DNA of 64,000 nt, taken from Crocinitomicaceae bacterium. GTDB taxonomy: Bacteria; Bacteroidota; Bacteroidia; Flavobacteriales_D; Crocinitomicaceae. Of this stretch, positions 1 to 64,000 are shown one piece after another. Under the pieces are notes generated by a model. That model worked only from the letters and a program-made list of their open reading frames with translations. It was not told where the DNA came from and did not search any database. A program made the translations under genes and the position numbers. The stretch covers positions 124,001 to 188,000 of the forward strand of contig JAURMI010000003.1 of the NCBI GenBank assembly GCA_030830785.1, given 5' to 3'. Every line of letters begins with the position of its first letter. The stretch's first letter is position 1.

Positions 1-2
1 TC

Positions 3-44
3 AGTGAGGCCATTCAATATCGCAAATTAGACCGCAACATATAA
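3..44 (+). CDS. Possible 3' end of a gene cut by the window edge
   Basis: Reading frame 3 is open from the window edge to a TAA at 42-44 and gives the short tail SEAIQYRKLDRNI. The composition looks like an ordinary charged protein C-terminus, and the frame converges on the minus-strand gene that ends at 67. Only 13 codons are visible, so neither the function nor the reality of the gene can be settled here. Confidence 0.35.
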   Translation, partial: SEAIQYRKLDRNI

Positions 45-66
45 AGAATTTTATTTGATTTCGATG

Positions 67-726
67 CTAAAAGTCTGCAGGCAAACCTCCTTCACCCTCA
101 CCCACCTGTTCTGTCTCTCTTTGAATCTTTATTGAATCACATTTCATACAGGCTGTATTAAATTTATCATTTAATGTACTGACGGCCTTAGCATTATTTG
201 CTTCGTTGTCAACAATTGCATTGTAACCTTCTGGATTTGGATAATTCGCTTTGACAATATCTAATTTACAATCACAATCGTATTTATCTTCACTTTTACA
301 TCTATCCAAGAATCGTTTTTCTTTTTCTTGAGTCCAACCATCGTTCATAGAAGAAACCTTAGAAAATCCAATAAATGAAACTAAAATAGAAGCGACAGAA
401 TAAATAATCGCTGAACTAAAGGCAATTTTTGAGCCAGATTTTGAAGCGTAGCGCAGAAAACCCAAACCAAATAAAATGGAAAAAAGTAAGGCGCTCCCAA
501 TTAAAATAAATAAAAATAGTTGTCTGTTATCATCAGTCCATGCATCTTTATGAAGAAACTTATAAGCACCGCCAAAAATCAATAAGTACAATCCAAGGTA
601 GGTTGCTATGGTTCCATAACCATGAATTTTTCCATCAGCACTTTTTTTTCCATTCTTTTTTAAAAGAAACCCCATGATAAAAAGGGAAATTCCACCGATT
701 AGGGATAAAATAAATATAGATGTCAT
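67..726 (-). CDS. Unknown membrane protein with C-terminal cysteine-rich domain
   Basis: I do not recognise the function. The 219-residue protein has four hydrophobic segments (about residues 3-22, 40-56, 68-90 and 100-122). They are followed by a soluble tail of about 95 residues with paired cysteines (DCDC, CMKC) and an acidic, glycine-rich end. The tail motif W-x-x-E-K-x-x-F-L-x-x-C resembles small Cys-containing extracytoplasmic domains common in Bacteroidota, which is a recollection and not a search result. It is transcribed divergently from the gene at 814 across an AT-rich gap of about 90 bases. Confidence 0.7.
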   Translation of the reverse strand: MTSIFILSLIGGISLFIMGFLLKKNGKKSADGKIHGYGTIATYLGLYLLIFGGAYKFLHKDAWTDDNRQLFLFILIGSALLFSILFGLGFLRYASKSGSKIAFSSAIIYSVASILVSFIGFSKVSSMNDGWTQEKEKRFLDRCKSEDKYDCDCKLDIVKANYPNPEGYNAIVDNEANNAKAVSTLNDKFNTACMKCDSIKIQRETEQVGEGEGGLPADF

Positions 727-813
727 AGTAAACTTTTTTCTAAAATAGTAAAAAAAGGCTTGTATTTATTATCTTAGTAAATAATTATCAGTTTAAATCA
801 AAAATTTTACGAA

Positions 814-1371
814 ATGAAAAATATTATTATTTTATCACTGATGTTCTTCGGATTATCTGTTCAAGCCCAGAATATAACCGTTTCTGGAGCTACGTTCAAA
901 AAGAAGTTGGACGTTAAAGGTGATGTATTAACGTATAATGGTGCCGGATTAAGACAAAAATACGGCTTCGATTTATATGTGGGTGCGCTATACTTGCCCA
1001 ATCAAACATCTGACGCAAATAAGATTATAAATTCTGATGAAATTCAGTGCATTAACATTAAAATCATTTCCAATAAAGTAACACGAGACAAATTTAACGA
1101 AACCGTTTCTGAAGGATTTTCGAAAGCTACTCACGGAAAAGCAACTGATGAGCAAAAAAAACTTTTCAAAAGCTATTTTTCTGCCGAGATAAAAGATAAG
1201 GATGACATTTTGTTAATATACAAACCAGGTAAAGGAGTTGCCGTAATGATTAATGGCAACTATAAAGGTGTTGTAGGTAACTTAGAATTCAAAAAAGCAC
1301 TTTGGTCTATCTGGCTAGGTGGCAATCCTGCTGATGGCAAATTAAAAAATAAAATGCTTGGAAAAGTATAG
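814..1371 (+). CDS. Secreted chalcone isomerase-like protein
   Basis: The protein has 185 residues and a clear signal peptide (MKNIIILSLMFFGLSVQAQ, cleavage likely after AQA or AQ). The mature part matches the chalcone-isomerase-like fold family: YNGAGLRQKYGFDLYVGALYLP near residues 41-62, and the helix and strand pattern around FNETVSEGF. Bacterial members are periplasmic and are thought to bind fatty-acid-like ligands; isomerase activity is unlikely. The gene stands alone, with a strong intrinsic terminator just after it. Family assignment is fairly sure; the ligand is unknown. Confidence 0.8.
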   Translation: MKNIIILSLMFFGLSVQAQNITVSGATFKKKLDVKGDVLTYNGAGLRQKYGFDLYVGALYLPNQTSDANKIINSDEIQCINIKIISNKVTRDKFNETVSEGFSKATHGKATDEQKKLFKSYFSAEIKDKDDILLIYKPGKGVAVMINGNYKGVVGNLEFKKALWSIWLGGNPADGKLKNKMLGKV

Positions 1372-1385
1372 GATTGGATAAATTT

Positions 1386-1412
1386 AAAAGCGGCCTTTGC
1401 CGCTTTTTTTTT
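1386..1412 (+). terminator. Intrinsic terminator of the chalcone isomerase-like gene
   Basis: AAAAGCGGC, loop CTTT, then GCCGCTTTT running into nine Ts. It lies 14 bases after the stop codon and is a textbook rho-independent hairpin. Confidence 0.9.
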
Positions 1413-1608
1413 CACAAAATAATACGCTGGGCACTCATGTCATATGCTGTTTTTAACGCTATGTAATTGCTTAAAATCTAATTTTCTTTGAGGCCATATT
1501 TCACAATATATCTTGTTTTCTCAGTGTTAAAAATTCATTTATAATTTACTTTAGGACTAAGTAAGTAAAGTTGCTTAATAAAAACTATTCACTAACTTCG
1601 AGGACTCT

Positions 1609-1616
1609 TATCTTTG
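1609..1616 (+). promoter_or_regulatory. -7 element (TATCTTTG) before the TonB receptor
   Basis: TATCTTTG fits the Bacteroidota -7 consensus TAnnTTTG exactly. Only six bases separate it from the ATG at 1623, so transcription would begin at or next to the start codon. No TTTG is present 19 bases upstream, so the -33 half is weak or missing. Confidence 0.5.
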
Positions 1617-1622
1617 TTTGAA

Positions 1623-3959
1623 ATGACAAAACGATTTTTTCTTGCATTTACCTTTTTTATAGGTTTAGCTGCCTCGGCTCAAGATTATATCATTCGTGGC
1701 TTTTTGCACGATGCTTCTAATGGAGAACCAGTGGCAGATGAACGTGTAAAATTATTAAAAGCTGATAGCACGCCAATTGCTGTGGGCTATTCTAATATTG
1801 CGGGTTTTTTCTCCATACCAAAATTAAATGCAGGATCTTATATTTTAAAAATTGAAAAGGCCAAATATGAACGCAGCTTTTTAAATGTAGAAATTACGCC
1901 AGATAAAAAAATATTTGACGTGGGTTCTTGGAATTTATCTCCCAACACTTTGAATGTTCAAGATGTACGGGTAAGCAATCAAGACAAAGCCAAAAAACAG
2001 CAAATTGGTATGTCTGAAGTAAAGATGGATCAAAAAACTGTAGAACGTATTCCGATGTATGGTGCAGAGAGTGATATCGTTGGCGCCCTAAGCGTTACGC
2101 CAGGGGTAGTCACCACAGGTGACCAAGGCGGGCAGCTTTATGTTCGAGGAGGAACGCCAATACAAAACAAAACATTACTCGATGGCATGACCATCTACAA
2201 TCCCTTTCATTCCATTGGCTTTTATTCCATTTTCGAAACAGAATTAGTAAAGTCGGTAGATATATATACAGGAGGCTTTGAGTCAAAGTATGGCGGAAGG
2301 ATTTCTTCTGTTATGGATATCACATACAGAGATGGCAACCGAAACAAGTTTTCTGGAAAGATATCGGCATCTCCATTTATGAGTAAAGCTGTATTAGAAG
2401 GGCCAATAGGACAAAAAAACAAAGACGGATTAGCCCCGGGTTCTTACATGTTCACTGCCAAGCATTCACTTTTAGACTACACAAGTAAGTCACTTTACCC
2501 TAGCATCAATGATGGTAATGGGCTGCCATTTAATTTTACAGACATTTATGGTAAAATGACCTTTAATGGCGAAGGGGGTTCAAAAGTAAGCGTATTTGGT
2601 TTTACAAATCAAGACTCTGTCAACTACAATGTTGCCGACTTGGATTGGCAAGCAGCGGGTGGAGGCCTTAATTTTACCTTAGTACCGAGCAGCTCCCCTA
2701 TTTTTATTCGCGGCCATGTAAATGGAAGTAATTATCAGACAAATTTTGCAGAAATTGGCCAGGAACCACGTTTTTCTAAAATTGGTGGTTTTGACATGGG
2801 CTTTGATTTTACCTTTTTTCAAAAAAATGAAAGTGAACTCAACTATGGTTTTAATCTTAGTGGGTTCAATACACAATTTGTTACTTATAATGAATTACAA
2901 CGTAAAATCGAGGCTAGTAACTTTACAACCGAAATCGGAACTTATGTAAATTACCGACTTGTAACGCCGCGTTGGGTTTATCAAGGTGGTATCCGAATGC
3001 AATTATATGCCTCCCTAAACACGGCTTCAATAGAACCTAGAATTGGTGCCAAATACAATGCAACGGATAAATTTAGATTGAAATTCTCTGGTGGTAGATT
3101 CTCTCAAAATTTTACTTCCGCTTCGTCCGACAAGGATGTCGTAAATTTATTTAATGGTTTACTTTCGGCACCTTCAAATGTTCAAGATCAATTTATTAAT
3201 GAGTTTCAACAAGTTTCCACCGTTAAAAATGGACTACAATATGCATGGCATATCATTACAGGATTTGAATACGACATCAATAAATTTTGGAATCTAAACA
3301 TCGAAGCCTACTATAAATATTTTGATCAATTAAGCAACATCAATCAAAACAAACTTTATGTAGACATCGCCCAATTTGAGCTCATTGACGACGTTTTCAA
3401 AAAAGATTTTATCATAGAATCCGGACAATCCTATGGTGTTGATGCCTTATTGAAATATTCGAAAAATAGAATTTTTCTTTGGGCCGTTTATTCACTAGGA
3501 CACAATACACGTTGGGATGGTTTCAATGAATACTTCCCGGTATTCGACAGACGCCACAACGTCAATATCGTCGGTTCGTATCAGTTTGGAAAGAAAAAAC
3601 GCACAGAATTAAACATAAGGTGGAATCTTGGTTCTGGTCTGCCTTTTACTCCTACAGCTGGTTATTATCAATTGGAAAATTTTGGTGAAGGTCTAACTAC
3701 AGATTATGTGACTAACAATCCCAATTCAATTGCAACAATGCTTGGTTCATTTAACTCGCAAAGATTGCCATACTATCATCGGCTAGATATCACTGTTAAA
3801 CATAACATTAAAACTAAAAACAAAGCAAACATAGAGCTCATTGGAGGAATTACCAATGCGTATAACCGCAATAACATTTTTTACGTGAATCGCGTTACCA
3901 ACGAAATCATATACCAGTTCCCGATTTTACCAAGTATTGGCATTAGTTATAAATTTTAA
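1623..3959 (+). CDS. TonB-dependent outer-membrane receptor
   Basis: The listed ORF begins at a TTG at 1614. I prefer the ATG at 1623, which starts a good signal peptide (MTKRFFLAFTFFIGLAASAQ). The mature protein opens with a carboxypeptidase-regulatory-like beta-sandwich (about residues 22-105). A plug domain follows (about 130-235; GGQLYVRGGTPIQNKTLLDGM is the typical plug segment), then a beta-barrel ending in an aromatic residue (GISYKF). It imports an unidentified ligand across the outer membrane using TonB energy. No SusD-like partner is adjacent. The next gene starts two bases after the stop. Confidence 0.9.
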   Translation: MTKRFFLAFTFFIGLAASAQDYIIRGFLHDASNGEPVADERVKLLKADSTPIAVGYSNIAGFFSIPKLNAGSYILKIEKAKYERSFLNVEITPDKKIFDVGSWNLSPNTLNVQDVRVSNQDKAKKQQIGMSEVKMDQKTVERIPMYGAESDIVGALSVTPGVVTTGDQGGQLYVRGGTPIQNKTLLDGMTIYNPFHSIGFYSIFETELVKSVDIYTGGFESKYGGRISSVMDITYRDGNRNKFSGKISASPFMSKAVLEGPIGQKNKDGLAPGSYMFTAKHSLLDYTSKSLYPSINDGNGLPFNFTDIYGKMTFNGEGGSKVSVFGFTNQDSVNYNVADLDWQAAGGGLNFTLVPSSSPIFIRGHVNGSNYQTNFAEIGQEPRFSKIGGFDMGFDFTFFQKNESELNYGFNLSGFNTQFVTYNELQRKIEASNFTTEIGTYVNYRLVTPRWVYQGGIRMQLYASLNTASIEPRIGAKYNATDKFRLKFSGGRFSQNFTSASSDKDVVNLFNGLLSAPSNVQDQFINEFQQVSTVKNGLQYAWHIITGFEYDINKFWNLNIEAYYKYFDQLSNINQNKLYVDIAQFELIDDVFKKDFIIESGQSYGVDALLKYSKNRIFLWAVYSLGHNTRWDGFNEYFPVFDRRHNVNIVGSYQFGKKKRTELNIRWNLGSGLPFTPTAGYYQLENFGEGLTTDYVTNNPNSIATMLGSFNSQRLPYYHRLDITVKHNIKTKNKANIELIGGITNAYNRNNIFYVNRVTNEIIYQFPILPSIGISYKF

Positions 3960-3961
3960 AA

Positions 3962-5200
3962 ATGGCCAACATTCGTGCTTTTAAAGGAATTCGTCCCCTT
4001 CGCAGTAAAGTTCATTTAGTTGCAGCACGACCGTTCTACTCTTATAAAAAGAGTGTACTAAAGGCAAAACTTGAAGATAATCCTTATACTTTTTTACATA
4101 TAATCAACCCTGAATTTGGGACAAAAAGCACAACAAAACCAAATTCTAAAGCAAGATTTCAAAAGGTGCGTGAAAAGTTTGAGCATTTTCTTAAACAGGG
4201 TATTTTTATAACCGATACTAGCCCTCATCTTTACATTTACAACCAATCTAAAGAGGGTATGTCTGTGAGGGGAATTTTTGCCGGAATTAGTGTAGATGAC
4301 TATACCAATGACATCATTAAAAAACATGAACAAACACTAACAGCTCGAGAAGATTTATTTACAAACTATTTAGATATAGTAGGATTCAATGCCGAACCTG
4401 TTTTGCTCACTTATCAATCAAATAGTGAAATACAAGAAATTTTGAATAGTCAAATGGCCCAGAGGCCAGAATACGATTTCACAACCACTGACGGCATTAC
4501 GCACCAATTATGGCTTCTCAACGAAGTTGATTCTCAAATTATCTGCCAATTATTTAAACAAGTTCCTTCATTATACATAGCAGATGGGCATCACCGTTCG
4601 GCCTCCTCTGTCCGTTATGCGCAAAAACTAAGAGAAGGAAACCAAAAGTATTGTAATGCAGCAGACTACTTTTTAGGGTATTTGGTTTGCGAAACAGAAG
4701 TACACATAGCAGCATACCACCGCCTCTTAAAATCTAAAAATGGCATAAGTCATGCAGATTTTATTGCTCAGTTGGAAAAACATGGAAAGGTAGAAAAATT
4801 AAAAGATCCTAGTTTACCCCAGTCTAAGCATGAAATTCACATTTATTTTGATCAAACTTGGCTAAAATACAGAGCCAAATACATTGAGTTGGACGACCCG
4901 GATCCAATTAAAAATTTAGATGCCCAAGTACTTTCAGAACATATTTTAAGGCCGATTTTTGGCATTGCTGATTTAAAAACATCTGATCAAATTGAATTTT
5001 TAGCAGGTGGCCAATCTCTTGAAAAAATCATAGAAATTGTTGATTCGAAAAAATCAGAAATTGCTTTTTTACTTTATCCTGCCAGTATCGAGGAAATAAA
5101 AAAAGTAGCCGATGCTGGCCTAAATATGCCACCCAAATCTACTTGGATTGAGCCAAAACTTAGAAGCGGTCTGACGATTTATTCTCTTGAGCATGATTGA
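3962..5200 (+). CDS. DUF1015 family protein
   Basis: A 412-residue protein of the DUF1015 family, recognised from FKGIRPLRSKV at the start and the conserved ADGHHRSAS motif near residue 208, where the two histidines could bind a metal or phosphate. The biochemical role of the family is not established as far as I know. The gene follows the TonB receptor by two bases and overlaps the next gene by eight, so it is probably cotranscribed with yggS. A link to amino-acid or PLP metabolism would be inference from this neighbour only. Confidence 0.85.
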   Translation: MANIRAFKGIRPLRSKVHLVAARPFYSYKKSVLKAKLEDNPYTFLHIINPEFGTKSTTKPNSKARFQKVREKFEHFLKQGIFITDTSPHLYIYNQSKEGMSVRGIFAGISVDDYTNDIIKKHEQTLTAREDLFTNYLDIVGFNAEPVLLTYQSNSEIQEILNSQMAQRPEYDFTTTDGITHQLWLLNEVDSQIICQLFKQVPSLYIADGHHRSASSVRYAQKLREGNQKYCNAADYFLGYLVCETEVHIAAYHRLLKSKNGISHADFIAQLEKHGKVEKLKDPSLPQSKHEIHIYFDQTWLKYRAKYIELDDPDPIKNLDAQVLSEHILRPIFGIADLKTSDQIEFLAGGQSLEKIIEIVDSKKSEIAFLLYPASIEEIKKVADAGLNMPPKSTWIEPKLRSGLTIYSLEHD

Positions 5201-5852
5201 GAAACAACTTCAATTAGTTTTATCAGAAATACCAAAGAACGTTGCACTCATTGCTGTGTCCAAGACAAAGCCCATTGAAGATATTCTTAAGGCATATAAG
5301 GCTGGACAGCGGCATTTTGGTGAAAATAAAGTGCAAGAATTGGTAGAAAAAGCGGCCCTATTACCCAAAGATATTAGTTGGCACTTAATTGGTCATTTGC
5401 AACGAAATAAGGTGAAATACATGGCAGGATTTGTACATTTAATACATGGTGTAGAAAGCCTTAACTTATTGATAGAAATTAATAAGCAAGCCCAAAAAGT
5501 CAATAGGATACAGGATGTTTTGTTGCAATTTCATATAGGAGAAGAAGATACAAAATTTGGCATGACCCTAGAGGAAGCCACTGAAATATTGAACTCAGAA
5601 ATTGCAAAAAATTTAAAAAACATTCGAGTCTGTGGGGTAATGGGTATGGCGAGTTTTACTTCGGCGCAAAATCAAATAAGTCAAGAATTCAAAAACCTTT
5701 ATGATATTTTTAAACAGCTTCAAAAAGAATTCTTTCAAAGTCAAAACCACTTTAAAGAAATCTCTATGGGTATGAGTGGTGATTACCAACTTGCAATTGA
5801 GCAAGGAAGCACTATGGTGCGTGTAGGTAGTAAAATTTTTGGTGGTCGTTAA
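5193..5852 (+). CDS. yggS: PLP-binding homeostasis protein, YggS/PLPBP family
   Basis: A single-domain alanine-racemase-like barrel without the catalytic C-terminal domain, about 219 residues, the usual size for YggS. AVSKTKP near residue 23 carries the PLP-binding lysine, followed by HFGENKVQEL, WHLIGHLQRNKVKY and the phosphate-binding end MGMSGDYQLAIEQGSTMVRVGSKIFG. The family buffers pyridoxal phosphate and has no known catalytic activity. I use the ATG at 5193; the tracked start at 5187 is a TTG. It overlaps the DUF1015 stop, and its own stop overlaps the stop of the opposing M16 gene. Confidence 0.93.
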   Translation: MIEKQLQLVLSEIPKNVALIAVSKTKPIEDILKAYKAGQRHFGENKVQELVEKAALLPKDISWHLIGHLQRNKVKYMAGFVHLIHGVESLNLLIEINKQAQKVNRIQDVLLQFHIGEEDTKFGMTLEEATEILNSEIAKNLKNIRVCGVMGMASFTSAQNQISQEFKNLYDIFKQLQKEFFQSQNHFKEISMGMSGDYQLAIEQGSTMVRVGSKIFGGR

Positions 5853-7081
5853 ACGTCAAAAATCAAGGAACAAAGCACTTCCTCTGAAAAATATTTTTGA
5901 GCAAGTATTTGAATCTCTTCGGCACTTATTTTATCAATTGCATGGTGCATGTCGGCAATCGTATCAATTTGACCAAAGGCCAACATACTTTTTCCTAAAC
6001 CTTGCATTAAACCCGAATTGACATCCATTCCAAGCGCCAATTGTCCTTTAAACTGACGTTTGGCCTGTAGTAATTGTGCTGCACTTAATTGCTTATTTCT
6101 AATTTTATCAAGTTCCTTGTCAATAAGCTTTAATGTTTTATTGACATTTTTTGATTCACAACCAAAATATATTTGCCAATAACCCGTATCTGCAAAAGTG
6201 TGGTAATTGGCTTCTATTGCGTATGCATAACCATAGCGTTCCCTCACCGATAAATTGAGTCTACTATTTAGTGCGGGGCCACCAAGAATATTTACCAACA
6301 GCGACATCGCCACGCGATGATCATGATGATAACTCGGCGCTAAACCACCTAGAACAGCGTGGGCTTGATAATTGGCTTCATTCTTTATTTCTCTAAAATT
6401 ATTCCCTCCGTTAAATGGATTTAATTGGGGTCTTAAAGCAGTTTTTGGCATTTGAGCTAAGGCCAATTCTAATCCCATTTTTAGACGTGCAAGTGGCACA
6501 TTACCAACAAATGAAATAACTAAATTATCACAAGTAAAATATTGCCTGATATATCGTTGTAAATCTTCTTGACTAAAAGCCGAAACGCTCTCTTTGGTGC
6601 CTAAAATGTTTTGCCCCAAAGGGTGCCCGTCAAAAAGAAGTGCGTCAAAATCATCAAAAATCTTATCGCTCGGAGAATCTAAATAAGAATTAATCTCATC
6701 TAAGATTACCTCTTTTTCTTTTTCTATTTCCCTCTCAGGGAAAATGGAATTTATGGATATATCGCTGAGTAAATCTATAGCCCTAAAAGTATGTTCTTTG
6801 GAAAAAGAGGCATACAAACACATTTCTTCTTTGGCGGTGTAGGCATTTAGCTCTCCTCCAACTGCATCTATTCTAGACAAGATGTGCAGCGCTTTTCTTT
6901 TCTGGGTTCCCTTAAAAAGACAATGTTCAAGAAAATGAGCCAACCCAATTTGATCTGCAGATTCATGTCTTGAACCTGCTGCAAAGAAAAATCCCAAATG
7001 AGCAACTTGGCTCGGGACTTTCAAATAAACCAATCGGGCGCCATTTGACAATACCTCACATTGGGGTTGATAAGCTTTCAT
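5849..7081 (-). CDS. M16 family zinc peptidase
   Basis: A 410-residue M16 metallopeptidase. HFLEH at residues 49-53 is the inverted zinc-binding HxxEH motif, and a glutamate about 75 residues downstream (EVILDEI region) fits the third ligand. This makes it a catalytically competent subunit of the processing-peptidase or PqqL type and not an inactive partner. The second M16 half (about residues 170-350) contains the family-typical VRERYGYAYAI. The substrate is unknown. It directly abuts pdxH upstream and is convergent with yggS, sharing the bases TTAA between the two stops. Confidence 0.92.
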   Translation of the reverse strand: MKAYQPQCEVLSNGARLVYLKVPSQVAHLGFFFAAGSRHESADQIGLAHFLEHCLFKGTQKRKALHILSRIDAVGGELNAYTAKEEMCLYASFSKEHTFRAIDLLSDISINSIFPEREIEKEKEVILDEINSYLDSPSDKIFDDFDALLFDGHPLGQNILGTKESVSAFSQEDLQRYIRQYFTCDNLVISFVGNVPLARLKMGLELALAQMPKTALRPQLNPFNGGNNFREIKNEANYQAHAVLGGLAPSYHHDHRVAMSLLVNILGGPALNSRLNLSVRERYGYAYAIEANYHTFADTGYWQIYFGCESKNVNKTLKLIDKELDKIRNKQLSAAQLLQAKRQFKGQLALGMDVNSGLMQGLGKSMLAFGQIDTIADMHHAIDKISAEEIQILAQKYFSEEVLCSLIFDV

Positions 7082-7729
7082 TTATGGCTGGAGTAATTTT
7101 GATTGCCAAATATTTTTTTCCAAATAATAGGCACGGCGTTCGTGTAAACGCGATGTTTGACCTTGCCAAAATTCGAGATAATTCGCTGTCATTGAAAAAC
7201 CGCCCCAGTGGGCAGGTCTAGGCACGACATCTGGAAATCTAGCATCGAGCAACTTATATTGATCAAGAAGCTTTTGGCGACTTTGAATTTTTTCAGATTG
7301 TTGCGAGGCCCATGCGCCTAACTGGCTTTCCCTTGGGCGGGTTGCAAAGTAGGCATCAGAAATCGTTTCACTCACTCTTATTACGGAACCCTCAATTCGT
7401 ATTTGACGCATCAGTTTTGGCCAAAAAAACAGTAATGACGCTTTTGGATGCGCATGCAAATCCTTTGCTTTTTTTGAATTGTAATTCGTGTAAAAGATGA
7501 ATTGTTGATCCAACATCTCTTTGAGATATAAAGTCCTTGATGAGACTTGTTGGGACTGTGGAGCATAGGTACTGAGTACACATGCATTGGCCTCTAATTC
7601 CATGGATTGCACCGCCTCATCGAACCATAAAGTAAATGCTTCAAATGGATCCAAAGGCAATTTTTCAATGGATGCAGGCTGAATAAAATCAGCATGGTTT
7701 TCGCGATAAGACTTTAACCATTTACTCAT
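7082..7729 (-). CDS. pdxH: Pyridoxamine 5'-phosphate oxidase
   Basis: A 215-residue FMN-dependent enzyme that oxidises pyridoxamine or pyridoxine phosphate to PLP. Typical segments are SSRTLYLKEMLDQQFIFYTNYNSKKAKDL (FMN binding), FFWPKLMRQIRIEGSV, SQLGAWASQQS and the C-terminal WGGF...FWQGQTSRLHERRAY, which holds the substrate-binding RLHxR. The length is normal. The gene sits between a DUF4494 gene (six-base gap) and the M16 peptidase (no gap), so the three form a probable operon. The PLP-buffering YggS lies just beyond on the opposite strand. Confidence 0.96.
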   Translation of the reverse strand: MSKWLKSYRENHADFIQPASIEKLPLDPFEAFTLWFDEAVQSMELEANACVLSTYAPQSQQVSSRTLYLKEMLDQQFIFYTNYNSKKAKDLHAHPKASLLFFWPKLMRQIRIEGSVIRVSETISDAYFATRPRESQLGAWASQQSEKIQSRQKLLDQYKLLDARFPDVVPRPAHWGGFSMTANYLEFWQGQTSRLHERRAYYLEKNIWQSKLLQP

Positions 7730-7735
7730 TTTTTT

Positions 7736-8317
7736 CTATTCAGTTTGGTCTATAATTTCTGAATCTTCATCAGAAGATACTTCTTCTTCATCAAAATCGG
7801 ATCCAGCTGCAGAGAATACTTGTCCAATTGGCACATGAGGTAATTGATTATTTGAAGACACATCATGGTTGGCAACAGCTTGCGAATCTTCATCTCGGTA
7901 TGCAAAAATTTCCACGATGGGCGAAGCAACAATTGAAACTACATTAAAATCAATCATCAAGGTAGCTAAACTTTCCTCAATTCTTTCATAGGCCTCCTTA
8001 ACGTGGGCGGCACTCACTAAAAAATACTGAGAAACTGTTTTGGCTTTTTCTCCCTCTTCATCAAGACGGTCATAAGTAACCTTGCACTTGAACCATTTTT
8101 CTGAGTCATCATATTGAAAAATGTCGTGAAGATCTGTCCGGGTTATTCCCGACACTTGAAATTCACCTCTAATGCTCGACCCTAATTCTTCAAAAATGCG
8201 GGCCTCAGCATCGGTAAATGTCATTGCTGCCAATAAATAGGACTCAGATACCCTTTTAAATGATCCGTTATCAAGTTGTTTTGTATATTTTACTTTAACA
8301 GTGAACCAGCTATTCAT
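7736..8317 (-). CDS. DUF4494 family protein
   Basis: A 193-residue cytoplasmic protein. Its first ~140 residues match the Bacteroidota-specific DUF4494 (SWFTVKVKYTKQLDNG, then a repeat-like WFKCKVTYDRLDEEGEKAKTVSQYFLVSA), suggesting an internal duplication of a beta-rich unit. The last ~50 residues are acidic and low in complexity. The function is unknown. It is the first gene of the pdxH-M16 group, and a TATATTTG element lies 20 bases before its start on the minus strand. Confidence 0.8.
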   Translation of the reverse strand: MNSWFTVKVKYTKQLDNGSFKRVSESYLLAAMTFTDAEARIFEELGSSIRGEFQVSGITRTDLHDIFQYDDSEKWFKCKVTYDRLDEEGEKAKTVSQYFLVSAAHVKEAYERIEESLATLMIDFNVVSIVASPIVEIFAYRDEDSQAVANHDVSSNNQLPHVPIGQVFSAAGSDFDEEEVSSDEDSEIIDQTE

Positions 8318-8337
8318 TTAAATTATTATTTGGACTA

Positions 8338-8345
8338 CAAATATA
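8338..8345 (-). promoter_or_regulatory. -7 element (TATATTTG) before the DUF4494-pdxH-M16 group
   Basis: Read on the minus strand this is TATATTTG, a match to TAnnTTTG, 20 bases before the ATG at 8317. The position where a TTG should stand (19 bases further upstream) reads GTG, so the -33 half is imperfect. Confidence 0.4.
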
Positions 8346-8366
8346 AGGTGCTCTAGGGAAATAGCA

Positions 8367-8837
8367 CTATTTTGTAAATCCAAATGGCAATAAGTTTTGA
8401 ACCGAATCTATTGCCAAGATTTGTCCACTACGCTGAACAAGTAGTATTTCAATAGGGCTTTGCTGACGGGCCTGGCTTTCTAAAAGTACTTGTCTACAAG
8501 AACCACATGGGGATAAATAAGATTCCTCTGGCATAAGTTCACCCTGGCTGGTTATACATATTTTAACAACAGGATCATCTGGAAAATTGGCACCGGCGTA
8601 AAATAAAGCTACCCTTTCGGCGCAAAGTCCAGATGGATAAGCAATATTTTCTTGGTTATTACCTAATATTATTTTGCCACTTTTTAGTAGTAAACTTGCC
8701 CCAACTTGAAATTTTGAATAGGGTGCATAAGCTTGCCCCATCGAGGCTTGAGCATGAGCCAACAACTCTTGATCATCCTTAGAAAGTGCTTCTTTGGATT
8801 GATAATGGCGATATTTAAAAACAAATTCTTTTGTCAT
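8367..8837 (-). CDS. cdd: Cytidine deaminase
   Basis: A 156-residue zinc-dependent deaminase of the pyrimidine salvage pathway, converting cytidine or deoxycytidine to uridine or deoxyuridine. The zinc site is formed by CAER (residues ~72-75, with the catalytic glutamate) and PCGSCRQ (~107-113). The substrate-binding YAPYSKFQVGASLL lies near residue 37. This is the small tetrameric form with three cysteine ligands. It is transcribed alone and divergently from the FKBP gene at 8936. Confidence 0.95.
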   Translation of the reverse strand: MTKEFVFKYRHYQSKEALSKDDQELLAHAQASMGQAYAPYSKFQVGASLLLKSGKIILGNNQENIAYPSGLCAERVALFYAGANFPDDPVVKICITSQGELMPEESYLSPCGSCRQVLLESQARQQSPIEILLVQRSGQILAIDSVQNLLPFGFTK

Positions 8838-8917
8838 TATTTTCTAATACGGATTTAAATGATTTTAGTTTCGAGATATTAATCCTACTTTTCGCATAAT
8901 TAGCGAGCTTTTTTAGG

Positions 8918-8925
8918 TAAATTTG
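8918..8925 (+). promoter_or_regulatory. -7 element (TAAATTTG) before the first FKBP gene
   Basis: TAAATTTG fits TAnnTTTG and ends ten bases before the ATG at 8936. No TTTG is present at the ideal 19-base spacing. Confidence 0.4.
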
Positions 8926-8935
8926 TTTTCTATAT

Positions 8936-9538
8936 ATGATGAAAACAGAAAAAGAAAAAGCATCTTACGGGATTGGCATGAGTATTGCCGAGAGCCTAAG
9001 CCAACAAGGATTGTCTGAACTAGATTTAATACAAGTTACTCGGGGAATGACTGCCATATTCGATGGCACTACCCCGGAAATGACTCCCGAAGAAGCAAAT
9101 GGATTCATTCAGAAATATTTGAATGAACAAAAACAACTCCAATTTGAGTCTGTTAAAAAAGCTGGTGAGGATTTTTTAACTCAGAATTCCTTGCTTGATC
9201 ATATTATAAGCACCGAAAGTGGGTTGCAATATGAAGTATTGGAAGAAGGTAGCGGAGCAAAACCTAATGCTTCAAGTCAGGTTACTGTACATTATCACGG
9301 AACCTTAATCGATGGTACCGTTTTTGATAGTTCAGTTCAAAGAGGAGAACCAGCAACATTTGGAGTCAATCAAGTGATTAAAGGCTGGACAGAAGCATTG
9401 CAACTTATGGCCTGCGGTTCAAAATATAGGCTCTATATTCCACAGCAATTAGCCTATGGGGCAAATCCACACCCAGGAGGTGCGATTGAACCTTATGCAA
9501 CCCTTATTTTTGATGTTGAATTGATTTCTATCTCGTAA
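8936..9538 (+). CDS. FKBP-type peptidyl-prolyl isomerase, cytoplasmic
   Basis: A 200-residue protein with an FkpA/Mip-like helical dimerisation region (about 1-85, starting EKEKASYGIGMSIAESL) and a C-terminal FKBP domain (about 100-200). Active-site signatures include VTVHYHGTLIDGTVFDSS, VIKGWTEAL and IPQQLAYG. It has no signal peptide, so it should act in the cytoplasm, unlike its neighbour. A second ATG immediately follows the first (9-base difference at most); either could be used. The next gene encodes a secreted paralogue after 13 bases. Confidence 0.9.
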   Translation: MMKTEKEKASYGIGMSIAESLSQQGLSELDLIQVTRGMTAIFDGTTPEMTPEEANGFIQKYLNEQKQLQFESVKKAGEDFLTQNSLLDHIISTESGLQYEVLEEGSGAKPNASSQVTVHYHGTLIDGTVFDSSVQRGEPATFGVNQVIKGWTEALQLMACGSKYRLYIPQQLAYGANPHPGGAIEPYATLIFDVELISIS

Positions 9539-9551
9539 CTTTAATTTTACC

Positions 9552-10442
9552 ATGAAACATTTTTTCCTTATTTCACTACTTATCACCTTATTTTCATGTA
9601 GCGGCGAAGATAAAGTCGAATTTAAAAATGACAAGCAACAATATTCATATTTAATGGGTGTAGAATTGGCAAAACCATTCTTAACACAAGACCCATTCAC
9701 TAAAATGGATAAAGAACAAATGATTAAAGGGTTCGAAGTTCCAGTTAAAGAACAGGAACTTGAGAAATACTTTAAAGATTTAGAATTATTACTTGGTCAA
9801 GACGGCAAGAGTTTCAATGAGAAATACATTGTAGAAGGGTCATATGCAGTTGGTAAAATCAATCGGGAGCGTTTTGATAGTTATTTTAAACAGATGGATG
9901 CTTCATCACTAATAGCAAGTGAATATGTAGTGCGAGGTTTTGCCGATGGTCTAAATAAAAAAGATGAAGTAGCTCTTGAGGGGCTAGACCGAAAAAAAAT
10001 TATGGCTGGATTTGAGGTTTTGATGAATCAAAAATATGATAAAATTACAGCCGCTTATAAGGCCGAAGGAGAAGCATTTATGTCTCAAAACAAACAAAAG
10101 AAAGGTGTAATTACAACTGCTACGGGCTTGCAATATATAGTTCTGAAAACAGGAAAAGGCCCGAATCCACGCATGGATTCAAGGGTAAAAATGAGCTACA
10201 CAGGAATGAATATCGATGGTTCTATTTTTGATCAGTCGCCAGAAGGAGAAGGAGTTAGTTTTGGTTTAAATGAGGTCATTGCAGGTTGGACTGAAGGTGT
10301 ACAACTTATGAATGTAGGCACAAAAATTCAACTTTTTGTGCCGCAAGAATTGGGCTATGGTGCTTATCCGCCACAAGGCGCAAATATAAAGCCATATGCC
10401 CCACTTGTATTTGAAATGGAATTATTAGAAATTGAAAAATAA
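9552..10442 (+). CDS. FKBP-type peptidyl-prolyl isomerase lipoprotein
   Basis: A 296-residue paralogue of the preceding protein. MKHFFLISLLITLFSCSG is a lipoprotein signal with the lipobox cysteine at residue 16, so it should be anchored in the cell envelope. Two helical repeats (about 25-85 and 95-165) precede the FKBP domain (about 190-296: VKMSYTGMNIDGSIFDQS, VIAGWTEGVQLM, VPQELGYG). It probably folds or chaperones envelope proteins. The duplicated helical part makes it longer than FkpA (about 270 residues in E. coli). Confidence 0.9.
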   Translation: MKHFFLISLLITLFSCSGEDKVEFKNDKQQYSYLMGVELAKPFLTQDPFTKMDKEQMIKGFEVPVKEQELEKYFKDLELLLGQDGKSFNEKYIVEGSYAVGKINRERFDSYFKQMDASSLIASEYVVRGFADGLNKKDEVALEGLDRKKIMAGFEVLMNQKYDKITAAYKAEGEAFMSQNKQKKGVITTATGLQYIVLKTGKGPNPRMDSRVKMSYTGMNIDGSIFDQSPEGEGVSFGLNEVIAGWTEGVQLMNVGTKIQLFVPQELGYGAYPPQGANIKPYAPLVFEMELLEIEK

Positions 10443-10446
10443 TGTC

Positions 10447-11592
10447 ATGAATCGATTGATAAAAGTTTTTGCATTTTTTAGTATTTCCTTAGGTTTTTTG
10501 AATTCATGCCAAGAAGATATTGTCTTGGATGGTGACTTTGTTGAAACTGCTGTTGTGTATGGATTACTCGATCAAGCTGATTCAATACATTTTGTAAAAA
10601 TTACGCGTGCATTTATAGGTCCTGGATCTGCTTTAGACATAGCCAAAATTCCAGATTCAAGTTACTTCGATCAAGTGGAGGCAACAATAAGCGAAGTGTT
10701 AAACGGTCAAATTGTGCGCACTTGGATTCTAAAAGATACGCTTGTTCAAGACAAGGATACGAATGGGTTATTTTATGGTCCGAAGCAAGTTGCCTATTAT
10801 TTCAAAACCCTTCCTACAGGGCCGTTCGAGACAATACAGGCCTCTGTAGATCCGCTTTTAAGTTCTTTAAAACCACTTGCAACTTATCGCTTCAAAGCTA
10901 TCATTAATGGAGGAGAATTTGAAGTGAGTGGAGAGACAGAGCTTGTCCATGGAATGACATCTCCAACAGCTTCTCAAAACTATACTTTTAAATTTGCAAA
11001 CGATCCAGGAGTGTATATTTCAAGTGGCGTTTCCATCTCGAATACGGGCAATGCCCACATAACGAGTGCCCATCTTGATGTCCTATTTAATGAATTTCAA
11101 GGCACTGCATTTAATGAAAAATCATTCAGATGGAAATTGGGTGAAAGTGCAGTTGAACCCTATTCATCTCGTACCTATTCTGCCGTTGGTCGCACTTTTT
11201 ATGATTTAGTTAAAAGTAATGTAAGCAATGACCCAAATATAGATAAACGCACTTTTAAAGCTATTCGCATTATTCTCACAGGAGGTGCAGAGGATCTATA
11301 TAACTACATGAGTGTAAATTCACCGAGCTCAACCTTAGCGCAGAGTAAACCCACGTTTACAAATTTAAGCGTCAGCAACGGGAAGCGTGTAGTGGGTATT
11401 TTTTCGTCTCGACAAACAGTTACTTATTACAAGCCTTTTTATACCTCACCTCAACAAGCCTATATACGTGCAATAGATAAAAAGTCTACGCGTGAACTCT
11501 GCATCGGACCAATTACTGGCTTTCTATTATTTTGCTCGAACCACCCCGGTGATAATATTGTTGGACAAGAAGAATCATTTGCATGTAATTAA
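10447..11592 (+). CDS. Lipoprotein resembling DUF4249
   Basis: The ATG at 10447 (MNRLIKVFAFFSISLGFLNSC) starts a lipoprotein signal with a cysteine at position 21; the tracked TTG at 10432 is less likely. The mature part begins with FVETAVVYGLLDQADSIHFVKITRAF, which resembles the DUF4249 family found in Bacteroidota envelopes, sometimes near TonB receptors. The rest is beta-rich. The function is unknown. The gene sits four bases after the FKBP lipoprotein and its stop directly abuts the priA start, so it is part of this operon. Confidence 0.7.
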   Translation: MNRLIKVFAFFSISLGFLNSCQEDIVLDGDFVETAVVYGLLDQADSIHFVKITRAFIGPGSALDIAKIPDSSYFDQVEATISEVLNGQIVRTWILKDTLVQDKDTNGLFYGPKQVAYYFKTLPTGPFETIQASVDPLLSSLKPLATYRFKAIINGGEFEVSGETELVHGMTSPTASQNYTFKFANDPGVYISSGVSISNTGNAHITSAHLDVLFNEFQGTAFNEKSFRWKLGESAVEPYSSRTYSAVGRTFYDLVKSNVSNDPNIDKRTFKAIRIILTGGAEDLYNYMSVNSPSSTLAQSKPTFTNLSVSNGKRVVGIFSSRQTVTYYKPFYTSPQQAYIRAIDKKSTRELCIGPITGFLLFCSNHPGDNIVGQEESFACN

Positions 11593-14076
11593 ATGACTGA
11601 ACGCCAGACCATCTTTGCCGATGTCTTGCTGCCAGTACCAATGCGGCAGGTATTCACCTATCGAATACCTTTTGAATGGAATGATTCAATCGAGGTTGGT
11701 CTGAGGGTTTTGGTCCCTTTTGGAAAAAGTAAAATTATCACAGGAATAGTCACTAAAGTACATGAAGATGTTCCTAAAGAATATCAGGCCAAATATATCG
11801 ATTCAATTCTCGATGAAACAGCGATAATTGGACCGCGTCAATTGGAATTTTGGGAATGGATAAGTGCTTATTATATGGCTCCTATCGGAGATGTTATGAA
11901 TGCTGCACTGCCTGCAAATTTCAAACTTGCAAGTGAAACAAAATATTGTTTACATCCCGATGCACCCACTGATTTGCCAAATTTAAATTCACGCGAAGAA
12001 GAAATCATTGAAATATTAGAGGTTCAAGAATCATTGAGCATTAAAGAGATTGCCGAGCGCATTGGGATAAAGACTATTCAGCCCTACCTAAAAACCTTAT
12101 TACAAGAAAGGCTCATTGCGAGCGCTGATGAGATTCAAAATAGATACACACCAAAAACACAGCTTTTTGTCTTCTTAGACCCCCAATACCAAGACGAAGA
12201 ACAATTGAGTAATTTACTAAGCAACCTGGAGGGGCAAGCACGAGCAGAGAAGCAACTCAAATTATTGTTGCAGTTTATTCAATTAGCCATGCAAGAAGGT
12301 GGGTTACATCAGCCTATTTCTAAGAACCAACTTTTGGATAAAGAAAAAAGCCAAAGTGCCTTGGCAACCTTAGAAAAACATGGTGTGTTTAACATTGAAC
12401 GGCTGCAAATAGATCGATACCAGGGTGTTGGAGAAGCCAAAGGTCCGTTCAAGCCTTTGAGTACTGAACAACAAAAAGTCTTAAATTCTATTGAAAGGGG
12501 TTTTGAGCAAAAATCAGTTTGCTTGTTATATGGAGTAACTGGTTCGGGAAAAACTGAGATTTACGTTCAACTTATTCAGCAATACTTAGATAGGGGAAAA
12601 CAAATTCTTTTTTTAATTCCGGAAATTGCCCTCACCACACAACTTATTAATAGACTTCAGCATTATTTTGGAGATTTAGTTGGGGTGTACCACAGCCGTT
12701 TTAATCAAAATGAACGCATAGAAATTTGGAATCATGTTTTGGCCAATGATCCCAATAAATTTAGAGTCATACTAGGAGCACGCAGTTCTGTATTCTTGCC
12801 ATTTGCAGATTTGGGCCTTGTTATCGTGGATGAGGAGCATGAAGCATCTTTTAAACAATATGACCCCTCTCCTCGCTACAATGCAAGAGATGCAGCAATC
12901 GTTTTAGCAAGTATGCACAATGCCAAAGTACTGCTAGGTTCAGCTACACCCTCACTCGAATCTTTTCAAAATGCAAAACTGGGAAAATATCATTTAGTGG
13001 AGCTTTTAGAACGCTACCAAGGCCTTCAACTCCCAATGATGATGGCCTCTGATTTAAAGAGAGAAAAACGTCTTAAAAATATGCAATCACATTTTTCAAG
13101 TCTTTTACTCGAAGAAATGAAAATTGCCCTGGCCAAAAATGAACAAATCATACTTTTTCAAAACCGGCGCGGGTATACCCCTATTTGGTCTTGTGAGGTT
13201 TGTGCTTGGACACCTCGTTGTGAATACTGCGATGTGAGCTTGACCTATCACAAACAAAGCAATTTACTCAAATGTCATTATTGTAGTTTTACCACCCCTC
13301 CTGTAGGCTCTTGTACGAATTGTGGCAGTAACAGATTGCGCATGATTGGTTTTGGCACCGAGAAGATTGAAGATGAGCTACAACTCATCTTTCCCAATAC
13401 AGTATTTAAAAGAATGGACCACGACAGTACGCGTTCAAAAAATTCTTATGAGCAAATTATCAATGATTTTTCTCAGCGTAAAGTCGATGTGCTCATCGGC
13501 ACCCAAATGGTGACCAAAGGCTTAGACTTTGATCACGTTTCGTTAGTAGGTATTTTGGACGCTGATATGCTTCTCAATAGACCAGATTTTCGAGCTTATG
13601 AACGCGCTTATCAACTTATGTCGCAAGTAGCAGGTAGGGCCGGCCGAAAAGAAAAACAAGGAAAAGTGGTTATTCAAAGTGCTCAGGTGGAGCATTGGGT
13701 ATTGGAACGTATTATGGCACATGACTTTTTAGGATTTTATGAGGTTGAAATAGAAGAGAGAGAACGCTTTTTTTATCCACCTTTTTATAAGATTATTCAA
13801 TTTACGCTAAAACACCAAAAGGAAGAACTAATCAATGAAGCCGCGCAATACTTTGCCGATGAACTAAAAAAAATATTTAAGGAGCGGGTACTAGGACCTG
13901 AATTTCCAATAATTAAGCGAATTCAAAATAAATTTCTTAAAGAAATCAAATTGAAAATTGAACGTGGTGCACCCGATAAAAAAGTTAAAGCACGTATTTT
14001 GCAAGAGATCGATTCTTTTTATCAAAATGTTCAGTTCAAAAGTATTCAGATAAGTATTGATGTCGATCCGATGTAA
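11593..14076 (+). CDS. priA: Primosomal protein N' (replication restart helicase PriA)
   Basis: An 827-residue superfamily 2 helicase. The N-terminal 3'-DNA-binding domain (about 5-105) is followed by a winged-helix region. The motor follows, with Walker A GVTGSGKT at 314-321 and DEEH at 413-416. A zinc-binding insertion carries eight cysteines (CEVC, CEYC, CHYC, CTNC), and the C-terminal helicase motifs include GTQMVTKGLDFDHV and QVAGRAGR. PriA reloads the replisome at stalled forks. The length is somewhat above the E. coli protein (732). A bidirectional terminator separates it from rpoD. Confidence 0.97.
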   Translation: MTERQTIFADVLLPVPMRQVFTYRIPFEWNDSIEVGLRVLVPFGKSKIITGIVTKVHEDVPKEYQAKYIDSILDETAIIGPRQLEFWEWISAYYMAPIGDVMNAALPANFKLASETKYCLHPDAPTDLPNLNSREEEIIEILEVQESLSIKEIAERIGIKTIQPYLKTLLQERLIASADEIQNRYTPKTQLFVFLDPQYQDEEQLSNLLSNLEGQARAEKQLKLLLQFIQLAMQEGGLHQPISKNQLLDKEKSQSALATLEKHGVFNIERLQIDRYQGVGEAKGPFKPLSTEQQKVLNSIERGFEQKSVCLLYGVTGSGKTEIYVQLIQQYLDRGKQILFLIPEIALTTQLINRLQHYFGDLVGVYHSRFNQNERIEIWNHVLANDPNKFRVILGARSSVFLPFADLGLVIVDEEHEASFKQYDPSPRYNARDAAIVLASMHNAKVLLGSATPSLESFQNAKLGKYHLVELLERYQGLQLPMMMASDLKREKRLKNMQSHFSSLLLEEMKIALAKNEQIILFQNRRGYTPIWSCEVCAWTPRCEYCDVSLTYHKQSNLLKCHYCSFTTPPVGSCTNCGSNRLRMIGFGTEKIEDELQLIFPNTVFKRMDHDSTRSKNSYEQIINDFSQRKVDVLIGTQMVTKGLDFDHVSLVGILDADMLLNRPDFRAYERAYQLMSQVAGRAGRKEKQGKVVIQSAQVEHWVLERIMAHDFLGFYEVEIEERERFFYPPFYKIIQFTLKHQKEELINEAAQYFADELKKIFKERVLGPEFPIIKRIQNKFLKEIKLKIERGAPDKKVKARILQEIDSFYQNVQFKSIQISIDVDPM

Positions 14077-14080
14077 AACA

Positions 14081-14108
14081 AAAAAGGAACCTTGCGGTTC
14101 CTTTTTTT
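14081..14108. terminator. Bidirectional terminator between priA and rpoD
   Basis: AAAAAGGAACC, loop TTGC, GGTTCCTTTTTTT. The A-run on the left and T-run on the right let it work in both directions, suiting the convergent priA and rpoD genes. Confidence 0.92.
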
Positions 14109-14109
14109 A

Positions 14110-14979
14110 TTAGCCTAAGTAGCTTTTCAGTACTTTATTTTTGTTGGTGTGTTTTAGTCGGCGAATGGCCTTTTCTTTAATTTGACGCACACGCTCGCGG
14201 GTAAGTTCAAATTTGTCACCTATTTCTTCTAAAGACAACGGCGCCTTTCCATCTAAGCCATAAAACATACTTATCACTTCACTTTCCCGAGGAGTAAGAC
14301 TTGTAAGCGAACGACGAATATCTGATCGCAAAGACTCTAAAGTAAGGTTTGCTTCAGGACCAGGCAGCGAATCACCCTGCATCACATCGTACATTGTTGA
14401 AGTCGTTTCATCACCTTCTATTAAAGGAGCATCCATAGAAATATGACGCCCATTTTGAGAAAGCGTTTGTTTCACCTCTTCAGGCGTAACATTTAAAAAC
14501 TCAGCAAGCTCATCAGCACTAGGTGGACGCTCAAATTTTTGTTCTAATTCAGAATAGGCCCTGTTTATTTTATTGATATTGCCTATCTTATTTAATGGTA
14601 AGCGCACTATACGCGCTTGCTCGGCAAGTGCTTGTAAAATAGACTGACGAATCCACCAAACCGCATAAGAAATAAATTTAAAACCTCGCGTTTCATCAAA
14701 TCGCTCTGCTGCTTTAATCAAACCTAGATTTCCTTCATTTATTAAATCTGGAAGTGCCAATCCTTGATTCTGATACTGTTTTGCTACCGAGACAACAAAA
14801 CGAAGATTCGCCTTGGTAAGTCTCTCAAGAGCAATTCGATCTCCGGCTTTAATTTTTCGAGCGAGCTCTACTTCTTCATCGGCCGTAATCAGGTCCACTC
14901 GACCTATTTCTTGTAAATATTTGTCTAAAGATGCGGTCTCCCGATTGGTGACCTGTTTTGCTATTTTTAATTGCCTCAT
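14110..14979 (-). CDS. rpoD: Primary RNA polymerase sigma factor, RpoD/SigA type
   Basis: A 289-residue sigma-70 protein lacking the long region 1.1, the short form typical of Bacteroidota. Region 1.2 ([27 protein letters not shown]), region 2 ([37 protein letters not shown]), region 3 and region 4 ([15 protein letters not shown]...[29 protein letters not shown]) are complete. This form reads TTTG-N19-TAnnTTTG promoters, which occur elsewhere in the window. About 210 bases of AT-rich DNA lie upstream, in which I see no clear promoter. Confidence 0.97.
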
Positions 14980-15192
14980 ATTATTTTATTGCTTTCCCTT
15001 CTACTCTAAAAATTGAGAAAGGTTCGAGTTGAACGCGTTTTTTTTTTAATTGTTACGTATGTTTTTTTCAAATGACCAATTTCACTGCATATTTTACTTA
15101 ATTCAATGAAAATTTATTTTGCGTTTTTTCATTAAATAAGCCCTTTAAAACTGCCTAAAGAATTATTTTCAATCTGCCTGCGTTCATACATT

Positions 15193-15573
15193 ATGTCATT
15201 TATTTTACAACATCGTTACTGCCGTGAATGTGGTGGAGGGCTTAAAGGAAGAAAAGATCAAAAATTTTGTAATGATTATTGTCGCAACAGATTTAATAAC
15301 CGCAAGAATCGTATAGAATTGGCAGGACAACGCAAAGTCAATCAAATATTATTGAAAAACAAAAAAATCATAGCCCATATGCTTTTGAAAGAAAAAAAAA
15401 GAAAAATTCGCGAATTGGATTTATTTAAAGAAGGGTTTAATTTTTTATATCATACCCATCTAAAAAAAACCAAAAACGGACGAACATATATATTTTGTTA
15501 TGAATTTGGTTACATTCAATTAGCAGATGAATACCTAATTTTAGTGCATTGGGATAATTTTAAATTCAAATGA
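15193..15573 (+). CDS. Small basic zinc-ribbon protein
   Basis: A 126-residue lysine-rich protein. Its N-terminus holds a four-cysteine zinc-finger-like motif, CRECGGGLKGRKDQKFCNDYC (C-x2-C...C-x3-C). Such short proteins are common in Bacteroidota and are generally uncharacterised. The middle (about 40-85) is a charged helix and the C-terminus is beta-like. It overlaps the start of the alpha/beta-hydrolase gene by four bases, so the two are translationally coupled. A nucleic-acid-binding role is a guess from the charge and zinc motif. Confidence 0.8.
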   Translation: MSFILQHRYCRECGGGLKGRKDQKFCNDYCRNRFNNRKNRIELAGQRKVNQILLKNKKIIAHMLLKEKKRKIRELDLFKEGFNFLYHTHLKKTKNGRTYIFCYEFGYIQLADEYLILVHWDNFKFK

Positions 15574-16406
15574 AAATCAAACGAAGTTCATATTTTGGAG
15601 CTTTAGGACGTGAAAGTCTCTATGAAATTAGCATGAATGCTGACCACAGCGAACTGATACTTTTTATTCATGGCTTTATGGGCTTTATGGATTGGGGTTC
15701 ATGGCATTTGGTTAGCGACTATTTTACACAAAATGGATTTGACTTCTGCCGTTTTAATCATTCACACAATGGTTGCACAATAGACAAGCCATCTGAATTC
15801 TTAGATTTTGGAGCATTTCAATCCAATACTTATTCCAAAGAATTGGCCGATATTGATTCAATATTAAATCACATTGCTGCCAACCATAAAACTTATGATA
15901 AAATACATCTGATTGGTCATTCTCGCGGAGGCGCAATGGCCATCTTAGCTGCACATCATTGGAAGGAGCATGGGCAATTGGGACAAATTTGTACTTGGGC
16001 AGCAATCAGTGATATTGAACGTCGTTTTCCAGTGGGAAATGAATTAATCCAATGGCAAAAAAGTGGTGTCAGGTACATTGAAAATGGACGAACCTTACAA
16101 GAACTACCTCAGCTTTTTGAAATTTATACTGACTATATCGAAAACAAAACAAAACTAGATGTAATTAAGGCAGCAAAATCCCTAGCTGATAAATTACATG
16201 TTTTCCATGGGAGTAAAGACTTAAGTGTGCCCAAGACGGAGGCCTTTGAGCTTGCGAGTGTTGCTAATTCTCAAGCCCATATCATTGAGGGGGCAGACCA
16301 TGTATTTGGATCTAGACATCCTTGGAAAAAAAAATCAATGCCTGAGTATCTCCAAAAATTGTGTCAGCACACACTTTACTTTTTGAAAATGAAAAAAGCC
16401 AGCTAA
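15570..16406 (+). CDS. Alpha/beta-hydrolase
   Basis: A 278-residue soluble alpha/beta-hydrolase. The oxyanion-hole segment FIHGFMGF lies at about 32-39, the nucleophile elbow is GHSRGG with Ser118, the likely acid is Asp in HGSKDLSVP (about 217), and the catalytic His is in EGADHVFGSRHP (about 246). The substrate is unknown; carboxylesterase or acyl hydrolase activity is plausible. It is coupled to the zinc-ribbon gene upstream. Its stop codon sits inside the loop of the terminator hairpin. Confidence 0.9.
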   Translation: MKIKRSSYFGALGRESLYEISMNADHSELILFIHGFMGFMDWGSWHLVSDYFTQNGFDFCRFNHSHNGCTIDKPSEFLDFGAFQSNTYSKELADIDSILNHIAANHKTYDKIHLIGHSRGGAMAILAAHHWKEHGQLGQICTWAAISDIERRFPVGNELIQWQKSGVRYIENGRTLQELPQLFEIYTDYIENKTKLDVIKAAKSLADKLHVFHGSKDLSVPKTEAFELASVANSQAHIIEGADHVFGSRHPWKKKSMPEYLQKLCQHTLYFLKMKKAS

Positions 16407-16419
16407 ACTGGCTTTTTTA
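16392..16419. terminator. Bidirectional terminator overlapping the hydrolase stop codon
   Basis: AAAAAAGCCAG, loop CTAAA, CTGGCTTTTTT. The TAA stop of the hydrolase lies in the loop. The hairpin can also end the tRNA-His transcript from the other strand, whose 3' end is two bases away. Confidence 0.88.
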
Positions 16420-16420
16420 G

Positions 16421-16495
<75 letters not shown>

Positions 16496-16589
16496 ATTTT
16501 GGTGGGTGCAAATATATGAAATCTTCTTGATATCTTAAAACAACCTTGCTGATTTTAAGATGTGAAAAACTTGATTTAAATTAAAAAAA

Positions 16590-17750
16590 TTACAAGGTCC
16601 CGCGGTGTTCTTGTTCGCGTTCAATGGCTTCAAATAGCGCTTTAAAATTTCCTTTCCCGAAGGATTGGGCACCCTTTCTTTGAATTATTTCAAAAAACAT
16701 TGTCGGGCGATCCACAACCGGTTTAGTAAAAAGTTGTAACAAATAACCTTCGTCGTCACGATCAATAAGAATGCCGTGTGATTTTAACACCTCCACATCT
16801 TCGTCAATTGCACCAACGCGCTCTAATAAATCGTCGTAATAGGTTTCAGGAACATATAAAAACTCCACCCCGCGGTCGCGCATGGCACTTACAGTCGAAA
16901 CAATATCATTAGTGGCCACAGCGATGTGTTGTACCCCAGGACCATTATAAAAATCGATATACTCTTCTATTTGTGATTTCTTTTTACCTTCTGCAGGTTC
17001 ATTAATCGGAAATTTTATTCTGCCGTTCCCATTTGACATTACCTTAGACATCAGGGCAGTGTATTCAGTTGAGATATCCTTGTCATCAAAAGAAACAATT
17101 TGAGCAAAGCCCATTACTTTACCATAGAACTCGACCCAGTCATTCATTTGGTTCCAACCAACATTGCCCACCATATGGTCGATAAATTTTAGTCCGACAG
17201 GGGCGGGATTGTAATGAGATTCCCATTTTTTATAACCAGGGAGAAAAACACCATTGTAATTTTTTCGCTCAACAAAAATGTGCACGGTCTCTCCATATGT
17301 GTAAATACCGGAGCGAACCACCCAACCTTCTGCATCTTCTTCTCGGATTGGTTCCATATATGGCTTGGCTCCTCTTTTGGTTGTTTCTTCAAATGCCTTT
17401 GTCGCATCTTCAACCCATAGGGCAACCACTTTTACGCCATCGCCATGTTTATCGATGTGCTCATTGAGTGGGCCACCCTCTTGCAGCGGCGTTGTAAGCA
17501 CTAATCGAATTTTATCTTGTTTTAAGACATAGGAAACGCGGTCTTTCATGCCAGTTTCAAGACCAGCATAGGCCTCAGATTGAAATCCAAAAGCTGTTTT
17601 ATAGTAAAGTGCACTCTGTTTTGCATTGCCCACATACAACTCGACATAATCCGTTCCTAGTAGGGGCAAAAAATCTTCAGCATCGTTAAAAATCTTTTCG
17701 AGGCTGTAGTCATAGTTTTGGATTTCTTTGAGGTTTTTAATCTCTGCCAT
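16590..17750 (-). CDS. hpd: 4-hydroxyphenylpyruvate dioxygenase
   Basis: An Fe(II)-dependent dioxygenase of about 386 residues with two vicinal-oxygen-chelate halves; it makes homogentisate from 4-hydroxyphenylpyruvate in tyrosine breakdown. The first half starts DYVELYVGNAKQSALYY. The second carries FIDHMVGNV (iron-ligand His), GPGVQHIAVATNDI (second His) and the C-terminal PTMFFEIIQR (ligand Glu). I choose the ATG at 17750 (MAEIKNLKEI) over the tracked TTG at 17768. It follows hmgA by about 40 bases on the same strand, forming a two-step catabolic operon. Confidence 0.97.
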   Translation of the reverse strand: MAEIKNLKEIQNYDYSLEKIFNDAEDFLPLLGTDYVELYVGNAKQSALYYKTAFGFQSEAYAGLETGMKDRVSYVLKQDKIRLVLTTPLQEGGPLNEHIDKHGDGVKVVALWVEDATKAFEETTKRGAKPYMEPIREEDAEGWVVRSGIYTYGETVHIFVERKNYNGVFLPGYKKWESHYNPAPVGLKFIDHMVGNVGWNQMNDWVEFYGKVMGFAQIVSFDDKDISTEYTALMSKVMSNGNGRIKFPINEPAEGKKKSQIEEYIDFYNGPGVQHIAVATNDIVSTVSAMRDRGVEFLYVPETYYDDLLERVGAIDEDVEVLKSHGILIDRDDEGYLLQLFTKPVVDRPTMFFEIIQRKGAQSFGKGNFKALFEAIEREQEHRGTL

Positions 17751-17790
17751 GTTGTTGATTTTTTTCAAAATTAGGTATTAATACCGATTT

Positions 17791-18948
17791 TTAGTGCTGC
17801 CAGGAGAACATATAGTCTGGTACTTCCATTTCTAAGGCCCGTTTTGTAAGCGACAGCGGCTTAAAGGTATCTACCATTACAGCTAATTCTTGGGTTTCGG
17901 TTTTTCCAATACTTCGTTCATAGGCTCCTGGATGTGGCCCATGTGGAATTCCTGCCGGATGTAAGGTAATTTGACCTTTTTCAATGTTATTGCGACTCAT
18001 GAAATCTCCGTCAACATAATAAAGCACCTCATCGGAATCAATATTTGAATGATTGTATGGTGCTGGAATAGATTGTGGATGATAATCATAAAGACGAGGC
18101 ACGAATGAGCAGATTACAAAAGCTGCAGTCTCAAAAGTTTGATGCACCGGCGGTGGTTGGTGAATTCTACCTGTAATGGGTTCGAAATCGTGAATAGAAA
18201 AAGCATAGGGATAATTATAGCCGTCCCAGCCAATTAAATTAAATGGGTGATGGGCATATATATATTCATACAAAACATCCTGTTTTTTAATTTTCAAAAG
18301 AAAATCACCTGTTTGATTTATGGTTAATAGTTCAGATGGAGTGCGTAGGTCGCGTTCACAATAAGGTGAATGCTCCAAGAGTTGACCAAACCAATTGCGA
18401 TATCGTTTGGGTGTGTATACTGGATGAAAGGATTGAATAATAAATAATCGGTTGTCACTCGAAGAGAATTTTAATTGATAAATCATTCCACGAGGAATGA
18501 CAAGGTAATCTCCATAAGCAAATTCAATGTTACCCATCTGAGTAAGCAAGGTTCCAGATCCTTTATGAATAAAAATTACTTCATCGGCATCGGCATTCTT
18601 ATAAAAATAATCATGCATGCTTTGCGTTGGAGCAGCAAGTTCAATGTAAACATCTGAATTGACCAAAACAGGTACACGACTTTCTAAATAATCAGCATTT
18701 GGTTTTAAATCAAAACCGTTAAAACTGCGCATTAACATGTTCTTTTGAACACCTATTTCTGGAGCAATATTTTTTTGATTTCCAACGGATTTGACTACTG
18801 TTGGTGGTTGGAGATGATATAAAAGTGAAGACATCCCATCGAATCCAATAGTGCCAAACAATTGTTCGTGATAAAGTGAGCCATCTGGTTGCCTAAAGGC
18901 TGTATGACGTTTATTTGGAATTTGACCTAGCTTTTTATAAAAAGGCAT
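17791..18948 (-). CDS. hmgA: Homogentisate 1,2-dioxygenase
   Basis: A 385-residue cupin-type Fe(II) dioxygenase that opens the ring of homogentisate to maleylacetoacetate. Recognisable segments are MPFYKKLGQIPNKRHTAFRQPDGSLYHEQLFGTIGF at the start, GWDGYNYPYAFSIHDFEPITGRIHQPPPVHQTFE with ligand histidines, and ILHPAGIPHGPHPGAYE-type residues near the end (TLHPAGIPHGPHPGAYE). It is shorter than the human enzyme (445) but of typical bacterial size. A well-formed promoter lies just upstream. The following enzymes, maleylacetoacetate isomerase and fumarylacetoacetase, are not in this window. Confidence 0.96.
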   Translation of the reverse strand: MPFYKKLGQIPNKRHTAFRQPDGSLYHEQLFGTIGFDGMSSLLYHLQPPTVVKSVGNQKNIAPEIGVQKNMLMRSFNGFDLKPNADYLESRVPVLVNSDVYIELAAPTQSMHDYFYKNADADEVIFIHKGSGTLLTQMGNIEFAYGDYLVIPRGMIYQLKFSSSDNRLFIIQSFHPVYTPKRYRNWFGQLLEHSPYCERDLRTPSELLTINQTGDFLLKIKKQDVLYEYIYAHHPFNLIGWDGYNYPYAFSIHDFEPITGRIHQPPPVHQTFETAAFVICSFVPRLYDYHPQSIPAPYNHSNIDSDEVLYYVDGDFMSRNNIEKGQITLHPAGIPHGPHPGAYERSIGKTETQELAVMVDTFKPLSLTKRALEMEVPDYMFSWQH

Positions 18949-18967
18949 AATGCAAGATTTTATTTTT

Positions 18968-18997
18968 CAAAACTACTCCAATCATTGAATTGAACAA
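18968..18997 (-). promoter_or_regulatory. Promoter of hmgA-hpd (TTG-N19-TAGTTTTG)
   Basis: On the minus strand a TTG (18997-18995) is followed after exactly 19 bases by TAGTTTTG (18975-18968). This is the Bacteroidota primary-sigma arrangement, and the start codon follows 19 bases later. Confidence 0.7.
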
Positions 18998-19017
18998 GAA
19001 ATTTTTATCAGTTTTCG

Positions 19018-19025
19018 TACTTTTG
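19018..19025 (+). promoter_or_regulatory. -7 element (TACTTTTG) before the SDR gene
   Basis: TACTTTTG fits TAnnTTTG and lies 20 bases before the ATG at 19046. A TTTG at the ideal spacing is not visible. Confidence 0.4.
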
Positions 19026-19045
19026 CTACTCATCAAGTCTACAGA

Positions 19046-19981
19046 ATGTCAAAAATAATGGTATTAGGTTCTTGTGGTCAGATTGGAACCGAACTAGTTT
19101 TAGCACTTCGCAACAAATTTGGTGCAAATATGGTGTTTGCAGCCGATTTGCACCAAGAGGCACCACAAATTCTCAACAACGGACCCTACATACAATTAGA
19201 TGCTTTAGAAAAGCAAAAAGTACGCACCTTTATAATTGACAATAAAATTGAACAAGTATACCTACTTGCAGCATTGCTTTCAGCAACAGCCGAAAAAAAT
19301 CCCGATTTTGCATGGAAGTTGAATATGGAAGGCCTCTTTACCATTTTAGATTTAGCTAAAGAAGGATATATTAAAAAAGTATTTTGGCCAAGCTCCATCG
19401 CTGTTTTTGGACCAACAACTCCTGCTGACAAGACACCCCAGCATACCATCATGGAACCAAGCACTGTATATGGCATATCAAAACAAGCCGGTGAGCGATG
19501 GTGCGAATATTACCACAATAAATTTGGAGTGGATGTACGCAGTATTCGCTATCCTGGGCTAATTTCGTATAAAAGTCCTCCGGGAGGAGGTACTACAGAT
19601 TATGCGGTAGACATTTTTTTCAAAGCAAAATCTGTAGGGAATTTCACTTGCTTTCTCTCAGCAGATACGGCGCTGCCGATGATGTTTATGGACGATGCCA
19701 TTAGGGGAACCATTGAACTGATGGAAGCACCTGCTGAAAATATCAAAATAAGATCCGCTTATAACCTTGCTGGTTGTAGCTTTACTCCAGCAGAACTCAC
19801 GGCAGAAATTAAACTATTTGTGCCCAACTTTCACATAGACTACCAACCAGACTACCGCCAAGCAATTGCAGATAGCTGGCCAAATTCAATTGACGATTCC
19901 CACGCCCAAAAAGACTGGGGTTGGAAAGCACAGTACGATACCAAAGCGCTTGTTAAAGTGATGATGGAAAATATCCATTAG
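19046..19981 (+). CDS. NAD-dependent epimerase/dehydratase, SDR-type L-threonine dehydrogenase
   Basis: A 311-residue extended short-chain dehydrogenase. The Rossmann motif is GSCGQIG (about 8-14), the catalytic Ser lies in FWPSSIAVFGP, and YGISK gives the Tyr and Lys. The stretch YPGLISYKSPPGGGTTDYAVDIF is, to my knowledge, typical of the SDR-type L-threonine 3-dehydrogenases, which oxidise threonine to 2-amino-3-ketobutyrate. The partner 2-amino-3-ketobutyrate CoA ligase is not adjacent. It is divergent from hmgA, so amino-acid catabolic genes flank one short control region. Confidence 0.85.
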   Translation: MSKIMVLGSCGQIGTELVLALRNKFGANMVFAADLHQEAPQILNNGPYIQLDALEKQKVRTFIIDNKIEQVYLLAALLSATAEKNPDFAWKLNMEGLFTILDLAKEGYIKKVFWPSSIAVFGPTTPADKTPQHTIMEPSTVYGISKQAGERWCEYYHNKFGVDVRSIRYPGLISYKSPPGGGTTDYAVDIFFKAKSVGNFTCFLSADTALPMMFMDDAIRGTIELMEAPAENIKIRSAYNLAGCSFTPAELTAEIKLFVPNFHIDYQPDYRQAIADSWPNSIDDSHAQKDWGWKAQYDTKALVKVMMENIH

Positions 19982-20020
19982 GTAAGTCCAAGGACGAGCA
20001 TTGAATTGTATTAAAAAATA

Positions 20021-20092
20021 TTTTGTTTAAACTTTTTATTGTTTTGTTAAACAAAATTTGTTTAACTTTAACGAATAATTGTTAAACAAAAC
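20021..20092. repeat. Four spaced TTGTTwAA operator-like repeats before the sigma-carotenoid operon
   Basis: TTGTTTAA or TTGTTAAA begins at 20023, 20044, 20058 and 20079, giving spacings of 21, 14 and 21 bases. The second copy lies in a perfect 7-base inverted repeat, TTTTGTT-A-AACAAAA (20042-20056), and the fourth is nearly so. No good TTTG-N19-TAnnTTTG promoter is present in the gap. The array fits a binding site for a dimeric or tetrameric regulator, or contacts for the ECF sigma factor itself; which one is not determined by the sequence. Confidence 0.7.
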
Positions 20093-20100
20093 TACTTGCT

Positions 20101-20613
20101 ATGTCAACAATCGAATTCAACGAAGCTCTAATTGGTCTTGAAGGCAATTTGCAATCATTTGCTTTGTCTTTTACAAGAAATCGTGAAGATGCACGTGATT
20201 TAACACAAGAAACTATGTTAAAGGCGATAACTTACAGGAGTTACTATACGCCGCAAACAAATTTTAAAGCGTGGGTATTTACAATTATGCGTAACTTGTT
20301 CATTAATCAGTACCGTAGAAGAGTAAAATCTGGTGCCATTTTTGATCATAGCAAAGAAGCATTTTTAGTATCCAATATTCATAGTCTTGAGGACAGCCCA
20401 ATAGAAAAAATTGGGGTTAAGGACATTAAAAACCAAATTAATTTGTTGGGAGAGGAATATCAAACACCTTTTGAAATGCACTTCGAGGGCTTTAAGTATA
20501 AAGAAATTGCAGACAAATTAGGTATTCCAATTGGCACCGTGAAAAGTCGTATTTTCATAGCGCGAAAGAAATTAATGGATGCCTTACCTGAATTTGCATT
20601 TTCGGCTAATTAA
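20101..20613 (+). CDS. ECF-type RNA polymerase sigma factor
   Basis: A 170-residue group 4 sigma factor containing only regions 2 (EDARDLTQETMLKAITYR...FKAWVFTIMRNLFINQYRRR, about 25-85) and 4 (EYQTPFEMHFEGFKYKEIADKLGIPIGTVKSRIFIARKKLMD, about 118-165). No anti-sigma gene is adjacent on either side. It is the first gene of the carotenoid-photolyase operon, with crtI starting six bases after its stop, so it probably directs its own operon or a wider stress response. The upstream repeat array is a candidate control site. Confidence 0.93.
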   Translation: MSTIEFNEALIGLEGNLQSFALSFTRNREDARDLTQETMLKAITYRSYYTPQTNFKAWVFTIMRNLFINQYRRRVKSGAIFDHSKEAFLVSNIHSLEDSPIEKIGVKDIKNQINLLGEEYQTPFEMHFEGFKYKEIADKLGIPIGTVKSRIFIARKKLMDALPEFAFSAN

Positions 20614-20619
20614 AATAAT

Positions 20620-22089
20620 ATGACCAAAACAATACATATCATCGGCTCGGGTATTTCGAGCCTATCAGCTGCTTCATTTTTAGCACAAGCAGGACATAAG
20701 GTATGTATTTTTGAAAAGAACGAACAAATTGGCGGTAGGGCCAGACAATTTGAGGCAAATGGATTCACTTTTGACATGGGGCCTTCTTGGTATTGGATGC
20801 CAGATGTTTTCGAAAAATTTTACCAACAATTCGGATACACTACCTCAGATTTCTATCAACTCAAACGTCTTGATCCGTCATACAGAATTTATTGGGCGGA
20901 TCAATCATATTCGAATGTGCCAGCAGATATGCCCACTTTGGAAGAATGGTTTGAATCATTAGAAACAGGGAGCTCTTTGAAATTACGCGCTTTTTTGAAA
21001 GATGCGGCTTATAAGTATAAAGTTGGGATGGAAGATTTGGTTTATAAGCCAAGTTTAAAACTTTCAGAATTTTTTGATGCCAGAGTTTTGGGTGGTTTGT
21101 TTAAAATGCACCTATTTTCATCTTTCTCAACATTTATCAGGAAATATTTCAAACACCCTAAAATTCTTTCCTTGTTGGAATTCCCAGTACTTTTTTTAGG
21201 GGCAATGCCCAATGAAACGCCGGCATTGTATTCATTAATGAATTATGCAGACCTAAGTCTTGGTACTTGGTATCCAATGAATGGTATGCATGAATTTATT
21301 AAAGCTTTTTCGAGAATTGCAAAAGAACAAGGTGTAGAGATTCACACATCGGCCAATGTAGAGCAAATCGTGGTAGAAAATAGGCGCGCTAAAGGCACCA
21401 TTGTAAATGGTGAATTTCATGCTGCCGACATTGTTATTTCTGGTGCAGATTATGCGCATACTGACCAAAAACTACTTGGGCAGCATGCGAACTATTCAGT
21501 TAATTATTGGGACAGGCGAACTATGGCTCCATCTAGTCTATTGTTCTACGTGGGCATCAATAAAAAAATAAAAAATCTTGAACATCACAATTTATTCTTT
21601 GATGAATCGCTAGAGGCTCATGGCCATACAATTTATAAAAACCCAAGTTGGCCTCAAAAACCACTGTTTTATCTCAGTGTACCATCGCTAACAGACAAAA
21701 AAGTAGCTCCTAAAGGCCAAGAAAACCTATTTTTTCTCATCCCATTAGCACCAAATTTGAATGATGATGAACAAACAAGGGAAAAATATTTTAACTTGCT
21801 GTTGAAACGGTTAAAGGATTTAACTGGCAATGATATCAAAGACAATATTGTTTTTAAAAGAAGTTTTTGTGTCAATGACTTTAAATCTGAATATAATGCC
21901 TTTAAAGGCAATGCCTACGGATTGGCCAATACTTTAAGGCAGACTGCAATATTGAAACCAAGAATGAAACACAAAAAAATTAAGGACTTATATTACACCG
22001 GTCAACTAACTGTACCAGGACCGGGTGTGCCGCCTTCGATTGTTTCAGGAGAAGTAGTTGCTAAACACATTTTAAAAACACATTTTTAG
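20620..22089 (+). CDS. crtI: Phytoene desaturase family carotenoid enzyme
   Basis: A 489-residue FAD-dependent CrtI-type desaturase. The dinucleotide-binding motif is IIGSGISSLSAASFLAQAGHKVCIFEKNEQIGGRARQF (about 5-44), followed by FDMGPSWYWMPDVF, and the C-terminal carotenoid-desaturase signature is YYTGQLTVPGPGVPPSIVSGEVVA. It converts phytoene to lycopene or a similarly desaturated product. The gene lies between the sigma factor and crtB with gaps under ten bases. No cyclase or hydroxylase gene is in the cluster, so the final pigment cannot be deduced. Confidence 0.94.
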   Translation: MTKTIHIIGSGISSLSAASFLAQAGHKVCIFEKNEQIGGRARQFEANGFTFDMGPSWYWMPDVFEKFYQQFGYTTSDFYQLKRLDPSYRIYWADQSYSNVPADMPTLEEWFESLETGSSLKLRAFLKDAAYKYKVGMEDLVYKPSLKLSEFFDARVLGGLFKMHLFSSFSTFIRKYFKHPKILSLLEFPVLFLGAMPNETPALYSLMNYADLSLGTWYPMNGMHEFIKAFSRIAKEQGVEIHTSANVEQIVVENRRAKGTIVNGEFHAADIVISGADYAHTDQKLLGQHANYSVNYWDRRTMAPSSLLFYVGINKKIKNLEHHNLFFDESLEAHGHTIYKNPSWPQKPLFYLSVPSLTDKKVAPKGQENLFFLIPLAPNLNDDEQTREKYFNLLLKRLKDLTGNDIKDNIVFKRSFCVNDFKSEYNAFKGNAYGLANTLRQTAILKPRMKHKKIKDLYYTGQLTVPGPGVPPSIVSGEVVAKHILKTHF

Positions 22090-22097
22090 ACCATTAT

Positions 22098-22934
22098 ATG
22101 AAAGCTATTTTTGATAAAATCAGTTTAGAAATGAGCGAAATGACTACCAAACGCTATTCTACTTCATTTTCATTGGGGATCAGTTTTCTTCACAAAGAAA
22201 TTCAAAAACCAATCTATGCAATTTATGGTTTTGTTCGCTTTGCCGACGAAATTGTCGATTCCTTTCATGGTTTTGATAAAGCGGCCCTTTTAAAAGATTT
22301 CGAGAATCAAACTTTTACTGCTATTGAAACAGGAATTTCGCTCAACCCAATTTTAAATAGCTTTCAATGGGTAGTCAATATGTATCAAATACCCCAGGAG
22401 CTCATTATTTCTTTTCTCAATTCGATGGAGATGGATCTTCAAAAACAAACCTACGATCAAGGAAAATATGAGACTTATATTTTGGGTTCAGCCGAAGTGG
22501 TTGGTTTGATGTGCTTAAAAGTTTTCGTGAATGGCGATGACAATGAATATGAAAAGCTCAAGCCCTATGCCATGAAACTTGGCGCCGCATTTCAAAAAAT
22601 TAATTTTCTTCGCGACCTAAAAGCTGATTATCAAGAATTGGGTAGAACATATTTTCCAGGCATAGATTTAACCCAGTTCAATACAGCACGAAAAGAAGAG
22701 ATTGAAGAGGATATTGCCAAAGATTTTCAAAAAGGTTATGAAGGTATTCTCCTGCTTCCAAGAAATTCCCGATTTGGCGTTTATATGGCTTATAAATACT
22801 ATTTCAAACTTTTCAAAAAAATTAAACAAACACCTGCAGAGCACGTATTAAAAGAACGTATTCGAATTGCCAATTATCGTAAAATGCGCATCCTCCTGAC
22901 TTCTTATGTTAGGCATAATCTAAATCTACTATAA
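22098..22934 (+). CDS. crtB: Phytoene/squalene synthase family protein
   Basis: A 278-residue prenyl-condensing enzyme. The two aspartate-rich regions are FADEIVD (about 51-57) and FLRDLKADYQELGRTYFP (about 173-190), with YGFVRFADEI at the first. Context with CrtI and Idi points to phytoene synthase, joining two geranylgeranyl diphosphates. Dehydrosqualene synthase would be the main alternative, less likely here. The stop codon abuts the idi start codon directly. Confidence 0.93.
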   Translation: MKAIFDKISLEMSEMTTKRYSTSFSLGISFLHKEIQKPIYAIYGFVRFADEIVDSFHGFDKAALLKDFENQTFTAIETGISLNPILNSFQWVVNMYQIPQELIISFLNSMEMDLQKQTYDQGKYETYILGSAEVVGLMCLKVFVNGDDNEYEKLKPYAMKLGAAFQKINFLRDLKADYQELGRTYFPGIDLTQFNTARKEEIEEDIAKDFQKGYEGILLLPRNSRFGVYMAYKYYFKLFKKIKQTPAEHVLKERIRIANYRKMRILLTSYVRHNLNLL

Positions 22935-23471
22935 ATGCCAGAAGAATATGTGATATTAGTCAATGAAGAAGATCGAGAAATAGGTCAACTTGAAAAATTA
23001 GAAGCGCATCGCCTTGGTTTGTTGCATCGTGCGTTTTCTATCCTATTGTTCAATGAAAAAGGAGAGTTACTCATCCAACAACGTGCCGCTCACAAATATC
23101 ATTCACCGCTTCTTTGGGCCAATACCTGTTGTAGCCATCCGAGACCAGAAGAACCATTATTGGAAGCTGCGACTCGAAGGTTGTATGAGGAAATGGGAAT
23201 GACTGCAAAAATGCAAACTGGGTTTCATTTTATTTATAGGGCAAGACTTGATCAAGGACTTATCGAGCATGAGTTAGATCATGTCATTTTTGCTTATTCA
23301 AATCAAGAGCCAAAAATAAATACAAATGAAGTTGAAAGTTATAAATGGATTAGTTTACCAGATTTATTAAAAGACATTGAAGATTATCCGCATGCACATT
23401 CTGCATGGTTTAAAATAATCATGCATGACTATTTAGAGTTCATTTCAAAAGCAGCGTATGAGAGTGTGTAG
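22935..23471 (+). CDS. idi: Isopentenyl-diphosphate delta-isomerase, type 1
   Basis: A 178-residue Nudix-fold isomerase that interconverts IPP and DMAPP, feeding carotenoid synthesis. The catalytic cysteine and metal site are in NTCCSHPRPEEPLLEAATRRLYEEMGM (about 60-86), and the second glutamate region is EHELDHVIFAY (about 111-121). The length is normal for type 1 enzymes. It overlaps the next gene by 14 bases, so translation is likely coupled. Confidence 0.96.
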   Translation: MPEEYVILVNEEDREIGQLEKLEAHRLGLLHRAFSILLFNEKGELLIQQRAAHKYHSPLLWANTCCSHPRPEEPLLEAATRRLYEEMGMTAKMQTGFHFIYRARLDQGLIEHELDHVIFAYSNQEPKINTNEVESYKWISLPDLLKDIEDYPHAHSAWFKIIMHDYLEFISKAAYESV

Positions 23472-23862
23472 AAGAGCAACATTTAATGCTGCACATCGCT
23501 TATATAGGGCAGATTGGTCTGAAGAAAAAAACGACGCCGTTTTTGGTAAATGCAATAATCCCAATTATCACGGACATAATTATACCTTGGAGGTTTGGGT
23601 AGAAGGTGAAATTGATCGTGAAACTGGTTATCTAATAGATTTAAAAATTTTAAAAGAATTGATTGCAAACGAGATTCAAGAGCGTTTTGATCATCGAAAT
23701 CTCAATCTTGATTGTAAAGAATTTGCAAATTTGAATCCAACGGCAGAAAACATTGCCATCGTTATTTGGGGATTAATTCGAGAGAAGTTAGATAAGCGCT
23801 ATGCCTTGAGTGTCAAGCTGTGGGAAACACAAAATAATATCATAGAATACGACGGAAAATGA
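23458..23862 (+). CDS. 6-pyruvoyl-tetrahydropterin synthase-like enzyme
   Basis: A 134-residue T-fold pterin enzyme. The zinc site is formed by AAH (about residue 12) and HGHNY; the catalytic Cys is in FGKCNNPNYHGHNY; the His is in FDHRNLN; and the pterin-anchoring Glu is in LWETQNNIIEY. FGKCNNPNxHGHNY and ETxNNI match animal PTPS (biopterin pathway) much better than QueD, whose Cys lies closer to HGH, as I recall those sequences. It may make a reduced pterin used as a photolyase antenna or as an aromatic hydroxylase cofactor; a queuosine role is the alternative. It overlaps both neighbours. Confidence 0.85.
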   Translation: MRVCRRATFNAAHRLYRADWSEEKNDAVFGKCNNPNYHGHNYTLEVWVEGEIDRETGYLIDLKILKELIANEIQERFDHRNLNLDCKEFANLNPTAENIAIVIWGLIREKLDKRYALSVKLWETQNNIIEYDGK

Positions 23863-25151
23863 GCAGAGCTCTATTTTGGCACCGCAGAGATTTACGCATT
23901 GAGGATAATGCTGGCCTGTACAAAGCTTTAAAAAGTGGGCAGAAAATTATCCCGGTATTTATTTTCGATAAAACCATTCTTGACCACCTTCCAAAAGATG
24001 ATCAAAGAGTACTCTTTATTTACAACATCCTAGTTGGTCTAAAAAACACCTATCGACAATATGGTTCAGATATTGAGGTTGTTTTTGGAATACCCCAAGA
24101 AGAAATTCCCAAATTATGTAGAAAATATAGTGCAACTCATGTTTTTATCAATAGAGATTACGAACCAGCTGCAATTTTACGCGATCAAATAGTTTTGGAT
24201 AAGCTCAAATTACAAGGTGTAGAATTTATTGGGTCGAAAGATCAAGTAATTTTTGAAAAAAATGAAGTGACAAAAGATGACGGGAAACCCTACACAATCT
24301 ATACTCCGTATGCTAGAAAATGGAAAGCTAAGCTGACTCAATACCATTTAAAATCATATCCTACATTAAAATACCTTGATGGCTTAATGCAATTTAATAA
24401 TGAAATGTTAAGCCTTTCAGACTTGGGATTCGATTCTATGGAATTACAACAAATTCCAACAAGTGAAACACAAATTAATATTATAGAAAATTATCATGAG
24501 TTGAGAGATACGCCCTCCAAAAGAGGAACATCTCGCTTAGGGATCCATCTTCGGTTTGGTACTATTTCAATTCGCCAATTGGCACTAAAAGCCTTTCAAA
24601 TAAATGAAAAGTACCTCAATGAACTGATTTGGAGGGATTTTTATCAAATGATAATGTTTCATTTTCCAAATACGGTAGATAGGGCATTCAAGCCACAATA
24701 TGACAGAATAGTATGGGAGAACAATGAAAGTCACTACAAAGCTTGGTGCGAGGGTATAACGGGTTATCCATTGGTGGATGCAGGAATGCGAGAACTCAAT
24801 CAAACGGGATTTATGCACAATCGGGTACGTATGGTTGTGGCAAGTTTTCTTACCAAACACCTTCTAATTGATTGGCGATGGGGAGAGCGCTACTTTGCAG
24901 AAAAACTTTTAGATTTTGATTTGGCCAGCAATATAGGTGGCTGGCAATGGGCGGCTGGATGTGGATGCGATGCTGCACCTTATTTTAGAGTTTTCAATCC
25001 CATGGCCCAACAAATAAAATTCGACCCCGATTATACTTATATAAAACAATGGGTTACTGAATTTGGTACATCGAGCTATCCAGAACCAATTATCGAACAC
25101 AAATATGCTCGTGAAAGAGTGCTTGCTCGATTTAAAACAGCCTTACAATGA
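23859..25151 (+). CDS. phrB: Deoxyribodipyrimidine photolyase, class I
   Basis: A 430-residue flavoprotein that repairs UV-induced pyrimidine dimers with blue light. The N-terminal antenna-binding Rossmann domain starts LFWHRRDLRIEDNAGLYKAL. The FAD domain contains TSRLGIHLRFGTISIRQL, LIWRDFYQM, TGYPLVDAGMRELNQTGFMHNRVRM and FDLASNIGGWQWAAGCGCDAAPYFRVFNP. The Asn in FDLASN corresponds to the residue facing flavin N5 in E. coli photolyase (N378), where plant cryptochromes have Asp, so DNA repair is favoured over pure signalling. ATGA overlaps link it to the pterin gene before and bcp after. Confidence 0.94.
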   Translation: MSRALFWHRRDLRIEDNAGLYKALKSGQKIIPVFIFDKTILDHLPKDDQRVLFIYNILVGLKNTYRQYGSDIEVVFGIPQEEIPKLCRKYSATHVFINRDYEPAAILRDQIVLDKLKLQGVEFIGSKDQVIFEKNEVTKDDGKPYTIYTPYARKWKAKLTQYHLKSYPTLKYLDGLMQFNNEMLSLSDLGFDSMELQQIPTSETQINIIENYHELRDTPSKRGTSRLGIHLRFGTISIRQLALKAFQINEKYLNELIWRDFYQMIMFHFPNTVDRAFKPQYDRIVWENNESHYKAWCEGITGYPLVDAGMRELNQTGFMHNRVRMVVASFLTKHLLIDWRWGERYFAEKLLDFDLASNIGGWQWAAGCGCDAAPYFRVFNPMAQQIKFDPDYTYIKQWVTEFGTSSYPEPIIEHKYARERVLARFKTALQ

Positions 25152-25621
25152 TCAAACAACCCATTCAAATTGGGGATTTATGCCCGATTTTTAATTTACC
25201 CAATAGTGAAAATAAGCAAATTACAATAAGCGATTATTTAGGAAAAAAAATTCTGGTGATTTTCTTCTACCCAAAAGACAACACACCTGGTTGTACAAAA
25301 GAGGTTTGTGCATTTAGAGATGCTTATGAGGATTTTCTTGAATTAGGATGCGAAGTATTTGGAATTTCATCTGACCAAATTTCTGCTCATATGGAATTTG
25401 AAAAAAAATACCAATTGCCCTATCCATTGCTATCGGACTCCCAAAAAATTGTGCGAAGGCAATTTGGCGTTCCAGCGAATCTATTCGGGCTCATCCCGGG
25501 GAGAGTGACCTATATTATCGGGCTAGACAAAAGAGTTGCTGGGATTTATAATTCTCAAATGAATCCTATCGATCATATAGAAAAATCGCTTGAGAGCGTG
25601 AGGCAGTTACAATTGGCTTGA
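25148..25621 (+). CDS. bcp: Peroxiredoxin, Bcp/PrxQ family
   Basis: A 157-residue thiol peroxidase. The peroxidatic cysteine lies in PKDNTPGCTKEVCAFRD (about 39-55), and a resolving cysteine five residues later gives the classic PrxQ C-x4-C pair. It reduces peroxides using thioredoxin. It overlaps the photolyase stop by four bases and is the last gene of the photoprotection operon, fitting protection against light-generated oxidants. No clear terminator follows. Confidence 0.94.
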   Translation: MIKQPIQIGDLCPIFNLPNSENKQITISDYLGKKILVIFFYPKDNTPGCTKEVCAFRDAYEDFLELGCEVFGISSDQISAHMEFEKKYQLPYPLLSDSQKIVRRQFGVPANLFGLIPGRVTYIIGLDKRVAGIYNSQMNPIDHIEKSLESVRQLQLA

Positions 25622-25656
25622 GCTTGTCCACACTTTTTGAAAATCTTTAAAAATTG

Positions 25657-25664
25657 TAATTTTG
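25657..25664 (+). promoter_or_regulatory. -7 element (TAATTTTG) four bases before a start codon
   Basis: TAATTTTG fits TAnnTTTG and ends four bases before the ATG at 25669. A TTTTTG run stands 17 bases upstream as a possible -33 element with short spacing. Confidence 0.45.
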
Positions 25665-25668
25665 GATT

Positions 25669-26367
25669 ATGAAATCCGGCTTGTTATTGTTTGTTTTTTT
25701 GACCTCATTAATTTGCTATGGCCAAATTGTCAATAAAGACATTAAAAAAACATATCAAACGCGCTATTATTTTGAAACGCAGCGAATGGAAATGTTCAGG
25801 ACCTTGGAACCAAATAATGACTTTCTTCCATGGGCCCTTTCAGAACGTGCTGATGAAATTCCAATAAATATTTGGTCGCAACAAGTTGGTATTTGTATTG
25901 GCCTTGGCCCACACCTTTATTTGGATGCTGGTATGGCTTGGATGCAAAACGGTGAAGCTTACGTTTATCAAGATTCGCAGTCAGACTCTAGCTTTAATTA
26001 TCAAACGCATTACCGTTACATTGGATTACCATTTGAGTTTAAGTCTACCTTTGGTGATAAAATTCAATTCTATCTCGGCACAGGATTGGCTCCAGCTCTT
26101 TACAATGGTTTTAAACAAGATATTCAATGGACAAATTCTCTTGGCGCACAATACGACGATAAAATCGTAATTAACAATACCTTAAGTAGTTTTATTCTTT
26201 TATGGAAATCTAGTTGTGGTTTAGATATACACTTAGACGACTTTTACAACCTAAGGTTAGGGTTGATTTACAGGCAACAACTTAATAATTCATACGGCCC
26301 TTATGAGCATTTTGTACACAAAAGCAAAGGCTGGGGAATAAATCTAGGCTTAAGCAAAAAACTTTAA
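25669..26367 (+). CDS. Predicted outer-membrane beta-barrel protein
   Basis: A 232-residue secreted protein (signal peptide MKSGLLLFVFLTSLICYGQ). The mature part shows alternating hydrophobic and polar strands ending in an aliphatic residue (GWGINLGLSKKL), with turns of the kind seen in 8-strand outer-membrane porin-like proteins. YIGLPFEFKSTFGDKIQFYLGTGLAPALYNGF is typical of the PorT-like or outer-membrane beta-barrel domains of Bacteroidota. Its role is unknown. It may be leaderless, given the -7 element. Confidence 0.7.
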   Translation: MKSGLLLFVFLTSLICYGQIVNKDIKKTYQTRYYFETQRMEMFRTLEPNNDFLPWALSERADEIPINIWSQQVGICIGLGPHLYLDAGMAWMQNGEAYVYQDSQSDSSFNYQTHYRYIGLPFEFKSTFGDKIQFYLGTGLAPALYNGFKQDIQWTNSLGAQYDDKIVINNTLSSFILLWKSSCGLDIHLDDFYNLRLGLIYRQQLNNSYGPYEHFVHKSKGWGINLGLSKKL

Positions 26368-26368
26368 T

Positions 26369-27463
26369 ATGTATTTATACGAAATTTGTCAATATTTAGA
26401 AGCCAAATATCCCTTAAACCTCCAGGAGAGCTATGACAATTCCGGCCTATTATATGGCCATTTGAAGGATGAAATTTTTGGTGCTTTAATAACATTGGAC
26501 TTAACTGAATCAATTGTCGATGAAGCCCTTAGCAATAAATGCAATTTGATAATTGCCCACCATCCTATCATTTTCAATTCAATTAAAAAGTTAAATAGGC
26601 AAACCTACGTAGAACGAATTATTGAAAAATGTATTCAAAAAGGGATTTCGCTTTACGCTATACACACCAATTTGGATAACCATAGTAACGGTGTAAATGC
26701 AAAAATTGCTGAAAAAATAGGACTCAAAAATTGCCGAATTCTTAGGCCCATGAATGGCTTGATTTATAAATTAGAGGTCTATGTGCCTACAACACATTTA
26801 AGTACTGTTGACCAAGCAATTTTAGATGCGGGCGCTGGTCAAATGGGAGCCTACAGTGAATGCCACTTTAGAACACAAGGAATTGGCACTTTTACTCCAA
26901 AAAACGATGCAAAGCCCCATATCGGTACTAAAAATGTTCGAGAAGAGGTTCAAGAATTTAAAGTTGAATACTTGGTAGAAAACCAACGACTAAAACATGT
27001 TTTAGATGCCATGTATAGGTCACACCCATATGAAGAAGTTGCACATTTTATTTTTAACCTTTCCAATACACATACTCAAAGAGGTGCAGGCATGATAGGA
27101 GAATTATCAGAGGCGGTCAATACCGATGTTTTTCTCAATCAAATTAAACAAATATTCAAATGTGGTACGATAAAACATACGGCAATTCATAAAGATAAAA
27201 TTCAAACCGTAGCGCTTTGTGGAGGAGCAGGAAGTTTTTTAGTTTCTGATGCAATTGGTTCAAAAGCAGATATTTATATATCTTCAGATTTCAAATACCA
27301 TGAGTTTTTTGATGCAGATAATAAGATCATCATTGCAGATATAGGACATTACGAAAGTGAACAATTTACCAGTGAACTTTTAGCAGAACAACTTATAGAA
27401 AAATTCCCTAACTTTGCCATCCATTTAACAAAGTTGAATACAAATCCTGTTAATTATCTATAG
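26369..27463 (+). CDS. Nif3-like dinuclear metal centre protein
   Basis: A 364-residue member of the Nif3/YqfO (NIF3-like GTP cyclohydrolase I type 2) family. Metal-binding histidines and acids occur in IIAHHPIIFN (about 64-73), YAIHTNLDN (about 97-105) and GHYESEQFTSELLA (about 327-340). A CutA1-like insertion (about 130-220, ending AMYRSHPYEEVAHFI) separates the halves. The family forms hexameric rings with two metal ions per site; the physiological substrate is not settled. It is followed after three bases by the zinc-ribbon coiled-coil gene, an arrangement conserved in many Bacteroidota as far as I recall. Confidence 0.92.
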   Translation: MYLYEICQYLEAKYPLNLQESYDNSGLLYGHLKDEIFGALITLDLTESIVDEALSNKCNLIIAHHPIIFNSIKKLNRQTYVERIIEKCIQKGISLYAIHTNLDNHSNGVNAKIAEKIGLKNCRILRPMNGLIYKLEVYVPTTHLSTVDQAILDAGAGQMGAYSECHFRTQGIGTFTPKNDAKPHIGTKNVREEVQEFKVEYLVENQRLKHVLDAMYRSHPYEEVAHFIFNLSNTHTQRGAGMIGELSEAVNTDVFLNQIKQIFKCGTIKHTAIHKDKIQTVALCGGAGSFLVSDAIGSKADIYISSDFKYHEFFDADNKIIIADIGHYESEQFTSELLAEQLIEKFPNFAIHLTKLNTNPVNYL

Positions 27464-27466
27464 CCC

Positions 27467-28216
27467 ATGGCAACAGCAACAAAAAAAGAAAGTACGATTG
27501 CAGAAAAATTAGATGCACTTTTTGAACTTCAGAAAATAGATTCCGAAATCGATCGCATTCGCACCATTCGTGGTGAACTTCCTTTAGAAGTGCAAAGTCT
27601 TGAAGATGAAATTATCGGTCTCAATACACGTGTTTCAAAAATAAACGATGAAATCAAAGAAATTGAAACGGAAATAGCAGATCGCAAAATTGCTGTTAAA
27701 GATGCCGAAGCATCGATTGCTAAGTACAAAGAACAACAAAATAATGTTCGAAATAATAGAGAATTTGAATCGCTTTCAAAAGAAATTGAATTTCAAGAAC
27801 TCGAAATTAAATTACACGATAAAAAGACGAAGGAGGCCAAATTAAAAATCGATCTCAAAAAGGAAACACTTGTCGAGGTCGTGGAACGTGTCGAGATTAA
27901 ACAAACAGACCTCGATGGAAAAAAGTCAGAATTAGACGCGATTATTAGTGAAACACAAAAAGACGAGGAGAAACTTTTAAAATCCTCGGATAATGCCAAG
28001 AAGAACATTGAAACCCGTTTGGTTTTTGCATACGAGCGTTTACGAACAAATGCTAAAAATGGTTTATCAGTTGTACAAGTAATGCGTGGTTCATGCGGTG
28101 GATGTTTTAACAAAATTCCGCCTCAGCGTCAACTTGATATTGTGACCAAAAAGAAAATAATTGTTTGCGAACACTGCGGACGTATTCTTGTTCCACAGGA
28201 AGCCACCGAAGCATAA
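27467..28216 (+). CDS. Coiled-coil protein with C4 zinc ribbon
   Basis: A 249-residue protein. Residues about 10-180 form a long coiled-coil rich in Glu, Lys and Ile. The C-terminus (about 200-240) is a four-cysteine zinc ribbon, RGSCGGCFNKIPPQ...IIVCEHCGRILV. It belongs to the zf-RING_7/DUF164 group, whose role (proposed nucleic-acid or tRNA-associated binding) is unproven. It pairs with the Nif3-like gene and is closed by a terminator. Confidence 0.9.
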   Translation: MATATKKESTIAEKLDALFELQKIDSEIDRIRTIRGELPLEVQSLEDEIIGLNTRVSKINDEIKEIETEIADRKIAVKDAEASIAKYKEQQNNVRNNREFESLSKEIEFQELEIKLHDKKTKEAKLKIDLKKETLVEVVERVEIKQTDLDGKKSELDAIISETQKDEEKLLKSSDNAKKNIETRLVFAYERLRTNAKNGLSVVQVMRGSCGGCFNKIPPQRQLDIVTKKKIIVCEHCGRILVPQEATEA

Positions 28217-28237
28217 GATTAAAACAATTCTGAATTT

Positions 28238-28261
28238 AAAAGCTCCTAGAGGAGCTTTTTT
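28238..28261. terminator. Bidirectional terminator between the zinc-ribbon gene and dnaE
   Basis: AAAAGCTCC, loop TAGA, GGAGCTTTTTT. It sits between two convergent genes and has A and T runs on opposite sides. Confidence 0.9.
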
Positions 28262-28264
28262 CTT

Positions 28265-31200
28265 TTAATTAAGTTTGAATTGAATATCGAGTTTAGCAAG
28301 TTCTTTGAATAATTGACTTGATGGCTGGACTTTTACACTTCTAGAAGGTAAAGAAACTTCTATGCCATCTAGTGAATCAAAAATCGTAAAATGCAATTGA
28401 CAATTTCCAAGATTTGCATTAAAAAGATCATTTAATTGTTCTATGAACATTTCATCAAGTTGCTTTGAAGAAAATCGAAGCTTTAGCATTTTGGCACGTT
28501 TCTCTCTTAATTCCTGTAGTAACTCAATCTGACTAACTACGAATTCCGGCAATTGTCTAAACCTAGGAATTTCAATTCTACCTTTTATGGCAACAAAGGT
28601 GCCGGGCTCCATAAAATGTTTAAATTTCAAATAGCTTTCGTTAAAAAGATTGAGTTTAAAGGAATCATGATAATCCTCAATGAATAAGGTGCCAAACATA
28701 TCACCGCGTTTTGTTAATCTGTGTTCCGAATTTGTAATAATTGCAGCGATTAGTAAATCTCTTCCTAAATAAGAATTTAAGTCGTTTAACATAGCCACAG
28801 ACCCAGTACAAAAAGATTCAATTTCAACCTTAAAATCGTCTAGTGGATGACCGGAAATAAAAATTCCGACAACTTCTTTTTCTTTGTTTAATTTATAAAT
28901 TGAGGGCCACTCTTGTGTTTCGGGGTAAGATGGTGCAGGCATATTAATTCCGGTTGCTTCACCAAACATACTTTGCTGGGCCGAATTTTGTTGTTCCTGA
29001 ATACTAGCCCCGTAACGCATTGCCGATTCCAAAAATGTACGACCATTGGCATCCGTGACAAAATATTGAGCCCGGTTCACCTCTTTAAACGAGTCAAAAC
29101 TGCCGGCATATGCCAAACTTTCAAGTGCCCGTTTGTTGCATAAGCGTAAATTAATTCGTGTAGTCAGATCGAATATTGAAGAAAAATCACCATTTTTTCG
29201 TTCGTTAAGTATCGCCTCAACAGGACCACTACCAAGTCCACGTATTGCTCCTAGCCCAAAGCGTATGGCACCTTCATTGTTTACTGAGAATGTGAAACCA
29301 GATTCATTTATATCGGGACCCAATACCTCTATTTCCATCCGACGACATTCCTCCATGAAAAAAGAAACTTGCTTGATATCAGACATATTATTACTGAGTA
29401 CTGAGGCCATGTATTCTGCAGGATAATTGGCCTTTAAGTATGCCGTTTGGTATGCAATCCATGCATAACATGTCGAGTGAGATTTATTAAAAGCATAGGA
29501 GGCAAAAGCTTCCCAATCTTTCCAAATCTTTTGAAGTGTTTCCGTTGGATGCCCTTTTTCACTGGCCCTTTGAATGAAAGTCGGCTTCATCTTATCTAAG
29601 ACTTTTTTATCCTTTTTCCCCATGGCTTTACGCAGGGTATCTGCCTCACCCTTAGTAAAATCAGCCAATTTTTGCGACAAGAGCATTACTTGTTCTTGAT
29701 ATACAGTAATACCGTAAGTTTCTTTTAAATACTCTTCACAATCCTCAAGATCGTATATGATTTGTTCGTCACCATGTTTGCGCTTACAATAAGAGGGGAT
29801 GTATTCCATAGGGCCTGGACGGTAAAGCGCATTCATGGCAATTAAATCAGCAAACTCTGTTGGTCTTAAGTCTTTAAGGTGCTTTTGCATTCCTGGAGAT
29901 TCATACTGAAAAATTCCAACGGTTTCTCCTTTTTGAAAAAGCGCGTAAGTTGTCGCATCGTCAATAGGAAATGCATCAGGATCGAGTTCAATACCCCGAT
30001 TATCTTGTACCAATTTTACTGCATCTTTAATTAGCGTGAGGGTTTTAAGTCCTAAAAAATCCATTTTTAGTAAACCCGCTTGTTCAGCCACTGCGTTATC
30101 ATATTGGGTACAAACCATTTCGGAATCCTTTGCCGTAGCAACTGGAACAAAATTTGTCAAGTCATCAGGAGTGATTATAACACCACAAGCATGAATTCCT
30201 GTATTGCGAACAGAACCTTCTATTTCTTTTGCTTTTTGCAATACACTGGCCTGCAAATCTCTACCATTGAAAATCCGACGTAATTCTTTAGCATTACTTA
30301 TTGCTTCTTGGTTTCGTAATTTATCAATAAGTTCTGGCTCAGGCCAATTAAAAAGATTATTCAAGGATAAATCAGGGACTAATTTTGCCAAACGATCTGC
30401 CTCTGGCAAAGGCAAGTTCATTACACGAGCAGTATCCCTTATAGCCGACTTGGCAGCCATGGTTCCATAGGTAATAATTTGTGCCACTTGATTAGCACCG
30501 TATTTATTAATTACATATTCGATAACACGGCCTCTTCCTTCGTCATCAAAATCGATATCTATATCTGGCATGGAGATACGATCAGGATTCAAAAAACGCT
30601 CAAAGAGTAAATCATATTTAATAGGGTCAACATTAGTAATTCCAGTACAATATGCGACGACCGAACCAGCTGCTGAACCCCTACCCGGGCCAACCCAAAC
30701 GCCCATCTGTCGTGCTGCATTGCAAAAATCCTGTACAATCAAAAAATATCCTGGATAACCTGTTTTTTCAATTGTCGTAAGTTCAAACTCAATACGTTCC
30801 TTGATTTCTTCAGTAAGGAGGTCATATCGCTTTTTGCATCCCTCGTATGTTAAATGCCTTAAAAAAGCATTTTCACCTCGCTTACCACCATCTAGGGCAT
30901 CTTGCTCATCAATAAATTCCTTTGGAATTTCAAAGGCTGGCAACAAAACTTCACGATTCAAAGCATAATGCTCACACTTTGAAATAATTTGCCCAACCGA
31001 TAAAATTGCCTGAGGCAAATCTTCGAATAGTTTAATCATTTCCTCGGAGCTTTTCATATAATATGAATCGTTTTCAAGACCGTACCTAAATCCTCGTCCA
31101 CGCCCTTTGGGTGTCTCGACTAGTTCATTATCCTTTACACAAAGTAAAATATCTTGGGCAAGAGCATCAGACTTTTCAATATAATACGTGTTGTTTGTTG

Positions 31201-32620
31201 CAACGAGTTGAATTCCATGTTTTTGACTCAACTCAACGAGCATGGGATTAAGCGTTTCTTCTTCTTCAAGCCCATGCCGACCAATTTCTAAATAAAAATC
31301 ATCTCCACATTGTTGTTTCCACCAAAGGGTGGCATCTTCCGCTTGCTTTTGGCCAACGCTTAAAAGTAAACTTGGTATTTCTCCTTGTAAATTTCCACTC
31401 AGCACAATGAGGTCATCCTTGAAAGAGCAAAATACTTCTTTATCAATGCGAGGTACATAATACATACCTTGAGTGTAGGCAATAGAGGCAAGCTTTATTA
31501 AATTTTGGTAACCCTTTTTATTTTTAGCTAAACAAACAATTTTATAGCCATTGTCTTGACTTTTTTTATCTAAATGATTTTGGCAGACATTGAATTCACA
31601 TCCTATGATTGGTAAGATTTCTTTTTGGTCGAAAGTTTCGCCTTTTTTAATTGCTTCCGCTCTTGCAGCCTTTATTTTGGCATTATGAGCAGCGGCTTGT
31701 TTTTCGAATTGAAATGCTGCCATCATGTTCCCTGTGTCGGTAAGCGCAACAGCAGGTTGTCCTAAATCAATCGCTTTTTTAATTAAACCTTCAACTTGAG
31801 CTGTAGATTGCAGAATAGAATATTGTGTGTGGTTATGCAAATGAGCAAAAACAATATCCTTGTCCTCAATACTTAATCTTTCAGTAGCTCCTGGGTTTTT
31901 ATCTTGCTGGGGCTTACTGGCTTTTCGAATTTTTTCGCTTTCGGCTTTTAAATTCACGTGTTTAAGACCAATTTTTTGAATTGGATGCGGATTCAAAGTG
32001 CGATAAGATTCAAAATAACCTGGCTCCTGTAGAATTTCTTCCAAAGAGTAATGTTCTTGTCGGAGCAGTTCTAAAAAACATCTGGCGGTCGATTCTACAT
32101 CCGCTGTAGCGTTGTGCGCCTCATCAAATTTTTCGCCAAAGAGAAACTCATGAATTTCAGTGAGCGTCGGCAACTTATATTTCCCTCCCCTTCCACCCGG
32201 TAATTTACAGAGTTGCGCACTTTTTTCAGTACATGTATCTAAAACAGGTTTTGTCAGTGGCATGTCATGGCCAAGTCGAATAAATTCGCTACCCAAGACA
32301 TTGATATCAAATTGCAAGTTATGGCCAACTATAAAATTGGCTTTAAAAAGATCTTTTACAAAATGCTCGAGTACATTTTGTATAGGGATACCATTAGAAT
32401 TTGCCAATTCGGTAGAAATTCCATGCACGCGTTCAGATTCAAATGGAATATTAAAACCATCTGGCCGAATAATAAAATCTTTTTGAGAAATAAGCTCACC
32501 TGCCTCATCATGAAGCTGCCAGGCCAGTTGCACAACACGTGGCCAATTGTCCAAATCACTTATTGGCGCATTGTAATTTCGCGGTAATCCAGTGGTTTCT
32601 GTATCAAAAATGAGGTACAT
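28265..32620 (-). CDS. dnaE: DNA polymerase III alpha subunit fused to a DnaQ-type exonuclease
   Basis: A 1451-residue protein, about 290 longer than E. coli DnaE. Residues 1-190 are a DEDDh proofreading exonuclease with all motifs: FDTETTGL (D6, E8), GHNLQFD (99-105) and HNATAD (169-174). A linker leads to a PHP domain (about 257-500) whose metal ligands are mostly lost: TDTGN replaces TDHGN, LSGN replaces LSGC and ATNNTYY replaces ATNDVHY. The polymerase core has PDIDIDFDDEGRGRVIEYV; the finger and beta-binding regions and a C-terminal OB fold (RGDMFGTLFIEDYHDSFKLNLF) follow. It replicates the chromosome and should proofread in cis. Confidence 0.95.
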   Translation of the reverse strand: MYLIFDTETTGLPRNYNAPISDLDNWPRVVQLAWQLHDEAGELISQKDFIIRPDGFNIPFESERVHGISTELANSNGIPIQNVLEHFVKDLFKANFIVGHNLQFDINVLGSEFIRLGHDMPLTKPVLDTCTEKSAQLCKLPGGRGGKYKLPTLTEIHEFLFGEKFDEAHNATADVESTARCFLELLRQEHYSLEEILQEPGYFESYRTLNPHPIQKIGLKHVNLKAESEKIRKASKPQQDKNPGATERLSIEDKDIVFAHLHNHTQYSILQSTAQVEGLIKKAIDLGQPAVALTDTGNMMAAFQFEKQAAAHNAKIKAARAEAIKKGETFDQKEILPIIGCEFNVCQNHLDKKSQDNGYKIVCLAKNKKGYQNLIKLASIAYTQGMYYVPRIDKEVFCSFKDDLIVLSGNLQGEIPSLLLSVGQKQAEDATLWWKQQCGDDFYLEIGRHGLEEEETLNPMLVELSQKHGIQLVATNNTYYIEKSDALAQDILLCVKDNELVETPKGRGRGFRYGLENDSYYMKSSEEMIKLFEDLPQAILSVGQIISKCEHYALNREVLLPAFEIPKEFIDEQDALDGGKRGENAFLRHLTYEGCKKRYDLLTEEIKERIEFELTTIEKTGYPGYFLIVQDFCNAARQMGVWVGPGRGSAAGSVVAYCTGITNVDPIKYDLLFERFLNPDRISMPDIDIDFDDEGRGRVIEYVINKYGANQVAQIITYGTMAAKSAIRDTARVMNLPLPEADRLAKLVPDLSLNNLFNWPEPELIDKLRNQEAISNAKELRRIFNGRDLQASVLQKAKEIEGSVRNTGIHACGVIITPDDLTNFVPVATAKDSEMVCTQYDNAVAEQAGLLKMDFLGLKTLTLIKDAVKLVQDNRGIELDPDAFPIDDATTYALFQKGETVGIFQYESPGMQKHLKDLRPTEFADLIAMNALYRPGPMEYIPSYCKRKHGDEQIIYDLEDCEEYLKETYGITVYQEQVMLLSQKLADFTKGEADTLRKAMGKKDKKVLDKMKPTFIQRASEKGHPTETLQKIWKDWEAFASYAFNKSHSTCYAWIAYQTAYLKANYPAEYMASVLSNNMSDIKQVSFFMEECRRMEIEVLGPDINESGFTFSVNNEGAIRFGLGAIRGLGSGPVEAILNERKNGDFSSIFDLTTRINLRLCNKRALESLAYAGSFDSFKEVNRAQYFVTDANGRTFLESAMRYGASIQEQQNSAQQSMFGEATGINMPAPSYPETQEWPSIYKLNKEKEVVGIFISGHPLDDFKVEIESFCTGSVAMLNDLNSYLGRDLLIAAIITNSEHRLTKRGDMFGTLFIEDYHDSFKLNLFNESYLKFKHFMEPGTFVAIKGRIEIPRFRQLPEFVVSQIELLQELREKRAKMLKLRFSSKQLDEMFIEQLNDLFNANLGNCQLHFTIFDSLDGIEVSLPSRSVKVQPSSQLFKELAKLDIQFKLN

Positions 32621-32688
32621 GAGGACAATTAAATGGGAACCTTAAATTTAATGATTCTAATGCCGCACAGTTTAATTGTTGAAAACTA

Positions 32689-33537
32689 TTATATGGCTTG
32701 TTCCCAATGAGAATTCAGTAACACAAGCAATTTTCTTGCAATGTTGTTTTGATAGCGTTTTGTCCTATACCCTCCAACCCAATTAATTCCACGAATGGCA
32801 TTGGTTAAAATAATTTCATCTGCTGCCAATAAATGCTGTGGTAGCAATGCACTCTCATAAACTTTAATTCCATTAGCGAGTGCCAAATTGATGATCTGCA
32901 TGCGCATTGTACCGGCCAAACAACCTTCTTCGAGCCCTGGTGTGTATAAAACGCCATTGCTAATAATAAATACATTGCAAGATGATGATTCCAATATTTG
33001 GCCACGAGCGTCGGTGATTAAAAAGTCATCGAGTCCTTTTTGTTTGGCTGCTAGAGCCGCCATAATGTATGGAAGGCCCATTTTTGTTTTATAATTGGAA
33101 AGCGGATTCTTTTGCAATTTGATATCTTGATAGATGTCTATTTCTAGGCCGCGAGCGTTCAATTCAAAATAATTTACTTCATAAGGATAAACCTCAATAT
33201 AGAATAGAGCTTCATTTGCATCTGGTAAATAAGATCCACCACTTATTCGATCCAAAGAAAGCCTACAGCGCCCACCTTGATCGATGGCGGATTTTTCACA
33301 AAGTTCACAAATCTTGGATTCAAAAAAATCTACAGTATAATTAATCGATGGGCGCATGTGGATGGCACGTGCGCCAGCTAAAAGTCTAGTGACATGATTT
33401 TCCAAATTAAGCGGCTTGCCGTTTATAATTCGTATACTCTCAAATACGCCATCACCATATAAATGCGCCCGATTCCCTGCCCAAATCGTTGGCGTTTCAC
33501 TTGAGAGTACAGTACCATTATTGTTTACAAATAGCAT
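32689..33537 (-). CDS. Aminotransferase class IV (aminodeoxychorismate lyase or BCAT-like)
   Basis: A 282-residue fold-type IV PLP enzyme. Key parts are HLYGDGVFESIRIINGKPLNLENHVTRL (about 26-53), the PLP lysine in NYKTKMGLPYIMA (about 150), ILESSSCNVFII (about 180) and GTMRMQIINLA for phosphate binding. The family includes 4-amino-4-deoxychorismate lyase (PabC), branched-chain and D-amino-acid aminotransferases; the size and YGDGVFES start favour PabC-like enzymes, but this is not decisive. It follows the rhomboid gene by 11 bases. It is unrelated to the neighbouring dnaE in function. Confidence 0.88.
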   Translation of the reverse strand: MLFVNNNGTVLSSETPTIWAGNRAHLYGDGVFESIRIINGKPLNLENHVTRLLAGARAIHMRPSINYTVDFFESKICELCEKSAIDQGGRCRLSLDRISGGSYLPDANEALFYIEVYPYEVNYFELNARGLEIDIYQDIKLQKNPLSNYKTKMGLPYIMAALAAKQKGLDDFLITDARGQILESSSCNVFIISNGVLYTPGLEEGCLAGTMRMQIINLALANGIKVYESALLPQHLLAADEIILTNAIRGINWVGGYRTKRYQNNIARKLLVLLNSHWEQAI

Positions 33538-33548
33538 AGTCTTGGCGC

Positions 33549-34157
33549 TTACCTGTCTAACAAAGATGCAAAATATTGCGCATATCCGGGAAGGAAAAAT
33601 AATACAAATAAAATTCCGAAAATTGCACCTGCGATATGAGCATCGTGAGCAATACCAGTATTTCCTTTTCTAAATGCATAGTATTCTATTAACAAATACA
33701 TAGGTCCAAAAATATAAGCAGGGATAGCAATAGGAATAAACATAAGCATTAGCCCTTGAGTAGGATGGGCAGTAACAAAAGCAAAAAGTACTGCTGAAAC
33801 CGCACCTGAAGCACCTAAACTTCGATAGCTAGAATTATCTTGATGTCGGTAAAACGAGTAGAACGTTGCAAACAAACCACCCATAAGATAAAGAACTAAA
33901 AAATAATATATGCCCTTGAAGGGCCCAAATATTTGTTCAAATTCTCCAAAAATATAGTCGCCAATGAAATAAAGTGTAAGCATGTTAAAAATCAAATGAG
34001 ACCAGTCTAAATGAATAAAAATATGTGTCAAAAAGCGATACCACTCACCATGATGCTTTGCCAAAAAAGGGCTAAAGGTCATTCTATCAAGCCAATGAGG
34101 CGCTTGAAAACCTTGCCAAGAAACGATAACTGTTATGAGAATGAGCGCTAAAACCAT
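33549..34157 (-). CDS. Rhomboid-family intramembrane serine protease
   Basis: A 202-residue membrane protein with six predicted transmembrane segments. The catalytic motif GASG holds Ser117, the partner His is in AHDAHIAGA (His174), and the oxyanion-associated HxxxN is HLIFN (54-58). These features indicate an active protease that cleaves substrates within the membrane. The substrate is unknown. It is the first gene of a two-gene unit with the class IV aminotransferase and is divergent from the L,D-transpeptidase gene. Confidence 0.93.
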   Translation of the reverse strand: MVLALILITVIVSWQGFQAPHWLDRMTFSPFLAKHHGEWYRFLTHIFIHLDWSHLIFNMLTLYFIGDYIFGEFEQIFGPFKGIYYFLVLYLMGGLFATFYSFYRHQDNSSYRSLGASGAVSAVLFAFVTAHPTQGLMLMFIPIAIPAYIFGPMYLLIEYYAFRKGNTGIAHDAHIAGAIFGILFVLFFLPGYAQYFASLLDR

Positions 34158-34202
34158 TTAAAATTGCTTCATATTGACTATATTCAACGAAAATAATTAA
34201 TA

Positions 34203-35786
34203 ATGGTATTGAAAACTCAGTATGTAGTATTGTGGTGTGTATTGTTAACTTTTTTTTATGGTTGCCAACTCAAAGGCAAGGATAAAAAAGTAGACTTTCT
34301 CGACAATCCAGAATTGAGTACGCAAAGAAAAATTGCATTGTTACTGCACAGAGGCCACCCCAAACTGCCCATCACATATGATGACCGAATGAAATTATAT
34401 AAATATTATAAAACAACTGATTTCAAACCGTTTTTTATAGATTCATCCCAGGTAGAAGTTCATCAAAATTGGTCAAAAACGATTGAAAAATCAGAATACT
34501 TCGGCATACCCAATAACAGAATTAAATACAACAAAAACAGCCATCATATTATTGAAGAAATTATGCTTACCTATCAGATTGGGGCCATGATTCATGATTT
34601 AGATCATGGTTTTATACGATTGGATACAGCGCTTTACAAAACCCCTATTTGGGAGAAAATACCACAAAATTGGCTAACTGCAAATGCCAATTCAGATTCA
34701 CTATTTTTAAGTAGAGGGCCGCTAGATACAAATTACCGTTATTTTTCGTCACACCTTTATCATTACCGTGATACTGTACGTCTAGATACCCTTACTTATA
34801 AGGTAACAGATGAAAAAAAGGATAAAAAGCGTGCATGGAAAGAAGTTAAATTGGCTTTAAATGGATTGGGACTAATAAATGCCGCGACAGACAGTACAAA
34901 TATTCGTCTGGCATTGAAAAACTATCAGCGTTCAAAAGGTTTAAATCCGGACGGAAAAATAGGGCCAAGTACAATTTTGGCTTTTGCGACCTCAAAACGC
35001 ATTAGTTTTGATCTGGCCATGCTTGAACTCGACAGGTTAAGACAAAAAGAAGAATTGCCTGCAACATTTGTTCAAGTGAACATTCCCTCATTCACATTAA
35101 AGTATATAAATGACAATAAATTATGTGCAACACATCGCGTAATTGTTGGCAAAGTAAATCATCAAACCCCAACCTTAAAATCAAAAATTACTCACATAAT
35201 TAGCTTACCATATTGGAAAGTGCCGAGTTCTATTGCAAAGCATGAAATATTACCAGCACTAAAAAGAAATCCAAACTATTTGGCTAACCAGAATATGAGA
35301 ATTTTCAAATCCAAAGACCAAGAGGTAGATCCGTCAAGTGTCAATTGGAAGAATATTAAAACCAATACCTTCCCATATCAAGTGATTCAAGATCCTGGTC
35401 AAAAAAATAGTCTAGGGCTTGTAAAATTTGTATTTAGTAACAATTTCTCAGTTTATATACACGATACCCCAAGCCGCTCTTTATTTAATCAACAATTCCG
35501 TAGTTTCTCTCATGGTTGTATGCGTGCAGATAAACCAATAGACTTGGCCAAAACCATTTTAGAGTTAGATAAAGTGGGCAATAGAAAAAATCGAGTCGAT
35601 CCCGATTCATTGCAAGTTTTATTAGATGAAGAGGTACATCAACAGATTAGTTTGCAACGTGCTATTCCAGTTTTTGTCACGTATCGATCAGTTATTTGCG
35701 ATCAGAATGGACTATATTTTTATTTAGACCTTTATGAGAAAGAAGCTGCCTATCTAAAGTTATTAGGATCTAGAAATAATGGCTAA
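34203..35786 (+). CDS. L,D-transpeptidase lipoprotein, YcbB/LdtD type
   Basis: A 527-residue envelope enzyme that cross-links or modifies peptidoglycan by 3-3 bonds. The lipobox ends at Cys21 (LLTFFYGC). Residues about 50-200 form the scaffold domain, KNYQRSKGLNPDGKIGPSTILAF (about 239-261) is the peptidoglycan-binding fold, and the YkuD catalytic domain (about 295-460) has SHGCMRADKP with nucleophile Cys439. Use of meso-diaminopimelate is consistent with the MurE signature in this window. A -7-like element near its end could start rpe. Confidence 0.94.
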   Translation: MVLKTQYVVLWCVLLTFFYGCQLKGKDKKVDFLDNPELSTQRKIALLLHRGHPKLPITYDDRMKLYKYYKTTDFKPFFIDSSQVEVHQNWSKTIEKSEYFGIPNNRIKYNKNSHHIIEEIMLTYQIGAMIHDLDHGFIRLDTALYKTPIWEKIPQNWLTANANSDSLFLSRGPLDTNYRYFSSHLYHYRDTVRLDTLTYKVTDEKKDKKRAWKEVKLALNGLGLINAATDSTNIRLALKNYQRSKGLNPDGKIGPSTILAFATSKRISFDLAMLELDRLRQKEELPATFVQVNIPSFTLKYINDNKLCATHRVIVGKVNHQTPTLKSKITHIISLPYWKVPSSIAKHEILPALKRNPNYLANQNMRIFKSKDQEVDPSSVNWKNIKTNTFPYQVIQDPGQKNSLGLVKFVFSNNFSVYIHDTPSRSLFNQQFRSFSHGCMRADKPIDLAKTILELDKVGNRKNRVDPDSLQVLLDEEVHQQISLQRAIPVFVTYRSVICDQNGLYFYLDLYEKEAAYLKLLGSRNNG

Positions 35787-35791
35787 TTTTG
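35784..35791 (+). promoter_or_regulatory. -7 element (TAATTTTG) before rpe
   Basis: TAATTTTG fits TAnnTTTG and lies 15 bases before the ATG of rpe, overlapping the last codon of the transpeptidase gene. No good -33 partner is visible, so this is tentative. Confidence 0.3.
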
Positions 35792-35806
35792 TTCTAAAAT
35801 TAAACC

Positions 35807-36451
35807 ATGCTCATTTCCCCATCGGTACTTTCGTGTGACTTTTCTAATATAGAACGCGATACACTTATGTTGCACAACTCTAAAGCAGATTGGTTGCACA
35901 TTGACATAATGGATGGTGTTTTTGTTCCAAATATTTCTTTCGGGTTCCCTGTTTTAGAAGCCATTCATCGACATACTGATAAGACCTTAGATGTACACCT
36001 AATGATTGCCAATGCAGATCTTTATTTAGACGCATTTCAAAAAGCAGGGGCCAATATATTAACTGTTCATTATGAAGCATGTACACATTTGCATCGAACA
36101 GTACGCCGAATTCAAGAACTGGGAATGAAAGCCGGTGTAGCTTTAAATCCGCACACACCCATTGAAGTATTGTCCGAAATAGGCCATCTATTGGATCTTG
36201 TGCTTGTTATGAGCGTCAACCCTGGTTTTGGTGGGCAACGGTTTATTTCCAATACCGATAATAAAGTTTCTCGATTGCGCGAAATGCGCGAAAAGATGGG
36301 TGCCAATTTTTTAATCGAAGTAGATGGTGGTGTAAATCTCGAGAATGCAAAAATGCTAAGTACGGCAGGTGCTGATGTACTTGTCGCGGGAAGCTTTGTT
36401 TTTAATTCTGCCAACCCTACAGACACCATTGCCGCATTAAAAGCAATTTAA
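35807..36451 (+). CDS. rpe: Ribulose-phosphate 3-epimerase
   Basis: A 214-residue TIM-barrel metalloenzyme of the pentose phosphate pathway that interconverts ribulose 5-phosphate and xylulose 5-phosphate. Conserved segments are PSVLSCDFSNI, WLHIDIMDGVFVPNISFG (catalytic Asp, metal His), DVHLMIAN, VMSVNPGFGGQRFI and EVDGGVNLENA (second Asp), then AGSFVF at the phosphate site. The length is standard. It lies 20 bases after the L,D-transpeptidase gene. Confidence 0.97.
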   Translation: MLISPSVLSCDFSNIERDTLMLHNSKADWLHIDIMDGVFVPNISFGFPVLEAIHRHTDKTLDVHLMIANADLYLDAFQKAGANILTVHYEACTHLHRTVRRIQELGMKAGVALNPHTPIEVLSEIGHLLDLVLVMSVNPGFGGQRFISNTDNKVSRLREMREKMGANFLIEVDGGVNLENAKMLSTAGADVLVAGSFVFNSANPTDTIAALKAI

Positions 36452-36488
36452 AACGTAACCTACTCCCAATTAAAACGTTTATTTTATT

Positions 36489-37538
36489 ATGAGGTACTCC
36501 CTTATTTTATTGATTTTGTTGGTCATTTTGCCTACTTATAGTTTTGCACAAAGTCTTGGTGACAAAGAAAAAATTGCTGTCAATAAACTCATGGAATTGC
36601 GAAGTGCCAAAAATGAGGGCGAAATTAAAAAATTGCATGCCGATTTCAAATTAGCCATTTCAGATTTAGTTCGCAGCAAAGGCTTTTTTGATTATTCACT
36701 AAACGAGCTCAAAATTGCCGATATAAAAAGTGCCGATAAAACAGTGCGACTACTTACATGGAATGTTGAATTAACAGACTTGTCAAATACCTATGGTGGT
36801 TTTGTTTTGCGCAGAGAAGAAGGCAAAGATCGCGTTTCCACTTTTGAGTTAAATGATGTGCTTGATCCTTATAATTCCAAGCCTGAAAATGTAATTGACT
36901 ATAAAAATTGGTACGGAGCAATTTATTACAAGATCATTGATTTCGCTTATGAAGGGAAAGTTCAGTACTTACTTTTTGGATTTGATGCGGGTACAACAAT
37001 GAGTAACTATAAAATTTTAGATGTCCTCAGTTTTACTAGCCAAAATGCAAAATTTGGCAGCCCAGTATTTAGAGATGCAGACAAAGTGAAGAAACGCGTT
37101 GTCTTTGAGTATGCAAACATGGCAAGTATGTCATTGGAGTTTGAACCAAAACGCGCCAGAATTGTGTTCGATCATTTATCTCCAGAATCATCGGCACTTG
37201 AAGGACTTGCTTCTTATTATTTTCCCGATATGTCTTATGATGCTTACGTTTATGATTTTGATCGAGAGATTTGGCAGTTACAATCCGATGTAATTGCTAC
37301 TAATCCAGAGGATGTTGGAGAAAGATATTTTTATGCACTCAATAAAAAAACAGGGAAAATCGAGAAGAACAGAATGCGTTCTGATTGGGTAAATCCCACT
37401 GACCAACAGAATTTAGCAAATGGTGGACATACTGCAGCACTACCGGAACCAGAAATAAATTCAGATTTGAAATCAAACAAAAAGAGGCTTTTCAGGTGGA
37501 AGCTATTTCGAAAACCTGTGAATCCTGAATCTTATTAA
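36489..37538 (+). CDS. Unknown secreted protein
   Basis: I do not recognise this 349-residue protein. It has a signal peptide (MRYSLILLILLVILPTYSFAQ), a helical stretch to about residue 70, then a mainly beta region containing VRLLTWNVELTDLSNTYGGFV and YKILDVLSFTSQNAKFGSPVFRD. The C-terminus is strongly basic (KKRLFRWKLFRKP). It lies between rpe and the cvfB-like gene on the same strand with gaps of about 37 and 9 bases. Such proteins of unknown role are common in the Bacteroidota periplasm. Confidence 0.75.
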   Translation: MRYSLILLILLVILPTYSFAQSLGDKEKIAVNKLMELRSAKNEGEIKKLHADFKLAISDLVRSKGFFDYSLNELKIADIKSADKTVRLLTWNVELTDLSNTYGGFVLRREEGKDRVSTFELNDVLDPYNSKPENVIDYKNWYGAIYYKIIDFAYEGKVQYLLFGFDAGTTMSNYKILDVLSFTSQNAKFGSPVFRDADKVKKRVVFEYANMASMSLEFEPKRARIVFDHLSPESSALEGLASYYFPDMSYDAYVYDFDREIWQLQSDVIATNPEDVGERYFYALNKKTGKIEKNRMRSDWVNPTDQQNLANGGHTAALPEPEINSDLKSNKKRLFRWKLFRKPVNPESY

Positions 37539-37547
37539 GTCTTTAAT

Positions 37548-38399
37548 ATGCAACTTGGTAAAATTAATTCATTAGAAATAAAACGCTTTGCTCCTCCTGG
37601 TGCATACTTAGTTGACCAACAAGAAAATGAAGTTTTATTACCAAAAAAATACCTGACAGAAGATTTAAACGAAGGATCAATTGTAGAGGTTTTTATCATG
37701 AAAGACTCCGCTGAGCGATTGGTTGCTATAAAGCAAATACCTTATTTACTTTTAGGTGAATGCGCTTATATGACAGTAGTTGAAATCAATCCATATGGTG
37801 CATTTGTAGATTGGGGGCTTGATAAAGACTTATTTGTACCATTTGCCGAACAACGGCAGAAACTTGAAGTGGGTGAAAAACATCTATTTGCATTGCTGTA
37901 TGATTATGATACTGACCGTTTGTACGGAACCATGAAGCTTAGAAAAATCCTTTCGCCCTGCACAGATCAAAGCCTAAGTGGTAAAGAGGTTCAAATTTTG
38001 GTTGGGGATTTAGCAAAATTAGGCCGTAATGTGATTGTCAATATGCTATATGAAGGGCTTATTTACAATGACCATCTCATTCAAACACTAACCACTGGGC
38101 AACAATTAACAGGATATGTTTCTAAGGTTAGAACCGATGGAAAACTAGATATTCGTCTTGAAATTCCAAATGATGCCCGATACGATGCTGCCGAAAAAAA
38201 GATATTAAATATTTTAGCGGAGAATAATGGATTCATAGCCTTGACCGATAAAAGCCAACCAGAGCAAGTTAGAGAAATGCTAGGAATTAGTAAAAAAACA
38301 TTCAAGCAAGCCTTAGGAAAATTATACAAATACCGTAGAATAGCAATAGACACCAACGGAATTCGCAGTTTAAACAACGATAGAAAACCAAATGATTAG
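37548..38399 (+). CDS. S1-like RNA-binding protein, CvfB/YitL family
   Basis: A 283-residue protein with tandem S1-like OB folds and a C-terminal winged helix. It is recognised from LGKINSLEIKRFAPPGAYLVD, ILLPKKYL-type loops, GAFVDWGLDKDLFVPFAEQ (about 84-102), a third OB fold ending VSKVRTDGKLDIRLE, and MLGISKKTFKQALGKLYKYRRI at the end. CvfB in Staphylococcus is a virulence regulator that binds RNA; here the role is probably general RNA or translation control. The gene follows the unknown secreted protein by nine bases. Confidence 0.9.
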   Translation: MQLGKINSLEIKRFAPPGAYLVDQQENEVLLPKKYLTEDLNEGSIVEVFIMKDSAERLVAIKQIPYLLLGECAYMTVVEINPYGAFVDWGLDKDLFVPFAEQRQKLEVGEKHLFALLYDYDTDRLYGTMKLRKILSPCTDQSLSGKEVQILVGDLAKLGRNVIVNMLYEGLIYNDHLIQTLTTGQQLTGYVSKVRTDGKLDIRLEIPNDARYDAAEKKILNILAENNGFIALTDKSQPEQVREMLGISKKTFKQALGKLYKYRRIAIDTNGIRSLNNDRKPND

Positions 38400-38484
38400 A
38401 ATTTTCATTTTCTAAATTTTAATATCAAAAGCCTAAAGGAGCTGCTTGATATTTGTTAGCTACCTATTGCTAGTACATATTCAC

Positions 38485-38492
38485 TAAATTTG
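38485..38492 (+). promoter_or_regulatory. -7 element (TAAATTTG) four bases before gpsA
   Basis: TAAATTTG fits TAnnTTTG and ends four bases before the ATG of gpsA, implying a leaderless or nearly leaderless transcript. Confidence 0.45.
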
Positions 38493-38496
38493 TCAA

Positions 38497-39495
38497 ATGG
38501 AATCGACGCAAAAGATTGCTGTAATTGGTGGCGGAAGTTGGGCAACTGCACTAGTTAAAATCCTCAGCACAAATACAAATACTGTGTTTTGGTGGATGCG
38601 CAGCCAGCAAGCAATTGAGCACATCAAACAATTTGGACACCACCCTAAATATTTGCAATCGGTTAGTTTCGATACTGCTAAATTGGTGCTAGATCAAAAT
38701 TTAGAAGCTATAATTCAGAGCGTCGATTATATTGTAATTGCCACCCCAGCAGCTTTTTTAGAAGAAACATTTAAGTCTATTGGACCAAAACATTTTGAAA
38801 ATAAAGTTGTATTCTCCGCAGTAAAAGGAATCGTTCCCTCATACAATGCAATTCCTGCACGTTTTATTCACAAAAGCTTTAATGTTCCCTATAATAAAAT
38901 TGGTATGATTTCAGGACCATGTCATGCCGAAGAAGTTGCAATGGAACGACTTTCCTACCTCACCATTGCATGTCCAGATAATGATATCGCTTCAAAGATG
39001 GCTACAAGCTTAAGTTGCCGGTTTATAAAAACTACAACTAGCGATGATCTTTTTGGAACAGAATTTTCAGCAGTGCTTAAAAATGTCTATGCGCTAGCAG
39101 CCGGCATTTGCCATGGATTGGGTTATGGTGATAATTTTCAGGCTGTTCTCATTGCAAATGCAATTCAAGAAATAGAAAGATTTATTGATGTAGTAAATCC
39201 TGTTCACAGAGATACCAAATCAAGTGCATATCTAGGCGATCTTTTGGTAACGGCATATTCTAATTTTTCAAGAAATCGCACTTTTGGTTTTATGATAGGT
39301 AAGGGCTACTCTGTTAAAACGGCCCAGCTTGAAATGAACATGATAGCAGAAGGGTATTACGCTACAAAAAGTTTATACGAAATCAACGAAAAATTCAATG
39401 TAGAGATGCCTATTCTAAATGCAGTTTATAGAATTATTTATAAGAATGTTGCTGTTGGGCAAGAAATCAAATCCTTGGCCGATAACTTAGTATAA
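38497..39495 (+). CDS. gpsA: Glycerol-3-phosphate dehydrogenase [NAD(P)+]
   Basis: A 332-residue enzyme reducing dihydroxyacetone phosphate to sn-glycerol 3-phosphate for phospholipid synthesis. The Rossmann motif is AVIGGGSWATALVKIL (about 8-23), with FSAVKGIV, the catalytic lysine region EFSAVLKNVYALAAGICHGLGYGDN (about 187-211) and the substrate region SSAYLGDLLVTAYSNFSRNRTFG. This is the usual Bacteroidota form. The next gene starts one base after the stop codon. Confidence 0.96.
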   Translation: MESTQKIAVIGGGSWATALVKILSTNTNTVFWWMRSQQAIEHIKQFGHHPKYLQSVSFDTAKLVLDQNLEAIIQSVDYIVIATPAAFLEETFKSIGPKHFENKVVFSAVKGIVPSYNAIPARFIHKSFNVPYNKIGMISGPCHAEEVAMERLSYLTIACPDNDIASKMATSLSCRFIKTTTSDDLFGTEFSAVLKNVYALAAGICHGLGYGDNFQAVLIANAIQEIERFIDVVNPVHRDTKSSAYLGDLLVTAYSNFSRNRTFGFMIGKGYSVKTAQLEMNMIAEGYYATKSLYEINEKFNVEMPILNAVYRIIYKNVAVGQEIKSLADNLV

Positions 39496-39496
39496 A

Positions 39497-40771
39497 ATGA
39501 AAGTATTTAAATTTGGTGGGGCTTCAATGAAGGATGCAACAGCAGTCAAAAATGTCTGCGACATTATTGGGGCCTATCCTAATCAAAAACTAATCGTTGT
39601 TGTATCAGCCATTGGTAAAACTACCAACCAATTTGAAGAATTGGTCAGTGCATATTATTCCAATGATGAGCTTAGGTATAAAGATTCACTTAACAACATT
39701 AAGCAATTTCATTTTGAGATAATCAATCAATTACAAATTGAAAGTAGCGAAAGTTTATTGAATGATTTAAATGATGTATTTGAACATTTAAGTCGACTTT
39801 TTTCTCATCCAAAAGTTGAAAACCGCCCATATCAATACGACCAAGTTGTTTCGTTTGGAGAGTTTCTATCTTGTAAGATTTTGACTTCCTATTTGATAAG
39901 CACTGGAATTAAAGCCACATGGTTAGACGCTAGAAAATTAATACGTACTGACAGTTCCTATCAAAATGGACAAATCGACTGGGAAACTACAATTACACTA
40001 TGCAAACAGTCTCTTTTGCCCCTCTTTGAGCATGTAGATTTAACCATTACTCAAGGATTTATTGGACACACTGCAGAAGGACATACAACAACACTTGGCC
40101 GGGAAGGTTCAGATTATTCTGCTGGCATCTTAGCTTATTGTTGTAACGCTGAGGATGTAACAATCTGGAAAGATGTTCCGGGAATGCTCAATGCCGATCC
40201 AAAGTTTTTTAAGGATACTAAATTGCTCGAATCAATATCATATAATGAAGCAATTGAACTTTCTTATTACGGAGCTAGTGTTATACACCCTAAAACTGTA
40301 CAACCTCTTCAACAAAAGAACATCCCGCTTTTCGTAAAATCATTTTTAAATCCAAAAGCACAAGGCACTATTATATCTTCAGATGCACACAGGGATTCGC
40401 AAATTCCATCCTACATTGTAAAGTTCGATCAAGTACTTGTAACTATCAGCCCAAAAGATTTTTCTTTCATTGCAGAAAAACAGCTCACCGATATTTTTGA
40501 AGCGCTATCCAAAATGCAGGTTACGATTAATTTGATGCAAAATTCAGCAGTTAATTTTTCAATTCTCATCGATAGAAATAAAATTGATTTAGATCAATTA
40601 AATCTTCAGCTGAGCAATCACTACCATATAAAATACAATGAAAACCTTGAATTAGTCACAATAAGGCATTTTAATGAAAGGATAATTGAAGAAATGAAAG
40701 GTGAAAAATTGTGTTTGCTTGAACAAAAAACACGAACTACTGCCCGCTTTGTATTGGGTAATATCAATTAA
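39497..40771 (+). CDS. lysC: Aspartate kinase
   Basis: A 424-residue monofunctional aspartokinase, first step to lysine, threonine, methionine and diaminopimelate. The ATP-binding start KFGGASMKD (about 5-13), VSFGEFLSCKI (about 116), TQGFIGHTAEGHTTTLGREGSDYSAGILA (about 187-215) and the kinase end YYGASVIHPKTVQPL are all present. The C-terminal ACT part (about 310-424) is shorter and more diverged than in E. coli LysC, so allosteric control is uncertain. It is coupled to gpsA. Confidence 0.93.
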   Translation: MKVFKFGGASMKDATAVKNVCDIIGAYPNQKLIVVVSAIGKTTNQFEELVSAYYSNDELRYKDSLNNIKQFHFEIINQLQIESSESLLNDLNDVFEHLSRLFSHPKVENRPYQYDQVVSFGEFLSCKILTSYLISTGIKATWLDARKLIRTDSSYQNGQIDWETTITLCKQSLLPLFEHVDLTITQGFIGHTAEGHTTTLGREGSDYSAGILAYCCNAEDVTIWKDVPGMLNADPKFFKDTKLLESISYNEAIELSYYGASVIHPKTVQPLQQKNIPLFVKSFLNPKAQGTIISSDAHRDSQIPSYIVKFDQVLVTISPKDFSFIAEKQLTDIFEALSKMQVTINLMQNSAVNFSILIDRNKIDLDQLNLQLSNHYHIKYNENLELVTIRHFNERIIEEMKGEKLCLLEQKTRTTARFVLGNIN

Positions 40772-40812
40772 AATACCTTTAAAGTGGTATTCAATTAATA
40801 ATTGATTGATAT

Positions 40813-40820
40813 TAACTTTG
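40813..40820 (+). promoter_or_regulatory. -7 element (TAACTTTG) three bases before feoA
   Basis: TAACTTTG fits TAnnTTTG and is followed by CAC and the ATG at 40824. The string TTTGCACATG recurs before the EamA gene. Confidence 0.5.
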
Positions 40821-40823
40821 CAC

Positions 40824-41051
40824 ATGTCTATTACGCTCGATGCAGTTTTACTTCACCAAATTGTAGAAATAAAAGCCATTTCTGATTCTACGCTTTCATT
40901 AAAACTTTTAGAAATGGGCCTAACCAAGGGGCAAAAAATTAAGGCGGTTTTTAAAGCTCCTTTTGGCGATCCAATTGCATATGAATTAAATGGCAATCTC
41001 ATTTCTATGAGAAAGGAAGAGGCGCAGCAAATCCAGGTCGCCATTGCTTAG
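40824..41051 (+). CDS. feoA: Ferrous iron transport protein A
   Basis: A 75-residue SH3-like protein that accompanies FeoB. I choose the ATG at 40824 (MSITLDAVLLHQIVEIKAI); the tracked start at 40806 is a TTG that would run through a -7 element. The family pattern LLEMGLTKGQKIKAVFKAPFGDPIAYELNGNLISMRKEEAQQI is clear. FeoA is a small cytoplasmic regulator of FeoB-mediated Fe(II) uptake. feoB begins 24 bases after the stop. Confidence 0.93.
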   Translation: MSITLDAVLLHQIVEIKAISDSTLSLKLLEMGLTKGQKIKAVFKAPFGDPIAYELNGNLISMRKEEAQQIQVAIA

Positions 41052-41061
41052 GCAAAAATGT

Positions 41062-41069
41062 TAGCTTTG
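41062..41069 (+). promoter_or_regulatory. -7 element (TAGCTTTG) six bases before feoB
   Basis: TAGCTTTG fits TAnnTTTG and ends six bases before the feoB ATG. It could give feoB a separate leaderless start inside the feo operon. No good -33 element is seen. Confidence 0.35.
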
Positions 41070-41075
41070 TAGCCC

Positions 41076-43013
41076 ATGAAAATAGCATTACTAGGAAATC
41101 CAAATACAGGGAAAAGTTCCGTTTTTAATATGTTAACGGGCTTGCGTCAACAAGTAGGAAACTTCCCGGGTGTTACCGTTGAAAAAAAAAGTGGGACATT
41201 AAAAACCCCAAATGGCAAATACGAACTCATAGATTTCCCCGGGACTTATAGCCTTGTAGGACACTCTTTAGATGAACAAATTGTTCAAAATGTGCTTTCT
41301 GATCCCTCAAATCAAGATTTCCCAGATGCAATTCTCTACGTAGCGGACAGTGCAAATATAGAACGGAATTTATTATTTTTTAGTCAACTCTATGATTTAG
41401 GACTGCCTTGTATTCTAGCACTCAATATGTGGGATAGAGCTAAGCGTAAAAATCTCAAAATCGATATAGAAAAACTCCAACAAACCTTTCCTAAGGCAAA
41501 AATTTTGACATCCAACGCACGCGTATCGCTTGGTAAATCGCGGATCATGGAAGCGATAGATCAATTGGATGAACTTGCCATTGAAAATCTTAATTTCAAT
41601 GAATATAGTATTCAATTTAATGCTTTATGTCAATATGAAAATACAGAGCAAAAACTCACCCACTTAAGACAACTAGGGCTGGTGTCAGCGCTTAATAAAT
41701 TTTCAAGTACATCGAGAAAAATTGATAGTATTCTCGTTCATCCTATTTATGGATATTTGATTTTCGCATTTTTATTGTTAACTATTTTTCAATTCATTTT
41801 TAGCTTTGCAAGCATTCCAATGGATTTTATCGATGCGCAGTTTGTAAGACTAAGCGCATGGGGTGCTTCTGTATTGCCAGAGGGATTATTGTCAAACTTA
41901 ATCACCCAAGGATTAATTCCTGGTATTGGTGGCGTATTGGTATTTGTACCTCAAATTGCCATCTTGTTCCTTTTTATTTCCTTACTTGAAGAGAGTGGAT
42001 ACTTATCGAGAGTCGTATTTATCATGGACCGACTCATGCGGCCATTTGGACTCAATGGTAAAAGTGTTGTGCCTTTGCTGTCAAGTGTTGCTTGCGCCAT
42101 TCCTGGTATCATGTCAGCTCGTACAATTACAGATCGAAAAGAACGCTTGACAACTATTTTCGTTGCTCCTTTTATGAGTTGTTCGGCGCGAATCCCTGTC
42201 TATACCTTGTTAATAAATTTGGTTATTGAACCAACTTATATATGGGGATTTTTGAGTCTCCAAGGATTAGTCCTATTCGGACTTTATACTTTGGGAATAG
42301 TATTTGCCTTAGGCACGGCCTACCTAATGAAAATTTTCATCAAAAGAAAGAATCAGGGATTTCATTTGATGGAATTACCTGAATACAAAAAACCTAGCTT
42401 GGAAAATGTGTTGCTCAATGTTATAGAAAAGGTGAAAATTTTTGTTTTGGATGCGGGAAAAATAATAATAGCCATATCGATTTTACTTTGGGGGCTAGCA
42501 ACATTTGGACCATCTTCTCGAGAAAATGAATTGCTTAAATTACACCGAAGTGAATCTTTCCAAAATGCATCTGAACAGCAAAGGCAAGAAAGTGAGAAGG
42601 CGCTCATGTTATCAAATTCATACATTGGTCACTTTGGACGATGGATGGAACCTGCCATATCACCCTTAGGCTATGACTGGAAAATTGGCGTTGCGCTTCT
42701 CTGTTCATTTGCAGCAAGGGAGGTATTTGTTGGTTCATTGGCAACTATTTACGCGGTAGGCGATGAAGACCAAAACCAAAAGCGATTAATTGAAAAATTA
42801 AAAGTGGAACGCAATCCAGAAGGAAGGCTGATCTATAATTTAGCGACGGGCTTATCTTTATTAATTTTCTACGTCTTTGCTATGCAATGTATGGCCACAC
42901 TTGCAGTGGTAAGGCGTGAAACCAAGAGTTGGCGTTGGCCACTTATTCAACTTTTCTACATGGGAGTTGTAGCTTACCTTATGTCTTTATTAACATACCA
43001 ACTACTGAGTTAA
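41076..43013 (+). CDS. feoB: Ferrous iron transport protein B
   Basis: A 645-residue inner-membrane Fe(II) transporter. The N-terminal G domain has GNPNTGKS (7-14), DFPGTYSL and NMWD (G4). The helical spacer follows to about residue 205. The membrane region has two inverted Gate repeats, with VACAIPGIMSARTI and CSARIPVYTLLI in the first and LLCSFAAREVFVGSL in the second. It is somewhat shorter than E. coli FeoB (773) but normal for the phylum. A small Cys-rich membrane protein follows after 24 bases. Confidence 0.97.
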   Translation: MKIALLGNPNTGKSSVFNMLTGLRQQVGNFPGVTVEKKSGTLKTPNGKYELIDFPGTYSLVGHSLDEQIVQNVLSDPSNQDFPDAILYVADSANIERNLLFFSQLYDLGLPCILALNMWDRAKRKNLKIDIEKLQQTFPKAKILTSNARVSLGKSRIMEAIDQLDELAIENLNFNEYSIQFNALCQYENTEQKLTHLRQLGLVSALNKFSSTSRKIDSILVHPIYGYLIFAFLLLTIFQFIFSFASIPMDFIDAQFVRLSAWGASVLPEGLLSNLITQGLIPGIGGVLVFVPQIAILFLFISLLEESGYLSRVVFIMDRLMRPFGLNGKSVVPLLSSVACAIPGIMSARTITDRKERLTTIFVAPFMSCSARIPVYTLLINLVIEPTYIWGFLSLQGLVLFGLYTLGIVFALGTAYLMKIFIKRKNQGFHLMELPEYKKPSLENVLLNVIEKVKIFVLDAGKIIIAISILLWGLATFGPSSRENELLKLHRSESFQNASEQQRQESEKALMLSNSYIGHFGRWMEPAISPLGYDWKIGVALLCSFAAREVFVGSLATIYAVGDEDQNQKRLIEKLKVERNPEGRLIYNLATGLSLLIFYVFAMQCMATLAVVRRETKSWRWPLIQLFYMGVVAYLMSLLTYQLLS

Positions 43014-43037
43014 CTACTTTTTTACTAATTTTCGACA

Positions 43038-43181
43038 ATGCAAAAAATTATCGTCGCAATAATATGTTTAGTTGCATGTGTTTATTTGATAAAGCACATC
43101 TATCAATTGTTTGCAAAATCATCGGCCGCTTGTCATGGTTGTGGAATGTCAACTGATTCAACGAAGCCACATGAGGTCTAA
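43038..43181 (+). CDS. FeoB-associated Cys-rich membrane protein
   Basis: This 47-residue gene is too short for the ORF track. ATG at 43038 gives MQKIIVAIICLVACVYLIKH (one membrane helix, residues 3-19), then a short tail with ACHGCGMS. The CxxC-type tail (C32, C35) after one helix and the place right behind feoB identify it as the FeoB-associated Cys-rich membrane protein family. A role in iron handling or FeoB assembly, like that proposed for FeoC, is inference. Its 3' end overlaps the corA start at 43171 by 11 bases. Confidence 0.85.
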   Translation: MQKIIVAIICLVACVYLIKHIYQLFAKSSAACHGCGMSTDSTKPHEV

Positions 43182-44172
43182 CACACAATTATATCAATAT
43201 AGCCACGATTTTTTTGCCGTTCGAACAGCTGAAGCAAGTGAAATTGCAAACGATATTGAACCCCAGTGGAAAGATAATGACAAAGTCTACTGGCTAAATT
43301 TTCATGGTTTAGAGCAAAAGGATAGTATAGAACAACTTTGTCAAAAAAAAGGACTAGATAAATTAAGCATCGAAAGTATTTTTGAACCTTTACGAAGAGC
43401 AAAGGTTGAAGAATATCCAAATTATTTATTTTTTCAGTTACTGACCTTACCGAATGGTTGTCGAGATACGGAGAAAACCGAACAAATTACCTTTGCCTTA
43501 GGAACGAATTTTTTATTTTCTTTCCAAAATCAAGAAGGACAACATTTCGGAGAGGTGAGATACCGGATAGAAAAGTCTAAAGGTAAAATCAGAAACCAAA
43601 GGGTGGATTTTCTTCTATATCGTTTATTAGATACCCTACTCGATGAATTATTTCAATTCACAAATCAAGTATCCGATAAAATTGATCTAATTGATCAACG
43701 TATTCACACCCAGATGAATGCAGATTTACTGCGTGACATTGAAAAACTCAAACGTCAACTAATAGGATTAAGAAAAATTGTTCAGCCACTTAAAGATTTA
43801 TTTTCTGCCTTAGAATCTATGGATAATGAACTAATTGCCTCTAGCAATAAACATTATTATAAAAGCCTAAGAACTAGCTGTATTAGTCTAATAGAAGACA
43901 TCGATGCACATAAGCAAATTTTAGAGGGTCTTGCCAACTTATATTATGCAGTTCAAGGGCAACGAATGAATTCGATTATGAAAGTGTTGACAGTAGTGAG
44001 CAGTATTTTTATACCGCTTACTTTTATTGTCGGAGTCTACGGCATGAATTTTAAATATATGCCTGAATTGGCATATCCATATGGATACTATACCGTAATA
44101 GGCTTTATGTTTGCAATAGGCATTGGGCTACTGATTTTCTTTATTAAAAGAGGATGGCTTAAGCGCGATTAG
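43171..44172 (+). CDS. corA: CorA-type divalent cation channel
   Basis: A 333-residue Mg2+/Co2+ channel. The start is taken as ATG 43171 (MRSNTQLYQYSHDFF); the tracked ORF runs 20 residues further upstream through the Cys-rich gene in another frame. The large cytoplasmic domain (about 1-265) ends in the long stalk helix. Two C-terminal membrane helices follow, with the signature YGMNF between them and a basic tail KRGWLKRD. It is adjacent to the feo genes, so the segment is a metal-ion transport locus; a role in iron is not implied. Confidence 0.95.
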   Translation: MRSNTQLYQYSHDFFAVRTAEASEIANDIEPQWKDNDKVYWLNFHGLEQKDSIEQLCQKKGLDKLSIESIFEPLRRAKVEEYPNYLFFQLLTLPNGCRDTEKTEQITFALGTNFLFSFQNQEGQHFGEVRYRIEKSKGKIRNQRVDFLLYRLLDTLLDELFQFTNQVSDKIDLIDQRIHTQMNADLLRDIEKLKRQLIGLRKIVQPLKDLFSALESMDNELIASSNKHYYKSLRTSCISLIEDIDAHKQILEGLANLYYAVQGQRMNSIMKVLTVVSSIFIPLTFIVGVYGMNFKYMPELAYPYGYYTVIGFMFAIGIGLLIFFIKRGWLKRD

Positions 44173-44246
44173 ATGTTAATGAGTTGTTAAAACAATTTAA
44201 GCACACAAAGGGCTGCTTATCTTTATAAAAGAAAAACTAAAATACT

Positions 44247-44693
44247 ATGAAAAAATTATTGCTTTCACTTGGGGTTGTTTTTATGGCTGTACTTGGCTTA
44301 AACAATGTCAATGCACAAATTCTTGAAAAAGGTGCAAAAATCGAATTCAACAAAGAGGTACATGACTATGGTAGTATTAAACATGGTGGTGAACCATACT
44401 GCTCATTTGAATTCAAAAACACAGGCGATGAGCCATTGATTATTTCTAATGCGAAAGGTTCATGCGGTTGTACCGTGCCTGAATGGCCAAAAGAACCAAT
44501 TGCACCAGGAGCTAAAGGAACTATTCGTGTTAAATATGACACTAATCGTCCGGGACCAATCAATAAAAGTGTTACCATCACTTCAAATGCGATAAATGAA
44601 CCAAATAAGGTTATTCGTATTAAAGGTGAAGTTGGACCTGCGCCAGAAAGTGGGGTGCCTGTAAATAATTCAGGTGCACCTACCAATAACTAA
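44247..44693 (+). CDS. Secreted DUF1573 protein
   Basis: A 148-residue secreted protein with signal peptide MKKLLLSLGVVFMAVLGLNNVNAQ. The rest is one immunoglobulin-like DUF1573 domain: FNKEVHDYGSIKHGGEPYCSFEFKNTGDEPLIISNAKGSCGCTVPEWPKEPIAPG and KSVTITSNA. The conserved CGC is present. The tail is a low-complexity PESGVPVNNSGAPTNN. Such domains are widespread in Bacteroidota envelopes; the function is unknown. It is monocistronic and has a strong terminator. Confidence 0.92.
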   Translation: MKKLLLSLGVVFMAVLGLNNVNAQILEKGAKIEFNKEVHDYGSIKHGGEPYCSFEFKNTGDEPLIISNAKGSCGCTVPEWPKEPIAPGAKGTIRVKYDTNRPGPINKSVTITSNAINEPNKVIRIKGEVGPAPESGVPVNNSGAPTNN

Positions 44694-44719
44694 GCTTTGA
44701 GCGCATTAAACGCTTAATT

Positions 44720-44749
44720 AAAAGCCGCAGAAATGCGGCTTTTTTTTTT
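44720..44749. terminator. Bidirectional terminator after the DUF1573 gene and the dcw-mtn operon
   Basis: AAAGCCGCA, loop GAAA, TGCGGCTTT followed by more Ts; three As precede it. It lies between the convergent DUF1573 gene and mtnC, so it probably also ends the long dcw-mtn transcript. Confidence 0.9.
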
Positions 44750-44751
44750 AA

Positions 44752-45435
44752 CTAAATTTCAAGAAAATTCTTAGCGAAATTTGGCCAATTTGATTTGGCA
44801 TTTTCGCGCAACAGCTGAGTGGTTTGCATACCAGCCTGTTGAGCAGCTTCTAATTCTTCAATACTATCCGATAAAAACAATATTTGATTTGCATCCAATG
44901 CAAGAAACTCAATAATGTTTTCATAGGTGCGCACTTCTTTTTTTGATCCCGAAGTTGTATCAAAATGATTCGAAAAATGACCTGAAAGATCACCAAATTC
45001 ACTGTATTTAAATAGCAATTTTTGTGCAGCTATAGACCCAGAGGAGAATACACCAATTCTTATTCCTTTTGTGCGCCAATGATTCATTGCCGTTGGTACA
45101 TCATCATACACATGCCCCTTAATAGAACCAGATTCATAAGCATTTTTCCAAATGATTCCTTGTAAAACTTTTAGCGGAGTAAGTTTTCTATCTTCTTTCA
45201 CCCATTTACGTAAATAATCTAAAACCTCTTCAGTCGTAGTAATATTCACATTATCTTGCTGGGAGGCTATTTCTCTTACATCTGTAAAGGCCTGTTTAAC
45301 CTCATTTATTTGTGCGAGCTTAGTGAGATCGTTCAAATTATCTAAAAAATATGGAAATAAAACCTTGTAAACAAATTGAACTGAACTGGTAGTTCCTTCT
45401 ATATCAGTTAATATATATTTTATATGCTTTTCCAA
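44752..45435 (-). CDS. mtnC: Acireductone synthase (enolase-phosphatase E1)
   Basis: A 227-residue HAD-superfamily enzyme of methionine salvage that enolises and dephosphorylates 2,3-diketo-5-methylthiopentyl-1-phosphate. Motif I is LTDIEGTTSSVQFVYKVLFPYF (Asp11 and Glu13 region), motif II is GVFSSGSIAAQKLLF, and motif III/IV is FSNHFDTTSGSKKEVRTY...ILFLSDSIEELEAAQQAGMQT. The length is standard. It is the last gene of the minus-strand run, 12 bases after mtnD. Confidence 0.96.
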   Translation of the reverse strand: MEKHIKYILTDIEGTTSSVQFVYKVLFPYFLDNLNDLTKLAQINEVKQAFTDVREIASQQDNVNITTTEEVLDYLRKWVKEDRKLTPLKVLQGIIWKNAYESGSIKGHVYDDVPTAMNHWRTKGIRIGVFSSGSIAAQKLLFKYSEFGDLSGHFSNHFDTTSGSKKEVRTYENIIEFLALDANQILFLSDSIEELEAAQQAGMQTTQLLRENAKSNWPNFAKNFLEI

Positions 45436-45447
45436 GCCAAAATTAAT

Positions 45448-45969
45448 TTATAGGTACTTCTTTTCTGTACCTGAATTTGTATAATGTGGAGTCCAGCCCG
45501 CTGTATCCGTGAAAATTCGTATTGCCTTGACAAAAGGTTCATCTTTGCCCGCATCAAACCAGTGTTTGGTTCCAATTGGAACACTAATCAAGTCACCGCG
45601 CTGACATAATACATTAAATATGGGTTGTTCATTAATATGAAACCAAAACAGACCTTGACCATCAACAAAAAAACGAATTTCATCTTCATCATGCGTGTGC
45701 TCTGCCAAAAATTTTGCTCGGATTTCTGGATAGTTTGGCGTTTGAGCATGAATCGAAATCACATCGGCACTTTGGTAACCTCCTTTAAGCATAAAGGGTT
45801 CTAGATCCTTTTGGTATGCAGCCAGGATTTCTTCCTGGGTTGAGGCTTCGGTGAATGTTGCATTACATTCCCACTGATCAAAAAAAACTCCCAAATTATT
45901 CAAATAATCTTTGATTTCTTTAGGATTTTCAATGATTAAACCATTGTCAGGAACAGATAAAATCGCCAT
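45448..45969 (-). CDS. mtnD: Acireductone dioxygenase
   Basis: A 173-residue cupin metalloenzyme. The metal ligands are in EHTHDEDEIRFFVDGQGLFWFHI (His, His, Glu) and GTKHWFDAG (third His). With Fe(II) it makes the keto-acid precursor of methionine and formate; with Ni(II) it makes an off-pathway product with CO. Its start shares one base with the mtnB stop, indicating translational coupling. Confidence 0.96.
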   Translation of the reverse strand: MAILSVPDNGLIIENPKEIKDYLNNLGVFFDQWECNATFTEASTQEEILAAYQKDLEPFMLKGGYQSADVISIHAQTPNYPEIRAKFLAEHTHDEDEIRFFVDGQGLFWFHINEQPIFNVLCQRGDLISVPIGTKHWFDAGKDEPFVKAIRIFTDTAGWTPHYTNSGTEKKYL

Positions 45970-46553
45970 TATTTTCGTAAATATTCACTTTGGCAAAGAT
46001 AATCTAAAGTCTCCAAATGTCTTTGGGCATCAAAAATATTTTCGCCCCAAGCATAGGTGCCATGCCCTTCAATAATAAAGCAATACTGCTTGATTTCATT
46101 CAACCGTTGATCCAATTCCATACAAAGTAGATCCATATTTTGTTGATTAATCATAATTGGAATTGCTAAATTATCTAAATGGTTTTGGCATCCTTTGAAT
46201 CCTTTTTGAAGTTCATATCCTTGCACTCTAAAAGATGGCTTGGCCATAAAGGAAAGCAATACAGGATAAATACCATGACTATGCAAAATCACCTTTGCCT
46301 GCTTAAAATTACGATATATCCAGAGATGGATTTTTGTTTCATCAGAGGGCTTGATTCCAGTAAAATCTCCTAGCCCAAGCCCTTTGTTATCAATGGTCAT
46401 GAAATCGCTTTGAGTAAATTCACCTTTGTGTTTTCCGGATTTGGAAATCCAAATTTGATTTTCAGCATCAATAAATGAATAATTTGTTGAAGTTGCTGGA
46501 GCCCAACCTCTATGATTAAAAGATCTTATAAGTTCGGCTAGTTGTTTTTTCAT
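45969..46553 (-). CDS. mtnB: Methylthioribulose-1-phosphate dehydratase
   Basis: A 194-residue zinc enzyme of the class II aldolase/adducin fold. The zinc histidines are in VILHSHGIYPVLL (HSH), with a further His in IEGHGTYAWG. The N-terminal RGWAPATSTNYSF is characteristic of MtnB. It dehydrates 5-methylthioribulose 1-phosphate. The ATG overlaps the yqeY stop by four bases. The upstream salvage steps (MTA phosphorylase or nucleosidase, MtnA) are not in the window. Confidence 0.95.
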   Translation of the reverse strand: MKKQLAELIRSFNHRGWAPATSTNYSFIDAENQIWISKSGKHKGEFTQSDFMTIDNKGLGLGDFTGIKPSDETKIHLWIYRNFKQAKVILHSHGIYPVLLSFMAKPSFRVQGYELQKGFKGCQNHLDNLAIPIMINQQNMDLLCMELDQRLNEIKQYCFIIEGHGTYAWGENIFDAQRHLETLDYLCQSEYLRK

Positions 46554-47002
46554 TTGCTTGCCAGCGCCTCCTTGACAACTGTTGAAATCACTTTTCCATC
46601 GGCTTTGCCCGCTAGTTGAGCTGTCAATCGTCCCATGACTTTTCCCATATCTTGTGGGCCCTGTGCGCCTAATTCTGCAATCGTTTCAAGCACAACCAAT
46701 CGAATTTCGTCTTCGTCCATCATTTTTGGCAAGTATGATTCTATTATTTGGGCTTGATACAACTCTTCGGCGGCTAAGTCTGATCTATTTTGCGAAACAT
46801 AAAGCGCATGGGTTTCCATACGTTGCTTGTGCAGTTTTAAACAAATTTTAATTGCTGATTCATCCGTTACTTCACTATTTGAACTTGCAGTCGCCTCTAG
46901 TAGTAACTTTGATTTAATATCGCGTAATGCAGCTAATTTTTCCTTTTCTTTGGCTAGCATTGCATTCTTGATGTCATTGTTAATACGTTCCGTAAATGTC
47001 AT
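46550..47002 (-). CDS. yqeY: GatB/YqeY domain protein
   Basis: A 150-residue helical protein homologous to the tail domain of the GatB subunit of tRNA amidotransferase: LAALRDIKSKLLLEATA, IIESYLPKMMDEDEIRLVV, and MGKVMGRLTAQLAGKADGKVISTVVKEAL. The stand-alone function is not firmly known; tRNA binding is assumed from the domain. It lies three bases after ftsZ and overlaps mtnB, so it bridges the dcw cluster and methionine salvage. Confidence 0.94.
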   Translation of the reverse strand: MTFTERINNDIKNAMLAKEKEKLAALRDIKSKLLLEATASSNSEVTDESAIKICLKLHKQRMETHALYVSQNRSDLAAEELYQAQIIESYLPKMMDEDEIRLVVLETIAELGAQGPQDMGKVMGRLTAQLAGKADGKVISTVVKEALASK

Positions 47003-47005
47003 GCT

Positions 47006-48655
47006 CTAATCAACGTTATCGTGTAAGAAATTGTTATTTCTAAGACCATTATCACCATTAGAATCTGGACCTATGCCAAAACGAGATATATTTTCTTGAG
47101 AACTTGGATTTTCTTGTTGAACCTGGATATTTCTACGAACAAATGCAGGTTCATTTTCGAATTCTAATAATCCTTCCGGCTTTTTTAATCTTGAAGTGAG
47201 TTCTTGAATTCGCGATACACGTTCATGAGCCCTTCGCTGTTGTTCTTCCGGCGTTAGGATGCGATTGTTCGATTCTATTTCTACCTTTTGGGCACCTTCA
47301 TCCTCAAGTACATGCTTAACCACTTGAGGATCAGCATTTACAATTTGACTCGTATCATCAGCTTGTACGTCAAAAACATCCCAAACCATTTGAGAATCTG
47401 ATTCTGTTATTGGATTTGGATGCTCACTTGAAGATTCTGGCGCTTCGTCATATAGGTTAAAAGTCGTCTTTTGTGGCGATGAGGGCACTTCAAATTCCAT
47501 TGTCGATGCCTCCATTGGCTTATCTTGAGTGTCTAAGGATTGTTTCATAAAAGGTTCATTTCTTTTTTCAGAAACTGTGCTAATTGATTCAAAAACTGAA
47601 CCCAATGGTTTAACAATTTCTTGCTTTTTATCCTCTTCTAAAACTACCACTGTTCTCTCTGGCGGAGTTTCAAAGCCCGTGATTGGCGACGATGAAAAAC
47701 CTGTAGCAATAATTGTAAGACTCAATTGATCGCCTAAAGACTCATCTCTGCCATGACCCCAAATGATTTCAGCTGTAGAACCTGCAGCATCTTGAATGTA
47801 ATCGGTAATATCAGAAATTTCATCCATCATCACCTCATTGTCTCCGTAGGTGATATTTAATAAAACATAGCGTGCTCCGCTAATATCATTGTCATTTAGC
47901 AATGGTGAACTTAAGGCTTCTTTAACAGCCACCATTGCCCGGTCTTCTCCGCTAGCGAATGCACTTCCCATTATAGCATGGCCCGAATTGCGCATTACTG
48001 TATTGACATCATTAAAATCAACATTAATTGATCCTGTAACCGAAATTACTTCTGCAATTCCTTTAGCCGCTACAGTGAGTACATAATCGGCATGCGAAAA
48101 TGCTTCAGATAAGGACATTTTTTTGCCGTACTCCCTAAGCCGTTCATTGTTTATAATCAATAGCGTATCAACGTTTTGGCGCATACGTTCAAGACCTTCT
48201 TCAGCTTGTTGTCGACGTTTTGGCCCTTCAAAATTGAAGGGTACCGTTACAATGCCTACAGTTAAAATTCCCAAATCTCGGGCAACCTGAGCAATAACCG
48301 GTGCAGCCCCAGTACCAGTACCACCACCCATTCCTGCAGTAACAAAAACCATTTTGGTGCCACTAGAAAGTAATTCTCTTATTTCTTGAATATTTTCCAT
48401 GGCAGCATTCATTCCAACATCTGGTATCATTCCAGCGCCACGACCTTCAGTAAGGTTTGGGCCAAGTTGTATTTTATGAGGAACAGGTGAATGATCTAAT
48501 GCCTGACAATCGGTATTGCATACAATGAAATCAACCCCTGCTATGCCTTGCAAATACATGTGATTAACTGCATTTGAACCACCGCCTCCTACGCCAATTA
48601 CTTTAATAATTGATGAGGCTCGGCTGACTTCATGTTGTGGTAAATCAAATTCCAT
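47006..48655 (-). CDS. ftsZ: Cell division protein FtsZ
   Basis: A 549-residue tubulin-like GTPase that forms the division ring. The GTPase core (about 15-325) includes IGVGGGGSNAVNHM, the signature GGGTGTGAAPVIAQVARD and the T7-loop region NVDFNDVNTVM. A disordered tail of about 200 residues, longer than in E. coli (383 total), is rich in Glu, Ser and Pro; the long tail is usual in Bacteroidota. A conserved-looking FVRRNI segment lies near the end. It follows ftsA by about 37 bases and precedes yqeY. Confidence 0.98.
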   Translation of the reverse strand: MEFDLPQHEVSRASSIIKVIGVGGGGSNAVNHMYLQGIAGVDFIVCNTDCQALDHSPVPHKIQLGPNLTEGRGAGMIPDVGMNAAMENIQEIRELLSSGTKMVFVTAGMGGGTGTGAAPVIAQVARDLGILTVGIVTVPFNFEGPKRRQQAEEGLERMRQNVDTLLIINNERLREYGKKMSLSEAFSHADYVLTVAAKGIAEVISVTGSINVDFNDVNTVMRNSGHAIMGSAFASGEDRAMVAVKEALSSPLLNDNDISGARYVLLNITYGDNEVMMDEISDITDYIQDAAGSTAEIIWGHGRDESLGDQLSLTIIATGFSSSPITGFETPPERTVVVLEEDKKQEIVKPLGSVFESISTVSEKRNEPFMKQSLDTQDKPMEASTMEFEVPSSPQKTTFNLYDEAPESSSEHPNPITESDSQMVWDVFDVQADDTSQIVNADPQVVKHVLEDEGAQKVEIESNNRILTPEEQQRRAHERVSRIQELTSRLKKPEGLLEFENEPAFVRRNIQVQQENPSSQENISRFGIGPDSNGDNGLRNNNFLHDNVD

Positions 48656-48692
48656 ATTTAATAGCTATTTGCTTATTAGTAATTCGTTAAAC

Positions 48693-50078
48693 TCAATCTT
48701 GAGAATCGTCAAAGAAATTTTTTATCGGATTGAGAATGCGTTCGAAAAAATCTCCGCGTTTCTTACCATCTGAATGAACTCTTATCTTTTCATTAGCCTC
48801 TTCGACTTTTTTGGCATGAGATTGATGATCTGTTGCGCTTATAGTTTCTTCTTGTTCCCATGGTTTAAGTTCTTCCATACTTTCAAAACCCTTAAGCACT
48901 AGACCAATGCCTGTCGAATACATTGGGCTTGCCAATGATTCAATGTCATTGGTGTTGGCCAGATGTTCAGTGGGGTACCCAATTCTTGCATCAAGACCAG
49001 TTAAATACTCAATGAGTTGTGTAAGATGTTTAAGCTGCGAGCCTCCGCCAGTTACAACAATTCCACCAATAAGTTTTTTCTCGTATCCCGAATTTTTAAT
49101 TTCTAAATTCACCAGCTCAATAATTTCTTCCATTCTTGCCTGAACAATACTGGCCAAATTTCTCAATGTAATTTCTTTTGGATCACGTCCGCGCAATCCC
49201 GGAATGCAAACCACTTCATTTTCATTGCTTTCGGATGCCAACGCACTTCCAAACTTTACTTTAAGCATTTCAGCCTGACGCTCCATTATTCGGCATCCCT
49301 CTTTAATATCCTGGGTGATGATTTTTCCACCAAAGGGAATAACAGCCGTATGACGGATAAGACCATCGTGGAAAATTGCAACATCTGTTGTTCCTCCGCC
49401 AATATCTACCAAGACCACACCTGCTTCTTTTTCCTCCTCCGATAAGACGGACTGAGCAGATGCGATAGGTTCGAGAATAATATCTTTGACATTAAGTCCA
49501 GATCTTTCAACACAACGCGTGATATTTTGCACATTAGTAACCTGACCACAAATAATATGAAAATTGGCTTCTAAGCGAACACCTGCCATTCCAATTGGGT
49601 CTTTTATTTCTGGCTCACCATCTACAATATATTCTTGTGGAATTACCGAAATAATCGCCTCACCCGGATTCATAACTAGCTTGTACATATCATCTACAAA
49701 TGCATCGATATCTTGTTGAGAAATTTCGCCATTGGCGGTTCTTCTCGTGTAAATACCCCTGTGTTGCTTGCTTTTTATATGCTGACCAGCAATACCAACA
49801 TGAACATTTTTAATTTTAAGATCGCCTTCAACCCCTTCTTGGGTGGCTTGTACTGCATTACTTATAGACTGAATTGTGCGTTCAATATTTGAGACCACAC
49901 CGCGCATTACCCCCAAAGATTCAGCCTTGCCCATTGCAATGATCTCAATTTTGTCATGATCATTTTTTCTACCAACAAAACAAGCAATTTTGGTAGTTCC
50001 AATATCTAAACCAACTACAACACGCGTGCGCTTGAACTCACTGGTATTGTTATTTTCTGCAAACGATTTGTCCTTCAT
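48693..50078 (-). CDS. ftsA: Cell division protein FtsA
   Basis: An actin-like membrane tether of the FtsZ ring, about 461 residues. The nucleotide-binding motifs are VVVGLDIGTTKIACFVGR, VVLVDIGGGTTDVAIFHDG and GGIVVTGGGSQL. The C-terminus ends in a probable amphipathic helix, FFERILNPIKNFFDD, that would bind the membrane. I take the ATG at 50078 (MKDKSFAENN); a GTG nine bases earlier (50087) is the tracked start. Either start overlaps the end of ftsQ. Confidence 0.97.
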   Translation of the reverse strand: MKDKSFAENNNTSEFKRTRVVVGLDIGTTKIACFVGRKNDHDKIEIIAMGKAESLGVMRGVVSNIERTIQSISNAVQATQEGVEGDLKIKNVHVGIAGQHIKSKQHRGIYTRRTANGEISQQDIDAFVDDMYKLVMNPGEAIISVIPQEYIVDGEPEIKDPIGMAGVRLEANFHIICGQVTNVQNITRCVERSGLNVKDIILEPIASAQSVLSEEEKEAGVVLVDIGGGTTDVAIFHDGLIRHTAVIPFGGKIITQDIKEGCRIMERQAEMLKVKFGSALASESNENEVVCIPGLRGRDPKEITLRNLASIVQARMEEIIELVNLEIKNSGYEKKLIGGIVVTGGGSQLKHLTQLIEYLTGLDARIGYPTEHLANTNDIESLASPMYSTGIGLVLKGFESMEELKPWEQEETISATDHQSHAKKVEEANEKIRVHSDGKKRGDFFERILNPIKNFFDDSQD

Positions 50079-50841
50079 ATTTGACACTTATTTCTTTGTA
50101 TTTATTCCAGCCTTCATGAGGCAGGGCTTCTTTATAAAAATGTTTTAGACGCTCAAATTTGTCTGCAACTTCTTTGTCGTTGTGCGCAGACCCAAAGACA
50201 ATTTGTTGCTCACCGAGTACCGGAATAAGGATAAAATCTCCCTTTGAATCTAGGTAAACTTGCCCTATTAAACGGTGCATCAGTGGGTCATTACAAACAT
50301 AATTTGAAATGTGAAAGATTTGGTCAATAATTTTAGAACTTTTCAAATTGTTATTGTTAATAAAACCACAGTGAATACGGGGGTTATAGGCTTGATAAAT
50401 TTGACCTGAAAATACCAAAACTCTTGCGGTATGTAATGCAGATCTGTTCATCATAAAACCCTCCTGGTCAATATAATAACTTTCACCTTGCATATTGAAA
50501 ATTCGTGCGATCGGCTTTCTTAAGGTTACATCAATTTGAAGATTTGCACCAAGCTCTCTGAACACATTGACCTCTTTTACCTCAGGCATCAAGGCAATGG
50601 CATGTTCAAGGTGCTGCACGCGCAACGACTTTAAGCGCATATTTTTGTTCAAAAGTATTTTGAACTCCAATCTTTTTAAGAGCTCCTGTTCAGTTAAAAA
50701 AGTATTTTCATCACTTGAATGAATAGCGACCATAGGTTTGTTAACAATGCGATTTGCTTCGGTTTGGCCAGCCAAGTAAAAAACGACGAATACACCTAAT
50801 ATGAGGAGCGTCCAAAAAATCCGTTTTAGCCAAATCTTCAT
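50050..50841 (-). CDS. ftsQ: Cell division protein FtsQ/DivIB
   Basis: A 263-residue single-pass membrane protein with a short cytoplasmic N-terminus, one helix (about 9-25: FWTLLILGVFVVFYLAGQ), and a periplasmic POTRA plus beta domain: VNVFRELGANLQIDVTLRKPIARIFNMQGESYYIDQEGFMM is the typical region. It links early and late divisome proteins. Its ATG overlaps the murC stop (ATGA type), and its 3' end overlaps ftsA by about 29 bases. Confidence 0.92.
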   Translation of the reverse strand: MKIWLKRIFWTLLILGVFVVFYLAGQTEANRIVNKPMVAIHSSDENTFLTEQELLKRLEFKILLNKNMRLKSLRVQHLEHAIALMPEVKEVNVFRELGANLQIDVTLRKPIARIFNMQGESYYIDQEGFMMNRSALHTARVLVFSGQIYQAYNPRIHCGFINNNNLKSSKIIDQIFHISNYVCNDPLMHRLIGQVYLDSKGDFILIPVLGEQQIVFGSAHNDKEVADKFERLKHFYKEALPHEGWNKYKEISVKYEGQIVCRK

Positions 50842-52217
50842 GATGCCAATGTTTGTGATTCGAGAATTGCTTTTATAGGGGCAACAAGACGGTCAATATC
50901 GCCAGCGCCAATAGTAAGGACCACTCCTTTTTTTACGTTTTTGAGTTTACTTAAAACTTCGTGAGTTTCTAATACTTGTTTCTTTTCACATCTTGAGAGC
51001 GTGCAAAGCCATTCACTACTCACGCCCGGGATGGGTAATTCTCGCGCGGGGTAAATGGGCAATAGATACAGTTGGTCTAATTTATTTAAGGATTGTGCAA
51101 ATTCAGAAGCAAAATCTTTAGTACGCGAGTATAAATGTGGTTGGAAAATTCCAATTATTGGCAATGATGGATAGAGTAACTTCACTGAATTTAATAAAGC
51201 CTCTATTTCAACAGGATGATGCGCATAGTCATCGATATATATTAATTCATTCGTGCGTAAATGATAGTCAAATCTTCTACGCACTCCTTCAAATGATTTT
51301 AGCCCAGGGCGCAATGCATCAATTGTGTAACCCAATTGATGTAGAAGGGCTATGCATGCCAAGGCATTCTCAGCATTGTGCAGGCCAGGTAGGCCAAAAG
51401 CGATAGCGGGATAATTTTCAGATTTACAGATTAAATCGCCTACCTGGAAACCATCTTCAAATCGCAAATTTACTAAGGTGTAATCTGCTTTTGTATTATT
51501 TAGTTCGTATGTAAGAACCGAGGCCAAACTTTGCAATTGTAGTCCAAATTTTTGGATGCAAAAGCCCTTTGGGTCTACGCGCATTGTAAATTGCCGAAAC
51601 CCTTCAACAAAAGCTTCCTTATTGCCATAAACGTCCAAATGATCTGGATCTGTAGCAGTAACAATTGCAGCGAACGGGGCTAAATGCAAAAAACTTCTAT
51701 CAAATTCATCGGCCTCAATGACGGCATACTTACTCGATTGACTGATTACTAAGTTTGAATTAAAATTATTTGCAATTCCACCCAAAAATGCTGTGCACCC
51801 CGTAGAAAGTGCATTCAGCAAATGTGCGAGTAAAGAACTAGTTGTTGTTTTGCCATGAGTACCAGCTATGCAGAGCCCTTTAAAAGATCTCGTCAAATCA
51901 CCTAAAACTTCTGCTCGCTTCTTTATTGAAAACTTGTTGTTTTCGAAAAAATCTAAAATGGCTAATTCTTTAATTGCCGGTGTATATACGATTAGGGTCT
52001 TATTTGGATCTTTAAATTTTTCCGGAATTTCATTTATTGAATCTTCAAAATGCACTAAAATTCCTTCTTCAATCAATGATTGAGTTAAAGCTGATGAAAC
52101 TTTGTCATATCCCATAACCGCCTTTCCAGTTGCCATGAAATAGCGCGCCAATGCACTCATACCGATGCCCCCGATACCGACAAAATATGCCCTTTCATAT
52201 GTGCTCAAAACATTCAT
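50838..52217 (-). CDS. murC: UDP-N-acetylmuramate--L-alanine ligase
   Basis: A Mur ligase adding L-alanine to UDP-MurNAc, about 459 residues. The UDP-binding motif is YFVGIGGIGMSALARYF, the ATP loop is AGTHGKTTTSSLLAHLL, and EADEFDRSFLHL, DYAHHPVEIEALL and FQPHLYSRTKDF follow. I prefer the ATG at 52217 (MNVLSTYERAYF), which forms an ATGA overlap with the murG stop; the tracked ATG at 52238 lies 21 bases upstream inside murG. Confidence 0.97.
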   Translation of the reverse strand: MNVLSTYERAYFVGIGGIGMSALARYFMATGKAVMGYDKVSSALTQSLIEEGILVHFEDSINEIPEKFKDPNKTLIVYTPAIKELAILDFFENNKFSIKKRAEVLGDLTRSFKGLCIAGTHGKTTTSSLLAHLLNALSTGCTAFLGGIANNFNSNLVISQSSKYAVIEADEFDRSFLHLAPFAAIVTATDPDHLDVYGNKEAFVEGFRQFTMRVDPKGFCIQKFGLQLQSLASVLTYELNNTKADYTLVNLRFEDGFQVGDLICKSENYPAIAFGLPGLHNAENALACIALLHQLGYTIDALRPGLKSFEGVRRRFDYHLRTNELIYIDDYAHHPVEIEALLNSVKLLYPSLPIIGIFQPHLYSRTKDFASEFAQSLNKLDQLYLLPIYPARELPIPGVSSEWLCTLSRCEKKQVLETHEVLSKLKNVKKGVVLTIGAGDIDRLVAPIKAILESQTLAS

Positions 52218-53323
52218 GAATTCACAATTTTTTCGCATATGTCGACAATTGTTTTACTCGCTTCTGGAAGGGCTAACTTTCTTAGCGCTTCAGAAAGTTG
52301 TTGCTTTTTTGTTGCATCTTTGATAAGATTTAAAACTAATGAAATCAGATGCAATGGTGCTTCGGAATCATTGAGCAATATTGCCGCATCAGAATTAACT
52401 AAAGAAAGTGCATTTTGCGTCTGATGATCTTCTGCAACATTAGGTGATGGCACTAAAATTGTTGGCTTACCAACTAAGGCCAATTCGCTAACAGACAAAG
52501 CTCCTGCTCTAGAAACAACCACGTCGGCTAATGCATAGGCATAATCCATACGTTGGACAAATGCAAATACTTTAATAGTGCTTGGTAATTCATGCTGAAA
52601 GCTAGACAACTCATTTTGATATGATTTACCGCATTGCCAAAGCACTTGAATTTCATTTTGAGCAAGCTCATTGAGTGCATCTCTCATGGCTAAGTTTAAC
52701 GTTTTGGCCCCCAAACTACCACCCATTATAAATAGAGTAGGTTTTTCTGGATCTAAACCAAAAAATCTTGCCGATTCTTTTTTCAATTGCGCATTATTGA
52801 CTATCAAATTTGAACGAAGAGGATTGCCAGTTAAATGAATTTTATCTTCTGGAAAAAATCTGTTCATATTGGGATAAGCCACACATATTGCCTTAGCATT
52901 TTTTGCCAATAAACGATTGGTCTTACCAGCAAATGAATTTTGTTCTTGAATCAAAGTTGCTATGCCCATCAGTTGGGCGATTTTAAGCGTTGGACCACTT
53001 GCATAACCTCCAACACCTATTACCAATTCAGGTTTGAATTTACGCAATACACCGTATGCCTTGAACAAACTAAAAATTAATTTGAATGGAAGTAAAAAAT
53101 TACTAAAACTTAATTTTCTCTGTAACCCTGCAATTGGCAAGCCTATGATTGGGTAACCCGCCTCAGGCACCTTTTCCATTTCCATTTTATTCAAGGCGCC
53201 AACAAATAGAATTTCAGCCGTAGAATTGCGTTCTTTTATTTGATCGGCAATTGCCAAAGCAGGAAAAATGTGGCCGCCAGTACCGCCACCAGAAATTACA
53301 ACTCTACTGATTTTGGTCATCAT
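52214..53323 (-). CDS. murG: UDP-GlcNAc:lipid I N-acetylglucosaminyltransferase
   Basis: A GT28 glycosyltransferase making lipid II at the inner face of the membrane, about 369 residues. The glycine-rich GGGTGGHIFPALAIADQI is near the start, NSFAGKTNRLLAKNAKAICVAY in the middle, and the donor site GGSLGAKTLN and SRAGALSVSELALVGKPTILVPSP in the C-terminal half. The start is either of two adjacent ATGs (53323 or 53320), both inside the end of ftsW; the tracked start is 26 residues longer without homology to the family. Confidence 0.96.
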   Translation of the reverse strand: MMTKISRVVISGGGTGGHIFPALAIADQIKERNSTAEILFVGALNKMEMEKVPEAGYPIIGLPIAGLQRKLSFSNFLLPFKLIFSLFKAYGVLRKFKPELVIGVGGYASGPTLKIAQLMGIATLIQEQNSFAGKTNRLLAKNAKAICVAYPNMNRFFPEDKIHLTGNPLRSNLIVNNAQLKKESARFFGLDPEKPTLFIMGGSLGAKTLNLAMRDALNELAQNEIQVLWQCGKSYQNELSSFQHELPSTIKVFAFVQRMDYAYALADVVVSRAGALSVSELALVGKPTILVPSPNVAEDHQTQNALSLVNSDAAILLNDSEAPLHLISLVLNLIKDATKKQQLSEALRKLALPEASKTIVDICEKIVNS

Positions 53324-54497
53324 TCTTACTTGAAAAAGATTCGTTTTGATTATTATTTGGCAATTCTTTGGCAAAGGATTGCACCACACCAATTGAAACA
53401 CAAGCCATTACCAATGCCGATCCGCCCATTGCTAAAAAAGGCATATTCTGACCGGTAACTGGAAAAACGCCTGTACATACTAGCATGTTGATTGTGGCTT
53501 GTGTAAGTAAGTGTATGCCAATACCCATTGAGGTGTAACTCTGAAAAAGATCGTTAGTTTTGAGGGCAAAACGAATGATCCGATACAGTAATATTAAATA
53601 TAGAAGCACCAAAACAAAGGCAGAAACCGATCCAAATTCTTCAACAAACGTGGCATAATAGAAATCTGCATAAGCTTCGGGAAGGAACTCTTTTAACTTA
53701 CCATCACCTACCCCCTGACCAAAAACAGACCCAACCGAAATTGCTAGTTTGGCATTATTGGCTTGTTGATTGGCCTGTATGCTTTCGATACTTTGGTCTG
53801 TGGGTTCAACACGATTGTTAATCCTGTTCATCCAGGTATCAAAGCGCGGAAGGATTTTTGCGTCTGGCAAGGCTAAATGGACAGCAACTACCAATCCCAA
53901 GCCAGCTATTCCGATTGTTAATATGGTCAATAATTTGCCCCAAGGCACGCGCCCAATGAACAATAATATCATACTCAATAAAAATATCATTGCGGCAGTT
54001 GAAAAATTTTCCTTAATAATTAGACCAAAGGTTACGAGTATGGGTATCATTAACGGTAAAATTCCTTCTCTCCAATCATTGAGCTTCTGCTGTTTTCTCA
54101 CCAAAAGTTTGCTTAGATATATAATCAAAGCCAATTTTGCAAAATCAGATGATTGGAAAGTTAGATTGATAAATGGAATGCGGATCCAGCGTCCAGCCCC
54201 ATTTAACTGTGCCCCAAAAAATAATGTGAATAGAAGTAAAGCTAATCCTACGTAATAGGCGAACTTTGCAACTTGGCTAATGTATTTTGAGGGAATGCGA
54301 TGTATAGCGAACATAGAAGCAAATCCAATGATCACATACACAAGGTGCTTAGACAAATACGTGATGGGTGAACCACCTTCAATCTTAACTAAAATGGGCA
54401 CGAAACTATATACGGTGACTAAAGAGAAAGCCATCATTAGTAGTGTGATTATCCAAATTACCGGATCGCCTTTAAGATATGATAGATAAGTCCTCAT
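53304..54497 (-). CDS. ftsW: SEDS-family glycosyltransferase FtsW
   Basis: A 397-residue protein with about ten membrane segments that polymerises septal peptidoglycan together with FtsI. Typical SEDS motifs are NGAGRWIRIPFINLTFQSSDFAKLALIIYLSKLL, GVGDGKLKEFLPEAYADFYYATFVEEFGS and GQNMPFLAMGGSALVMACVSIG. The cytoplasmic tail is Asn and Asp rich. The dcw location separates it from RodA. Its end overlaps murG by about 20 bases. Confidence 0.96.
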   Translation of the reverse strand: MRTYLSYLKGDPVIWIITLLMMAFSLVTVYSFVPILVKIEGGSPITYLSKHLVYVIIGFASMFAIHRIPSKYISQVAKFAYYVGLALLLFTLFFGAQLNGAGRWIRIPFINLTFQSSDFAKLALIIYLSKLLVRKQQKLNDWREGILPLMIPILVTFGLIIKENFSTAAMIFLLSMILLFIGRVPWGKLLTILTIGIAGLGLVVAVHLALPDAKILPRFDTWMNRINNRVEPTDQSIESIQANQQANNAKLAISVGSVFGQGVGDGKLKEFLPEAYADFYYATFVEEFGSVSAFVLVLLYLILLYRIIRFALKTNDLFQSYTSMGIGIHLLTQATINMLVCTGVFPVTGQNMPFLAMGGSALVMACVSIGVVQSFAKELPNNNQNESFSSKNDDQNQ

Positions 54498-54503
54498 AGG
54501 ATT

Positions 54504-55850
54504 TTAAAGCATTCTTACAGCTTGTTTGAATTGTTGCCCACGATCTTCATAGCTACTAAACAAATCGAAACTTGCACATGCGGGAGACAACAAAACCGTT
54601 TCATCCTTGCGCGCAAGTTCATAGGCATAAGCAACGGCCTGATTTGCTGAATTTGCCTCAACAATCACTTCCACTTTATCTTTGAATGCCGAAATAATTT
54701 TAGCATTTTCAGTCCCTAAACATACGATTGCTTTTACCTTTTGGACAACTAGCTGCTCGAGCTCAGAATAGTCATTGCCCTTATCGACACCTCCAACAAT
54801 CCAAATGGTGGGTTTATCCATAGACTCTAGGGCAAACCAAGCTGAATTTACATTTGTAGCTTTGGAATCGTTGATAAATTCAATGCCGTTGACTTTTGCA
54901 ACAAATTCCATACGGTGTTCGACATTAACAAAATCTTGAAGGCTTTCGCGTACTATTTCCGTACGGATTTCAACTAGCCGAGCTGCAATACCGGCAGCAA
55001 GCGCATTTTGCGTGTTGTGTTTCCCTTTTAGGGCTAATTCGTGAATTGACATGGTGAGTTTTTGTTTGTTTATATTGATGTATAATTGTTCTTCATTGGC
55101 ATAGCCTCCGTTCTCATTTGCTGTTTTAAGTGAGAATGGAATTAATAAGGCTTTAGGATGGATTGAATTCAATTTTTGTGCAACGCATAAATCGTCTTGA
55201 TTGAATATGAAATAATCAGCCTTCGTTTGATTTTGAATTATTCTGAATTTGGCATCCACATAAGCGGACATTTGATAGTTGTAACGATCGAGGTGATCTG
55301 GGGTGATATTGGTTAAAATAGCAATGTCTGCCTTGAATTGATACATATCATCTAGTTGGAAAGAGCTCAACTCCAATACATATATATCATGATTTTTAGT
55401 GGCAATTTGCTTGGCAAAACTCTGCCCTATATTTCCGGCTAAACCAACTTTCAGACCTGCTTTTTTAAGTATGTGAAAGCACCATAAAGCAGTTGTAGTT
55501 TTTCCATTACTTCCGGTAATACAAATATGTTTTGCACGTGAATAATAACCTGCAAACTCGATTTCTGAAATTACTTTAATTTGTCGATCTCTAATACTTT
55601 GCATTAGCGCACTCGATTCTGCAATACCGGGAGATTTAATGATTAAATCTGCCGCCATTATTCTCTTTAAATCATGCCCCCCAGACTCAAAATCTATTTG
55701 CGCTTTTTTGAGTTCCTTAAGGTTCGAGGATTTGATTGAACCACTTTCAGAAACAAAAACACGCCATCCCATCTTTCTGCCCAAAATAGCCGCACCAACA
55801 CCGGATTCTCCAGCGCCTAAAATGATGAGCAAACGATTTTGAGCTTCCAT
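54504..55850 (-). CDS. murD: UDP-N-acetylmuramoylalanine--D-glutamate ligase
   Basis: A 448-residue Mur ligase adding D-glutamate. LLIILGAGESGVGAAILGRKMG is the N-terminal UDP-binding fold, ITGSNGKTTTALW the ATP loop (about 112-124), LELSSFQLDDMYQFKADIAILTNITPDHLDRY the central motif, and NDSKATNVNSAWFALESM the C-terminal substrate region. It lies six bases before ftsW and four after mraY. Confidence 0.97.
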   Translation of the reverse strand: MEAQNRLLIILGAGESGVGAAILGRKMGWRVFVSESGSIKSSNLKELKKAQIDFESGGHDLKRIMAADLIIKSPGIAESSALMQSIRDRQIKVISEIEFAGYYSRAKHICITGSNGKTTTALWCFHILKKAGLKVGLAGNIGQSFAKQIATKNHDIYVLELSSFQLDDMYQFKADIAILTNITPDHLDRYNYQMSAYVDAKFRIIQNQTKADYFIFNQDDLCVAQKLNSIHPKALLIPFSLKTANENGGYANEEQLYININKQKLTMSIHELALKGKHNTQNALAAGIAARLVEIRTEIVRESLQDFVNVEHRMEFVAKVNGIEFINDSKATNVNSAWFALESMDKPTIWIVGGVDKGNDYSELEQLVVQKVKAIVCLGTENAKIISAFKDKVEVIVEANSANQAVAYAYELARKDETVLLSPACASFDLFSSYEDRGQQFKQAVRML

Positions 55851-55854
55851 TCGT

Positions 55855-57099
55855 TTATCTTAGTTTGAGTGTTACAATGGAAACTACGGCAAGCAATACA
55901 GCGACGATCCAAAAGCGAGCTACTATTTTTGCCTCGTGTATGCCTTTTTTCTGATAGTGATGATGAAGTGGTGCCATAAGAAATATTCGCCGTCCTTCAC
56001 CAAACCTCTTTTTGGTATACTTAAAGTAGGCCACTTGCAGCATGACCGAAACATTTTCGATTAAGAAGATGCCACATAATACAGGTATAAGTAGCTCTTT
56101 TCGAATAGCAATTGCAAAAACAGCAATGATGCCACCCAAAGCTAAGCTACCCGTGTCTCCCATGAAAACCTGTGCAGGATATGCGTTATACCATAAAAAA
56201 CCTACACACGCCCCTACGAAAGCAGCAATAAAAATTACGAGCTCCTCGGCCTCAGGTATGTACATTACGTTTAAATAATCAGCAAATTTTGCATGTGAAC
56301 TTACATAGGCCAATACTGCTAAGGCTAGCCCTACAATGGCCGAAGTACCCGTTGCCAAACCGTCTAATCCATCGGTCATGTTTGCGCCATTTGAGACAGC
56401 TATTACAATAAAAATTACGATTGGGATAAATATGAGCCATCCATAAGATTTATTAAAATCTCCAATCAACCAATTGTAATTGAATTCGTTTCCTTTGAAA
56501 AAAGGAATTGTAGTGGTCATGTCATCGGTTTGAATCCACTTGTAATTTTCTCCGCTTGATTGAGCATGTTCGTGCGTAACAAACCTTTCATCGGGCTGTA
56601 ATTGGTAATTTGCTGAAACCCGCTTGTGAACTACTACCCCATCAGAAAAATAGAGGATGCTACCCACAATAAGCCCAACACCAATTTGACCAATGATTTT
56701 AAAAGCACCCTTGAGGCCCTCCTTGTTCTTTTTAAAAACCTTTATATAGTCATCTAAAAAACCTATTATGCCAAGCCAAATCGTGGCAATAACCATCGTA
56801 AATACATAGACATTTTGGAGCTTTGCAAAAAGCAAGGTTGGTAGTAAAATTGCAGCTAAAATGATCAAACCTCCCATGGTTGGTGTTCCAGATTTTTCCA
56901 TTTGTCCGGCCAATCCCAAATCGCGAACAGTTTCACCAATTTGTTGGGTACGCAATCGCGCAATTATACGCTTACCAATTACTATTGAAACAATTAAGGA
57001 GGTAATTAGCGCAAGGGAAGCCCGAAAAGAGATGTATTGAAACAACCCTGTTCCGGGAAAATTAAATTGATCGAGCCAAGAAAACAAATAGTACAGCAT
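55855..57099 (-). CDS. mraY: Phospho-N-acetylmuramoyl-pentapeptide transferase
   Basis: A 414-residue membrane enzyme that makes lipid I. It has about ten helices with [26 protein letters not shown] (catalytic Asp pair), [15 protein letters not shown] and the C-terminal [18 protein letters not shown]. It is longer than E. coli MraY (360) because of an insertion of about 60 residues (about 145-210) between helices, which I associate with Bacteroidota versions. It sits between murE and murD with tiny gaps. Confidence 0.97.
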
Positions 57100-57100
57100 A

Positions 57101-58558
57101 TTATCTATTGAGTTGGTTAAAAAGTGATTGAGTAATCAGTACATCATCAAATGGTGTGCGCTTGCCATGAATCTCTTGATATGTTTCATGTCCTTTTCCA
57201 GCAATAAGGATGATATCATTAGGTTTTGCAAGTAAAATCGCCGTCTTGATTGCATCTTGGCGATCAGGCACAGAAATAGTTTTGCTTTTTGCCTCCTTAT
57301 TGAGCCCTGATTCCATGTCTGAAATGATTAAAAGTGGATCCTCTGTGCGTGGGTTATCAGAGGTCAAAATCACTTGATGGCTCCATGACGAAGCAATGGC
57401 AGCCATTAATGGACGTTTTTCTTTATCTCGATCACCGCCACAGCCAACCACAGTTATGATCTGACGGTTTTTTTGGAAAGCAGAAATGGTTTTGAGCACA
57501 TTTTCTAATGCATCTGGTGTATGTGCATAATCGACAATAGCCGTAATTCCTTTTTGACTTACAAAATGCTCAAACCTTCCGGCAACATGTTTTAACTCCG
57601 AAATTACTCGCAATACTTCAAGTGGTTCTTGGTTGAGCCCTATTGCCATTCCATAAACCAATAGAAGATTAGACGCATTGAATTCACCTACTAATCTAGT
57701 ATGTACCTCTTTACCATTAATTTGTAAAATCAAACCACCTAAACCATTTTCAATTATTTTACCTTTGAATTCAGCGGGGGTTTTAATAGCATATGTCAAA
57801 CCTTTTGCGCGTGTATTCTGCAACATGATTGTCCCATTCCTATCATCAGCATTAACCAATGCGAATGAAGATTGATCGAGTTGATCAAAAAAAGATTTTT
57901 TCACGCGTAGGTATTCTGCAAATGTCTTGTGGTAGTCCAAGTGATCGTGGGTAATATTTGTAAAACCAGCAGCTGTAAAATGCAAGCCCCCTATTCTATT
58001 CTGAGCTATGGCATGAGAGCTAACTTCCATAAAACAATATTGACAACCTGAACTAACCATTTCTTGTAATAGCCGATTGAGCGCAACAGGATTTGGCGTT
58101 GTGTGGGTGGCAGTTATTTCATTTTCGCCTATTTTATTGACAACTGTTGAAAGGAGACCACAGGTATAACCGAGTTTGCTGAATAATTCATAGAGCAACG
58201 TTGCTGAAGTGGTTTTTCCATTTGTACCAGTAATTCCTATTAATTTGATTTGCTTGGATGGATGACCAAAAAAAGCACAGGCTAAATTGGCCAAGGCATT
58301 ATTTGAATCTTCTACCTGAATAATTGTTGCATCAGCATTCAATTGAACACTTTTCTCCACAACAAATAACCTACAACCATTTTTATAAGCCTGCCCAATG
58401 AATTGGTGGCCATCATTTTGCGTTCCAACCATACAGCAGAAAAGGGTGTTGGCACCGGCATTTCTTGAATCGAAAACTAAAGCAGAAATTTCCCCATCAA
58501 GTGACCCTTGTAAAAGTCTAAATGAAATATCAGAAAATAGCCCTTTTATCTGCTGCAT
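57101..58558 (-). CDS. murE: UDP-MurNAc-tripeptide synthetase, meso-DAP type
   Basis: A 485-residue Mur ligase adding the third amino acid. The ATP loop is [19 protein letters not shown] (about 109), [15 protein letters not shown] and [15 protein letters not shown] follow, and [14 protein letters not shown] carries the DNPR motif that selects meso-diaminopimelate and not lysine. This predicts Gram-negative-type DAP peptidoglycan, consistent with the L,D-transpeptidase at 34203. murF is not found next to it, unlike in E. coli. Confidence 0.97.
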
Positions 58559-58559
58559 A

Positions 58560-60668
58560 CTAATTCAATTTTATCTCTATCAATTTGCCTTTAACGATTG
58601 TTGATCCCTCTTTAATTGACTGCTCAACTACTTTTCCTTTGCCCGAAATTTTTACGATAAGACCCCGTTCCTCCAATAGATAAATGGCATCTTTTGCGCT
58701 CATTCCTAATACATTAGGCACTAGTCCCTTTAGGATTTTCTTTTGATGTATCTGAAGCCTATTTTCAGTGGTATCTGCTTGCACCCACTCACTTTCTGTA
58801 TCTAACTGATGTGTAATATTTAACTGCTTAAGTATGTAAGTGAGGTCTTTGCCTAAGGTAGATTTGAAGTTAGGCACATCCTTAGTAAATGGGTTTCGTG
58901 GATCATTGATTGCACGATGGTACTCAAGTGCAGAGGCGTATATTTTATTGGCAATTTCTGCGAAAACTGTTCCAGAAACCTTGGCACCGTAATATTCTTT
59001 TTGAGGTCTGGAAATAACAACAATACACGAATAAATTGGATTTTTTGCCGGGAAATAGCCCACAAAAGATGCTTGATAAGTTCGGAATTTGTCATTCCTG
59101 TATCCGCTCTCACCTTGCAATTGAGCAGTCCCAGTTTTACCTGCAATAGTAAATAAGGAGCTTTTAAGTGTTTTGCCTGTTCCTCGGATCATTACCCCCT
59201 CCAAACAACTTTGCAATATTTTTACGGTGTGATTGGAACAAATTTGATCCTTGAGCACAACTGGCTCAAAGGTCTTTATCACCTCTCCATGTCGCATAAT
59301 CTTCTCGACAAACAATGGGCGTACCATTTTACCATTATTGGCTACAGCATTATAAAATGCAAGCGTTTGAATCGGTGTTTGATTCACCTCATATCCAACT
59401 GATTGCCATGGCAATGAAAGATTTGACCAATTTGGATCTCCTGGTTTGGTGACTTTGGGTCGAGGTTCGCCTTCAATGTCTAAACCTAACTTTTCTGTAA
59501 GTCCAAATCTCTTCAAACTTTCAATAAAAGTCTCTGGGTCTTTATTATAACTTCGATTCATGAGCTGCAAAATCACATTTGAAGATTTTTCAAAAGCTTG
59601 CTGGATTGTAATTACGCCATACCCAATCCCATGATTTGCATCGGGCATTCCATCATTGCCAACTCTGTAGTAGCCCGTTGCATTTACTTTATCGGTAATT
59701 TTAAATCGATTGTCTTCTAAACCTGCCATTAATGAGGCCAGTTTAAAAGTAGACCCCGGTACCTCCAAATAACCAAGGGCATAATTAAAATCTTCTACAT
59801 ATTTATCTTTTCCAACTTTTGTGAGATTGGCAATTGCCCTTACATAGCCAGTTTTAACATCCATAAGCACAACACATCCGTGTTCGGCCTCCATAAAAAT
59901 CAACTGTTTCTCTAATTCAGAATGTGCAACCTCTTGAATTTCCTTATCTATAGTTGTTACCACATCAGCCCCATCTACCGCATCCTTAACTATTTTGCCT
60001 GTACGTTTCCAGACTGATGAAATCTTTTGCTCAATTTCTTTTCCAAGCTCACCCTTGAGGTAATTATAATATGCGCCTTCTATGCCTACACGTAGCGTAT
60101 CATTTTTCTCATTTACTTTCCAATAACCTAGCGTTCGATTAAGCAAATTCCCAAAAGGTTTTTTACGCAAAATGACTTCCACATTATCAATGATTCCACC
60201 CTTCATCTGTCCAAGCTTGAAAATGGGTAACTCGCGTATTTTTTTTCTTTCTTGGTTTGTTACTTTACGACGAATCAATAAGTAACGATTCTTATTAGCC
60301 CGTGCTTTTCTAATTTCCTGTTCATATTCTCGAGCAGATTTATTAGGGTAAAGTTTATTTAGACCTTGGGATAAATCTCCTAGTTGTTGATCGAAGACTA
60401 CTGAATCTACCACTGTAGGATCCATATAAACATCGTAAAAGCTAACACTGGTCACGAGTGGAACCTCATTGCGGTCTAATATTTGCCCCATCCGAGGAAC
60501 ACGATCTACAACCCGAGAAAGCAATTGACCTTTAACCATTTGGTTTGACCCTCCTGGACCATTAATTTGTAAATCAAATGTAGTATACAGCACCACAAGC
60601 ATTAGAAAAACAAACCCGAAATAAACCAGGTAGGCACGATAGTATAAATAATTGCGTTCCTTACTCAT
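58560..60668 (-). CDS. ftsI: Division-specific penicillin-binding protein FtsI with PASTA domain
   Basis: A 702-residue class B PBP, the septal transpeptidase. One N-terminal helix (about 12-28) is followed by the dimerisation region and the transpeptidase domain with PGSTFK (304-309, catalytic Ser306), SSN in EKSSNVILQL and AGKTGTAQ. A C-terminal PASTA domain (about 645-702: GLVPNVLGMSAKDAIYLLEERGLIVKISGKG) is present; E. coli FtsI lacks it, but Bacteroidota and Gram-positive homologues often have one. Its start overlaps ftsL by eight bases. Confidence 0.97.
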   Translation of the reverse strand: MSKERNYLYYRAYLVYFGFVFLMLVVLYTTFDLQINGPGGSNQMVKGQLLSRVVDRVPRMGQILDRNEVPLVTSVSFYDVYMDPTVVDSVVFDQQLGDLSQGLNKLYPNKSAREYEQEIRKARANKNRYLLIRRKVTNQERKKIRELPIFKLGQMKGGIIDNVEVILRKKPFGNLLNRTLGYWKVNEKNDTLRVGIEGAYYNYLKGELGKEIEQKISSVWKRTGKIVKDAVDGADVVTTIDKEIQEVAHSELEKQLIFMEAEHGCVVLMDVKTGYVRAIANLTKVGKDKYVEDFNYALGYLEVPGSTFKLASLMAGLEDNRFKITDKVNATGYYRVGNDGMPDANHGIGYGVITIQQAFEKSSNVILQLMNRSYNKDPETFIESLKRFGLTEKLGLDIEGEPRPKVTKPGDPNWSNLSLPWQSVGYEVNQTPIQTLAFYNAVANNGKMVRPLFVEKIMRHGEVIKTFEPVVLKDQICSNHTVKILQSCLEGVMIRGTGKTLKSSLFTIAGKTGTAQLQGESGYRNDKFRTYQASFVGYFPAKNPIYSCIVVISRPQKEYYGAKVSGTVFAEIANKIYASALEYHRAINDPRNPFTKDVPNFKSTLGKDLTYILKQLNITHQLDTESEWVQADTTENRLQIHQKKILKGLVPNVLGMSAKDAIYLLEERGLIVKISGKGKVVEQSIKEGSTIVKGKLIEIKLN

Positions 60669-61017
60669 GTTTGTCTTTGATTCGAATTATTTTGGTTGCA
60701 TTTTTTGTTTCCTTAAGTTCTCTATCGGCAAGCTGCTCGGCTATTTTAAATCGGCGCGTTTCTAATTCTAGCTCAGCTCTTGCTTCAATAAATTCAGCAG
60801 CATGTTGGTCTAAATTGCGCTGAGCGGTATCGATGTCTTTGTTGATTTGTTTCCCGTAATAGCCTTTAGAAACCAATAGCAACAATAGAAACATGATAAA
60901 GAAGATAAAATTGAGGTTATCTAATACAAAGGACTTGGTTAAGAATTCCCCATTCAGGATTTGAGTAAAGGCATTTACCTTTCTACCTGCAGATGTATTT
61001 GTTTTTTCCTTAGCCAT
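60661..61017 (-). CDS. ftsL: FtsL-like division protein
   Basis: A short bitopic protein of about 118 residues: a cytoplasmic N-terminus, one hydrophobic helix (LNFIFFIMFLLLLLVSKGYYG) and a coiled-coil periplasmic tail (DIDTAQRNLDQHAAEFIEARAELELETRRFKIAEQL). The sequence is too diverged for a firm family match, but topology, size and the place between rsmH and ftsI identify the FtsL position. The ATG at 61017 (MAKEKTNTSAG) is preferred; the tracked ORF extends into rsmH from a non-preferred start. Confidence 0.85.
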   Translation of the reverse strand: MAKEKTNTSAGRKVNAFTQILNGEFLTKSFVLDNLNFIFFIMFLLLLLVSKGYYGKQINKDIDTAQRNLDQHAAEFIEARAELELETRRFKIAEQLADRELKETKNATKIIRIKDKHE

Positions 61018-61924
61018 TTTTCTGAGCAATTCTAAGTTTAGCACTACGTGCCCTTGAATTTTGGGCACACTCTACATCATTAGCAATAATGGGGTGTCTA
61101 TTGACTTCATCAAATGGTTTTTGCACATTACCAAAGAAATCCTTTTGAATTTCTCCTGAGAAGCTTCCGCGTTTAAAGAAGTTCTTAACTATTCTATCTT
61201 CAAGTGAATGATAAGACATCACCACCAATCTTCCATTTGGCTTTAAAATCGTAGAGGCTTGTTCTAAAAAAGATTTTAATACATACATTTCTTGGTTCAC
61301 TTCAATGCGAATGGCCTGGAAAACTTGGGCATAAAACTTATGGTCTTTGAATTTAGGCGCAAAGCGCTCTAAGACTTTCATCAAATCGAAGGTTGTAACT
61401 ATGGGGCTGTGTTCGCGGGCATGGACAATAGTTGCTGCAAGCATTCTTGAATTGCGTAATTCACCATATTGATATAAAATAGAAGCCAAATTGTGCTCTT
61501 CAGCTGTAGCTATTAGCTCTTGGGCAGATTGGCCAGAAGTCCTATTCATACGCATATCAAGAGGAGCATCCTCTCTAATGCTAAAACCACGATTAGCAGT
61601 ATCGAATTGATGCGACGAAACACCTAAGTCAGCGATTATTCCATTTACTTGGGAAATGCCGAGTGCCTTGATATGATTTTTAAGAAAAGAAAAATTAGCA
61701 GCAACGAAATGAAAGTTAGGCGCAACCCATGTATTTTTTTGGGCTTCATTATCTTGATCAAAAACAACCAACTGGCCTTTCTCGGATAATTGATCATATA
61801 TGGCTCGCGCATGCCCACCTCCGCCAAAAGTTACATCGACGTATGTGCCTTCTGGTTCAATGGCCAATCCATCGAGGCACTCTTGCAACATTACAGGAAT
61901 ATGGTACGCAGTATTAATCTTCAT
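61010..61924 (-). CDS. rsmH: 16S rRNA m4C1402 methyltransferase
   Basis: A 304-residue SAM-dependent methyltransferase (MraW). YHIPVMLQECLDGL opens the protein, DVTFGGGGHARAIYDQL is the SAM site, GIIADLGVSSHQFDTANRGFSIREDAPLDMRM the conserved core, and VVMSYHSLEDRIVKNFF the C-terminal signature. It methylates 16S rRNA at the P site. It overlaps mraZ by 11 bases and ftsL by 8. Confidence 0.97.
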   Translation of the reverse strand: MKINTAYHIPVMLQECLDGLAIEPEGTYVDVTFGGGGHARAIYDQLSEKGQLVVFDQDNEAQKNTWVAPNFHFVAANFSFLKNHIKALGISQVNGIIADLGVSSHQFDTANRGFSIREDAPLDMRMNRTSGQSAQELIATAEEHNLASILYQYGELRNSRMLAATIVHAREHSPIVTTFDLMKVLERFAPKFKDHKFYAQVFQAIRIEVNQEMYVLKSFLEQASTILKPNGRLVVMSYHSLEDRIVKNFFKRGSFSGEIQKDFFGNVQKPFDEVNRHPIIANDVECAQNSRARSAKLRIAQKNG

Positions 61925-62372
61925 TTTCTATATCACCCATTACCTCGTCCGCTAAATCTGCGAAGTCTGCCATGTTACCCTCGATCATGTCGAAGTATTT
62001 AGACTTATCCCAAATTTCAATGCGGTCGTTATAGGCAATAAGCATTACCTCCGAGACCAAACCAACGCGCTCGGTAAGCGCACTTGGAACCAAAATTCTT
62101 CCGGCATTATCCAAAGCAACTTGCTTAGCGCCTTGGTGAAATAATCGGTAAAACATTCGATTCTTTGGTTTAAATAAATTCATCTTGGACAATTTCTGGC
62201 TTATGCGTTCCCATTCTGGTAATGGAAACAAGGTCAGACAGTCTTCAAATCCTTTATTGAGCATGAAATCACGCTGGGAAACAGCAGGAAGTTGCTTGCG
62301 CAATCCGGAAGGAAAAAGGAAGCGTCCTTTTTCATCCAATTTTACTTCAAATTCACCTACTAGTCCTGACAT
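61914..62372 (-). CDS. mraZ: Transcriptional regulator MraZ
   Basis: A 152-residue double AbrB-like protein and first gene of the dcw cluster. GEFEVKLDEKGRFLFPSGLR and VALDNAGRILVPSALTERVGL are the two characteristic DNA-binding repeats. I choose the ATG at 62372 (MSGLVGEFEV); the tracked start adds 16 unrelated residues. MraZ proteins form rings and bind repeated TGG-containing boxes before their own gene; matching repeats lie 33 bases upstream. Confidence 0.95.
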   Translation of the reverse strand: MSGLVGEFEVKLDEKGRFLFPSGLRKQLPAVSQRDFMLNKGFEDCLTLFPLPEWERISQKLSKMNLFKPKNRMFYRLFHQGAKQVALDNAGRILVPSALTERVGLVSEVMLIAYNDRIEIWDKSKYFDMIEGNMADFADLADEVMGDIENED

Positions 62373-62404
62373 AGCGTTAATAATGGGTAAAAATAGCAGA
62401 TTAT

Positions 62405-62419
62405 TACCACTTTTTACCA
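62405..62419 (-). promoter_or_regulatory. Putative MraZ boxes upstream of mraZ
   Basis: On the minus strand TGGTA-AAAAG-TGGTA repeats with the 10-base period (5-base box, 5-base spacer) known for MraZ sites in E. coli (TGGGN-N5-TGGGN). It lies 33 bases before the mraZ ATG, a suitable place for autoregulation. The base at position four is T and not G, so this is a variant box. Confidence 0.55.
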
Positions 62420-62531
62420 CGGCTCTTTTTAATTGTTGATAACTTCTAACGTATAGAGCGATTAAAGGTTACATATTAACAATTATAAATAGGATAAAAA
62501 CCTTGATTTTAAATGATTTAAATGTATAAAG

Positions 62532-62546
62532 TGGGAATTAGTGGGG
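62532..62546 (+). promoter_or_regulatory. Second MraZ-like box pair (TGGGA-N5-TGGGG) facing the EamA gene
   Basis: TGGGA at 62532 and TGGGG at 62542 match the classical TGGGN-N5-TGGGN pattern exactly, but read towards the EamA transporter and about 160 bases from mraZ. It could be a distal MraZ site or chance; only two units are present. Confidence 0.35.
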
Positions 62547-62606
62547 GATTTATTAACAAATTGTTGATATCGCATTTTTGTGTCATGCTTATCGTGGTTT
62601 TTAGAC

Positions 62607-62614
62607 TACATTTG
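62607..62614 (+). promoter_or_regulatory. -7 element (TACATTTG) three bases before the EamA gene
   Basis: TACATTTG fits TAnnTTTG and is followed by CAC and then ATG at 62618, the same TTTGCACATG string as before feoA. Confidence 0.5.
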
Positions 62615-62617
62615 CAC

Positions 62618-63526
62618 ATGCAAAAAAAGTCGCTTAGTTACTTACTAATCCCGCTACTCGCCTGTATATGGGGCAGTTCATTTATTTTGATGAAACGCGG
62701 TATGTTCACTTGGGATGGCGCGCCTGTTTTTAGTGCTGCTCAAGTAGCTAGCATTAGAATCTCTTTAGCAAGCGTGGTTTTCCTTCCTTTATTACCAAAA
62801 CTTCTTAAACACAAACAGTTTATAAAAGACCTTCCATACTTTATGATAGTTGGTTGGGGAGGTAATTTAATTCCTGCTTTTCTATTCACCTATGCAGAGC
62901 AGTCATTGGATTCGGCAATTGCGGGAATAATGAACAGTTTTACGCCCATATTTACGATTTTAATTGGGTACTTAATTTTTAAGTCAACTATATCAAAGCA
63001 ACAGATTGTTGGAACGCTGATTGGATTTACCGGTATTTTATGGCTCATTTCCTTGAGCCATCCAGCTACAGGCAAATTTCAGCTTGCACCGGCACTTACC
63101 ATATTACTTGCCACACTTCTTTATGGGATTAGTCTAAATACGATCAAGCATAAACTAAATAAATACAACTCCATTGAGATTGCAACAGGAGGTTTTACCA
63201 TGGCACTATTACCTGCTCTTATTGGTTTCTACTTTTTTGATACACCAGCCGTATTCAGAAATAATATGATGGCTATTTCAAGTTTCAAGTACGTTGCAAT
63301 ACTAGGATTAATTGGTACCGCTTTTGCCGTGATTATCTTTAATCGCATCATTGCGCAAACTACTGCTGTAGCGGCGAGTACGATTACTTATTTCATTCCA
63401 ATAATCGCTGTTGCCATTGGAATTGCAGACGGCGAACGCTTCGTTTGGCAACAACTACTAGCCATGATCGTAATTATTATGGGCGTATTATTGGTGAATA
63501 TAAAATTTAAAAGAAGAAACTATTAG
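62618..63526 (+). CDS. EamA/DMT-family transporter
   Basis: A membrane protein of about 302 residues with ten helices in two EamA repeats (about 8-140 and 155-295). The N-terminal LLIPLLACIWGSSFILMKRGM and TYAEQSLDSAIAGIMNSFTPIFTILIGYLIF are typical of the drug/metabolite exporter superfamily. The substrate is unknown. The ATG at 62618 (MQKKSLSYLL) is preferred; the tracked start lies 32 residues upstream and would cross a -7 element and the MraZ-like box. It is divergent from mraZ. Confidence 0.92.
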   Translation: MQKKSLSYLLIPLLACIWGSSFILMKRGMFTWDGAPVFSAAQVASIRISLASVVFLPLLPKLLKHKQFIKDLPYFMIVGWGGNLIPAFLFTYAEQSLDSAIAGIMNSFTPIFTILIGYLIFKSTISKQQIVGTLIGFTGILWLISLSHPATGKFQLAPALTILLATLLYGISLNTIKHKLNKYNSIEIATGGFTMALLPALIGFYFFDTPAVFRNNMMAISSFKYVAILGLIGTAFAVIIFNRIIAQTTAVAASTITYFIPIIAVAIGIADGERFVWQQLLAMIVIIMGVLLVNIKFKRRNY

Positions 63527-63557
63527 CCAAATAAATCGTAACAAAAGCGTATAAAAC

Positions 63558-63588
63558 TTTGAGGGCTTCAAAGAAATTACTATCTTTG
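63558..63588 (+). promoter_or_regulatory. Promoter of rplU-rpmA (TTTG-N19-TATCTTTG)
   Basis: TTTG at 63558-63561, a spacer of exactly 19 bases, then TATCTTTG at 63581-63588. This is a perfect Bacteroidota primary-sigma promoter. It leaves a leader of roughly 30 bases before the rplU ATG at 63626. Confidence 0.85.
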
Positions 63589-63625
63589 CACCCTATTTTA
63601 AATTAATCAATTTAATAAACGCTAT

Positions 63626-63937
63626 ATGTACGCAGTTGTAGAGATAGCAGGGCAGCAATTTAAAGTGCAAAAAGACCAAAAGGTTTTTGTACATCGTTTA
63701 GACACTGAAGCGGGTAAGAAAGTTACTTTTGACCGCGTTTTGTTGATTGAAGACGCTGGCAAAGTAACCCTTGGCGCCCCGGCTATAGAAGGTGCAAAAG
63801 TCACCGCAGAGGTTAATGACCACATCAAAGGAGATAAGGTTATTGTTTTTAAGAAAAAGAGACGCAAAGGTTACCGTGTTAAGAATGGTCACCGTCAGCA
63901 GTACACATCAATTACGATTAAAAGTATTAAAGCATAA
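63626..63937 (+). CDS. rplU: 50S ribosomal protein L21
   Basis: A 103-residue ribosomal protein of the large subunit. YAVVEIAGQQFKVQKDQKVFVHRLD at the start, GAPAIEGAKVTAEVNDHIKGDKVIVFKKKRRKGYRVKNGHRQQYTSITI at the end, all typical of bL21. The length is normal. It is the first gene of the rplU-rpmA operon under the canonical promoter just upstream. Confidence 0.98.
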   Translation: MYAVVEIAGQQFKVQKDQKVFVHRLDTEAGKKVTFDRVLLIEDAGKVTLGAPAIEGAKVTAEVNDHIKGDKVIVFKKKRRKGYRVKNGHRQQYTSITIKSIKA

Positions 63938-63969
63938 TTTCCACTATGTGGAACTAAAAGTTAGAAACC

Positions 63970-64000
63970 ATGGCACACAAAAAAGGAGTCGGTAGTTCGA
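63970..64000 (+). CDS. rpmA: 50S ribosomal protein L27, 5' part only
   Basis: Only the first ten codons are in the window: MAHKKGVGSS, the invariant N-terminus of bL27. It follows rplU by 32 bases, the normal order. The rest is cut by the window edge. Confidence 0.93.
   Translation, partial: MAHKKGVGSS

Follow-up and report, generated by a model that had tools for sequence, protein, structure and literature searches.

Known exonuclease-polymerase arrangements

DnaE1 polymerases with an N-terminal exonuclease, all of them from Bacteroidetes and with some 60 residues of linker in between, were described by Timinskas et al. in 2013 (PMC3919608), and the 'N-terminal fusion in bacteroidetes' has been interpreted as a DEDD exonuclease that replaces the zinc-dependent PHP exonuclease (PMC5636811). 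Most DnaE1-only bacteria carry one candidate proofreader, either PHP or DnaQ, and the proofreader of Chlorobi is reported as not identified (PMC12926913). The architecture and its reading as a change from PHP to DnaQ are thus already published as a proposal (Timinskas 2013; Banos-Mateos 2017; NAR 2026), and the surveys PMC3919608 and PMC12926913, checked for terms of transfer and recombination, make no mention of chimeric fused genes.

The protein that we analyzed, encoded in a 64,000-nt stretch of DNA (the window), is a member of this published architecture. It shares with the described fusions (PMC3919608, PMC5636811) a DEDDh domain before PHP, a linker close to 60 residues long (63 here), an altered PHP metal site and the phylum, and itself shows no difference from them; what we add are chimeric genes in its relatives. 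PolC of Firmicutes likewise joins a C-family polymerase and a proofreading DEDDh domain in a single chain, but there the exonuclease is inserted into PHP, whereas here it precedes PHP, and PolC models score far below cut-off on the window protein. E. coli Pol III alpha-epsilon also combines a broken PHP with a DEDDh proofreader, which acts in trans rather than in cis and, as a structural match, has about 22% identity to the fused domain. Standalone DEDDh exonucleases of about 190 aa are the closest kin of the fused domain, but have no polymerase fusion.

Domain layout of the window protein

The gene and its parts, all on the minus strand, are as follows.

28265..32620, minus strand: dnaE1 with N-terminal exonuclease fusion, 1451 aa, a single open frame (Pfam, NCBIfam)
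32045..32620, minus strand: DEDDh (DnaQ-like) exonuclease domain, residues 1-192, catalytic D6, E8, D105, H169 and D174
31856..32044, minus strand: linker, residues 193-255 (63 aa), poorly conserved, pLDDT <50 at 238-250
30986..31855, minus strand: PHP domain, residues 256-545, ligands HHDTEKNNY, five of nine lost
30050..30865, minus strand: polymerase palm/thumb (PF07733, Pfam), residues 586-857, catalytic motif PDIDIDFDD
30068..30070, minus strand: residue 851, in the conserved LLKMDFLGLKTL block, matching the proposed crossover of f22 relatives
29552..30043, minus strand: finger domain (PF17657, Pfam), residues 860-1023
29066..29332, minus strand: helix-hairpin-helix (PF14579, HHH_6, Pfam), residues 1097-1185
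28964..28978, minus strand: predicted beta-clamp motif QQSMF, residues 1215-1219, in a column aligned with QVSLF and similar motifs of relatives
28517..28750, minus strand: OB fold (PF01336), residues 1291-1368, scoring below the Pfam cut-off

The window protein is a DnaE1, the replicative DNA polymerase III alpha subunit, of flavobacterial-type Bacteroidota. It matches the NCBIfam model PRK05673 (DNA polymerase III alpha equivalog) at 1236 bits against a cut-off of 1002, and Pfam assigns RNase_T to residues 3-182 (E 8.7e-10), PHP to 260-449 and DNA_pol3_alpha to 586-857; the polymerase part is intact and retains the clamp motif. An AlphaFold2 model (mean pLDDT 88.3, pTM 0.78) matches DnaE crystal structures and, more weakly, DnaQ, E. 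coli epsilon and TREX chains. The exonuclease motifs that a sequence-only reading had placed in frame with a full DnaE are indeed found within the 1451-aa frame, as D6-T-E8, GHNLQFD at 99-105 and HNATAD at 169-174. All five DEDDh residues align with those of fused relatives, where they are kept in 101/101 fused rows scored, and they are invariant in a 42-row alignment of fused proteins. The same genome encodes a second C-family polymerase (L005, contig C18 of G000), a 982-aa open frame with 28% identity to the window DnaE1 that is probably DnaE2-like.

Loss of the PHP metal site

The PHP site of the window protein reads HHDTEKNNY against the consensus HHDHEHCDH, so that four of nine zinc ligands are kept (H260, H262, D295 and E342) and five are lost, which makes the earlier wording that PHP has lost most of its metal ligands a fair one. 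Among DnaE1 genes taken from named contigs and from genomes of the phylum, an alignment of the PHP ligands in fused and unfused proteins, as the sequence-only reading had proposed, found the site broken in 105/105 fused DnaE1, many of which are near relatives of one another, and intact in 81/90 unfused ones. The losses follow a pattern: each of the 102 fused rows for which single ligands were tabulated has lost the cysteine, the last aspartate and the last histidine and has kept D295 and E342. In close pairs dN/dS is far below 1 for PHP (0.02-0.10 in the pairs reported) and likewise for the exonuclease, although sums over pairs are affected by saturation. Because of this constraint and the constant D295 and E342, we regard PHP as a retained scaffold with a dismantled site; the loss of ligands stands, and to describe the domain as decayed is misleading.

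The nine unfused DnaE1 with a broken site (six from f16, one of them a fragment, two from f14 and one from f31) show that PHP loss does not require fusion. FmoA (PF02327), which we take to be a marker specific for Chlorobi, was found in all 18 tested genomes of f16, f14 and f27, and these families are therefore Chlorobi, as are eight of the nine exceptions. Locus L317 (4547-5188, minus strand; genome G109) belongs to a case with an unfused DnaE1 and a broken PHP (HNDSRHGNH), in whose genome the family of the fused exonuclease is represented by a 214-aa protein; its tail ends in GLTLF and resembles a clamp motif. In G044, with a broken PHP and no fusion, a standalone homolog is the only PF00929 protein found. 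Some unfused DnaE genes carry inteins (PF14890 with LAGLIDADG), at residues 739-1148 in L124 1735-6186 (plus strand) and 772-1139 in L167 1-4413 (minus strand), and the DnaE genes of L163 and L169 are about as long as these two.

A probable single origin and mosaic genes

In a tree of PHP domains from which the ligand columns had been removed, the fused proteins form one clade (100/99); in the polymerase-core tree a single fused clade is rejected (delta lnL 185, AU p 7e-6). Exonuclease trees also put the fused domains in one clade, at 100/99 when the standalone proteins compared are distant ones and at a weaker 87/89 when their closest standalone relatives are included. The 105 fused genes with a broken PHP are thus copies of one event, not 105 independent ones, and because fusion and ligand loss both map to this event, their correlation alone cannot show order or cause.

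The disagreement between PHP and core is accompanied by mosaicism within the gene. In identity profiles, the fused f22 genes resemble the window's class until about residue 840 and unfused f22/f20 genes from there on, and a site-wise likelihood comparison places the switch at residue 851, inside the conserved LLKMDFLGLKTL block, with +171.7 before and -377.2 after; no column permutation of 20,000 was as extreme, in tests that, like all our mosaic tests, were chosen and run with the identity profiles already known. Residues 858-1445 of the fused f22 proteins join unfused f22/f20 at 100/100, and in an RpoB tree the fused f22 genomes group with an unfused f22 genome (100/98). For the thumb/palm (residues 560-845), native placement is rejected (AU p 0.00035) and the window's class as donor is compatible (p 0.43), but this segment alone is not placed inside the fused group and singles out no donor. 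At the level of sequence, the fused f22 gene is a chimera whose first ~850 residues are of the window's class and whose remainder is that of its unfused relatives; the direction of transfer, into the unfused lineage, we infer. No crossover is proposed at residue 851 of the window gene itself. Weaker mosaics occur in f3 and f8, with smaller switches at about 1152, 1220 and 858 (signals -57, -31 and -28). Since single-contig genomes occur among the fused f22 and f3 genomes, assembly chimeras are unlikely. The sequences suggest a single origin of exonuclease and dead PHP, which would then have travelled as a unit and left the recipient's native C-terminus in place.

The PHP tree, together with the AU test, led us to reject many independent fusions as the main reading. 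A version in which related exonucleases were fused repeatedly, with PHP sites lost lineage by lineage and PHP similarity arising by convergence, is in our judgment unlikely. It would account for the failure of the thumb/palm alone to fall inside the fused clade and for the drop to 87/89 when the closest standalone exonucleases are included, and the grouping of fused PHP domains could be exaggerated if they converged once the metal site was gone. Yet that grouping holds without the ligand columns, the thumb/palm rejects native placement, and the likelihood switch lies outside PHP.

The fused domain as candidate proofreader

The distribution of PF00929 proteins in f22 is the strongest argument at present for the fused domain as the probable proofreader. 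It is the only PF00929 exonuclease in 9/9 fused f22 genomes searched, and the two unfused f22 genomes have no PF00929 match and keep all nine PHP ligands. A tenth fused genome, G119, carries in addition, on a contig of 15 kb, a standalone member of this exonuclease family. In the window's genome, which was said to merit a search for a separate dnaQ, two further proteins match PF00929: one is an exonuclease-GIY-YIG, the other is ExoX-like. Neither exceeds an epsilon equivalog cut-off, and both look like repair nucleases; as the genome is 83% complete, a canonical dnaQ may lie in its missing part. The proposed switch from PHP to a cis-acting DnaQ-type proofreader is partly supported and is the best reading of these genomes, with f22 in its favor.

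It is improbable, more so than repeated fusion, that the fused exonuclease does some other job, such as primer or end processing, while another DEDDh protein proofreads. Every searched fused genome of the window's class does have at least two other PF00929 proteins that could take that part, and the closest standalone relatives occur in Chlorobi, phages and plasmids; against this stand the nine fused f22 genomes lacking any other PF00929 protein and the repair-type appearance of both extra proteins in the window's genome.

An initial set of standalone exonucleases proved too distant (about 35 bits at best) to point to a close relative, whereas searching directly with the protein brought some to light: ~190-aa DEDDh exonucleases in Chlorobi, f31, f6 and f22 with 47-53% identity to the fused domain. 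Phage relatives (phrog_192) reach about 41%, and plasmids also carry distant ones. It is possible that the fused domain derived from a mobile standalone exonuclease. The standalone form is present in 16/48 f16 Chlorobi genomes and in one genome each of f31, f6 and f22; f16 loci such as L313, L322 and L316 encode homologs of ~190 aa with about 47-49% identity. In 10/20 gene contexts compared, the position directly upstream is taken by a small gene from cluster 6 or cluster 11, and the one cluster-6 member scanned is a DUF3127 protein. At L316, the standalone exonuclease (4493-5062) has as its immediate upstream neighbor a DUF3127 protein (PF11325; 5098-5520, minus strand) whose C-terminus ends in NDDCPF, and other f16 loci have small genes at the same position. 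Distant standalone relatives in f7 (L326 and L327) start FDTTGAG or FDTTANG where the fused proteins have FDTETTG, and may by this motif have lost a catalytic acid. As a general proofreader of Chlorobi the exonuclease is too patchy, and 4/25 Chlorobi genomes searched have no PF00929 match at E 1e-6.

Reality of the fusion

The belief that such fusions exist in some Bacteroidota was borne out by homologous fused frames in about 100 other Bacteroidota genomes, which excludes chance or an assembly artefact. A frameshift between the two parts in related strains, which had been named as a possible refutation, was seen in one relative (L116 4250-5450, minus strand; G198), where exonuclease and polymerase lie in adjacent, different frames at a CCCCC run, probably through a sequencing indel or a recent split. 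That a gene model or an assembly wrongly joined two separate genes can on this one relative hardly be maintained, given a continuous frame in the 101 fused rows tabulated, single-contig genomes included.

Discussion

We consider it likely, with a probability of roughly 0.83, that a cis-acting proofreader, a dead PHP scaffold, a single origin and movement of the cassette within dnaE together explain these genes. On this explanation, the N-terminal DEDDh exonuclease would be the replicative 3'-5' proofreader, its activity and role both being predicted, and would be held in cis by a flexible linker. PHP, presumably once a zinc-dependent proofreader, would have lost its catalytic metal site and persisted as a structural scaffold. 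Exonuclease, linker and dead PHP most likely arose together, once; the N-terminal cassette would later have moved between lineages by recombination inside dnaE, displacing an N-terminus with an active PHP and leaving the recipient's native C-terminal part (clamp site, OB fold and C-terminal domain) in place.

We think it probable, though somewhat less firmly so than the explanation as a whole, that recombination within dnaE, an essential gene, spreads a cassette between bacterial lineages, made up of the DEDDh exonuclease, its linker, the dead PHP and a portion of the polymerase core. If true, a replicase that proofreads with PHP would become a DnaQ-type one at a stroke, with the recipient's C-terminal docking part kept. 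We came across no description of an exchange of the proofreading end of this gene between distant lineages. For Chlorobi, the standalone exonuclease is a candidate for the proofreader lacking in PMC12926913, carried by only 16/48 f16 genomes. The statistics of proofreader replacement are corrected as well: fused genes with a broken PHP are many copies of one event, not independent cases. Judging from the relatives of the window protein, families of a phylum may be able to exchange the proofreading end of an essential replicative polymerase, and such exchange would account for the replacement of an entire proofreading mechanism with no intermediate that lacks a proofreader.
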